Positions 1 to 35,438 of a DNA stretch of 35,438 bases are shown here, one piece after another. The DNA is taken from assembly GCA_016929445.1 (NCBI GenBank), contig JAFGIU010000091.1:1-35438 (forward strand). Reading direction: 5' to 3'. The translations under genes were made by a program, and so were the position numbers. This stretch comes from Candidatus Omnitrophota bacterium (GTDB lineage Bacteria; Omnitrophota; Gorgyraeia; JAFGIU01). The first letter of the stretch is position 1. Every line of letters begins with the position of its first letter. A model generated the notes under the pieces. That model saw nothing but the letters and a program-made list of their open reading frames with translations, was not told where the DNA came from and did no database searches.

Positions 1-326
1 AGAGTCTTCTGGTCGCCGATAACTTCCAGCTTCACCCAATCCGTGCCCACCGCCTCCCGGCCCAGACGCGCGTAGCGCACCGCCTCTTCGCAGTTATAGC
101 AACCCGCCGTGTTGGGGAGAATATCGTAGCCCTCCTTAACCAGAGCGCCCAGGATGGACTCACCGGAGCGGTCCTGCAGGTCAACGCGGCGCACAGCTAC
201 GGTCACCATCTCCGTGCCCGAGGCGCGCAAGGCCTGCACCATGACCTCAGTGCTGGTCCACTTGCCCGTGCCCAGGAGGAGCCGGGACTCAAATGTCTTT
301 CCTGCAATCACTAAGGGATCGCCCAT
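1..326 (-). CDS. thiG: Thiazole synthase ThiG, N-terminal part (runs off the window)
   Basis: ThiG condenses 1-deoxyxylulose 5-phosphate, dehydroglycine and the ThiS thiocarboxylate into the thiazole phosphate of thiamine, in the cytoplasm. The first 108 residues are visible, against a usual length near 255-270, so the 3' part lies outside the window. Family hallmarks seen are the opening segment ESRLLLGTGKW (residues 13-23), the VTVAVRR strand (41-47), GYDILPNTAGC (67-76) and the WVKLEVIGD block, in which K99 matches the lysine that forms the Schiff base with the sugar substrate. The ATG at 324-326 is preceded by a GGAG six bases upstream. No thiS or other thi gene is in view. A promoter candidate sits at 395-423. 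Identification is confident; the partner genes must lie beyond the left edge. Confidence 0.93.
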   Translation of the reverse strand, partial: MGDPLVIAGKTFESRLLLGTGKWTSTEVMVQALRASGTEMVTVAVRRVDLQDRSGESILGALVKEGYDILPNTAGCYNCEEAVRYARLGREAVGTDWVKLEVIGDQKT

Positions 327-346
327 AAAAAGCTCCGTGTCCGGAA

Positions 347-369
347 ACACGATAGGAAAAACATCGTGT
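347..369 (-). other. Small hairpin in the predicted thiG leader
   Basis: A perfect 7-base inverted repeat (ACACGAT at 347-353, ATCGTGT at 363-369) has a 9-base loop and lies about 20 bases upstream of the thiG start. I see none of the conserved core of a TPP riboswitch, so it may be only a leader hairpin. Function unknown. Confidence 0.3.
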
Positions 370-394
370 CCCCGCAAATGATAGTCGGATCAAG

Positions 395-423
395 ATTTTA
401 CCAAACTGGGAGGAGGGATTCAA
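395..423 (-). promoter_or_regulatory. Candidate sigma70-type promoter for thiG
   Basis: On the minus strand, TTGAAT at 418-423 and TAAAAT at 395-400 are separated by exactly 17 bases. They match the -35 and -10 consensus at 4/6 and 5/6 positions. The predicted transcript would begin near 388, giving a leader of about 60 bases before thiG. It lies just after the palindrome that ends oppF, so thiG probably has its own promoter. Inference from sequence only. Confidence 0.45.
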
Positions 424-456
424 CCGGGCCAACGTTGCGACTGCTTCGTGTTCGTA

Positions 457-506
457 GTGCCAGGCACTGGTGCCAGGCACCGGTGTCAGGCACCAGTGCC
501 TGGCAC
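457..506. repeat. 50-bp palindromic repeat, GTGCCAGGCAC family, copy A
   Basis: Two 25-base arms (457-481 and 482-506) are reverse complements with two mismatches. They are built from the unit GTGCCAGGCAC repeated in alternating orientation. The element overlaps the end of oppF, so the last codons (VPGTGA) and the TGA stop of oppF are repeat-derived. A related copy lies at 5878-5917. It resembles REP-like intergenic palindromes; no transposase is nearby. Confidence 0.8.
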
Positions 507-1469
507 CGAATTGGACGGTAGCTTATCGGTCAGATGGCAGGCTGTGGGATGTCCGATCCGCTTTTGGGAAAGGGCGGGAACTTCTTCAGCACAAAGGGGT
601 TCGGCAAACGGACATCGCGTACGGAACGCGCATCCGGAGGGCGGATTGATCGGGGACGGAATCTCCCCTTTGAGCGGAGTCTCGGTGACCTGAGTGGCGA
701 GCAGGCCGCGGGTATAGGGATGCCCGGGCTTTTCAAACAGCTCTGCCGTGGCAGCCAGCTCCACAATGCGGCCCAAATACATCACAGCCACACGGTCGCT
801 GATCCAGCGCACCACATTGAGATCATGGGCAATAAAGAGATAGCTGAGTTGCTCCTGATGTTTGAGGTCTGCTAAGAGATTCAGGATCTGGGCTTGGATC
901 GACACATCCAGGGCACTGATCGGTTCATCGCAAATCACTAAGGCAGGATGGGTCACTAAGGCCCGCGCAATACCGGCGCGCTGCAACTGCCCACCGCTCA
1001 ACTGGCGCGGAAAACGCCGTGCCAGTCGGGGGTCCAGGCCCACTCGGCGCAAAACCTCCTCGATCCGGCCCCCTTGTTCACATCGGGAGACCAGGTTCTG
1101 CACTCGCAAAGGCTCTGCCACGGAATCCCAAACACGCAGACGCGGATCCACCGAGGCACTGGGATCCTGAAACACCATCTGGACTTGGCGGCGTAACTGT
1201 GTCCAATCTTCCGGCCCGAAGTTTTCAAGAGATTTCCCTTTGAATGCCACGCTGCCCGCGGTGGGCGGCTCCAAGCACGCGAGCAGACGCCCCAGCGTGC
1301 TCTTGCCGCTGCCGGACTCCCCCACCAAGCCCAGGATTTCATTGGGTCGGATCCCCAAGCTCACATCCGACACCGCATGCACCCACCCGCTGACGCTGCG
1401 CATCCAGCCCCTCTCCACGGAATAATGCTTGCTCAATCCCAAAGCTTCCAACAGGTACGGCTTGCTCAC
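486..1469 (-). CDS. oppF: Peptide/nickel-type ABC transporter ATP-binding protein, OppF/DppF type
   Basis: Cytoplasmic ATPase subunit of an oligopeptide-type importer, expected to pair with the adjacent OppD-like subunit (327 residues). Walker A is GESGSGKST (about 50-58), the ABC signature is LSGGQLQR, and Walker B is LVICDEP followed by SALD. The C-terminus carries the oligopeptide-transporter HPY/cysteine extension (GCAFRTRCPFAEPLC). The start is GTG at 1467-1469, overlapping the oppD stop by four bases (GTGA), with GGAGG about six bases upstream; longer in-frame starts inside oppD are less likely. The last six residues come from a palindromic repeat that also supplies the stop, so the original C-terminus may have been replaced. 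Substrate cannot be told from sequence. Confidence 0.9.
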   Translation of the reverse strand: MSKPYLLEALGLSKHYSVERGWMRSVSGWVHAVSDVSLGIRPNEILGLVGESGSGKSTLGRLLACLEPPTAGSVAFKGKSLENFGPEDWTQLRRQVQMVFQDPSASVDPRLRVWDSVAEPLRVQNLVSRCEQGGRIEEVLRRVGLDPRLARRFPRQLSGGQLQRAGIARALVTHPALVICDEPISALDVSIQAQILNLLADLKHQEQLSYLFIAHDLNVVRWISDRVAVMYLGRIVELAATAELFEKPGHPYTRGLLATQVTETPLKGEIPSPINPPSGCAFRTRCPFAEPLCAEEVPALSQKRIGHPTACHLTDKLPSNSVPGTGA

Positions 1470-2434
1470 AGCTTTTCCTCCAGAAGCAAACACCGGCTCC
1501 AGTGGGTGGGACTCATGGATACCGGGCCCGGACTGAGTTGCCTGCAACGCGGCTCAACCCGGTGGCATCGCGGGTGAAACGCACACCCCGCAGGGATATC
1601 CCAGAGTTGCGGAGGCTCTCCTTCAATGGGCGAAAGCCGGCCCGCGCCGCGTGCCATGCCCGGCACACATTCCAACAGCCGTTCAGTATAAGGATGCTTC
1701 GGGCTCTCCTTAACTTCATCCACATCACCCAATTCCACAATCCGGCCCGCGTACATCACAGCCACACGATTGGCCAAGGCAAATGCAATGCGCAAATCAT
1801 GCGTGATAAAAACAACGGAAAGCTCCCCCCCTTCAGTCAGCTCTCCCACAATCTTGAGCACGCTTGCCTGCACCGTCACATCCAGGGCCGAGGTAGGCTC
1901 ATCAGCCACCAGAAGCAAAGGCCGCCGGCAAGTGGCCATGGCAATCATCACACGCTGTTTCATTCCTCCGGACATTTGGTGAGGGTATTGATGAATGCGT
2001 TCTTCGGCAGGCATGATCCCAAAACGCCCCAATTGAGCTTTGGCCGCAATCTGCAACTCTGCCGGGTCCTTCAGTCCTCCCAGCCTCAAGGCCTCCACAA
2101 TTTGCTCTCCGATGGTCATCAGAGGATTGAGAGCCGAGCCCGGGTGTTGGAACACATAGCCGATTTCATTACCGCGCACCTGTGGCACTTCTGCGGAAGA
2201 TAACCGGAGCACATCCCGCCCGCCAATCCGGATTACTCCCGAGGGAATGGACGCATTGGAAGGCAAGAGACGGCCCAAAGCCAGGCCCAGCGTGCTTTTG
2301 CCGCAACCAGACTCCCCCACCAATGCAAGGATCTCCCCTTGGGCCACACTCAGATCCACCCTGTCCAAAGCGCGCAGAGTGCGGTCGCCGGTGCGGTAAT
2401 CCACGCATAGATTTTCAATTTCAATGGTGTTCAC
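1466..2434 (-). CDS. oppD: Peptide/nickel-type ABC transporter ATP-binding protein, OppD/DppD type
   Basis: Second ATPase subunit of the oligopeptide-type importer, 322 residues. Walker A GESGCGKST is at about 40-48, the Q-loop region YVFQHPGSALNP at about 93-104, the signature MSGGMKQRV at 154-162 and Walker B LLLVADEP at 173-180. An HPY-type C-terminal extension with paired cysteines (GCAFHPRC) is present, typical of the OppD/DppD subfamily. The GTG start at 2432-2434 has GAGG six bases upstream. It is separated from oppC by 95 bases occupied by a palindromic repeat, and overlaps oppF by four bases, so D and F are translationally coupled. Confidence 0.9.
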   Translation of the reverse strand: MNTIEIENLCVDYRTGDRTLRALDRVDLSVAQGEILALVGESGCGKSTLGLALGRLLPSNASIPSGVIRIGGRDVLRLSSAEVPQVRGNEIGYVFQHPGSALNPLMTIGEQIVEALRLGGLKDPAELQIAAKAQLGRFGIMPAEERIHQYPHQMSGGMKQRVMIAMATCRRPLLLVADEPTSALDVTVQASVLKIVGELTEGGELSVVFITHDLRIAFALANRVAVMYAGRIVELGDVDEVKESPKHPYTERLLECVPGMARGAGRLSPIEGEPPQLWDIPAGCAFHPRCHRVEPRCRQLSPGPVSMSPTHWSRCLLLEEKL

Positions 2435-2447
2435 TTATTACCTCACG

Positions 2448-2522
2448 CCGTCATTGCGGGCGAAGCGAAGCAACCTTTGTCCCACAAAGATTGTTTCGTC
2501 GCGTTGCTTCCCGCAATGACGG
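2448..2522. repeat. 75-bp palindromic repeat, TCATTGCG/GCGAAGCG family, copy C
   Basis: Perfect 13-base arms CCGTCATTGCGGG (2448-2460) and CCCGCAATGACGG (2510-2522) enclose a second complementary pair, GAAGCAAC (2467-2474) with GTTGCTTC (2503-2510). It begins 8 bases after the oppC stop and ends just upstream of the oppD ribosome-binding site, so it fills almost all of the intergenic gap. A related, more diverged element lies at 15858-15933. It could act as an mRNA stabiliser, a partial terminator, or a passive REP-like element. Confidence 0.8.
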
Positions 2523-2529
2523 ACTCGGG

Positions 2530-3357
2530 TCAGTCATACTCTCCCAACACATAGTCCCGCAACCCCTCACCCAACAAATTGAATCCGATCACAGTCACCA
2601 AAATCGCCAGGCCCGGATACACGCTCAACCACCAAGCCAGGCCTAAGGACTGTTTGCCTTCCATCAACATATTGCCCCAGGTCGCGGTGGGCGGCTGCAC
2701 CCCGATCCCCAAAAAGCTCAGTCCCGACTCCACCAAAATTGCTGCTCCCACTCCCAGGGTGGCATTGACCAAGACCGGGCCCATGGCATTGGGAATCAAA
2801 TGTTTCCTCAAGATATGAAAATCTTTTGCGCCAGCTACTCTGGCGGCCAACACAAATTCGCGCTGTTTGAGCGTGAGAATTTCCGCGCGCATCAAGCGGG
2901 CCACCCCCATCCAGCTCGTGAGACCGATCACCACCATGATGTTCCAGATATTGGCTTCCAAGAAGGCGATCACCGCAAGAATCAGGAAAAAGGTGGGAAA
3001 GCAAAGCATTAAATCCACAAAGCCCATAATCCAACGGTCCAGCTTGCTAAAGTACCCGGCCAATGCGCCGAGGGTGGTGCCCACCACTGTGGAAATACCC
3101 ACAGCAATGAAACCAATGAGCAAGGAGATACGCGCCGCGTAAAGCATGCGCGTGAGCACGTCGCGGCCCAGAAAATCGGTCCCCATCCAATGTGAAGCCG
3201 TTGGTTTGGCAAGGATCTCCGTCAGCTTGACTGCATTCGGGTCATACGGACTCAGGACAGGGCCCAAGATCGCAAGCGCCGCCAGGAAAGCAATCACGCT
3301 CCCCCCGATCGCAATGGCCCGCTGATAGCTGAGATCGGTTCTCAAAGGCGCGCTCAC
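2530..3357 (-). CDS. oppC: Peptide-type ABC transporter permease, OppC/DppC type
   Basis: Inner-membrane permease subunit of the importer (275 residues, about six helices). The N-terminus has the usual first helix (about 17-35) followed by a periplasmic stretch containing [16 protein letters not shown], the OppC-family signature. The EAA-type cytoplasmic loop that docks the ATPase is seen as [25 protein letters not shown]. The C-terminus has the conserved GPGLAI-type helix and [10 protein letters not shown]. The GTG start at 3355-3357 overlaps the oppB stop by four bases (GTGA), so B and C are coupled. A palindromic repeat follows its stop. Confidence 0.92.
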
Positions 3358-4337
3358 GATTCGGGCTCCTGATAGCGGATCCGCGGATCCACCCAGCTAT
3401 AGGCGAGGTCGGCCAAGAGATTCCCCAAGAGCGTCAACACCGCGCCGATGACCAGCAGGCCCATGATGATGGGGTAGTCTCGCGCCAGCACACTGTCAAA
3501 ATAAAGCCGTCCCATGCCGGGGATGGAAAAAATGGTTTCAAAAATCACACTCCCTCCGATAAGGCCCGGCACCATCAAACCCATAATCGTCACAATGGGC
3601 AAACAGGCATTGCGGAGCGCATGCTTGCGGATCACCTGCATCTCTCCCAAGCCCTTGGCCCGGGCTGTGCGGATATAATCCTGTTGCAACACATGGACCA
3701 TGGAACTTCTCATGTAGCGCGAGATCCCGGCCAGGCCGCCAAAGGCGGAAACAAAAATCGGCAGGGCCAGATGGTGCAGCAGATCCAGGCATCGCTCCAA
3801 GAGATTCATCTGACCGTATTCCAGGGAAGTGAGTCCGGAGATGGGCACAATCATGAGGCGCACCCCCAGCCAATCCATAAGCAAAAGGGCCAGCCAAAAA
3901 GTGGGCATGGCATAGCCGATAAAGACCAGGAGTGTCAGCCAGCGGTCTGAACGCGAGCCCCGGTACAGGGCCGAATGGATTCCGATGGGAATGGCCACCC
4001 CCATGACCAGAAGAATTGAAGCGATATTGATGGTGAGCGTGATGGGAATGCGTTCGGCGATTTTCTTGAGCGCAGGACGGCCGTCCATATGAGAAGTCCC
4101 GAAATCAAGAACTGTCAGTTTCTTGAGCCAGTACCAATACTGCACCGGGATGGGTTTGTCCAGGTGGTACAGCTCGCGCAGTTGCTGCTTGACCTCGGAG
4201 GAGGTCCGCGGATTCATTTCGGTTTGCATATCCGTGGGCTCACCGGGCGCAAGATGGATCACAACAAAACTGATGAGGGTAATGCCCAGCAGAAGAGGAA
4301 TGGACGAAAGAACGCGCCGCAGAATATAACTTGCCAT
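3354..4337 (-). CDS. oppB: Peptide-type ABC transporter permease, OppB/DppB type
   Basis: Partner permease of OppC (327 residues). The start [19 protein letters not shown] is the standard OppB/DppB N-terminal helix, followed by the HLAPGEP segment (about 30-36). The docking loop [13 protein letters not shown] with downstream [12 protein letters not shown] is clear, and [18 protein letters not shown] precedes the final helices. The ATG at 4335-4337 is preferred over the adjacent TTG one codon upstream; a GGGG-type weak ribosome site lies just before it. It begins 45 bases after the cca-like gene and overlaps oppC by four bases. The solute-binding protein expected next to it is instead separated from it by the nucleotidyltransferase gene. 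Confidence 0.92.
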
Positions 4338-4382
4338 CAAACCCCACGCGTTGGAGAGTGTGTCTTTTTTACGGAACCCAGT

Positions 4383-5852
4383 TTAGCATAAATCACTTTT
4401 CAGGAGCTCCTTGGCACGCGCCAGCGCTTCGGCCGGAGTGCTGATTTCCCCCAGGCTCTGGGACTCATGAAGGGCTTCCAGAATTTTCCCCACCTTGGGG
4501 CCCGGCTCCAAACCCAATTCAACTATCAAAGTCTTCCCGTCCATAAGGGGCTCGGGCGGAGGCTCGGGCGGGTTGAGAAAATGGTTGAGGCATGCCGCCA
4601 CATACTGGGTGTCGCGGTCATGTTCCTTAGGATCCCGTATGGGCCCCGTGGTTGCGGACTTATCCGCAAGCCAGCACAAAAGCATGGAGCCTTCCTCCTC
4701 TGCCGTGTCTCTGCGGAACCGGAAAAGGGCACGGTCAGATGGATTTTCCTCACGCGTCAGGAATCCCGGGCGCAGATGGAATTTGACGATCGAGCCCACC
4801 ACATCCCTCTCGCGATTGGAAAGACGCCAGCGCCTGCAGATCTCATCGGCCATTTCCTGCCCCACGCGTTCGTGGCCGGTAAAGCCCCATCGCGTCTCGG
4901 TCATGGGCACCCGGGTTGCGGGCTTGCCTATATCGTGCAGAAGCACGCCAATCTTCAGAGCCACCAAGCGAGGGCGGTGGCGCACCAGAGGCTCCTGCAG
5001 GTATTTTCTCAAGGCCTCGGATTCCTTCACACCCCAACGGGAGGGATTCTCCAAGAGGAGCTCCAGCTGACGCATGGCCTCGATGGTGTGGTCCAGGACA
5101 TCCAGGTGGTGCCATCCCCCTTGCTCCACACCGCGGCAGGCCTCAAGTTCCGGGCACAGAACCTTCCACACACCCATATCGCTCATAAGCTGCAAAGTGT
5201 GGGAGGCCTGCGCCTCCAGGAGACGGCCCATTTCCGCCTGCACACGCTCCGGAGCCGCCTGATCCAGGAGAGTAATACTCTTTCCCAGCAGCTCACACGT
5301 GTCCGTGTCGAATTCCGTGCTGAGCGCAGCGCGGAAAGAAAATGCGCGCATCACGCGCACCGGGTCGTCCTCAAAGGCCTTGTCATTACAGACACGCAGG
5401 GTCTTGTACAGGAGGTCCCGTTTGGAACCGCAGGGGTCCCAGAGCTCCTCCGGCCAGGTGCCCTGGACAAAGGCCTGGGGCGTTGTGGCCAAAGCATTTA
5501 CAGTAAAGTCCCGGCGCGATAGATCCTCATCGATCCCGTCCGGATGCAGCGCGGTGATGTCCACCAGAATAGGATCCTCCTGCTGGGGAACATAACAGGC
5601 CAGGCGGAAGGTTTGGTGCTCCTTGTGAATGCAAATGGGACGCGCGTCAAAGGCTTCGCCCAGGGACCGGGCAAAGCCTTCCGGCCCCCCGCTCACCGCC
5701 AAATCCACATTGAGCGGCGGGTGCGGGGTGCGTTGCAGCAGAAGATCCCTCAGGAGGCCTCCCACCACATAGCATTCTGCTGCGCGCTCACGGCTAACCG
5801 CTGCCGCACGCTTTAGAACAGGCTCAATTTTGGTATGAATCTCAATACTCAT
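4383..5852 (-). CDS. cca: tRNA nucleotidyltransferase / poly(A) polymerase family protein with HD domain
   Basis: Member of the class II CCA-adding/poly(A) polymerase family (489 residues), expected to act on RNA 3' ends in the cytoplasm. The order is: nucleotidyltransferase head with GGLLRDLLLQR (31-41); the RRDFTVNALA motif; the flexible-loop/neck motif EDDPVRVMRAFSFRAAL; then an HD phosphohydrolase-like domain (HHLDVLDHT and LLHDIGKP) and a C-terminal helical tail. Odd point: the catalytic D-x-D pair reads N48-V49-D50, so the first metal-binding aspartate is asparagine (codon AAT at 5709-5711). The gene sits between the solute-binding protein and oppB. It could be a genuine tRNA-processing enzyme with an altered site or an inactive paralogue; the family call is firm, the specificity is not. 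Confidence 0.8.
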   Translation of the reverse strand: MSIEIHTKIEPVLKRAAAVSRERAAECYVVGGLLRDLLLQRTPHPPLNVDLAVSGGPEGFARSLGEAFDARPICIHKEHQTFRLACYVPQQEDPILVDITALHPDGIDEDLSRRDFTVNALATTPQAFVQGTWPEELWDPCGSKRDLLYKTLRVCNDKAFEDDPVRVMRAFSFRAALSTEFDTDTCELLGKSITLLDQAAPERVQAEMGRLLEAQASHTLQLMSDMGVWKVLCPELEACRGVEQGGWHHLDVLDHTIEAMRQLELLLENPSRWGVKESEALRKYLQEPLVRHRPRLVALKIGVLLHDIGKPATRVPMTETRWGFTGHERVGQEMADEICRRWRLSNRERDVVGSIVKFHLRPGFLTREENPSDRALFRFRRDTAEEEGSMLLCWLADKSATTGPIRDPKEHDRDTQYVAACLNHFLNPPEPPPEPLMDGKTLIVELGLEPGPKVGKILEALHESQSLGEISTPAEALARAKELLKSDLC

Positions 5853-5877
5853 CGTCCTAATAGGGTATCACGATGCC

Positions 5878-5917
5878 GGTGCCAGGCACCGGTGCCAGGC
5901 ACCAGTGCCTGACACCG
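5878..5917. repeat. Palindromic repeat, GTGCCAGGCAC family, copy B
   Basis: Three GTGCC(A/T)G(G/A)CAC units in alternating orientation fill the 77-base gap between the solute-binding protein (stop 12 bases away) and the cca-like gene. It is closely related to copy A at 457-506. Together the two copies bracket the cca-oppBCDF block. Confidence 0.75.
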
Positions 5918-5929
5918 CGACCGCGAGGG

Positions 5930-7561
5930 TCAGTAACGAAGATAGCGCTGCTGGGATTTGGGCACATACCAATCCTTCAGGTTGTACCCGATCCCGGCAA
6001 TGGTGGGTTCAATCCCTTGAAAGCGGGCATGGACAATGGGAAGGGCATCCCCCACAAAAAGAAACATATACGGCTGCTCTTCATGAATAATCTCATGAAT
6101 CCGCCGGTAACACGCTGCCCGCGCTTCCTGATCAAAAGTCGTACGTCCTTTCACCAGCAACTCATCGACTTCGGCATTGTGATAGCTGACAAAATTATAT
6201 TTACCTTCCCCAATCTGCGAGGAGTGCCAGATCGCGTAATTGTCCGGGTCCACCGATAAGCCCCATCCCAGCAGTACCGCATCAAAACGGCCCTTGTCCA
6301 CAAACTCGTGCACAAAGGTGGCCCACTCCACAATCTTGATCTTAACGCGCACCCCGACTTCGGCTAAGCGGCGCTGAATAATCTCGGCCGCCAGCTTGCG
6401 CTGCTCATTCCCCTGATTGGTCATGAGGGTGAATTCAAACACTTTGCCGTTTTTATCCAGCCACCCGTCACCGTCGCTATCCGTCCAACCGCATGTTGCC
6501 AGAATGGACTTGGCCTGCAACGGATTATAAGGACGCGGTATTGTCTGAGCATTGGTTGCCCAGGAACCCGGAATGAACGGGCCGGTGCAGGGCTGGCCCA
6601 GGCCAAAAAGCACGCCGTCAATGATCTCCTGTTTATCCACTGCGTGGTCCAGGGCTTGGCGCACCCGCACGTCCTGAAAAAGCGGATTCTCCAATTGATA
6701 GCCCATATAGGTGTAGCCGCGAGCCGGATAACGGAAACGGCGGAAATTTTCTTTAAAGAACTCCGTATCCGTCATGCGTTGATACTGCAAAGGCGTGAGA
6801 TTGATCTCGTCCACATTCTGGGTGCGCAGCTCCAGAAAAAGCGTGGTCTGGTCCGGAATAATGCGGATTACATAGCGGTTGATATTGGGCCGCCCTTCAA
6901 AATAATCTTCATTGGCCACCAAGTCCACCCGGCTGCCCGTGTCCCAGTTTAAAAAACGGAAGGGCCCGGTTCCCACAGGATTCCGGTTTTCGCCGGACTT
7001 TACAAGATCCTTGCCCTTCAGGAGATGCGCCGGCAGCACCCCCATTCCCCAACTCGAAAGCGCGGGAGCAAAGGGCTCGGAATATTTGACGCGCAAGGTG
7101 TGCGCATCCACAATTTCCACCGACTCCACAAGCTCGTAATCACTGCGATGGGGAGTGGGAACCTTCGGATCCATCAGGCTCTGGTAAGTGAAGAGCACAT
7201 CCTCGGCGGTGAAGGGTTCGCCGTCATGCCAGCGCACGTCCTTGCGCAAATGAAAGAGAATGGTGCGCCCCTCATCGAGGATCTCCCAACTCCGGGCCAA
7301 CTCCCCTTCCAGCTCTAAGTCCTTGTCGTAGCGCACCAAGCCGGAGTACACCAAACCCGTGACCTGGCTGGAACCGCTATCGCTCACGAGGATCGAGATG
7401 AGGTTGCGCGGTTCTCCGATCGAGCCCGTGACCAAAGCATCCCCGGTTTCGGCCGCGCCTGCAGAAAAGCAAAGGGCAAAAATAAACAGGAGGCCTGAGA
7501 TCAGACCTCCTGTTCGATGAGTCCAATAGGCGCTTCTCGTATCCGAGCGCTCAGAAGACAT
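5930..7561 (-). CDS. Extracellular solute-binding protein, family 5 (peptide/nickel type)
   Basis: Periplasmic substrate-binding component for the Opp-type importer encoded downstream (543 residues, normal for the family). The N-terminus has basic residues, a hydrophobic helix (about 19-35) and a likely signal peptidase I site after AGA (about 36). No lipobox is seen. Family 5 hallmarks are GEPRNLISIL, the ARSWEILDEGRTILFHLRK strand, VRWHDGEPFTAEDV and VGTGPFRF. A DSDGDGWLDKNG insert (near 340) and the NFVSYHNAEVDELL segment also fit. The ATG at 7559-7561 lies 3 bases after the secG stop with no clear ribosome site, suggesting coupling to secG. A terminator-like hairpin lies in codons 16-29. 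A cca-like gene separates it from oppB, so pairing with that transporter is inferred from proximity. Confidence 0.9.
   Translation of the reverse strand: MSSERSDTRSAYWTHRTGGLISGLLFIFALCFSAGAAETGDALVTGSIGEPRNLISILVSDSGSSQVTGLVYSGLVRYDKDLELEGELARSWEILDEGRTILFHLRKDVRWHDGEPFTAEDVLFTYQSLMDPKVPTPHRSDYELVESVEIVDAHTLRVKYSEPFAPALSSWGMGVLPAHLLKGKDLVKSGENRNPVGTGPFRFLNWDTGSRVDLVANEDYFEGRPNINRYVIRIIPDQTTLFLELRTQNVDEINLTPLQYQRMTDTEFFKENFRRFRYPARGYTYMGYQLENPLFQDVRVRQALDHAVDKQEIIDGVLFGLGQPCTGPFIPGSWATNAQTIPRPYNPLQAKSILATCGWTDSDGDGWLDKNGKVFEFTLMTNQGNEQRKLAAEIIQRRLAEVGVRVKIKIVEWATFVHEFVDKGRFDAVLLGWGLSVDPDNYAIWHSSQIGEGKYNFVSYHNAEVDELLVKGRTTFDQEARAACYRRIHEIIHEEQPYMFLFVGDALPIVHARFQGIEPTIAGIGYNLKDWYVPKSQQRYLRY
7476..7514 (-). 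terminator. Intrinsic-terminator-like hairpin inside the solute-binding protein signal sequence
   Basis: In the direction of transcription, AACAGGAGG (7506-7514) pairs perfectly with CCTCCTGTT (7485-7493). A further CTGA/TCAG pairing lies inside the loop. The stem is followed at once by the T-rich run TATTTTTG (7477-7484). This is the textbook layout of a Rho-independent terminator, but it lies within codons 16-29 of the downstream gene, about 50-90 bases past the secG stop. It could limit read-through from the glycolytic/secG cluster into the transporter genes, relieved when ribosomes translate through it. Confidence 0.5.
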
Positions 7562-7564
7562 AGT

Positions 7565-8149
7565 TTAAGGTGTGGCCCCTGCTTCGGGTTTCACGGGAAC
7601 GGATTCCTGCACGGCAGCCTCAGCCTGAGCGGCCACCGGGGCTGCGGCGTCCTGAGTCTCAAACACAGCTGTCTCAAGAGCCTGCTGAGCTGCTGTTGCC
7701 TGGGCCTCCGCCGCCTCTGTGCTTTCCACCACAAGCTGCTGCACTTCCCCGGCTGCGGAATCCACCGTCTCCATGGTTGCCGCGGCTGCAGCAGTGGCCT
7801 CTTCTGTTGTTTCGGCAAGCTCAGCCAGGGTCTTGTCCACACTCGCATCTGTAGCTGCGGCCTCAGGCACTGCCGGAATCGCGGTTGCAGACGCCTGAAC
7901 TGCGCGTTCCATCAAAGACTTGGAGCCGCGCGCACTCAAGAAGGTCAAACCCGCACTCGTAAGAATAAAGGTAACAGCAAAGCCGGTCGTGAGCTTCATA
8001 AGCAGATCTGCGGTCTGTGTGCCAAAAAACTGCTGGCCGGCTCCGCCTCCGAACACATCCGCCACCCCGCCGCGCCCTGCCTGAAACAAAATCATGGTGA
8101 TGAGCATAATGCAGGCCACTACATGAAAGACTATTAAGACAATTGCCAT
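7565..8149 (-). CDS. secG: Preprotein translocase subunit SecG with long Ala/Glu-rich tail
   Basis: Inner-membrane subunit of SecYEG that assists preprotein translocation. Two helices (about 4-22 and 54-72) flank the conserved loop QAGRGGVADVFGGGAGQQFFG (24-43), which is diagnostic for SecG. The ATG has GGGAG about six bases upstream. Most SecG proteins end soon after the second helix; here roughly 120 further residues (74-194) are rich in alanine, glutamate, threonine and glutamine with no recognisable domain, probably disordered and exposed. The gene lies 13 bases downstream of tpiA and 3 bases upstream of the solute-binding protein, placing it at the end of the glycolytic cluster. Confidence 0.9.
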   Translation of the reverse strand: MAIVLIVFHVVACIMLITMILFQAGRGGVADVFGGGAGQQFFGTQTADLLMKLTTGFAVTFILTSAGLTFLSARGSKSLMERAVQASATAIPAVPEAAATDASVDKTLAELAETTEEATAAAAATMETVDSAAGEVQQLVVESTEAAEAQATAAQQALETAVFETQDAAAPVAAQAEAAVQESVPVKPEAGATP

Positions 8150-8162
8150 AACGAACTCCCGA

Positions 8163-8945
8163 TCAGCTGTTCAGAGTCGAGGACACGGTTTCTGCAGCGC
8201 CTTGAATAATGCCCACAAAATCCTCGACTTTCAGGCTTGCGCCGCCGACCAACGCGCCGTCAATATCCGGGGCCGCTGATAGCTCCTTGATATTGCCCGG
8301 CTTCACGCTCCCTCCGTAGAGGATGGTCAGGTTCGCTGCCGTGGCCTCGTCCCAAATCTGCGTACAGATTTGACGGATGGCCTGGTGCACTTCCTGGGCC
8401 TGCTCCGGGCTGGCGGTCACACCAGTCCCAATGGCCCAAACAGGTTCATACGCAATGACGCTCCGGCTGATTTCTTCTTTGGAGAGGCCCTGGCAGCTCT
8501 CGGTAATCTGCCGGCGCACCACATCCAGAGTCTTATTCGCTTCACGCTCCTGCAGGGTCTCTCCTACGCAAATGATCGGTTTGAGCCCGGCCGTGAGAGC
8601 GGCCTTCGTCTTGCGGTTAATGCCCTCGTTGGTCTCCCCAAAAATATGACGGCGCTCCGAATGGCCGAGAATCACATACTCGCAACCCACATCCTTGATC
8701 ATGACCGGGCTCACTTCGCCGGTAAAGGCGCCTTCGCGCTCCCAATATAGATTTTGGGCGCCGAGACAAACAGACGTTCCCTTAATGGCCTCGCCCACTG
8801 CACTCAGGGACGTAAACGGAGGGCATACCAAAACCTCCACGGGCAGGGATTCCGTAATCGCGTCCGCAATCCCCTTGCTGAGTTTCACGCCCTCGGCCAC
8901 AGTCTTGTACATCTTCCAATTACCCGCAATAATCGTTTTTCTCAT
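8163..8945 (-). CDS. tpiA: Triosephosphate isomerase
   Basis: Interconverts dihydroxyacetone phosphate and glyceraldehyde 3-phosphate in the cytoplasm (260 residues, standard for a TIM barrel). Catalytic residues are all visible: N9 and K11 in AGNWKM, H95 in ILGHSERR, and E167 in AYEPVWAIGTG. The phosphate-binding loop LYGGSVKPGN is present near the C-terminus. The start at 8943-8945 is chosen because ATGA overlaps the pgk stop by four bases and the protein then begins with the canonical [12 protein letters not shown] longer in-frame extension into pgk has no homology. The gene is transcribed with gap and pgk. Confidence 0.97.
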   Translation of the reverse strand: MRKTIIAGNWKMYKTVAEGVKLSKGIADAITESLPVEVLVCPPFTSLSAVGEAIKGTSVCLGAQNLYWEREGAFTGEVSPVMIKDVGCEYVILGHSERRHIFGETNEGINRKTKAALTAGLKPIICVGETLQEREANKTLDVVRRQITESCQGLSKEEISRSVIAYEPVWAIGTGVTASPEQAQEVHQAIRQICTQIWDEATAANLTILYGGSVKPGNIKELSAAPDIDGALVGGASLKVEDFVGIIQGAAETVSSTLNS

Positions 8946-10147
8946 GACACTCCTACCGAACTCTGGCGCAAGGCCGCTATGCCGGGCAGGTCTATGCCTT
9001 CCATCATCTCCAAGGAAGCGCCGCCGCCCGTCGAAATATGTCCCATTTTCCCGGCTGCGCCCATCTGATTGACCGCCGCCACACTGTCCCCGCCGCCGAC
9101 CACAACATAGGCGCCGGAATCCGCCAAACACGCCGCCACGGCTTTGGTGCCGTTGGCAAACTCAGGAATCTCAAACGCACCCATGGGGCCGTTCCAAAAA
9201 ACCGTCTTGGATTTGAGCAGTTCCTTTGTAAAGAGCGAAATTGTCATGGGGCCGATATCAAAGCCGCCCCACCCGTCCGGGATATCTGCGTCCGCAATCT
9301 GCGTCACTGCCCCGATCTTCATTTCCTGGGCAATAAGATGGTCCGTCGGCAACAGAATCTTGACGCCCCGCGCTTCGGCGGACTTGAGAATCTGCCGGGC
9401 AATTTCCACCTGCTCCGGCTGAAAAATCGAAATCCCGATTTTGCGGCCTTGGCAGTGCAAGAAGGTATAGGCCATCCCGCCGCCGATCACCAAGGTATCG
9501 ACGACTTCCGTGAGCTTCTGCAGCACACCGATTTTATCTGAGACCTTAGCCCCGCCCAAAACCGCCGCAAAGGGCCGTTCCGGATTTTCCAGAAGACGCT
9601 GCAGCGTTTCCACTTCCTTTTGCAGCAAAAATCCCGAGACTGCCGGCAGATAGTGCGCCACCCCTTCGGTGGAGGCGTGGGCGCGATGGGCGGTCCCAAA
9701 GGCATCATTCACATAGAGAGTCCCCAGCGCGGCAAGCTTCTTGGCGAATTCCGGGTCATTGTCCGTCTCTTCCTTATGGAAGCGCAGATTCTCCAGGAGA
9801 AGCACCTGTCCCGGAGCCAAATCAGAGGCAAGCTTTTCAACCTCCGGCCCCACGCAATCCGGCGCCATCGTGACCGCCGCACCTAAAAGCTTCTCAAGCC
9901 GGGCAGCCACAGGCGCGAGTCTCATGGCTTCGGCCACCTTTCCCTTGGGCCGGCCCAAATGGCTCATCAACACCGCGGAGGCACCCTGCTCCAACACGTA
10001 CTTAATTGTGGGCAGTGCAGCCCGAATCCGGGTGTCGTCCGTGATCTCACCCGCGTCATTGAGCGGAACATTGAAGTCCACCCGCATAATCACGCGGGCA
10101 GACTTCAGTTCCACCTCTTTGACGGTCTTAATACTGGGACTCGTCAT
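8942..10147 (-). CDS. pgk: Phosphoglycerate kinase
   Basis: Transfers phosphate between 1,3-bisphosphoglycerate and ADP (401 residues, normal length). The N-terminal substrate domain has RVDFNVPL (22-29) and SHLGRPKG (62-69). The nucleotide domain has the hinge lysine segment [20 protein letters not shown] and the C-terminal GGGDSVAA loop with the [10 protein letters not shown] motif. The ATG at 10145-10147 has AGGAG about seven bases upstream and lies 9 bases after the gap stop. It overlaps tpiA by four bases, so gap-pgk-tpiA form a coupled glycolytic unit. Nothing unusual. Confidence 0.97.
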
Positions 10148-10156
10148 GAATGGCTC

Positions 10157-11176
10157 CTACGCAGCTTGAAGTTGCTTGGCAAAAATATACTGGATCAGAT
10201 CCACAACGCGGCAGGAATAGGCCCACTCGTTGTCGTACCAGCCGAGTACCTTCACCTGCGTGCCGTCGATGACACGGGTGAGGTCGGCATCCACCACACA
10301 GGAGTGCGGGTTCCCGTTAAAGTCCTTGGAAACCAGCGGCTCTTCGCAGAACTCAAGGTATTTGCCCATCGCGCCCTGGCTTGCCTTCTTGAGCGCCGCA
10401 TTGACCTCTTCCGCGCTCGTGGCCTTCTCGGTCTGCACCGTGAGATCTGTCAGAGAGACGTTCGGGGTAGGCACGCGAATGGCCAACCCATCGAGCTTGC
10501 CCTTGAGCTGCGGAATCACCAGGCCGATGGCCTTGGCCGCACCTGTGCTCGTGGGGATCATGGAGACCGCGGCGGCACGCGCCCGGCGCAGATCTTTGTG
10601 AGCCAGGTCCAGGATGCGCTGGTCATTGGTATAAGAGTGAATCGTGGTCATCAAACCGCTCTTGATTCCAAAATTATCCAGAATCACCTTGGCCATCGGG
10701 GCCAAGCAGTTGGTCGTACAGGAGGCATTGGAGATCACGTTGTGCTTTTGGGCATCGTAGGTGCCCTCGTTCACACCCAGGACAATCGTGACATCCTCAT
10801 TCTTGGCCGGGGCCGAAATGATCACCTTCTTGACAGAACCCTTGATATGATCTTTGGCCTTATTGGCGTCCGTGAACACGCCTGTGGACTCAATGACGAC
10901 CTCGACGCCGTACTTATCCCACGGGATATCGGCCGGGGACTTCTCGGTGAGAACCTGGACGGTCTTGCCGTTGACGCTGAGGCTGTTCTCGCCTGCCTTC
11001 ACATCCGCATCCAGATTTCCGAGCACGGAATCGTACTTGAGAAGATGGGACAAAGTCTCTGTGGGCAGCGGCAGGTCATTGACCGCGACTATCTCAATTT
11101 CCTTATTCCCCATCGCTGCACGGTATACGTTGCGCCCGATACGGCCAAAACCATTGATACCGACTTTAATTGCCAT
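10157..11176 (-). CDS. gap: Glyceraldehyde-3-phosphate dehydrogenase, type I
   Basis: Oxidises glyceraldehyde 3-phosphate to 1,3-bisphosphoglycerate with NAD (339 residues). The Rossmann start GINGFGRIGR (6-15) and D34 at the end of strand 2 favour NAD over NADP. The catalytic SNASCTTNCLAP carries C153, and H180 lies in TTIHSYTNDQ. The sugar-binding segments STGAAKA and GLAIRVPTPNVS and the C-terminal WYDNEWAYSCR motif are all present. The ATG is preceded by GGAGG eight bases upstream. The gene heads the gap-pgk-tpiA-secG cluster and has its own promoter candidate at 11227-11255. Confidence 0.97.
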   Translation of the reverse strand: MAIKVGINGFGRIGRNVYRAAMGNKEIEIVAVNDLPLPTETLSHLLKYDSVLGNLDADVKAGENSLSVNGKTVQVLTEKSPADIPWDKYGVEVVIESTGVFTDANKAKDHIKGSVKKVIISAPAKNEDVTIVLGVNEGTYDAQKHNVISNASCTTNCLAPMAKVILDNFGIKSGLMTTIHSYTNDQRILDLAHKDLRRARAAAVSMIPTSTGAAKAIGLVIPQLKGKLDGLAIRVPTPNVSLTDLTVQTEKATSAEEVNAALKKASQGAMGKYLEFCEEPLVSKDFNGNPHSCVVDADLTRVIDGTQVKVLGWYDNEWAYSCRVVDLIQYIFAKQLQAA

Positions 11177-11226
11177 GATTCAAACCTCCAACTTGTGTTG
11201 TTTTGTCTAGAAAATTCATTCCGGAG

Positions 11227-11255
11227 AGTTTATCGAAAATCCCCTTCAAATGCAA
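11227..11255 (-). promoter_or_regulatory. Weak promoter candidate for the gap-pgk-tpiA-secG cluster
   Basis: On the minus strand, TTGCAT (11250-11255) and TAAACT (11227-11232) are spaced by 17 bases, about 50 bases upstream of the gap start. They match 3/6 and 4/6 consensus positions. Location between fmt and gap is sensible, but the match is modest. Confidence 0.3.
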
Positions 11256-11274
11256 GGGAGACGGAGGTCCGGGC

Positions 11275-11324
11275 CAGGGACCGATTTCAGAGAGTCTGCT
11301 GAGCTCAAAGGAGATCTGTCCCTG
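11275..11324. repeat. Imperfect inverted repeat, CAGGGAC family, copy E
   Basis: Arms 11275-11288 and 11311-11324 are reverse complements at 12 of 14 positions (CAGGGAC start). The element lies 14 bases after the fmt stop. A fragment with the same GACCTGTCCCTG-like arm occurs at 13197-13213 beside the priA stop. Confidence 0.55.
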
Positions 11325-11338
11325 TGAGTCAGGCAAAC

Positions 11339-12265
11339 TTAAGAAAAGGTAAGGCCCACAGCCAGGGAATGGGCAGCCAGCCAGGCCTCTGCAGGCATGG
11401 GCCGCTTGCCTTCAGGCTGGAGCTCCAGGATCCGCAGGCTCGCTTTTCCTGCGGCCACAACCAGGCCCTGTTTGGGATCTGCAGCCAGAACTGTGCCCGG
11501 GGCCCCGGATTCCGCGCAGAGCTCAGAGCGCAACAGCACCAGCCGGCGGCCATCCAACACGCTATAGGCCCTGGGCCAGGGCTGATAGGCCCGGATCCGG
11601 CGCTCGATGAGCCCCGCAGGTTCAGCCCAATTGACCTGGCCCTCGGCCTTGGAGAGCTTGGGCGCGTAGGTGGCCTGCGCCTCGTCCTGTTCCACAGCCC
11701 GGCCCAAGAAGGAGTCCAGATCGCGCAGCACCCTAAACAAGCTGCCGACGCCCAAGCGCGCCAAGCGCTCCCCCAGACTCGCAGCTGTGTCCGTGGGCAA
11801 AACCTGATCTTCTTCTTGGAGCAAAACCGGTCCTGCATCCACTCTGGATGTAACCAGGGCCAGGCTCACCCCGGTGAGCGAATCGCCCTCCAAAATTGTG
11901 CGTTGAAGCGGGGAGGCGCCGCGATGCCGGGGCAGAAGCGAAGGGTGCACATTGAGATTTTCGACGGACGCGACTTCAAGCACTTCCTTGGAGAGAATCC
12001 CGCCAAAGGCGGCCACCACGGCCAGGCCGGGTTTGAGGCTCTGATATTCGGCCAGAAAAAAACCGGAACGCACGTCCTCGGGTTTGAGGACACGCACCCC
12101 GTGGGCTTCGGCCACGCTTGCCACGGCAGAAGCCTTGAGTTGTTGTCCGCGTCCCTGCGAACTATCCGGACGGGTAACCACTGCCGCAGGCCGGTGCTCG
12201 GAATCAATCAAGGCCTCGAGAATCGGCACGGCAAAGGCAGATGTTCCAAAAAATACAATATTCAT
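11339..12265 (-). CDS. fmt: Methionyl-tRNA formyltransferase
   Basis: Formylates the initiator methionyl-tRNA using 10-formyl-tetrahydrofolate (308 residues, normal). The N-terminal Rossmann start is NIVFFGTSAFAVP. The catalytic set N105, H107 (NVHPSLLPRHRGASP) and D143 (RVDAGPVL) matches the canonical Asn-His-Asp triad. The C-terminal OB-fold tRNA-binding domain is recognisable from RIRAYQPWPRAYS onward. The ATG at 12263-12265 faces a divergent TPR gene across 38 bases; no clear ribosome site is visible upstream. A palindromic repeat follows the stop. The gene is separated from the downstream gap cluster by 162 bases. Confidence 0.95.
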   Translation of the reverse strand: MNIVFFGTSAFAVPILEALIDSEHRPAAVVTRPDSSQGRGQQLKASAVASVAEAHGVRVLKPEDVRSGFFLAEYQSLKPGLAVVAAFGGILSKEVLEVASVENLNVHPSLLPRHRGASPLQRTILEGDSLTGVSLALVTSRVDAGPVLLQEEDQVLPTDTAASLGERLARLGVGSLFRVLRDLDSFLGRAVEQDEAQATYAPKLSKAEGQVNWAEPAGLIERRIRAYQPWPRAYSVLDGRRLVLLRSELCAESGAPGTVLAADPKQGLVVAAGKASLRILELQPEGKRPMPAEAWLAAHSLAVGLTFS

Positions 12266-12289
12266 TCTGCTACGATGCCCTTAACTCGG

Positions 12290-12297
12290 GTTATAAT
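12290..12297. promoter_or_regulatory. Symmetrical -10 element between fmt and the TPR gene
   Basis: The plus strand reads a perfect TATAAT at 12292-12297, and the minus strand reads TATAAC at 12290-12295. One AT-rich core could therefore serve both divergent genes. For the plus-strand gene the expected transcription start coincides with the ATG at 12304, implying a leaderless message, which fits the lack of a ribosome-binding site. No good -35 box is seen on either side. Confidence 0.4.
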
Positions 12298-12303
12298 GCT
12301 CGC

Positions 12304-12909
12304 ATGTCTGAAGCGCCCCAAACACAACTCTACTTTGACAAGGCTCAAGAAGCCTGTCAAAAGGAAAACTTCCCCTACGCCTTTGAGCTCCTGGATGAGG
12401 TGCTCGCTGAAGAGCCTTCTCATGCGCAGGCGCGGCTCATGCTCCAGTCCATCCGCGAGCGCATCGCCCAGGGAAACCCGGCTAAGGGCATGGCCAAAAT
12501 GGCCGCCTCCCTTAAGAGCGCCCCGCAGTTAGCCCAGGCCGCGTTACACACCAACCGCAAGGATTGGGCTAAGGCGGCGGCTGCCTATGAGGCTGTGCTG
12601 CGGGCCAATCCCACCCACGAAGGCGCCCTCCATCAACACGGGAAAGTTCTCCTGGAGCTGGACTGCGTGAACGCGGCCGTGGCTGTCTGGGAATTCCTGC
12701 TCAAGACCAATCCCGATCACATGGACACCTTGAGACAGCTCGCAGCCCTTTACCTGCGCACTGCCAATTCAAGCAAGGCGCACGATGCTTTTGAGCGTAT
12801 CCTCAAGTCCAACCCCAACGACGGCGAAGCGCGGAGGGGTCTCAAAGACCTGGACGCGATTGGAACTCTTGAACGAGGCTTCGGCGGCCCGACTCAAAAA
12901 TCTGAATAA
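12304..12909 (+). CDS. Small tetratricopeptide-repeat protein
   Basis: The only plus-strand gene in the window, 201 residues, with no signal peptide or membrane segment, so probably a cytoplasmic scaffold. Three to four TPR units are visible: about 8-40 (AFELLDEVLAEEPSHAQA), 75-107 (AAAAYEAVLRANPTHEGAL), 108-140 (AAVAVWEFLLKTNPDHMDTL) and 141-173 (AHDAFERILKSNPNDGEA). All show the usual alanine/proline spacing. The ATG at 12304 is chosen because a perfect -10 box lies seven bases upstream; a longer reading from 12241 would run into fmt. Partners are unknown. It is divergent from fmt and convergent with priA, with a repeat-rich gap after it. Confidence 0.8.
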   Translation: MSEAPQTQLYFDKAQEACQKENFPYAFELLDEVLAEEPSHAQARLMLQSIRERIAQGNPAKGMAKMAASLKSAPQLAQAALHTNRKDWAKAAAAYEAVLRANPTHEGALHQHGKVLLELDCVNAAVAVWEFLLKTNPDHMDTLRQLAALYLRTANSSKAHDAFERILKSNPNDGEARRGLKDLDAIGTLERGFGGPTQKSE

Positions 12910-12941
12910 CCGGAACGCTTTTTTCGCACTGAAGTCGGGAT

Positions 12942-13114
12942 GGTCACCTCCCTCTCTGCCCTCTCTGTTAATAAACCGATTTTTCTGGGTGTTGGGGTCC
13001 CTCAGTTCCACTCTTTCGGGGACGGTTCTCTCCTATTCTTTGCGTGGCAAGGAGTTACGCGAGAACCGTCCCCTTAACCTGGAAATAACCCAGCATACGC
13101 TAAGGGAGGTGACC
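12942..13114. repeat. Nested inverted-repeat element in the gene-free stretch 12910-13215
   Basis: Outer arms GGTCACCTCCCT (12942-12953) and AGGGAGGTGACC (13103-13114) are a perfect 12-base inverted repeat. Inside them, GGGGACGGTTCTC (13018-13030) and its exact reverse complement (13061-13073) form a second, 13-base pair with a 30-base loop. The 306 bases between the convergent TPR and priA genes contain no credible gene; this structured element and the related copies at 13157-13213 occupy most of it. It could be a MITE-like element, a bidirectional terminator, or both. Confidence 0.65.
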
Positions 13115-13156
13115 GGCCCGAACCTTACAAAATGCAGATCCGATACCCTGACCAGA

Positions 13157-13179
13157 GGGGACGGTTCTCGCGTAAGTCC
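13157..13179 (+). repeat. Extra direct/inverted copy of the GGGGACGGTTCTC unit
   Basis: The 23 bases here match the reverse complement of 13051-13073 with a single mismatch, starting GGGGACGGTTCTCGCGTAA. The unit therefore occurs in three places within 165 bases. A further diverged arm (GAGACCTGTCCCTG, 13200-13213) abuts the priA stop codon. Confidence 0.65.
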
Positions 13180-13215
13180 ATGTTGTGTATGGAATTGGAG
13201 AGACCTGTCCCTGAT

Positions 13216-15117
13216 TTAGGGCTCCGTAAGGATAGAGAGGTGGACGCCGGTTTTTTTGACTTGGGCCCAGGCAGCGGCAATGGCGTTTTGGAGGGTAAAT
13301 ACCCGGCGGCCGCGCAGCACAAGCTCCCAGCGATAGGCATCACGCACCTTGGCGGGCCGGCCCGGGTGCGGCTCCCCTAAGCCCCCAGCCAGCTCCTCAC
13401 GCGCGCTCAAATTTTCGTACAAAGCCTCAGCCACGCTCTCAACCCGTTTTTCCACTTTGCCCCGCAACTGCATGGAAACCTGATACCCCGCAGGCGGCAG
13501 CCCCAAAGCCCGTCTTGTTTCCAGTTCCTCGCGGTAATAGCCCAAAAAATCCCATGCCTGCACATGCTTGAGCAAGGGTTGATCCGGGGAATAGGTCTGG
13601 ATCAGGACCTTGGAATTCCCGTTCACAGCCAACTGCGCGCGCACCACATCGAGCATATGAAAGCTGCGCTCCGCAGCCCGGAAATCCGGCCAGTTCAGCC
13701 AAGATTCCAAAGAGAGCACCGCAGCCAAGGTCAACCGCGGGGAATGAATTTCCCCCAGCAAAAGCTGCGTGCCGAGCAGCACATCGATTTCTCCCCTTTC
13801 AAATCGCGAGCGCAGCTCCTCCATCGCGCCTTTGCGGCGGAGCACATCCACATCCAATCGCGCCACGCGAAACTCCGGAAGCCAACGCCGCAACTCGCTC
13901 TCCACCTTTTCCGTGCCAAGCCCTCTAAAGCGCACATAGTCCGAATCACATTCCGGACAGCGTTCCGGCACACCCTCCTGATGGGCGCAATGGTGACAGA
14001 TCAGTCTCTTTTCGCTGTAGTGATAGGTCAGAAGCACGGCACATCGCGGGCACTCCATCCGGTGCCCGCACTTCTGGCAACCCGCATGACCCGCAAAACC
14101 CCTGCGATTGACCAACAGTAAGGACTGTTCTTGCCGCTGGACGGCATTTTCCAAAGCGGCCACCAGAGCCGGAGACAAACGCCCCACCCCGGCCCGCGCG
14201 CCGCGCATGTCCACAATAGAAACTGCGGGTAATTCGCGGGGCTTTTCAACCAATTCGTATTGCTTGCGCCGGGCGCGATAGTAGCTCTCGACAGAAACCG
14301 AACCCGCACCCAAGATAAGCGGCACGCTTTCAATACGCGCCCGCGCCAAAGCCACAGTGCGGGCGTGAAAGCGCGGCCCCTCTTCCCCCTGATAATTCCC
14401 GTTCGCCTCATCCTCGATCACAATCAACCCGAGCCCGCAGATAGGCGCGAGCACTGCCGAACGCAGACCCATAACCAGCGAACAGGGGCGCGTCCTCAAA
14501 CGCAGCCAAGTCTCCCGGCGCTGGGGCAAACTCATCCCCCCGTGCAACACTTCACAGGTTTCGAGAAGCTCAGGCGCCTCTGATGTTAGGAATGCGCGCA
14601 TGCGCTCCAGAAGTTTGACTTCAGGCAAGAGCAGAAGCGCGGCACGCCCCGCCTTTGCTGTGGCGCGCATGGCCCGGACATAATGCTGCCAACGCTCAGC
14701 GCGCTGGTCTATTTGCAGGAGTCTGGGTTTGGGGGCAAGTTCCGCGGATTGGACGGGGTTGGGCGGCTCCGGCCACGCCAAAGAACGCAGCGTGCGCAGA
14801 GTCTGAGGCAAACCGGTTTCAATGGACTCCCCCCACCCGCACCCGCAGTGCGCCGCCAGCCAACGCGTCAATCGCAAATAGCTGTGCGGGAGCAAAGGCT
14901 GCGGCTCAAGCAGCGCATCGAAGGGTTTGACCGGATAAGAAGGCTTGGAAACAACCCGGCCCACCACATAACCGAGCACGCGGCGATTGTGCAACCGCAC
15001 GCGCACGCGGCATCCCACTTGCACCTGATCGCACAAAGCCTCGGGAACCGAATACGTGAAGACACGGCGGGAGGGAATGCCCACTGCCACACTAACCCAC
15101 TGCACAGCCGCACTCAC
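13216..15117 (-). CDS. priA: Primosomal protein N' (PriA) with degenerate helicase motifs
   Basis: PriA normally recognises stalled forks and reloads the replisome as a 3'-5' helicase; length here is 633. The N-terminal fork-binding domain (1-110) and a full two-site zinc module are present: C347, C350, C356, C359, C374, C377, C387, C390. The helicase motifs are lost. Where Walker A (GxTGSGKT) should stand, about 137-146, the protein reads IDQRAERWQH. The DEEH box reads DEAN (236-239). GSATPS reads GAGSVS (270-275). The QVAGRAGR motif reads DVVRAQLA (490-497). Flanking blocks such as GPRFHARTVALARA remain alignable, so this is PriA and not another helicase. The start is GTG at 15115-15117, overlapping the uracil-DNA glycosylase stop (GTGA). 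It probably acts as a structural, non-ATPase restart factor. Confidence 0.9.
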   Translation of the reverse strand: MSAAVQWVSVAVGIPSRRVFTYSVPEALCDQVQVGCRVRVRLHNRRVLGYVVGRVVSKPSYPVKPFDALLEPQPLLPHSYLRLTRWLAAHCGCGWGESIETGLPQTLRTLRSLAWPEPPNPVQSAELAPKPRLLQIDQRAERWQHYVRAMRATAKAGRAALLLLPEVKLLERMRAFLTSEAPELLETCEVLHGGMSLPQRRETWLRLRTRPCSLVMGLRSAVLAPICGLGLIVIEDEANGNYQGEEGPRFHARTVALARARIESVPLILGAGSVSVESYYRARRKQYELVEKPRELPAVSIVDMRGARAGVGRLSPALVAALENAVQRQEQSLLLVNRRGFAGHAGCQKCGHRMECPRCAVLLTYHYSEKRLICHHCAHQEGVPERCPECDSDYVRFRGLGTEKVESELRRWLPEFRVARLDVDVLRRKGAMEELRSRFERGEIDVLLGTQLLLGEIHSPRLTLAAVLSLESWLNWPDFRAAERSFHMLDVVRAQLAVNGNSKVLIQTYSPDQPLLKHVQAWDFLGYYREELETRRALGLPPAGYQVSMQLRGKVEKRVESVAEALYENLSAREELAGGLGEPHPGRPAKVRDAYRWELVLRGRRVFTLQNAIAAAWAQVKKTGVHLSILTEP

Positions 15118-15821
15118 TTCTGCGGAACAGACAGCCCAAGCTCTGCCATCACGGACTTGAGGTCCTCCCAGGCCTCGCGCTTTTGCTCGGGGTTGCGCAG
15201 GAGATAGGCCGGATGAAAGCTGACTCGCGCGCGCCGGCCGCGCACTTCAAACCAACGGCCCCGCGTTTGGCGTAAAGGCAAATCCTCTTTAAGCACACCG
15301 GTGGTCGCGGTACGCCCAAGCAAACAAAGAACCTCCGGCTGGATCAGATCAATCTGAGACCACAGGTAGGGAAGACAGGAAATAATCTCCTCCGGCGCAG
15401 GAACCCGGTTGTTGGGAGGCCGGCACTTGACCACATTGGCAATATAGACCTGCTCCCGGGAAAGCCCCATGGCCGCAATCATGCGGTCCAGGAGTTGCCC
15501 GGCCCGCCCCACAAAAGGCCGGCCTGTGCGATCCTCCTCCGCACCCGGGCCCTCGCCGATAAACATCAGTTTGGCGCGGGGACTGCCCTCTCCGGGCACG
15601 GCATGAGTGCGGCCCTTGTAGAGTGCGCAACGCTGACAGGAAAGCACTTCCTGATTCAAGACCTCCAGGTTGGGATACCCCTTTGCAACCCCATTCGGGG
15701 ATTCGCTCCCTTTTGTTTGAACCGGGACAACAATGTCCGTGATCCCTGTGCCGCATTCCGCGTCTAAAAGACGAATCGCCATATCGAAGATATCTTCTTT
15801 TCTCTGCGTGGATGCTGCCAT
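15114..15821 (-). CDS. Uracil-DNA glycosylase, family 4 (iron-sulfur type)
   Basis: Removes uracil from DNA to start base-excision repair (235 residues). The family 4 signature GEGPGAEEDRTGRPFVGRAG is at 89-108, and the second motif HPAYLL at 203-208. Four cysteines for the [4Fe-4S] cluster are C62, C65, C133 and C149, with the expected C-x2-C ... C-x15-C spacing. The first 50 residues are variable and without recognised function. The ATG at 15819-15821 has a GGGAG some eleven bases upstream. The stop overlaps the priA GTG by four bases, coupling a repair glycosylase to a replication-restart protein. Upstream lies a palindromic repeat. Confidence 0.92.
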   Translation of the reverse strand: MAASTQRKEDIFDMAIRLLDAECGTGITDIVVPVQTKGSESPNGVAKGYPNLEVLNQEVLSCQRCALYKGRTHAVPGEGSPRAKLMFIGEGPGAEEDRTGRPFVGRAGQLLDRMIAAMGLSREQVYIANVVKCRPPNNRVPAPEEIISCLPYLWSQIDLIQPEVLCLLGRTATTGVLKEDLPLRQTRGRWFEVRGRRARVSFHPAYLLRNPEQKREAWEDLKSVMAELGLSVPQK

Positions 15822-15857
15822 TATGTTACGATCTCCCGCGTCATCCTGAGTGAATAC

Positions 15858-15933
15858 GTCGTCATCACGAAGAGCGAAGCGACGTGGTGATCTGCGTGGA
15901 CAAAGATCACCGCGCTTCGCTCGCGATGACGAC
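15858..15933. repeat. 76-bp palindromic repeat, GCGAAGCG family, copy D
   Basis: Three nested complementary pairs are present: GTCGTCATC (15858-15866) with GATGACGAC (15925-15933), GAGCGAAGCG (15872-15881) with CGCTTCGCTC (15913-15922), and GGTGATCT (15886-15893) with AGATCACC (15904-15911). It touches the stop codon of the downstream-ending glycosyltransferase gene and closes the long glycan operon, so it may double as a transcript end or stabiliser. Related to copy C. Confidence 0.8.
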
Positions 15934-17054
15934 TACTTTTCTAATGCCTCCAAAATTTCTTCAGCCGTGGATGCATGCCGCAACTTGAGCATGCGTGCAC
16001 GCGCTTCTTCCAAGAGTTCCGGCTGGGACAAGCAGCGCTTGAGTTGTCCCACAACCTCCTCATTACTGTGGGCCTGCCAACCCAAGCCTTCCTCTTTGAC
16101 ATAGGCCGCATTTTCATATTCTTGGCCCGGCAGGGCGCTATGGATCAAAATCGGCACTCCACTCTGCACCGCCTCGGTCACACTCAAACCTCCCGCCTTG
16201 ATCATCACCAAGTCACTGGCCCGCAGCAACTCGTGCATGTTCTGCACAAAACCGTGAATTTTCCATTTGAGAGACCGGCCGGGCCCCAAGGCAAAGGTTT
16301 CGGCCCACTCCCTGAGTTCCCGGTTGTGCCCGCAAACAAGTTGAAGCTGGTAGTCGACCTGCACGGCGCTCAATCGCTCAATCAGATCGCGGATCCGCCC
16401 CACTCCAAAGCCGCCGCCGGAAAGAAGGACCGTGGGTAGCCCGGCATTTAAATCGAGTTCTCGCCGCAACTGCGCTTTGTCCTCTGCGGGAAAAAATACA
16501 GGACGCGACGGAATTCCCAACGCTTCGGCCCGAAAGGCCTTCGCATCCCACGATTTCATCTGCCGGACAGCGCGTTCAGCCCCCAAGCAGTACAGGTCCG
16601 TACCCGGAGCAACCCAAAACGGATGCACGCCGTAATCCGTCACCACGGTCGCAACAGGACACCGCAGCCGGTGTTTCAGTTTCAAATTGGCCACAAAACA
16701 CGCAGGCATAAAATGCGTGCAAACAATCAGGTCCGGCAGATCTTCGAGAATCAAAGCCTCCAGCTTCCCAAGGACCGCGTCATTGAAAACGCGCCGGAGC
16801 GGATGCAGCAGGAATCGGTTCACCCAATACGGTCGCGTCAAATAGTACGACAGAGCCCAGAGCCAGACGGCCCGCGTCATCATGAATACATAGGAAGGTT
16901 CGTAGGTTTTTTGCACCGTAGCGGCGGCAAAGTCCAGGGTATCCAAGACCCGTACTTCCTTAACGCTCTCCAACTCCTGGAACTGCTCTCCCAAGCCCTC
17001 GGCCGCCCTCCGGTGTCCTTCTCCTGCAGAGGCGTGCAAAATCAGAACGCGCAT
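15933..17054 (-). CDS. MGDG-synthase/MurG-type glycosyltransferase (GT28)
   Basis: Probably transfers a sugar from UDP-sugar to diacylglycerol or a similar membrane lipid at the cytoplasmic face (373 residues). The N-terminal domain starts RVLILHASAGEGHRRAAEGL, with the GxGH motif of monogalactosyldiacylglycerol synthases. The C-terminal nucleotide-sugar domain has LLSGGGFGVGRI (210-221), MIKAGGLSVTEAVQSGVP (284-301) and PGQEYENAAYV (309-319). The ATG at 17052-17054 is chosen because the family begins there; it overlaps the GmhB-like gene by 13 bases. It is the last gene of the glycan operon; its stop codon touches a palindromic repeat. Exact acceptor unknown. Confidence 0.85.
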   Translation of the reverse strand: MRVLILHASAGEGHRRAAEGLGEQFQELESVKEVRVLDTLDFAAATVQKTYEPSYVFMMTRAVWLWALSYYLTRPYWVNRFLLHPLRRVFNDAVLGKLEALILEDLPDLIVCTHFMPACFVANLKLKHRLRCPVATVVTDYGVHPFWVAPGTDLYCLGAERAVRQMKSWDAKAFRAEALGIPSRPVFFPAEDKAQLRRELDLNAGLPTVLLSGGGFGVGRIRDLIERLSAVQVDYQLQLVCGHNRELREWAETFALGPGRSLKWKIHGFVQNMHELLRASDLVMIKAGGLSVTEAVQSGVPILIHSALPGQEYENAAYVKEEGLGWQAHSNEEVVGQLKRCLSQPELLEEARARMLKLRHASTAEEILEALEK

Positions 17055-17599
17055 GTACCCTCCAGCAACTCGTCCACAAACTGACTCAAAGACCGGCAGA
17101 CCGCATCCGGAGGATCGTCCCAATCCCCAATCTGCTTCTCAGACCGGACCTCCCCGGTTAGAACTAATACCGTGCGGCAACCCGCACTCTTTCCCGCGCG
17201 GATATCCCGGAGAGAATCACCCACCATCACAGCCTCACAGGCCTCCGCTCCCAGGCGTTCCATGACCTCCAGCAGCATCCCCGGATTGGGTTTGCGACGG
17301 GGGTCACTGTCATCGTAAACCTTGCAGTACTCGAGCGCATCCAGATGCGCACCAGCCTGGCCCAATTCCTCGTGCAAGCGCTCAGTCACGCGCGCCAAGT
17401 CCTCTTCACTGAGAATCCCGCGCTCCACGCCTGCCTGATTGGAAACCACCCCCACCTTGATTCCTGCCCGATTGAGCTTGGCAATGGCCTCCGGCGAACC
17501 TTCAACAAGATGGAGTTCCCCGGGACTGCACACATAACCTTGGTCCGGCGGAGACACATTGATGACCCCGTCGCGGTCCAACAAGACTACTCGAATCAT
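17042..17599 (-). CDS. HAD-IIIA phosphatase, GmhB/HisB-N-like
   Basis: Likely a sugar-bisphosphate phosphatase of the D,D-heptose 1,7-bisphosphate phosphatase type (185 residues). HAD motifs are complete: DRDGVIN with D8 and D10, SNQAGVERG (53-61), the lysine in RRKPNPGM (101-108) and VGDSLRDI (126-133). In GmhB a zinc loop C-x-H...C-x-C precedes RKP; here the same place reads YCKVYDDSDP with only one cysteine, so zinc is unlikely to be bound. The ATG at 17597-17599 overlaps the upstream GT2 stop as ATGA. Two GT9 heptosyltransferase-like genes in the same operon support a heptose role, but no other heptose-pathway gene is in view. Confidence 0.75.
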   Translation of the reverse strand: MIRVVLLDRDGVINVSPPDQGYVCSPGELHLVEGSPEAIAKLNRAGIKVGVVSNQAGVERGILSEEDLARVTERLHEELGQAGAHLDALEYCKVYDDSDPRRKPNPGMLLEVMERLGAEACEAVMVGDSLRDIRAGKSAGCRTVLVLTGEVRSEKQIGDWDDPPDAVCRSLSQFVDELLEGTCAF

Positions 17600-18384
17600 G
17601 AGCGGGCCTCGTTCTGCATCAGCTCCCAGCACTTGACCCAGCGCAAAAATTCAATCCATCCATAGATGCCGGCCAAGATCCACCCGCGCGCCCCGTCGCG
17701 CCAACCGCCCTTCTTGATGGCCATCTTGGTGAACACTTTCAGAGGCCGCCGCCGGGCTTGCTTCAAAACAAAGCGCTGCCCTTGAGCACGGTGACGCTCG
17801 AGCATTTCCAGGGCCTCACAATCTGTATAGAGATTTTGCTTCGTAAAAAAGTCAGAGAGAGGTTCAAAGGGATAGTGGGCTATGGCCGATTCAATATGGC
17901 CGACCGGACCGTTGACTTCAATCCCCTGATGCAAAAGGCCGGTGGGGTCGCCTCCGCGGTCCTTATGGAAGAGTCGCAAAGTCTTCTGGCGCCAGCCTCC
18001 GTGATCCAGACGCTGGTTCAGAAAATAGTTCTCGCGCCAAAAGGTAAACCCCAGATACTCTCCCGGATGGGTCAAGACTTTTTCGATCCCGGCGCGCAAA
18101 TCCGGGGAAACGATTTCATCCGGGTCCATTAAAAGGACCCAGGGCCCCTTGCATTTCTGAAATCCAAAATTCCGGCGCTCGTAAAATTTGCCTCCGGAAT
18201 ATTCACAGCACACCACTGTGGCGCCCAGCTCTTCACCGATTCGAGCAGTTCCATCCGTACTGGCGTCATCAATAAGCACCCGCTCATCCGCCCAGGACAC
18301 GCTCTCCAAGGCCTTCCGGATCCGCGCCTCTTCATTGCGCACAAAGAAGACCACCGAAAGAGCGGCACGGCCGGCAGGTTTCAT
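17596..18384 (-). CDS. Glycosyltransferase family 2, WaaE/KdtX-like
   Basis: Inverting GT-A glycosyltransferase (262 residues) predicted to add a sugar to a lipid-linked or LPS-core acceptor at the inner membrane. The N-terminal fold starts SVVFFVRNEEARI, followed by LIDDASTDGT (37-46) and the metal-binding DPDE (87-90) in place of the more usual DADE. The C-terminal part carries the HGGWRQKTLRLFHK segment seen in WaaE-like proteins and an amphipathic, aromatic-rich tail. The ATG at 18382-18384 follows the acetyltransferase stop by one base. A paralogue is at 21238-22020. Sugar and acceptor cannot be assigned. Confidence 0.88.
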   Translation of the reverse strand: MKPAGRAALSVVFFVRNEEARIRKALESVSWADERVLIDDASTDGTARIGEELGATVVCCEYSGGKFYERRNFGFQKCKGPWVLLMDPDEIVSPDLRAGIEKVLTHPGEYLGFTFWRENYFLNQRLDHGGWRQKTLRLFHKDRGGDPTGLLHQGIEVNGPVGHIESAIAHYPFEPLSDFFTKQNLYTDCEALEMLERHRAQGQRFVLKQARRRPLKVFTKMAIKKGGWRDGARGWILAGIYGWIEFLRWVKCWELMQNEARS

Positions 18385-18385
18385 C

Positions 18386-19039
18386 TCAGGTCACCACCCC
18401 GCATCGTATCCTGCCGGGCACGCCATAAGCCGTTGCCCCGTCCGGGACATCGCGGATCACTACCGAGCCCGCGCCCACAATACAACCCGTGCCGATTCGA
18501 ATCCGCGGAAGCACCGAACTCCCCAGCCCCACAAAAGCGAGTTCGGCGATCGCCACATGTCCTCCGGTATGCACGCCCGGACAGATGTGCGCATGAGCCC
18601 CTACTTTGGAATCATGATCCACAGAGGATGCCGTGTTGACAATTGCGTTATTACCGATCTCCACGCCCGGATTTAAAACCACACCCGCGCAAACCATGGC
18701 ACCCACTCCGATTTTCACGGAAGGTGCTTGCACCACCGAAGGGTGTACTGCCCTCACAAACTCATACCCCATCTCACGGGCATTGACAAAAAGCTCGCGC
18801 CTCACCGAATTATCCCCAATTGCGATGATGATACTCAGACCGGGTTCAGCCTTGCGCATTTCTTGCATACGGCTTGTGGGGCCCAAAACCATTGTTCCTG
18901 CAAACGGCCGGCCTTCCTTTAAAGGATCGTCGTCCAGACAGCCGCGAATCTCTGCGTTCCTTTGCTCCAGAATATCCAGAATCACCCGCGCATGCCCGCC
19001 GGCGCCTACAACCAGAACACGCTTTCCACTTAAGTCCAT
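18386..19039 (-). CDS. Left-handed beta-helix sugar O/N-acyltransferase, PglD/NeuD-like
   Basis: Acetyl-CoA-dependent acetyltransferase (217 residues). The N-terminal domain has the nucleotide-sugar-binding GAGGHARVI (12-20). From about 100 on, hexapeptide repeats form a left-handed beta-helix (VKIGVGAMVCAGVVLNPGVEIG). H142 in SVDHDSKVG matches the catalytic-base histidine of PglD-type enzymes, and the end GVPGRI is typical. The ATG at 19037-19039 has GGAGG seven bases upstream; the adjacent GTG at 19042 is a possible alternative, and both overlap the preceding stop. Standing after a dehydratase and a DegT aminotransferase, it most likely N-acetylates the resulting 4-amino (or 3-amino) sugar nucleotide. 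Confidence 0.87.
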   Translation of the reverse strand: MDLSGKRVLVVGAGGHARVILDILEQRNAEIRGCLDDDPLKEGRPFAGTMVLGPTSRMQEMRKAEPGLSIIIAIGDNSVRRELFVNAREMGYEFVRAVHPSVVQAPSVKIGVGAMVCAGVVLNPGVEIGNNAIVNTASSVDHDSKVGAHAHICPGVHTGGHVAIAELAFVGLGSSVLPRIRIGTGCIVGAGSVVIRDVPDGATAYGVPGRIRCGVVT

Positions 19040-20034
19040 CACAATGCCTCCGCTCGAACCGCTACCCTGTTATTCCTCCACCAGCTTTCGTTTTCAACAT
19101 ACCATTGGACTGTGCGCTTGAGCCCCTGTTCAAAGGAAATCGCCGGTTCCCATTTCAAGATCGATTTCGCCTTTTCAAAGCTCCCTTTGTGGCGATCCAC
19201 CTGGCCGGGCCGGTCCGGAACCGTCTCGATGAGCGATTCGCTTTTGCCCAATTCCGCCACAATCAATTTTCCGATCTCAATAACAGATTCGTCTCGATTT
19301 GTTGCCAGGTTAAACACCTCACCCTTCACGGCTTTGAGATCCGCTTCCATGGCCGCAGCCAGGCCGCGGCAGGTATCCTCCACATAGAGCCAGTCCCTGG
19401 AGCTGCTTCCGTCTCCCTGCATCGGAAGCTGTTTGTCCTGCAGAGCATGTGTGGTAAAACACGGGATCAGTTTTTCAATGTGCTGATTGGGGCCGTAATT
19501 GTTAAAGGGCCGGATAATCACAACGGGCAAATCAAATGTCGCCACATAAGAATAGGCCAACCGGTCCGCACCGGTCTTGGCACTGGCATAAGGGCTCCGC
19601 GGTTTGAGGGGATGTTCTTCATCCATCGGATCCGACAGGAGTGTTCCGTAGACTTCCGAGGTGGAGATATGAACGAAGCGCTCCACCGGAAACTTTCTCA
19701 CCGCGTCGAGCAAAACCTGCGTCCCCTTGACATCCGTATCCACAAAATCATCTGTATTGTAAATCGAGTTATCCACGTGGGTTTCCGCGGCCAAGTGAAA
19801 CACCACGTCCACGTCCGTGAGGATTTCCTGCACCTTATCGCGATTCCGGATATCTGTCCGGTGAAAGCTAAAACGGTCATTATCCCAAATCGGAGGGGGC
19901 AAATTATCCAGATTGCCCGCATAGGTCAACGCGTCCAAGACCACAATCTGATCCGATGGATACTTATCGATCAAGTACTTGACCAGATTCGACCCGATAA
20001 AACCCGCTCCCCCTGTAACTAATAACTTACGCAT
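19039..20034 (-). CDS. rfbB: dTDP-glucose 4,6-dehydratase-like SDR
   Basis: Extended SDR enzyme (331 residues) predicted to turn a nucleotide-glucose into the 4-keto-6-deoxy sugar. NAD-binding TGGAGFIGSN is at 7-16, the RmlB-typical DALTYAGNLDNL at 34-45, and Y149-x3-K153 in YASAK. RmlB carries a Thr-Asp-Glu triad (STDEVYG); here it is Thr125-Ser126-Glu127 (STSEVYG), which is the arrangement of GDP-mannose 4,6-dehydratase. Dehydratase activity is therefore still plausible, but nucleotide and sugar specificity are less certain. The ATG at 20032-20034 overlaps the aminotransferase by eight bases. It forms a pathway block with the aminotransferase before it and the acetyltransferase after it. 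Confidence 0.8.
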   Translation of the reverse strand: MRKLLVTGGAGFIGSNLVKYLIDKYPSDQIVVLDALTYAGNLDNLPPPIWDNDRFSFHRTDIRNRDKVQEILTDVDVVFHLAAETHVDNSIYNTDDFVDTDVKGTQVLLDAVRKFPVERFVHISTSEVYGTLLSDPMDEEHPLKPRSPYASAKTGADRLAYSYVATFDLPVVIIRPFNNYGPNQHIEKLIPCFTTHALQDKQLPMQGDGSSSRDWLYVEDTCRGLAAAMEADLKAVKGEVFNLATNRDESVIEIGKLIVAELGKSESLIETVPDRPGQVDRHKGSFEKAKSILKWEPAISFEQGLKRTVQWYVENESWWRNNRVAVRAEAL

Positions 20035-21241
20035 GAAGAACCTCCTGCCCCAAACGCTGTATCACCTGTTTAGATTGCTGATGGGCCTCTGCAATAATCT
20101 CACAAATCCCGTCGATCTTCTCCGCGGCCATTTCCGAATGCACGGGCAAGTTAAGGATCTGCCCGCTCAGGGCCAAGGACTCTCTTAAGTCCCCTATCCG
20201 GGCCTGCCCCTTTTGAGCCAGGGTTTGGAAATAAACCAACTCATGGATCGGAGGACTGAAGTACTTCTTGGACTCCACCCCCTCGGCCTCCAAGACATTA
20301 AAGAGCTGATCCCTGTCCAAGCCATATTTCTCGGGAAAAACCCGCACCGCCAAATTTTGATAATTGCTCTGCGCTCCTTGCTCGATTTTTTGGAACACAA
20401 TACCCGGGACCCCGCCCAAACCCTCCCGGTAACTCTGCGCAACCGCACGGCGAAAACGCAGAGTCTGGTCCAAGCCTTTCAACTGCTTCCGCCCCAAGAG
20501 AGCGGCAAACTCCGTCATCTTGCCGTTCATCCCCAGCCGCAAGGACTCTTCTGTGGGTTCTCTGCCGAAGTTCCTGAGCTTAAATACCCTATCCAACAGC
20601 GCCGCGTCCTCGGAACAAACCGCACCGCCCTCTCCGGCCGGAAGAATCTTGGTCGCATGAAAACTCAGGGCCTCTCCCCGGCCGAATCCGCCTAAACGCT
20701 TCCCCTTATATAGGGATCCAATGCCGTGGGCTGTATCAAAAATTAGGGCCAGCCCCTTTTGGGAAGCAAGCTCCTGCAACGCAACGATGTCACAAGGATT
20801 CCCAAACATACAGACACCGAGAATAGCGCAGGTGTTAGGGGTAATCAGAGAAGCCACCGAGCGCGGATCCAGGGTGAATGTCTCCGGATGAATATCGGCA
20901 AATACCGGAGTCAATCCGCTCCAAACCGCGGCTTGGGCGGTGGCAATAAATGTAAAGGAAGGAAGGATGACTTCCCCTTCCAAGTCCAGGGCCTGAATCA
21001 ACAACTGCAAGGCCACCGTGCCGCTGCCCACGGCGCGCGCTTGAGAGACTCCCAGGTACTCGGCCAGTTCTTTTTCAAATCCCAGGCAGTGCGGGCCCAC
21101 ATTGGTGAGCACACCGGATTCCAACATGGCCTGCAGTTCCGGCCTTAAACTCTCATAGCTCGGCAAGCGCGGCTTCACAAAACGAACGGGTTCAGACCCA
21201 AACCGCGACCGGCCTCCGAGGACCGCAAGGGTTTTACTCAT
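20027..21241 (-). CDS. DegT/DnrJ/EryC1/StrS-family sugar aminotransferase
   Basis: PLP-dependent enzyme (404 residues) that aminates keto-sugar nucleotides. The fold is recognisable from VGSGTVALQLLIQAL (71-85), LPSFTFIATAQA (93-104), FDTAHGIGS (168-176) and SFHATKILPAGEGG, in which K198 is the PLP Schiff-base lysine. The C-terminal substrate region contains YFSPPIHEL and LPVHSEM, both typical. The ATG at 21239-21241 is selected because ATGA overlaps the upstream GT2 stop and the protein then starts near the family N-terminus; longer in-frame starts fall inside the GT2 gene. It is followed by a 4,6-dehydratase-like SDR and an acetyltransferase, together suggesting an acetamido-dideoxy sugar. 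Confidence 0.9.
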   Translation of the reverse strand: MSKTLAVLGGRSRFGSEPVRFVKPRLPSYESLRPELQAMLESGVLTNVGPHCLGFEKELAEYLGVSQARAVGSGTVALQLLIQALDLEGEVILPSFTFIATAQAAVWSGLTPVFADIHPETFTLDPRSVASLITPNTCAILGVCMFGNPCDIVALQELASQKGLALIFDTAHGIGSLYKGKRLGGFGRGEALSFHATKILPAGEGGAVCSEDAALLDRVFKLRNFGREPTEESLRLGMNGKMTEFAALLGRKQLKGLDQTLRFRRAVAQSYREGLGGVPGIVFQKIEQGAQSNYQNLAVRVFPEKYGLDRDQLFNVLEAEGVESKKYFSPPIHELVYFQTLAQKGQARIGDLRESLALSGQILNLPVHSEMAAEKIDGICEIIAEAHQQSKQVIQRLGQEVLHA

Positions 21242-22020
21242 ACCGAAGCTCCTTCCCGCCCGGCCATTATCTCCCGGTACTTGGCATAGGTCACAAACTG
21301 GTAAAGGCCGCCGAAGACTGCAGCCACAAATCCCATGAAGCCGTCGCGATAACCCTTCTTCATCAAGTACGCGCGAAAGAAACGGTCCAAAGTCTTGCGA
21401 ATGGCACGGCCCAGGCTCATCTTCCGGCCGTCCTCCGCCCATTTCCTGGCTTCCAGATCCGTCTGGCGGTTGAGCTTGCCCAGAAAATCCCCCACATCCC
21501 GGTAGCTATAATGGAGAAGATCGTTTTTCAAGTTACCCCAGGCCTGATCAAAAATTGCGCGCGGATGCACACTCACTTCTTCGTACTGGAATTCCCCCTT
21601 ACGGAAAAAACGCAACTGGGCCGAAGGATACCACCCGCCGTGCTTGAGCCAGCGCTTTCCGATAAAATTACGGCGCGGCATGGTGTAACCGTTGAATTCA
21701 GGGTTCCCGGCCAAAAGCTGCTTAAACTCTTCATAGAGTCCGGGCGTCACCCGCTCATCGGCATCCAGACTCAAAACCCACGGCTGTGAGGCCTTGGCAT
21801 AGGCCCAGTTGCGGTGCACGCCTTCAATCTCCATCTTGCGCACAAAGACTTTGGCTCCTTCCTCTTCACAGATTTCGCGGGTGCGATCCGTGCTCTCGTC
21901 ATCCACCACAATGCATTCCTGCGCCCACTGCACAGAGCGCAAACATTCACGAATCCGTGACTCCTCGTTCCAGGTAATGATTACGACCGAGACAGGGAGT
22001 TTTCCGTCTCTTCCTTCCAC
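21238..22020 (-). CDS. Glycosyltransferase family 2, WaaE/KdtX-like
   Basis: Second WaaE-like GT-A enzyme of the operon (260 residues). It shows VSVVIITWNEESRI at the N-terminus, VVDDESTDRT (38-47), the DADE metal site (86-89) and HGGWYPSAQLRFFRKGEF, all conserved with the 17596-18384 paralogue. The GTG at 22018-22020 has AAGGAG eight bases upstream and lies 40 bases inside the preceding gene. The C-terminus (LMKKGYRDGFMGFVAAVFGGLYQ) is an amphipathic, probably membrane-associated segment. Donor and acceptor are unknown. Confidence 0.88.
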   Translation of the reverse strand: MEGRDGKLPVSVVIITWNEESRIRECLRSVQWAQECIVVDDESTDRTREICEEEGAKVFVRKMEIEGVHRNWAYAKASQPWVLSLDADERVTPGLYEEFKQLLAGNPEFNGYTMPRRNFIGKRWLKHGGWYPSAQLRFFRKGEFQYEEVSVHPRAIFDQAWGNLKNDLLHYSYRDVGDFLGKLNRQTDLEARKWAEDGRKMSLGRAIRKTLDRFFRAYLMKKGYRDGFMGFVAAVFGGLYQFVTYAKYREIMAGREGASV

Positions 22021-23135
22021 GGGATAGTCTCCTTGGTTTTGTCAGGACTCCACAATGCCACTTGAGCAGAATGCAGACTCTTGATCCCCTTAAGGGTGGA
22101 AATATGGGCGGGCACATCCGAATAGGCCCAATCATACGGTTTCTTGCGTTTGCTGAGAATTCTCCAAGGGTAGTAGAGCCTGGCCCACACCGCAGGTACC
22201 CCGTAAGGCCCCACATTGGCGTGCTCCCTCAAACCTAAGGCATCAAAGAGCTGGTGACGGTTCCATTTCCGGCTTTGCGGGTAAAAGACATGCACATAAG
22301 CATTCTGGCGGGCCCATTCCACGGCCCGGCTCAGCACAAGCTTCATGGATTCCGGATCTGTGGCAGGATCAGAGTCGCAATACCATGCAATGCGCACGGG
22401 CTTGCCCCACTTTTTCCAAAAGCGTTGCTGATTCTCCCTAAAAAGCTGCTCTTTTTCGGGCATGAGCTTAAAGGACTTGTGTTCGTGATGGAATACATAG
22501 GAAGCCGAGGCCACGACACAACGAAATCCGGCCATTGTTGCGCGCCGGCAATAATCAGTGTCCTCAAAAAATATCCGGTTCATCCCCGTGTCCAACACGC
22601 CGATCTTGTCCAGGACTGCCCGCGAAATCGTCATGGCAAATCCGATGCACTCACCCACCTCCACATAATGCCCGTGTTTAGAAGCCAAGCTACGGCCGTA
22701 ATCGTCCAAGGACATGCCCTCGGGAGGAAATTCTCCGAAGGTGCTGCTCGCAGGGTTGACGATTCCGATTTCGGGGGAACTTTCGGCTACGGCCAGCATT
22801 TCGCGCATCCAACCCGGAGTCACCAACGTGTCGTTATTCAGCAAACACACATAGGGGCCGGTGGACTCGTTCATCCCCCGGTTCATTCCTCCCACAAATC
22901 CCAGATTGCTTTCGTTGGTGAGCACCTCAATGCGGACCAAATCATTTCCTTTGACCCGGGACAAGTACTCCTTGGTCGGCGCCTCACTCCCGTTATCCAC
23001 GATCATCAAGCGGATCGGCACGGTGGTGTTTTTGAGAATGCTCTCCACACAGGGTTGTAGCAGCTCCAACTGATTCCAGGTCAAAAGCACCACATCGCAA
23101 ACAGGACTAAAATCACCGGGTGATGGACTAGCCAC
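21981..23135 (-). CDS. Glycosyltransferase family 2, rhamnosyltransferase-like, with C-terminal extension
   Basis: GT-A enzyme (384 residues) of the rhamnosyltransferase-type GT2 branch. It has DVVLLTWNQLELLQPCVESI, MIVDNGSEAPT (44-54), NLGFVGGMNRGM (77-88) and the donor-binding LLNNDTLVTPGW (98-109). The acidic pair in FFEDTDYCRR is at 189-197. After about residue 230 a roughly 150-residue tail with WYCDSDPATD and AYSDVPAHIS has no family I recognise. The GTG start at 23133-23135 overlaps the epimerase gene by eight bases with a weak AAGG upstream. Confidence 0.85.
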   Translation of the reverse strand: MASPSPGDFSPVCDVVLLTWNQLELLQPCVESILKNTTVPIRLMIVDNGSEAPTKEYLSRVKGNDLVRIEVLTNESNLGFVGGMNRGMNESTGPYVCLLNNDTLVTPGWMREMLAVAESSPEIGIVNPASSTFGEFPPEGMSLDDYGRSLASKHGHYVEVGECIGFAMTISRAVLDKIGVLDTGMNRIFFEDTDYCRRATMAGFRCVVASASYVFHHEHKSFKLMPEKEQLFRENQQRFWKKWGKPVRIAWYCDSDPATDPESMKLVLSRAVEWARQNAYVHVFYPQSRKWNRHQLFDALGLREHANVGPYGVPAVWARLYYPWRILSKRKKPYDWAYSDVPAHISTLKGIKSLHSAQVALWSPDKTKETIPWKEETENSLSRS

Positions 23136-24243
23136 GGGTCAAACCTTTTTCTTTGAGCTCGGCTTCGGCCCGGTCCACCAAATCCACGGCTCGCACATCC
23201 TCCGCCCACTCCACAAGCTCCTTCAGACCTTCCTCCAAATTCCGGGTCGGCTTGAAACCCAGAGCCCGGAGCTTCGAGGCATCCGAAACACAATGCCGGA
23301 TATCCCCGGCGCGGAATCGAGCGGCAATCTCCGGCTTGACTTCCCGGCCGTAAAGCTTGGCCAAGGTCTCGGCTATCTGCAACACTGTGGTGGGCGCCCC
23401 TGTTCCCACATTAAAGGCCTGGTAATTGGCCCGCTCCTCGCGCATGACCAGCAAGTTGGCCTGCACAATATCACGAACATGCACAAAGTCGCGGCTCTGA
23501 TGTCCGTCCTCATTGACGATGGGAGGATTGTCGTTCTTGATTCGGGATGAAAAAATCGCGCAGACTCCGGTGTAAGGGTTGGACAGAGACTGACGCGGCC
23601 CGTACACATTAAAGTACCGCAGCGCCACAGTCGGAATATTGTAAGCACGGCCCACAATCAGACAAAGCTCTTCCTGATCCTTCTTGGAAACTGCGTAGAC
23701 CGAGGTCGGCTGGAGCGGTTTCTCCTCCGGAGTGGGCACCGGCTTAACCCGAGTCTTCCCGTCCTGTGCCAGCATCTCCCAAATACCCTGCTTCATCTGT
23801 TCCTCATCGCGCAGCATAGGATAATAGGGTTTTCCATCCGCAGTTTCATAGGCGCCTTCACCGTAAATACTCATGGAGCTGGCCACCATTAATTTCTTGA
23901 GTGGGATCTTCTCGTTGACGATCAGATCCAAGAGCGTGGCGGTAGCTCTTGTATTGACGTCCACATAGTCCTCGATCCGGTACATGGACTGCCCCACGCC
24001 CACCAAAGCCGCCTGATGGTAAACATATTCAATTCCTTTGAGAGCCAAACGCAAGTCATCCCGCTTACGCACGTCCCCTTGGACGAACTCCGCTTCGGGA
24101 TTGAGATAACCCGGTTTACCCTCTGTATGGACCTGAGGATCCAGGTTGTCCAGAATCCGCACCTCATGCCCCTCTTCGACCAGGGCATCCACCAAATGGG
24201 ACCCGATGAAGCCCGCTCCTCCTGTAACTAAGACTCGACTCAC
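23128..24243 (-). CDS. NAD-dependent epimerase, dTDP-L-rhamnose 4-epimerase (WbiB)-like
   Basis: Extended SDR sugar-nucleotide epimerase (371 residues). TGGAGFIGSHL opens the Rossmann fold; SSMSIYGEGAYE and the long insert before PLQPTSVYAVSKKDQEELC match the dTDP-L-rhamnose 4-epimerase branch, with Y-x3-K in YAVSK. In that branch the insert usually carries several cysteines; here (ADGKPYYPMLRDEEQMKQG and on to VPTPEE) there are none, so the assignment is by general layout only. The GTG at 24241-24243 is chosen because AGGAG lies six bases upstream; a longer GTG start at 24276 would place that ribosome site inside the gene. It overlaps the next GT2 by eight bases. Confidence 0.8.
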   Translation of the reverse strand: MSRVLVTGGAGFIGSHLVDALVEEGHEVRILDNLDPQVHTEGKPGYLNPEAEFVQGDVRKRDDLRLALKGIEYVYHQAALVGVGQSMYRIEDYVDVNTRATATLLDLIVNEKIPLKKLMVASSMSIYGEGAYETADGKPYYPMLRDEEQMKQGIWEMLAQDGKTRVKPVPTPEEKPLQPTSVYAVSKKDQEELCLIVGRAYNIPTVALRYFNVYGPRQSLSNPYTGVCAIFSSRIKNDNPPIVNEDGHQSRDFVHVRDIVQANLLVMREERANYQAFNVGTGAPTTVLQIAETLAKLYGREVKPEIAARFRAGDIRHCVSDASKLRALGFKPTRNLEEGLKELVEWAEDVRAVDLVDRAEAELKEKGLTRG

Positions 24244-24282
24244 GGTAGACTCCTTTTTCCTGGCTCGCCATGACACAGCGCA

Positions 24283-25173
24283 CTACGTATAAATCACCCG
24301 AGGCATCCAGCTCTTGAGCTGTTCGTAGCGGCCTCCCAAGACATGGGCACTCGTATTGAGAAGTGAAAGCACACGCCGCGCGTAAGTATGCTCTTGCAGC
24401 ACACGCTCTTGTCCGCGCATGGCAATGGCTTGGCGATCCTGTTCGTGACTCAGGTAATAATCCAGCTTTTCGTACAAATCGGCATCGCTCTTATAGACCA
24501 CTAGGTGATGCCCTTCCTCAAATAATTCTTCCATGGCGCTTCCGGCCGGGGCATTAGTCACCATCAGGGCTCCTGCGCACATGCCCTCAAAAACTCTCAT
24601 ATTGATATCGTTGCGGATCCCGTAGTTGAAGACCACCCGGGCCCGGCCGTAAATATTCCGCATTTCCGTGTGCTCGGCCATACCAAAAAAACTGTCCGGG
24701 TAGCGCAGCTTGAGCGACTCCAAGAGTTCGCGGCGATGGCTCTTCTTTCCGTCCGTGCCCACAAAAGCAATATCCAAGTCCCGGTCAAGTTCCCGGTCCG
24801 GAGCATGAACGCGCGGATCACAACCCAAAGGCAGCCATCGAGCCTCAATACCTTTAGCCCGAAGCCTCAACGCACCCTCGCGCTGGGCACACAAAACCAA
24901 GTCATAGTGTCCGGCCTGGCAGGCAATTTTCTTGAAAGAACGCTTCAAATGCGTGTCGATCGCATAAAACACTGCGGGTCTCGCAAAAGAGGGTAAATCA
25001 AATTTGTAGTCTCCGTGATCGATGCGGATATAGAGATCGAAATCCGACGGCATCTGCAGCGCATCCCTTGTCCAAAAATGGCGCACCGCGTGTCCGCTCT
25101 CGACCAAGGGCGATTCAAAATACTCACCCGTGGTGCCGCCTCTTTCCTTATTGAATACGAGAGCGATTTTCAT
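24283..25173 (-). CDS. CgeB-type glycosyltransferase (GT-B)
   Basis: GT-B fold protein (296 residues) of the CgeB/Glyco_trans_1_2 type. The N-terminus MKIALVFNKERGGTTGEYF begins the first Rossmann domain; LDIAFVGTDGKKSHRRELL marks the second. The C-terminal signature runs YGIRNDINMRVFEGMCAGA, then VTNAPAGSAMEELFEEG and HTYARRV. The ATG at 25171-25173 overlaps the GT9 stop as ATGA; an extension further upstream lies inside the GT9 gene. It ends 39 bases before the epimerase gene. Role in glycan assembly is inferred from context; the substrate is unknown. Confidence 0.82.
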   Translation of the reverse strand: MKIALVFNKERGGTTGEYFESPLVESGHAVRHFWTRDALQMPSDFDLYIRIDHGDYKFDLPSFARPAVFYAIDTHLKRSFKKIACQAGHYDLVLCAQREGALRLRAKGIEARWLPLGCDPRVHAPDRELDRDLDIAFVGTDGKKSHRRELLESLKLRYPDSFFGMAEHTEMRNIYGRARVVFNYGIRNDINMRVFEGMCAGALMVTNAPAGSAMEELFEEGHHLVVYKSDADLYEKLDYYLSHEQDRQAIAMRGQERVLQEHTYARRVLSLLNTSAHVLGGRYEQLKSWMPRVIYT

Positions 25174-26231
25174 GAGTGCAAAAGCTCCTTGGGGGAAATC
25201 AAGGACCGCACCTCCTCCGCGATTTCCTCCGCACTCACGGCTTCCAGGCATTGGTAACCCAGATCGCATTGCTCAGGCACACAAACGGCACAGCCCACAT
25301 CATGTTGAAAAACCACATGCCCGCGCCCCCAAGGACCCCAGCGTCGCGGAGACAATCCGGGCCGCGTACGCCCGAAGATCACCACGGTTCGCGTTCCCAC
25401 CGCCGCAGCCACATGCACCGGGCCGCTGTCATTGGAAACCAGACACACCGCAAGCTCGCACAAAGCAGCGAGCTGGCGAATCCCGAATCTCCCCGTTAGA
25501 TTAAATACCTCATCCGGACATTGGGCATGCAATTCGGCAATAGCATCGAATTCGTCCCCGCCTCCCACCAAAACCACACGCAAACCCTCTGTTTCACAGA
25601 GCTGCCGCACCACAGCCGCATAACGCTCCGCCGGCCACCGTTTGGAAAACGAGCTGGTCCCCGGGTGAACCAGCACGATCTTTTCTTCAGGGTTCCAACC
25701 AAAAGCCTCCAGAGTCTCCCGCACCGAACGCCGGTCCGAGTGAGCCGGATTCAGGCGCACGGAAAGATCCTCAGTCTGCGCCCCGGCGCGCCGCACGAGC
25801 TCCATATTGTATTCCACCTCGTGGCGGTCGCCGAGATACTTCCGATCCGGAATCCGCTGTGTCAGCAATGCGCCCCATTTGCGATCATAACCCACCCGGT
25901 AGCGGGCGCCTGAAAGCCAGGCCAGAATATTCGAGCGCTTGGACGGGTTGAGGATAACCACCATGTCAAAGCGCTTGAGGCGAAGCTGCCATGCCATGGC
26001 TAAGGTCGCGCCCCAACTCCTTTCGGAGCCATTCTTGTCGTACTCTATGACTTCATCCACATCCGGATTGGTATCCACCACCTCGCGCAAGTGCGGCTGC
26101 ACCAACATAGCCAGATAGGCGTTGGCATAGGACTGCCTCAAAGCCCTAACCGCGGGGATATTCAGCAACAGGTCCCCGAGCCGGTCCGTGCGGATCACCA
26201 AAATTCGCTGGACACCGTGAAAGGGCTTCAT
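25170..26231 (-). CDS. Glycosyltransferase family 9 (ADP-heptose:LPS heptosyltransferase-like)
   Basis: Predicted cytoplasmic heptosyl- or related transferase for the LPS core (353 residues). The N-terminus RILVIRTDRLGDLLLNIPAVRALR is the GT9 start with the LGD motif (18-20). The donor domain has VLVHPGTSSFSKRWP and VSNDSGPVHVAAAVGT. The C-terminal cysteine-rich segment CAVCVPEQCDLGYQCL is common in this family, ending in an AEEI helix. The ATG at 26229-26231 overlaps the neighbouring GT9 stop (ATGA), making a coupled GT9 pair. The GmhB-like phosphatase in the operon is consistent with heptose transfer. Confidence 0.9.
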   Translation of the reverse strand: MKPFHGVQRILVIRTDRLGDLLLNIPAVRALRQSYANAYLAMLVQPHLREVVDTNPDVDEVIEYDKNGSERSWGATLAMAWQLRLKRFDMVVILNPSKRSNILAWLSGARYRVGYDRKWGALLTQRIPDRKYLGDRHEVEYNMELVRRAGAQTEDLSVRLNPAHSDRRSVRETLEAFGWNPEEKIVLVHPGTSSFSKRWPAERYAAVVRQLCETEGLRVVLVGGGDEFDAIAELHAQCPDEVFNLTGRFGIRQLAALCELAVCLVSNDSGPVHVAAAVGTRTVVIFGRTRPGLSPRRWGPWGRGHVVFQHDVGCAVCVPEQCDLGYQCLEAVSAEEIAEEVRSLISPKELLHS

Positions 26232-27325
26232 GAGAGCAGATCTTCGGCAGCGTTCACAACCTCATCCTCCGACAACTCACGAAGACAACGGAGCTCGTAA
26301 GGACAGGGGGGCATTTTGAACTGGTGGTAGCAAGGCTGACATTCCAGGTCCATGCGCACTACACGATGCCTATCCTCCAATTTCGGATAAGGCCCGTAAA
26401 CCCGGTCATCCACCGGACCAAACAAGGACACGGTCTTCACCCCTTGGCTGACTGCAATATGCAGCGGTCCTCCATCATTGCAGACAACCAGTTCACAGTG
26501 GGAAAGAATGGCCGCGAATTCACGAAGCGCTGTATGACCAGAGAGGTTTAACACCGGTACCTTGAGCGCCCGCTCCACTGCCTCCGTAACAGGCTGGTCT
26601 CGCGAATCCCCCAGAAGAAGAAGCTGGCGGCCGCCTTTCTCACAGAGCCGGTCCCCCACTGCGGCAAATCGCTCAGGAGACCACCTTCGAATATGTGCGT
26701 TTTCGCCCCAGCTTGCGCCCCCGCCCGGGATCAATACCACAAGCTTCTGCTTCAGGTCCAAGCCCCCCTGCCTGAGCCGTTCTGCGGCCTGAGCACTTTC
26801 CTCGTCCGTGAGCTGGAACTCCAAGGGGCCGGGAGTGCATTCAATTCCCACCTCCCGCAAAAGTTTAAATAGGTATTCTACCACATGGTTATCGTGGTAT
26901 CCGCTGATCGGTAAACGCGTTGTGAGGAAACGTCCCCTTCCCTTAAAGTCAAAGCCCACCCGTTTCCGGATACCCATGAGCAAGGCACCCAAGCTGTATC
27001 GATCCCCTAAGGATAGATCCACCAAGTAGTTGAAACGGCATCTGCGCAACTCCTGCAATTGCCGGCCAAAGGCCTTGATAAAGGCCCATTTGGAGCGCCG
27101 GTACAGGGACCGGTATTCATCTTTTTCAATCACAAAAACCCGGTCCAAGTGCGGATTATGGCGCAAAACGGATTCGGCCCGGCCATTGCACACATAGGCG
27201 ATATACGCCTCGGGAAAGACCTCGCGCAAGGCCCTCACAGCCGGAGTGCTGAAGAGTACATCCCCGATCCCAAAGGGATTGGCCAGAAGGATACGGGGAG
27301 CTCCGCGCGTAAGAATCTTATCCAG
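26228..27325 (-). CDS. Glycosyltransferase family 9 (heptosyltransferase-like), non-canonical start
   Basis: Paralogue of the next gene. Starting at the first GTG (27238) would give VRALREVFPEAY and lose the family's first strand and LGD-like loop. The frame stays open upstream and encodes RILLANPFGIGDVLFSTPAV, which aligns well with the other GT9. In that extension no ATG, GTG or TTG exists; CTG (27323-27325) or ATC (27326-27328) lies 9 or 6 bases after GGAGG, so an unusual start codon is inferred and 27325 is approximate (365 residues). Downstream hallmarks are VVLIPGGGASWGENAHIRRW, VCNDGGPLHIAVSQG and a CQPCYHQFKMPPCPYELRC cysteine segment. The start overlaps the ligase stop. Confidence 0.82.
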   Translation of the reverse strand: MDKILTRGAPRILLANPFGIGDVLFSTPAVRALREVFPEAYIAYVCNGRAESVLRHNPHLDRVFVIEKDEYRSLYRRSKWAFIKAFGRQLQELRRCRFNYLVDLSLGDRYSLGALLMGIRKRVGFDFKGRGRFLTTRLPISGYHDNHVVEYLFKLLREVGIECTPGPLEFQLTDEESAQAAERLRQGGLDLKQKLVVLIPGGGASWGENAHIRRWSPERFAAVGDRLCEKGGRQLLLLGDSRDQPVTEAVERALKVPVLNLSGHTALREFAAILSHCELVVCNDGGPLHIAVSQGVKTVSLFGPVDDRVYGPYPKLEDRHRVVRMDLECQPCYHQFKMPPCPYELRCLRELSEDEVVNAAEDLLS

Positions 27326-28535
27326 GATTCCGCTCCTCCTTTTCTGTGTCCAGTGTGGCCGCCAGCAGGTATCCCAGCAATATCCAGAAAAGCATGGCCA
27401 GACTCAAAGAGTAAAGATTGGTGTCGGTTGCGCTGTGCAAACAGAAAGCCAGGACCCCGCTCAGAATTCCCGCCTCAGCCGGTGCGGGTGCACGCCCTTG
27501 ACGCAAGCACAAGCGAAGCGACTGCACCAGCACCCAAGCCAACAACACCGAAAACAGGATAAGTCCGGCTAATCCGATCTCCGCAGCAGTCTGCAAATAG
27601 CAATTGTGGGCATAGCTGATATAGTGATCGCCCGGCGGCAGAAAATCCTGGACACGGGCCATAAAGACTCCCAGCCCCTGTCCGGTCCAAGGGCTGTCCC
27701 GGATCATGGCCACGCTCGCGCTCCACAAAGCACGGCGCAGATCATTTTCCGGCGCTGAGGCCATAAATGCCGAAAACAGACGCTCCTGAACCGTCAACGG
27801 CATTAAGAAAAGCAGGGCCGCTAAGAATCCCAGAGCGCTGATCAGGACCTTCCGGCCCCGCAAAGCCAAAAGGAGAAGAAGTCCCGCAAACCATCCCACC
27901 CAGGCCCCGCGCGTCCAAGTCGCCAGCAAAACAAGGTGGCCTATCAATGCAGGGAGAATGGCCCAGTAGCGGCGCGCCCCCTTGCCAAACAGGACAACCG
28001 CCAGCCAAACCAGGGCCAGGACACAGGCATAAGCTGCCAAGTCATTCGGCATCTTGAGGGTTCCGGTCAACCGGCCGGCCTCCAAAGCATAGTGCCGGAG
28101 CAAGTCATGGCCCGTGAAGAACTGCCAAATACAATCCAGCCACAAAACCAGACTGCTCAGCAAAAGAACTCTGAACCAAGTCCGGCGCCGCCCCTTGTCT
28201 GCAAGGAACACGGCCATCACCAAAAAGATCCCGATATCCTCCAGATACTTGCTCACCAAAACCCGGAAACTGTGGGCAGGATCCGCGCTCAACACGGCAG
28301 AAAGAAGCATCCACATCACATAGGCCCCGACAATAACCAGGACAACCCGGAACCGGGAATCCTTTAGCGCGGCGGGCCTTTCCTGCTTGGCAAAAAGCCC
28401 CGCCGCAGCCAGAACGAAAGCCAAGGACGCAAAGATCTCAATCGCCGCTTTAGAGAAGGGAAGAAAGAGTATGAGCAGGCAAAGACATAACCCTAATGCC
28501 CGTTGAATAGAAAAAAAAGGGATAGACCATTTCAT
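27318..28535 (-). CDS. O-antigen ligase / Wzy-type polymerase (PF04932-like)
   Basis: Polytopic inner-membrane protein (405 residues, about ten to twelve helices) of the O-antigen ligase superfamily, which joins or polymerises lipid-linked glycans at the periplasmic face. The family motif TWTRGAWVGWFAGLL carries R209, and the periplasmic loop contains YAHNCYLQTAAEIGL with H310, both matching conserved functional residues. The ATG at 28533-28535 lies four bases after the WecA-fusion gene without a clear ribosome site. WaaL and Wzy cannot be separated by sequence alone; there is only one such gene in view. Confidence 0.85.
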   Translation of the reverse strand: MKWSIPFFSIQRALGLCLCLLILFLPFSKAAIEIFASLAFVLAAAGLFAKQERPAALKDSRFRVVLVIVGAYVMWMLLSAVLSADPAHSFRVLVSKYLEDIGIFLVMAVFLADKGRRRTWFRVLLLSSLVLWLDCIWQFFTGHDLLRHYALEAGRLTGTLKMPNDLAAYACVLALVWLAVVLFGKGARRYWAILPALIGHLVLLATWTRGAWVGWFAGLLLLLALRGRKVLISALGFLAALLFLMPLTVQERLFSAFMASAPENDLRRALWSASVAMIRDSPWTGQGLGVFMARVQDFLPPGDHYISYAHNCYLQTAAEIGLAGLILFSVLLAWVLVQSLRLCLRQGRAPAPAEAGILSGVLAFCLHSATDTNLYSLSLAMLFWILLGYLLAATLDTEKEERNPG

Positions 28536-28539
28536 AGAA

Positions 28540-30327
28540 TTATAGGAGTCCGCTCATCTCCTGGTAGGGGACCCCGGCCTCTTCGCACAAAGTGATGATC
28601 TCCCGCAAATGGCCGGCGTCCAGCGAGGGAATTGCCACAAAGACCTCATCCACTCCATGCTGCTGCACGTAATGCCGGAGCGTGTGGCGGCTCCCCAAAA
28701 TCGGCACACCATGGATGCGGCGTCCGACTTTGCTCAAATCGTCATCAATAAATCCAACCGGCCGGTAACGTAGATTCCGGTTTTTTCGGAGTTCCCGCAA
28801 AAGAATCTCGCCCGCATCCCCGGCCCCGAAGATAATGGCGCGCTTCTCCCCCGATTGAAGGGCGTCGACCACGTTTTCGCCGAATAATCTTAACGCAGTG
28901 CGTGAGATGGACAGGAGCACAAAGAGTAAGAGACTGTAAATAACCAAAACCGACACCGAAAATCCCTGCGAGGCTCTCCAAGGGAAAACCCCCACGGCAA
29001 TGAGGAGAGTTCCCAAGCCCACGCCTTTAAAGATGTCCACCATTTCCGTCAGCCCGGCATAACGCCAAAATCCCCGGTACAAGCCCATCATAAAAAGACA
29101 AGTCAGCTGGATCGGAAGGATCACAGGAAAAGTCTGCATCAGGAAACTGACCTGGGCCTCCCCCATACCCGACTCGAAACGCAAAAGATGCGCCGTATAA
29201 TAGGCGACACCGATGAGTGTCAGGTCCAACAGAAGCTCTGCAATGCGCCGCTTGTGCATCACAAAGGTGTTGAGGAGTACTCCTCCACCTCCGCGGCGCT
29301 GCCCGGTTTCCGCCACTCGAGCCTTGTGATAAATCGGGAGTTGACTCAAGAAAATCCCAAAAAGCACCAGGCCCGCAAGCACCGCCACAGTCAGCAACGC
29401 GCTGGCATGCACTCCGAATCGAACCACCAAGAAGGCGACTCCGCCCAAAATCGCGGATAGCTGGTAGAAAAGCAGTACTGCCTTTTTCTCGGAGATCCCC
29501 AGGAATACAACCCGGTGGGAGGTGTGGTCCTTTCCGCCTTGGTTAATGGGCACACCATGGGCTTTGCGCATAATCGTGACAAAGGCCGTATCGAAAATGG
29601 GCACCCCCAGAACCAACACAGGCACTATGAGAACCACAAGCAGGTTCGATGCGTGCGCCCAAGTCCCGTGGATCGAAACCGCAGCCAGAGTCAATCCTAA
29701 AAACATAGAACCCGCATCCCCCATGAAAATCCGGGCAGGCGAAAAATTGTAAGGAAGAAAGCCCAGGCAAGCGCCGACCAAGGCCGCGGCAATCAGGGCC
29801 ACACCCAAATTTCCCAGAACCGACGAGCAAAGCACCAGGGAAATCGCTGAAATCGCGGCCACCCCGCAGGCTAAGCCGTCCATATTGTCCAGAAGGTTAA
29901 AGGCATTGGTAATCGCAACAACCCAGAAGATTGTCAGCGGGATGGCGACCATGGGATGAGGAAAGATTTCCACCACTATCCCGAAGGCAATCAAGATGCA
30001 AGCGGCGATGATCTGCCCCAGGATCTTGGTATGCGGACGAAAGTGATAGATATCGTCCAAAAGCCCCCAAATAAAAATCGTGCTGGCGGCCAAAAGATAT
30101 CCGAGCACACTGCGGGACCAAGGGGCCCAAACCAGAACCGAAAGAATTGTGGCCGCAAAAATGGCGACCCCGCCAAAGAGAGCCACATAGCGGGTGGACC
30201 AGCGCTCGTTTTTAGGACGGGCAACCAGTCGCTTTTGGAGGGCATAAAGGCGGACCCACGGGGTCAGCAGAATGGAAACCCCAAACGAGAGCCCGCCCGC
30301 CAGCAGGTATCGGATGATCTCTTCCAT
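28540..30327 (-). CDS. Fusion: WecA/TagO-like phosphosugar transferase plus truncated CapD/FlaA1-like half
   Basis: 595-residue membrane protein. Residues 1-340 are a polyprenyl-phosphate HexNAc-1-phosphate transferase: LLDDIYHF (89-96), NAFNLLDNMDGLACG (141-155), IFMGDAGSMFLG (200-211) and DHTSHR (267-272), with about ten helices. Residues 355-480 add four helices like the N-terminal part of CapD/PglF/FlaA1 (GLYRGFWRYAGLTEM near 415-429). Residues 497-590 form the first Rossmann domain (IIFGAGDAGEILLREL, VGFIDDD). The catalytic SDR dehydratase domain that normally follows is absent and the gene stops cleanly. The N-terminal half probably primes the glycan on undecaprenyl phosphate; the second half may sense or bind a nucleotide or sugar nucleotide. 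Its ATG shares one base with the upstream TAA. Confidence 0.88.
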   Translation of the reverse strand: MEEIIRYLLAGGLSFGVSILLTPWVRLYALQKRLVARPKNERWSTRYVALFGGVAIFAATILSVLVWAPWSRSVLGYLLAASTIFIWGLLDDIYHFRPHTKILGQIIAACILIAFGIVVEIFPHPMVAIPLTIFWVVAITNAFNLLDNMDGLACGVAAISAISLVLCSSVLGNLGVALIAAALVGACLGFLPYNFSPARIFMGDAGSMFLGLTLAAVSIHGTWAHASNLLVVLIVPVLVLGVPIFDTAFVTIMRKAHGVPINQGGKDHTSHRVVFLGISEKKAVLLFYQLSAILGGVAFLVVRFGVHASALLTVAVLAGLVLFGIFLSQLPIYHKARVAETGQRRGGGGVLLNTFVMHKRRIAELLLDLTLIGVAYYTAHLLRFESGMGEAQVSFLMQTFPVILPIQLTCLFMMGLYRGFWRYAGLTEMVDIFKGVGLGTLLIAVGVFPWRASQGFSVSVLVIYSLLLFVLLSISRTALRLFGENVVDALQSGEKRAIIFGAGDAGEILLRELRKNRNLRYRPVGFIDDDLSKVGRRIHGVPILGSRHTLRHYVQQHGVDEVFVAIPSLDAGHLREIITLCEEAGVPYQEMSGLL

Positions 30328-31286
30328 TAAGATCGCATGTAGTCAATCACATCCTGGATGATCTCATCCAGACTCATTGTCGGTTGAAAACCAATTAAAT
30401 TCCTGATCTTGGTCGTATCCGGAACGCGCCGCGGCATATCCTCATACCCTTCCTCATAGGCCTGCTCGTAGGGGATGAGCACCACCTTGGAACTGCTCCC
30501 TGCCAGCCTGACCACCCTATCAGCCAGCTCCAGCATGGAAACCTCTTCCTGGCTCCCCAGATTAAAGGCCTGCCCGGGGGCATCGGGCACTTGGATCATC
30601 TTATAAAGCGCGGCCACCACATCCTTCACATGCAGGAAACAGCGGGACTGGGTGCCGTCTCCGTGCACCTCGATATCCTGCCCCTTAATCGCCTGGCTCA
30701 CAAAACGCGGCACGACCATGCCGTAAGAACCGCTCTGGCGGGGGCCCACCGTGTTGAACAACCGCACAATCACCGTGTGCAGCCCTTTTTCTTTCCAGTA
30801 GCAATAGGCGAGAATCTCATCAATAGCTTTGGAGGAGGAATAGCTCCAGCGGGTCTTCAGGGCAGAACCCAAAACCCGGTCCTGGTCCTCCCTGAGAGGA
30901 ACATCCGTATTCTTCCCGTAGACTTCGGAACTGGAAGTAATGAGGATCTTCTTTTGGTAGCGGTGGGCCATCTCCAGGACAATTTCGGAACCCCGGATAT
31001 TGGTGGTCAAGGACTCCAGCGGCTTCTTGATAATGAGCTCCACGCCCACCGCAGCCGCAAGATGGAACACCACATCGCATTCATCGACCAGCTTGTCCAT
31101 CAGATTTTCATTGAGAACACTGCCCACCACCAGCCGGTAGTCCGGGTTCTCTTTGAGAACCTTTAGGTTCTCCTGTCTTCCGGTCGTAAAATTATCGAGT
31201 GCCGTCACTGAATGACCTTCGCGCAACAAAAGTTCGCTCAGGTGAGATCCGATAAATCCACCACCGCCTGTAATGAGTGCTCTCAC
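30327..31286 (-). CDS. NAD-dependent nucleotide-sugar epimerase/decarboxylase-like SDR
   Basis: Extended SDR (319 residues). VRALITGGGGFIGSHLSEL opens the fold; LDNFTTGRQENL and FHLAAAVGVELIIKKPL are typical of the UDP-glucuronate decarboxylase/4-epimerase group. The catalytic set is S119-S120-E121 (SSSEVYG) with Y149-x3-K153 (YSSSK), and LFNTVGPRQSG and RCFLHVKDVV follow. The GTG at 31284-31286 lies four bases after the GT4 stop with a GGGGAG-type ribosome site; a longer ATG-less extension into the GT4 gene is not credible. Product could be UDP-galactose, UDP-xylose or a related sugar. Confidence 0.82.
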   Translation of the reverse strand: MRALITGGGGFIGSHLSELLLREGHSVTALDNFTTGRQENLKVLKENPDYRLVVGSVLNENLMDKLVDECDVVFHLAAAVGVELIIKKPLESLTTNIRGSEIVLEMAHRYQKKILITSSSEVYGKNTDVPLREDQDRVLGSALKTRWSYSSSKAIDEILAYCYWKEKGLHTVIVRLFNTVGPRQSGSYGMVVPRFVSQAIKGQDIEVHGDGTQSRCFLHVKDVVAALYKMIQVPDAPGQAFNLGSQEEVSMLELADRVVRLAGSSSKVVLIPYEQAYEEGYEDMPRRVPDTTKIRNLIGFQPTMSLDEIIQDVIDYMRS

Positions 31287-31290
31287 TGGC

Positions 31291-32511
31291 CTACACTCCC
31301 CTCTTGAGTTCTTGGTAACTGGTGTGCATGTCCCGGGCAAGACGTTCCTTGCTGTAAGCGTGTCTCACGTACTCACGCCCCTGCAATCCCATACTCCTTG
31401 CCTTGCCCCGATCTTGAAGCAGATAAGCCAAGGCCTCTCCCAAGGCCTTCCAATCTCCTTTACCGACCAAAAATCCGTGCGCCCCCTCGGCCCAATGCCC
31501 TGCACCGGGACTTACGGCCCCCAATTCCCCCAACAAGGAACGCACCCCGCCCACATCCGTGGACACCACGGGCCGGGCAGAGGCCAAGGCCTCAATCAAA
31601 GAAACGGGCGTTCCCTCATTGTCGGAGCTCAGGGCCACGATGTCCAGTGTGGCGTAGATTTCAGGCAAGTCCCTGCGCCAACCCAGCCATCGCACCGATT
31701 GACCGATCCCCAACTCGAAAGCCAGCGTCTCAAGCTCCTGCCTCAACAAACCATCGCCGACTAGGGTAAATTCTATCGTCATTGGTGTCAAGCACTTGAG
31801 ACAATGAGCCGCCGCCCTCAAAAAGACCTCGTGCTGCTTGATCGGCACCATCCTGCCCACAAGCCCCACGCGCAAAGGCTCTTGGGCCAAGGCCTGGCTC
31901 AGAGGTTCGCACTTCAGATAGGGTGCCAAGTCCAGGCCGAGCGGCACCACCCTTATCTTGGCAGCCGGCCCCACGCCCAGGCGCTGCAGGTCCGCCCCGA
32001 TCTCCGGGCTCACGACCAAGAGACGGTCCGTAAACAGGGCCAGGATGCGTTCGATCGACAGGAAAAATGCGCCCCGGACACGCCCGAAATAGCCCTCTAA
32101 AACGTGCCCGTGAAAGGTGTGCACAAGGAGGGGCCTGGGCCCCGGATGCGGCCTCAAGCGGTTGAGCAAGCGATAGACCACGGTGGCTGCACGGCCCAAG
32201 GCGCCGGCCTTGGCCGTGTGCGTGTGCACAATGTGAGGCCGCTCGCGCAAGAACAGGGCCAGGATCCGGAAAAAAGCTTTGAGATCCTTCCAGGGAGAGA
32301 TCGGCCGGACAAGTTCCGGAATGCGCTCCAGCCTAAAGCGGCGCCCGGCACCCAGGTCCGACATGTCCGCTTCCCCCGCATCCAGACTCCCCACAACCAG
32401 AACCGATTCATAGCCCAGGGAGGCCATCTCGTCACACAGCAAAGTCGTGTGAATGGCCGGCCCGCCCACATTGAGCCGGGCGATGATTCGCAGGACCCGG
32501 ATGGAGTCCAA
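31291..32511 (-). CDS. Glycosyltransferase family 4
   Basis: Retaining GT-B enzyme (406 residues). The N-terminal domain has RIIARLNVGGPAIHTTLL with the glycine-rich acceptor loop, and HTHTAKAGALGR (96-107). The donor domain has VGLVGRMVPIKQHEVFL (215-231) and the E-x7-E motif in NEGTPVSLIEALA (E299 and E307), followed by RPVVSTDVGG. The start is TTG at 32509-32511, one base after the DUF4330-protein stop, with GGGGAGAG upstream; no ATG or GTG fits better. Acts on the cytoplasmic side in glycan assembly; sugar unknown. Confidence 0.9.
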   Translation of the reverse strand: MDSIRVLRIIARLNVGGPAIHTTLLCDEMASLGYESVLVVGSLDAGEADMSDLGAGRRFRLERIPELVRPISPWKDLKAFFRILALFLRERPHIVHTHTAKAGALGRAATVVYRLLNRLRPHPGPRPLLVHTFHGHVLEGYFGRVRGAFFLSIERILALFTDRLLVVSPEIGADLQRLGVGPAAKIRVVPLGLDLAPYLKCEPLSQALAQEPLRVGLVGRMVPIKQHEVFLRAAAHCLKCLTPMTIEFTLVGDGLLRQELETLAFELGIGQSVRWLGWRRDLPEIYATLDIVALSSDNEGTPVSLIEALASARPVVSTDVGGVRSLLGELGAVSPGAGHWAEGAHGFLVGKGDWKALGEALAYLLQDRGKARSMGLQGREYVRHAYSKERLARDMHTSYQELKRGV

Positions 32512-32512
32512 C

Positions 32513-34210
32513 TCAGGAACTCTCCCCGCTGGGTCTCACGATCTCGACAACCGTCCCGGTCAATTCATAGTCTTCAAAGCAAAGCGACAGCACTGTGCCG
32601 ATCCTAAGTCGATCGGATTGAAAGAACAGCAGATCGCTTTCTTGGGGAAAAGGCATCTCCACCCAGACCTCAATCTCTCTCATGCGCCCATTAAACTGCT
32701 GCATACCGGGCCCAATATACGCGGAATCCTGGGGTTGCGGAATATTGGAACTGAGTTCCAGGAGTTTCGCCCCGCGGAAGACGCCGGCCGTCGTCTTCTC
32801 AACATCTCCGGATCTAATTGCGCCGGCTATCTCCGGAAGCACCTGAAAGCATCTCAGCCGCGCTTTCATGAATCTCGGATTCTCCGCCTGGGCCCGCAGC
32901 ATAAGCAGTTCGTCTTTTCCGAGTTGATCCTCAGGCACGGCTCGAAGAACCACCCCGCGATAGACATATTCTTTGGTAAAGAATTCAAGCGGCGACCCCG
33001 CGCGCACATCCTTGCCTTGAAAAACCCAGCCCTGATTATTACGCCGGCAAAACAGCCGGAGCACTGCCACCGTTCGCCAAACAACAGAGGCGGGAGAAAC
33101 GGCCATTTGGCCTTCCTCGTCTACAATGACATTTGGATCCTTGAGCTGCATTCGTCTCTGGACCAGGGAGACCAGTTCCCCGACATTATTCCCCTCCATA
33201 TCAAAAGTCCGGTCGCCCTCCTTTACGAGAGATAGGATATCCGGCACCAGATCATCCCACTGGACAAGCACGACCATCCATTCCGAAAGGGAGGCATAAT
33301 CCAGCTTCTCGAGCTCCGAAAGACTGGTGTCATCGCTGGGAAAAGAATGCAGAATTGTGCCTCGATAGATGTAATCCGAAGTGATGAACTCCATATTTTC
33401 ACCGGCCCGCACATCCTCGTCTTGGTAAGTCCATCCATTGGCCGTCCGACTGCACAACAAATTGATCGCCACAACCGCACTCCAGGTCGCCGGGTCTCTA
33501 TTGGCCACAACTTGTCCTTCTGTGTTCACAAACACATTGGGACTGCGCATCAGATATTCTCTTTGAAGTATTGAGACAATCTCTCCTGTGCGCCGGCCTT
33601 GGATATCCCTGGATACATCCCCTACCTTAATCATGGGCACAATCTCGGGGGTGGCGCCTTTCCACTGCACAACAGCCGTAATCCATCGCTCGTTTTCCTG
33701 AAGCGGGGCGACCACATCCCAACCCAGGATCCGGGCCTTCAAATTCCGCCCCTCGATCACAAGGTTAAAAGGGTACAGCATCTTGAGGGGTTGCTGGTCG
33801 TAAGCAAATTCGCCCCAAGTCACACGCCCGGCGATTCGGATCCGGGCAGGGACCTCGTATCTCCCCTGGTCCAGGTGTTCTATTTCCACAAGCTTACCCA
33901 ATGATAAGGGATAGCGCGATAACTGCGCCTTGCCGAGCTCCAGAATTTCGGAGGTCTTTCTCCCGACTGAGTCGTATCCCTTCAGACCGGGCCGCAGCCA
34001 ATGCACGTCATCCTCCTGAAGGTCAAAAATGGCCACGTCCAACACCATCTCCGTGTAATGCTTCGAGGCAATGGACTCAGCCCGCCTCTTGGCCATGAGT
34101 TTGTGGGACACCAGCCCTGCGGGAATCCCCACAAGCAAGAGTCCCACCACAATGGCATCAAACAAATTGACCTTCCCGAATAGCTTTCCGTTCGCATCAA
34201 TGAGTTTCAT
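32513..34210 (-). CDS. Membrane-anchored protein with four tandem DUF4330-like modules
   Basis: 565 residues. The N-terminus KLIDANGKLFGKVNLFDAI is the DUF4330 start, followed by one membrane helix (about 16-35), so the rest is probably periplasmic. Four similar modules follow: about 54-163, 177-290, 311-426 and 448-558. Modules 2 and 3 match in order at VQW, a GD turn, GE-x-VS-x2-QR, PNV-x-V-x2-EGQ, GW-x2-Q-x2-DVRAG and Y-x-YRG. Modules 1 and 4 are more diverged. Most DUF4330 proteins have a single copy. The ATG at 34208-34210 begins at the family start; an upstream reading to 34246 is possible. Function unknown; its place among glycosyltransferases suggests a role in glycan export or anchoring. 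Confidence 0.75.
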   Translation of the reverse strand: MKLIDANGKLFGKVNLFDAIVVGLLLVGIPAGLVSHKLMAKRRAESIASKHYTEMVLDVAIFDLQEDDVHWLRPGLKGYDSVGRKTSEILELGKAQLSRYPLSLGKLVEIEHLDQGRYEVPARIRIAGRVTWGEFAYDQQPLKMLYPFNLVIEGRNLKARILGWDVVAPLQENERWITAVVQWKGATPEIVPMIKVGDVSRDIQGRRTGEIVSILQREYLMRSPNVFVNTEGQVVANRDPATWSAVVAINLLCSRTANGWTYQDEDVRAGENMEFITSDYIYRGTILHSFPSDDTSLSELEKLDYASLSEWMVVLVQWDDLVPDILSLVKEGDRTFDMEGNNVGELVSLVQRRMQLKDPNVIVDEEGQMAVSPASVVWRTVAVLRLFCRRNNQGWVFQGKDVRAGSPLEFFTKEYVYRGVVLRAVPEDQLGKDELLMLRAQAENPRFMKARLRCFQVLPEIAGAIRSGDVEKTTAGVFRGAKLLELSSNIPQPQDSAYIGPGMQQFNGRMREIEVWVEMPFPQESDLLFFQSDRLRIGTVLSLCFEDYELTGTVVEIVRPSGESS

Positions 34211-34670
34211 ATCGGCCAGTATCCTCTCCTTCACCCGGGCTTTCACCCAAGATAACGTTCAGCAACCAGCTCCTTGAGGCAAATGCGCTCAGCGACCCGG
34301 ACTGTGTACAAAGAAGAATTTCCCCAACAAGAAGAATCAGCAAAAAAAGTCCGAGACTCATGCTAAGCCCGGCGTTCACCCCCTTAAACCCGCCCCATGT
34401 AACGGTAAAGGACAACAAGAATACACCGGCCTGCTTGCAGGTAGTCCGGGACAGCGTGCCCTTCAGAGTGGTCCCCGCCTGTCTTATCCGGCTTCCTTGA
34501 AACAGAAAGGCTTTTCCACTTTGTCCAAATGTCAGGATACCGCACCGCAGCCAACTTAAACCGCTCATCAACTTGCTGCTTTGCATCCATTGCCCTGCAG
34601 GCGGGAAGAAAATAGCCCTAAGCGCCGCCACGAGACAACTCCCTCTCCACAAGCGAAGCAAAAAGCTCAT
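34197..34670 (-). CDS. Small hydrophobic membrane protein, unrecognised
   Basis: 157 residues with no family I recognise. A weaker hydrophobic stretch (about 80-96) and a strong membrane helix (about 103-121, LSMSLGLFLLILLVGEILL) are followed by a short polar tail. The first 75 residues are amphipathic, with serine/leucine/arginine spacing such as SSKLMSGLSWLRCGILTFGQ. The start at 34668-34670 is supported by an ATGA overlap with the asnB stop, and its own end overlaps the DUF4330-protein gene by 14 bases. Coupling to both sides argues it is real and works with them. Function unknown. Confidence 0.65.
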   Translation of the reverse strand: MSFLLRLWRGSCLVAALRAIFFPPAGQWMQSSKLMSGLSWLRCGILTFGQSGKAFLFQGSRIRQAGTTLKGTLSRTTCKQAGVFLLSFTVTWGGFKGVNAGLSMSLGLFLLILLVGEILLCTQSGSLSAFASRSWLLNVILGESPGEGEDTGRYETH

Positions 34671-35438
34671 GCCCGCACCGCCTCGGCCTTGGCCCCGCAA
34701 TCCACAAATTGACGGAACCACATTTCCAGAGTCACCAAGGACCAAATGCGCGCACTGTAATCCGCGCGCCCATCTAAATGGGCCTTGACGACAAACTTGA
34801 TGAAATCCGGATTAAAGAGTTTGCGGGCTGCAAAACTTTCGGAAAAAATCAAATCCTCCACCAGGGGTTTTAACTCTCCTCTTAGCCAATGCCCCAGAGG
34901 AATCGCAAAGCCGGTCTTGGGGTGTTCCCACACGATCCTGGGCAGAAATTTCGCGTAACGCCGCCTGAGCAGCAGTTTATTCAACCGCAGACTTCTCTTA
35001 TAGGCCGAAGGCAACTGCGCGGCAAACTCCACTACCTTGTGGTCCAAGAAGGGTGCCCGCGCCTCCAGCGAGTGGCACATACTCGCAATATCAACCTTCA
35101 CCAGCAAATCGTGAGGCAAATAGGTCGTCGCGTCCACATAAAGTGTGGCATTGAGAATATCGCCCGTCCCTGCCGCGTCAAACCGGGCCTGGAGCCATCC
35201 AACAGGATCCACCTGCCGCACTTGAGCAAAAAACTCAGCGCTAAAGAGCTCAGGTTTCAGGGACTCGGGCCAGCCCCCAACCCAATGCTGGTATCTGAAG
35301 GCCAAGGGCATCTCCGCGGCCTCCAAAAACCGCTTCAGCTTGGCAGAACGCGTGCGATTGCTCGGCCCCCCATCCGGACACAGACCTTTGAGCCCCGCAT
35401 GAATTGAATTTCTCAGGCCTTGAGGCAAGCCCTTGAAG
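34667..35438 (-). CDS. asnB: Asparagine synthase-like protein (AsnB), C-terminal part (runs off the window)
   Basis: C-terminal synthetase domain of a glutamine-hydrolysing asparagine synthase-type enzyme; the reading frame is open to the right edge, so the glutaminase and ATP-binding parts lie outside. The diagnostic block YLPHDLLVKVDIASM, then SLEARAPFLDHKVVEFA, is present, as is LLLRRRYAKFLPR, then KTGFAIPLGHWLRGEL. Such genes at the head of polysaccharide operons often amidate sugar carboxylates or make asparagine; which applies cannot be seen here. It overlaps the next gene by ATGA. Confidence 0.88.
   Translation of the reverse strand, partial: FKGLPQGLRNSIHAGLKGLCPDGGPSNRTRSAKLKRFLEAAEMPLAFRYQHWVGGWPESLKPELFSAEFFAQVRQVDPVGWLQARFDAAGTGDILNATLYVDATTYLPHDLLVKVDIASMCHSLEARAPFLDHKVVEFAAQLPSAYKRSLRLNKLLLRRRYAKFLPRIVWEHPKTGFAIPLGHWLRGELKPLVEDLIFSESFAARKLFNPDFIKFVVKAHLDGRADYSARIWSLVTLEMWFRQFVDCGAKAEAVRA

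What the first reader, a model, noticed from the sequence alone, without database searches (positions are those of the whole stretch)
13216..15117. PriA that has lost every helicase motif but kept its zinc module
Walker A (137-146 reads IDQRAERWQH), DEEH (reads DEAN), GSATPS (reads GAGSVS) and the QVAGRAGR motif (reads DVVRAQLA) are all replaced, while flanking blocks and all eight zinc cysteines are intact. The 633-residue frame is uninterrupted, so this is not recent decay. A PriA pseudohelicase is known in Deinococcus; a case here would be a separate example and would mean replication restart without PriA ATPase. The gene is coupled (GTGA) to a family 4 uracil-DNA glycosylase, hinting at a repair-linked role.
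Basis: partly seen in the sequence, partly recalled or inferred. Interest (0 to 1): 0.65.

Follow-up and report, generated by a model that had tools for sequence, protein, structure and literature searches.

The report
Replication-restart protein PriA without its motor
This bacterium's only known copy of PriA, the protein that restarts stalled DNA copying, has lost every part of its ATP-driven motor but kept its DNA-binding shell; the same loss has happened several times in its bacterial class, which suggests that about half of that class restarts replication with a motorless PriA.

Summary
The 633-aa GTG frame (13216-15117, minus) is the priA ortholog and the only priA found in a 97%-complete genome. 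The 3' DNA-binding domain, all eight zinc cysteines and the C-terminal domain are kept. The AlphaFold model (pLDDT 92) matches fork-bound E. coli PriA at TM 0.90.

It is not a lone case. In the window's class, 28 family-level lineages have a motifless priA, 24 an intact one and one is intermediate; the motifs are lost or kept together. Ribosomal-protein trees reject a single origin (p-AU 0.004). A family in another class lost the motifs too, with the zinc module. One motifless pair has dN/dS about 0.14. In the dead site the P-loop lysine is Arg or Lys in 31/39 and the threonine a bulky hydrophobic residue in 29/39.

Best reading: a PriA pseudohelicase that still recognises forks and reloads the replisome, as proposed for D. 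radiodurans PriA. A repair role inferred from the uracil-glycosylase neighbour is not supported, because intact priA genes have the same neighbour.

The parts
13216..15117 (-). priA, 633 aa, GTG start; PriA pseudohelicase
14806..15093 (-). 3' DNA-binding domain (residues 9-104), kept
   Evidence: Pfam PF17764, E 5e-20; identity ratio motifless/intact 0.85
14725..14805 (-). Linker (residues 105-131) where the winged-helix domain of E. coli PriA would lie; absent in the whole class
   Evidence: low-confidence stretch in the model
14683..14712 (-). Dead motif I / P-loop, IDQRAERWQH (136-145); Walker A K-T aligned with R142-W143
   Evidence: helix 139-155 in the model
14404..14415 (-). Dead motif II, EDEA (235-238) in place of DEEH; E237 kept
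14293..14310 (-). Dead motif III, GAGSVS (270-275) in place of GSATPS
13948..14079 (-). Zinc module, eight cysteines (347-390), kept
13738..13755 (-). Dead motif V, GEIHSP (455-460) in place of KGxDFP
13624..13647 (-). Dead motif VI, VVRAQLAV (491-498) in place of QVAGRAGR
13231..13488 (-). PriA C-terminal domain (544-629), kept
   Evidence: Pfam PF18074, E 7e-7
15114..15821 (-). Family 4 uracil-DNA glycosylase, overlapping the priA start (GTGA); ancestral neighbour, not specific to motifless priA
   Evidence: TIGR00758 220 bits; synteny
11339..12265 (-). fmt (methionyl-tRNA formyltransferase), conserved downstream neighbour of priA
   Evidence: Pfam; synteny

Best explanation
This is the cell's PriA, turned into a pseudohelicase. 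It still recognises branched DNA through the 3'-end pocket, the zinc module and the C-terminal domain, and it serves as an ATP-independent platform for reloading DnaB (perhaps with DciA) at stalled or repaired forks. The helicase lobes survive as a folded scaffold with the nucleotide site rebuilt (P-loop glycines replaced by helix; Walker A K-T aligned with R-W). Strand separation, where needed, is done by another helicase (RecG or UvrD/PcrA, both present), or only forks with single-stranded lagging template are used. Shown here: motif loss, ortholog identity, no second priA found, kept domains, purifying selection in one motifless genus, repeated origin. Inferred: no ATPase, kept fork binding, kept role in restart, the helper helicases.
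For: All five motifs lost, three PriA domains kept. Only priA found in the genome. Same position next to fmt as intact priA. dN/dS 0.123/0.867 in the motifless G024/G054 pair; helicase lobes lose half their conservation while 3'BD, zinc module and CTD keep 77-85%. Model pLDDT 92, best PDB match fork-bound E. coli PriA 8fak, TM 0.90. Independent losses. RecG, UvrD/PcrA and DciA present in the genome. Precedent: D. radiodurans PriA has no ATPase or unwinding but binds forks and DnaB, and ATPase-dead E. coli PriA still assembles primosomes (PMC4504706).
Against: No biochemistry. No dedicated replacement helicase or loader was found to track motif loss. In a few lineages (f60, G141, G264) the zinc module is lost as well, so part of the fork-binding shell is itself dispensable there. 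The DnaB-binding surface is not known. The dN/dS value comes from another genus, not the window's own.
Confidence: 0.75

Rival explanations
1. The protein has left replication restart and serves another role, for example as a structural factor that binds branched DNA or SSB; restart is done by other means.
For: Loss of the motor is sometimes followed by loss of the zinc module (f60, G141, G264) or by extreme divergence (G004, G038), as if constraint were falling. Two relatives, G015 and G050, have no PriA hit beyond SF2 helicase cross-matches.
Against: 3'BD, zinc module and CTD keep most of their conservation, the fold matches fork-bound PriA, the gene stays in place, and the D. radiodurans precedent keeps fork and DnaB binding (PMC4504706).
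Confidence: 0.17
2. The protein still binds or hydrolyses ATP by a changed site and remains a working helicase.
For: A basic residue sits at the Walker A lysine position in 31 of 39 motifless PriAs, and E237 of motif II is invariant.
Against: P-loop glycines are gone and the region is helical in the model; the Walker A threonine is replaced by Trp; motifs III, V and VI are also lost. K-to-R alone abolishes ATPase in E. coli PriA (PMC4504706).
Confidence: 0.04
3. The gene is a decaying pseudogene or the result of assembly error.
For: None beyond the missing motifs.
Against: 633-codon open frame, all domain ends and cysteines intact, the same state in whole families of independently assembled genomes, dN/dS 0.14 in a motifless pair.
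Confidence: 0.01
4. An intact second priA exists in the unassembled 3% of the genome and does the restart work.
For: The genome is a 137-contig assembly, 96.98% complete.
Against: None of the motifless genomes among the 59 relatives shows a second, intact priA, including one-contig G054 and six-contig G024.
Confidence: 0.02

Closest known systems
Deinococcus radiodurans PriA pseudohelicase (Deinococcus-Thermus PriA; PMC4504706)
   Same: PriA ortholog with degenerate motifs I and II; Arg at the Walker A lysine position; shown there to lack ATPase and unwinding while binding ssDNA, forks and DnaB.
   Different: According to the paper, Deinococcus-Thermus has poor matches in motifs I and II, with K changed to R. 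Here all five motifs scored are gone, the P-loop is rebuilt as helix, the losses are repeated within one class, and they occur in a different lineage. No biochemistry here.
E. coli PriA and its helicase-dead K230R form (priA300; PMC4504706, PMC4752480)
   Same: Same domain order apart from the winged helix; model matches fork-bound E. coli PriA (8fak, TM 0.90). K230R shows that primosome assembly does not need the ATPase.
   Different: E. coli PriA is an active helicase with a winged-helix domain; the window protein has neither the motifs nor that domain. E. coli uses PriB, DnaT and DnaC; these were not searched for here.
Mycobacterial PriA (annotated in public databases as lacking helicase motifs; from memory)
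   Same: PriA described as lacking helicase motifs.
   Different: Recalled, not checked here. The only two actinobacterial PriAs fetched (L031, L032) are motif-intact.

Membership tests
PriA family (replication restart protein, by descent) | Profile match over the curated cut-off (TIGR00595) | tested here: met
   405 bits, cut-off 230
PriA family (replication restart protein, by descent) | 3' DNA-binding domain, eight-cysteine zinc module, PriA C-terminal domain | tested here: met
   Pfam over cut-offs; eight cysteines
PriA family (replication restart protein, by descent) | Overall fold of PriA | tested here: met
   AlphaFold pLDDT 92.2; 8fak TM 0.90
PriA family (replication restart protein, by descent) | Winged-helix domain between 3'BD and lobe 1 | tested here: not met
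   Linker too short; also missing in motif-intact relatives of the class, so not linked to motor loss
PriA as an active SF2 helicase | Helicase motifs I, II, III, V and VI | tested here: not met
   All five lost
PriA as an active SF2 helicase | DNA-stimulated ATPase and unwinding | not testable with these tools
   Needs purified protein
PriA pseudohelicase (D. radiodurans type) | PriA ortholog with loss of the Walker A and B residues | tested here: met
PriA pseudohelicase (D. radiodurans type) | Sole priA in the genome, under purifying selection | tested here: inconclusive
   Only one found in a 97%-complete genome; dN/dS 0.14 measured in another motifless genus, no close relative of the window's genome held
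PriA pseudohelicase (D. radiodurans type) | No ATPase or unwinding activity | not testable with these tools
   Predicted from motif loss; not measured
PriA pseudohelicase (D. radiodurans type) | Binds ssDNA, fork DNA and its cognate DnaB | not testable with these tools
   Kept domains make DNA binding likely; not measured

The most novel reading that the evidence does not exclude
In a whole bacterial class, and once more in another class of the phylum, PriA has been turned several times into an ATP-independent fork-recognition and helicase-loading scaffold, with a similar rebuilding of the dead nucleotide site each time. The PriA motor would then be dispensable in nature, either because RecG or another helicase takes over or because PriA unwinding is harmful in these cells.
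Probability: 0.6. Interest if true: 0.7.

Novelty: new variant of a known kind. Interest (0 to 1): 0.6.

Why it matters
PriA's motor is described as well conserved among bacteria, with Deinococcus-Thermus the notable exception (PMC4504706). Here is a second, separate and much larger case, in which intact and motorless PriA alternate across related families with several independent losses. That makes an open question testable by comparison: what is the PriA motor for, and what lets a cell do without it? The recurring replacement residues in the dead ATP site and the kept fork-binding shell point to what the restart function really needs.

Tried and rejected
UDG-coupled repair role: rejected as specific evidence, because UDG4-priA adjacency also occurs with intact priA and in other classes. 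Pseudogene or sequencing error: rejected. Second intact priA: searched with the protein and with TIGR00595, not found. Compensating helicase: RecG is found in nearly all genomes and UvrD-type helicases in 58 of 59, both regardless of PriA state; RecQ in 9 of 59 and not in the window's genome; DciA in 52 of 59; no clear association. Single origin of all losses: rejected on ribosomal proteins (p-AU 0.004). The PriA gene tree groups most motifless sequences on long, weakly supported branches and was not used to count losses. The exact place of the window's genome is unresolved: G000 with the large motifless group alone is not rejected (p-AU 0.52), nor is G000+G009+G020 (0.27), though the large group with all three is (0.02). 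The genome-contig scan gave only two actinobacterial PriAs, so no tool could name the phylum; a 16S rRNA search found nothing in the assembly. A Shine-Dalgarno-like pattern scan was uninformative.

Full report
WHAT IS THERE. The minus-strand frame 13216-15117 (GTG start, 633 aa) is open and complete and overlaps the stop of a family 4 uracil-DNA glycosylase by GTGA. Pfam finds the PriA 3' DNA-binding domain, the PriA zinc ribbon and the PriA C-terminal domain, all over cut-off, and no helicase domain. NCBIfam's priA model matches at 405 bits against a cut-off of 230. Aligned with E. coli-type PriA and with relatives, motif I reads IDQRAERWQH (136-145), motif II EDEA (235-238), motif III GAGSVS (270-275), motif V GEIHSP in place of KGxDFP (455-460) and motif VI VVRAQLAV (491-498). 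All eight zinc cysteines are present.

ONLY COPY. The window is a whole contig (C91) of a 137-contig, 96.98% complete assembly. A search with the protein gives one match. The priA profile finds it plus weaker SF2 relatives, of which the two listed are RecG (C38) and an Mfd core (C18). A second intact priA in the missing 3% cannot be excluded formally. None of the motifless relatives shows one, including a one-contig and a six-contig assembly (G054, G024).

NOT ALONE. The nearest held genomes are only of the same class. Of 59 genomes (window included), 56 have a match with the window protein. In the full or nearly full PriAs among them the five motifs behave as one unit: the intact ones have all five (G025 with small variations), the motifless ones have none, and G022 is intermediate (its GPEGSGKM keeps part of the P-loop). 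The cysteines are kept in both groups. The priA profile score splits accordingly: intact 585-686 bits, G022 at 544, motifless 444 and below (contig-edge fragments set aside). Over 384 genomes of the class, 332 have a match at E 1e-20; 150 matches of about 545 bits or more are listed, and about 170 genomes fall in families with low-scoring priA (the second number is my own count from the table after setting aside nine short or low pieces in otherwise intact families). Apart from such pieces, state is uniform within families: 28 motifless, 24 intact, 1 intermediate. At least one sequence was read in every motifless family and in 20 of the 24 intact ones; four intact families rest on the score alone.

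OTHER CLASSES. In nine other-class families inspected (f57-f59, f61-f64, f66, f68) PriA is motif-intact, but family f60 (G387, G390, G396) has lost the motifs and also the zinc module. G384 (f57) is the mirror case: motifs intact, but only four of the eight cysteines.

HOW OFTEN. On a tree of concatenated ribosomal proteins (58 genomes, 3238 columns) the motifless state needs 7 changes, 6 of them forced by well-supported branches. The careful search did not finish, so this is the quick tree. On a 32-genome subset, holding all motifless genomes as one clade costs 137 log-likelihood units (p-AU 0.004). Adding f13 to the large motifless group is rejected (p-AU 0.036), and so is adding G000+G009+G020 together (0.021). 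G000 alone with the large group is not rejected (0.52), nor is a G000+G009+G020 clade (0.27). A cautious count is about five losses: the large group; f4+f13; at least one among G000/G009/G020; G022; and f60 in another class. Whether the window's own loss is private is not settled.

ORTHOLOGY AND THE UDG NEIGHBOUR. In most loci priA has fmt downstream, and UDG4 or the MGDG-synthase-like gene directly upstream, whether the motor is intact or not. So the motifless genes are priA itself, changed in place. UDG4 next to priA looks ancestral: it occurs with intact priA in this class and in other classes, and it is missing from the locus in the large motifless group. It therefore says nothing special about the pseudohelicase.

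SELECTION AND STRUCTURE. In the one same-genus motifless pair (G024/G054) dN is 0.123 and dS 0.867 (NG86), ratio 0.14; an intact pair gives 0.049/0.681. Mean pairwise identity among motifless PriAs relative to intact ones is 0.85 in the 3'BD, 0.80 in the zinc module and 0.77 in the CTD, but 0.53 and 0.50 in the two helicase lobes. So the motor is released from constraint while the DNA-binding parts mostly are not. The AlphaFold model built from window and relatives has pLDDT 92.2 and pTM 0.91. Its best PDB match is fork-bound E. coli PriA (8fak, TM 0.90), then the winged-helix deletion form 6dcr. In the model, helix 139-155 begins where the P-loop glycines should be. Over 39 motifless PriAs the residue at the Walker A lysine is Arg or Lys in 31 (Arg in 22), and the one at the Walker A threonine is W/F/Y/I/L in 29 (Trp in 15); the 44 intact ones have K in 44 and T or S in 44. 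The pattern recurs in separate lineages, including f60 (R-I). I noticed it by eye in the alignment and then counted it on the same sequences, so it is descriptive. That it fills the empty pocket is inference.

MECHANISM. D. radiodurans PriA has no ATPase or unwinding but binds ssDNA, forks and DnaB, and ATPase-deficient E. coli PriA still assembles primosomes (PMC4504706 and work cited there). In E. coli a helicase-dead PriA (priA300) suppresses recG recombination defects, which was read as PriA unwinding D-loops wrongly when RecG is missing (PMC4752480). The best explanation is that the window protein binds forks and reloads DnaB without ATP. The own genome has RecG (C38), a UvrD/PcrA-type helicase (C42, 675 aa) and DciA (C1) and no RecQ hit. 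None of these tracks motif loss, so a dedicated replacement helicase is not identified.

TAXON. No tool names the genome. Small genomes (about 1-2.5 Mb) and one very large class with other classes beside it fit Omnitrophota (PMC10066038 gives 0.86-3.20 Mb for that phylum), but this is inference. A search for papers holding both Omnitrophota and PriA found none.

VERDICT. Real, and well supported as a PriA pseudohelicase by sequence, structure prediction and evolution; biochemically unproven. The kind is known from Deinococcus. The extent, the repeated loss and the rebuilt nucleotide site are new as far as the literature searched here shows.

Noticed in passing
L184:638-2605 (G000:C18) and frames of about 640 aa in most relatives: Mfd occurs as a short form (656 aa in the window's genome: UvrB-interaction, RID and helicase parts; no match to the start or the last part of the mfd model). 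It gives no hit in G003, G012, G022 and G045, all with motifless or intermediate PriA, while other motifless genomes keep it.
   Followed up: partly
L154, L156, L157 (family f60, another class); L159 (G141), L160 (G264): PriAs that have lost the zinc cysteines as well as the helicase motifs, down to 531-599 aa.
   Followed up: partly
L173 (G384, family f57): Mirror case: helicase motifs intact, but only four of the eight zinc cysteines remain, so one of the two zinc sites appears lost.
   Followed up: partly
G026, G030 (motifless PriA) and G007 (intact PriA): No full-length RecG hit in these three genomes although RecG is found in nearly all others; suggestive given that helicase-dead PriA suppresses recG defects in E. 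coli, but three cases are too few.
   Followed up: no
G015, G050; G004, G038 (L056, L176): G015 and G050 show no PriA beyond SF2 cross-matches at 93-97% completeness; family f5 has an extremely diverged PriA of 586-588 aa that keeps the eight cysteines.
   Followed up: partly
window 14407-14409 (residue E237): The third residue of the DEEH motif, Glu, is kept in all 84 PriAs compared, motifless ones included, which suggests a structural role apart from ATP hydrolysis.
   Followed up: no
window 7565-8149 (-): SecG-like protein of 194 aa, in which only residues 4-70 match SecG; the long C-terminal tail is unexplained.
   Followed up: no
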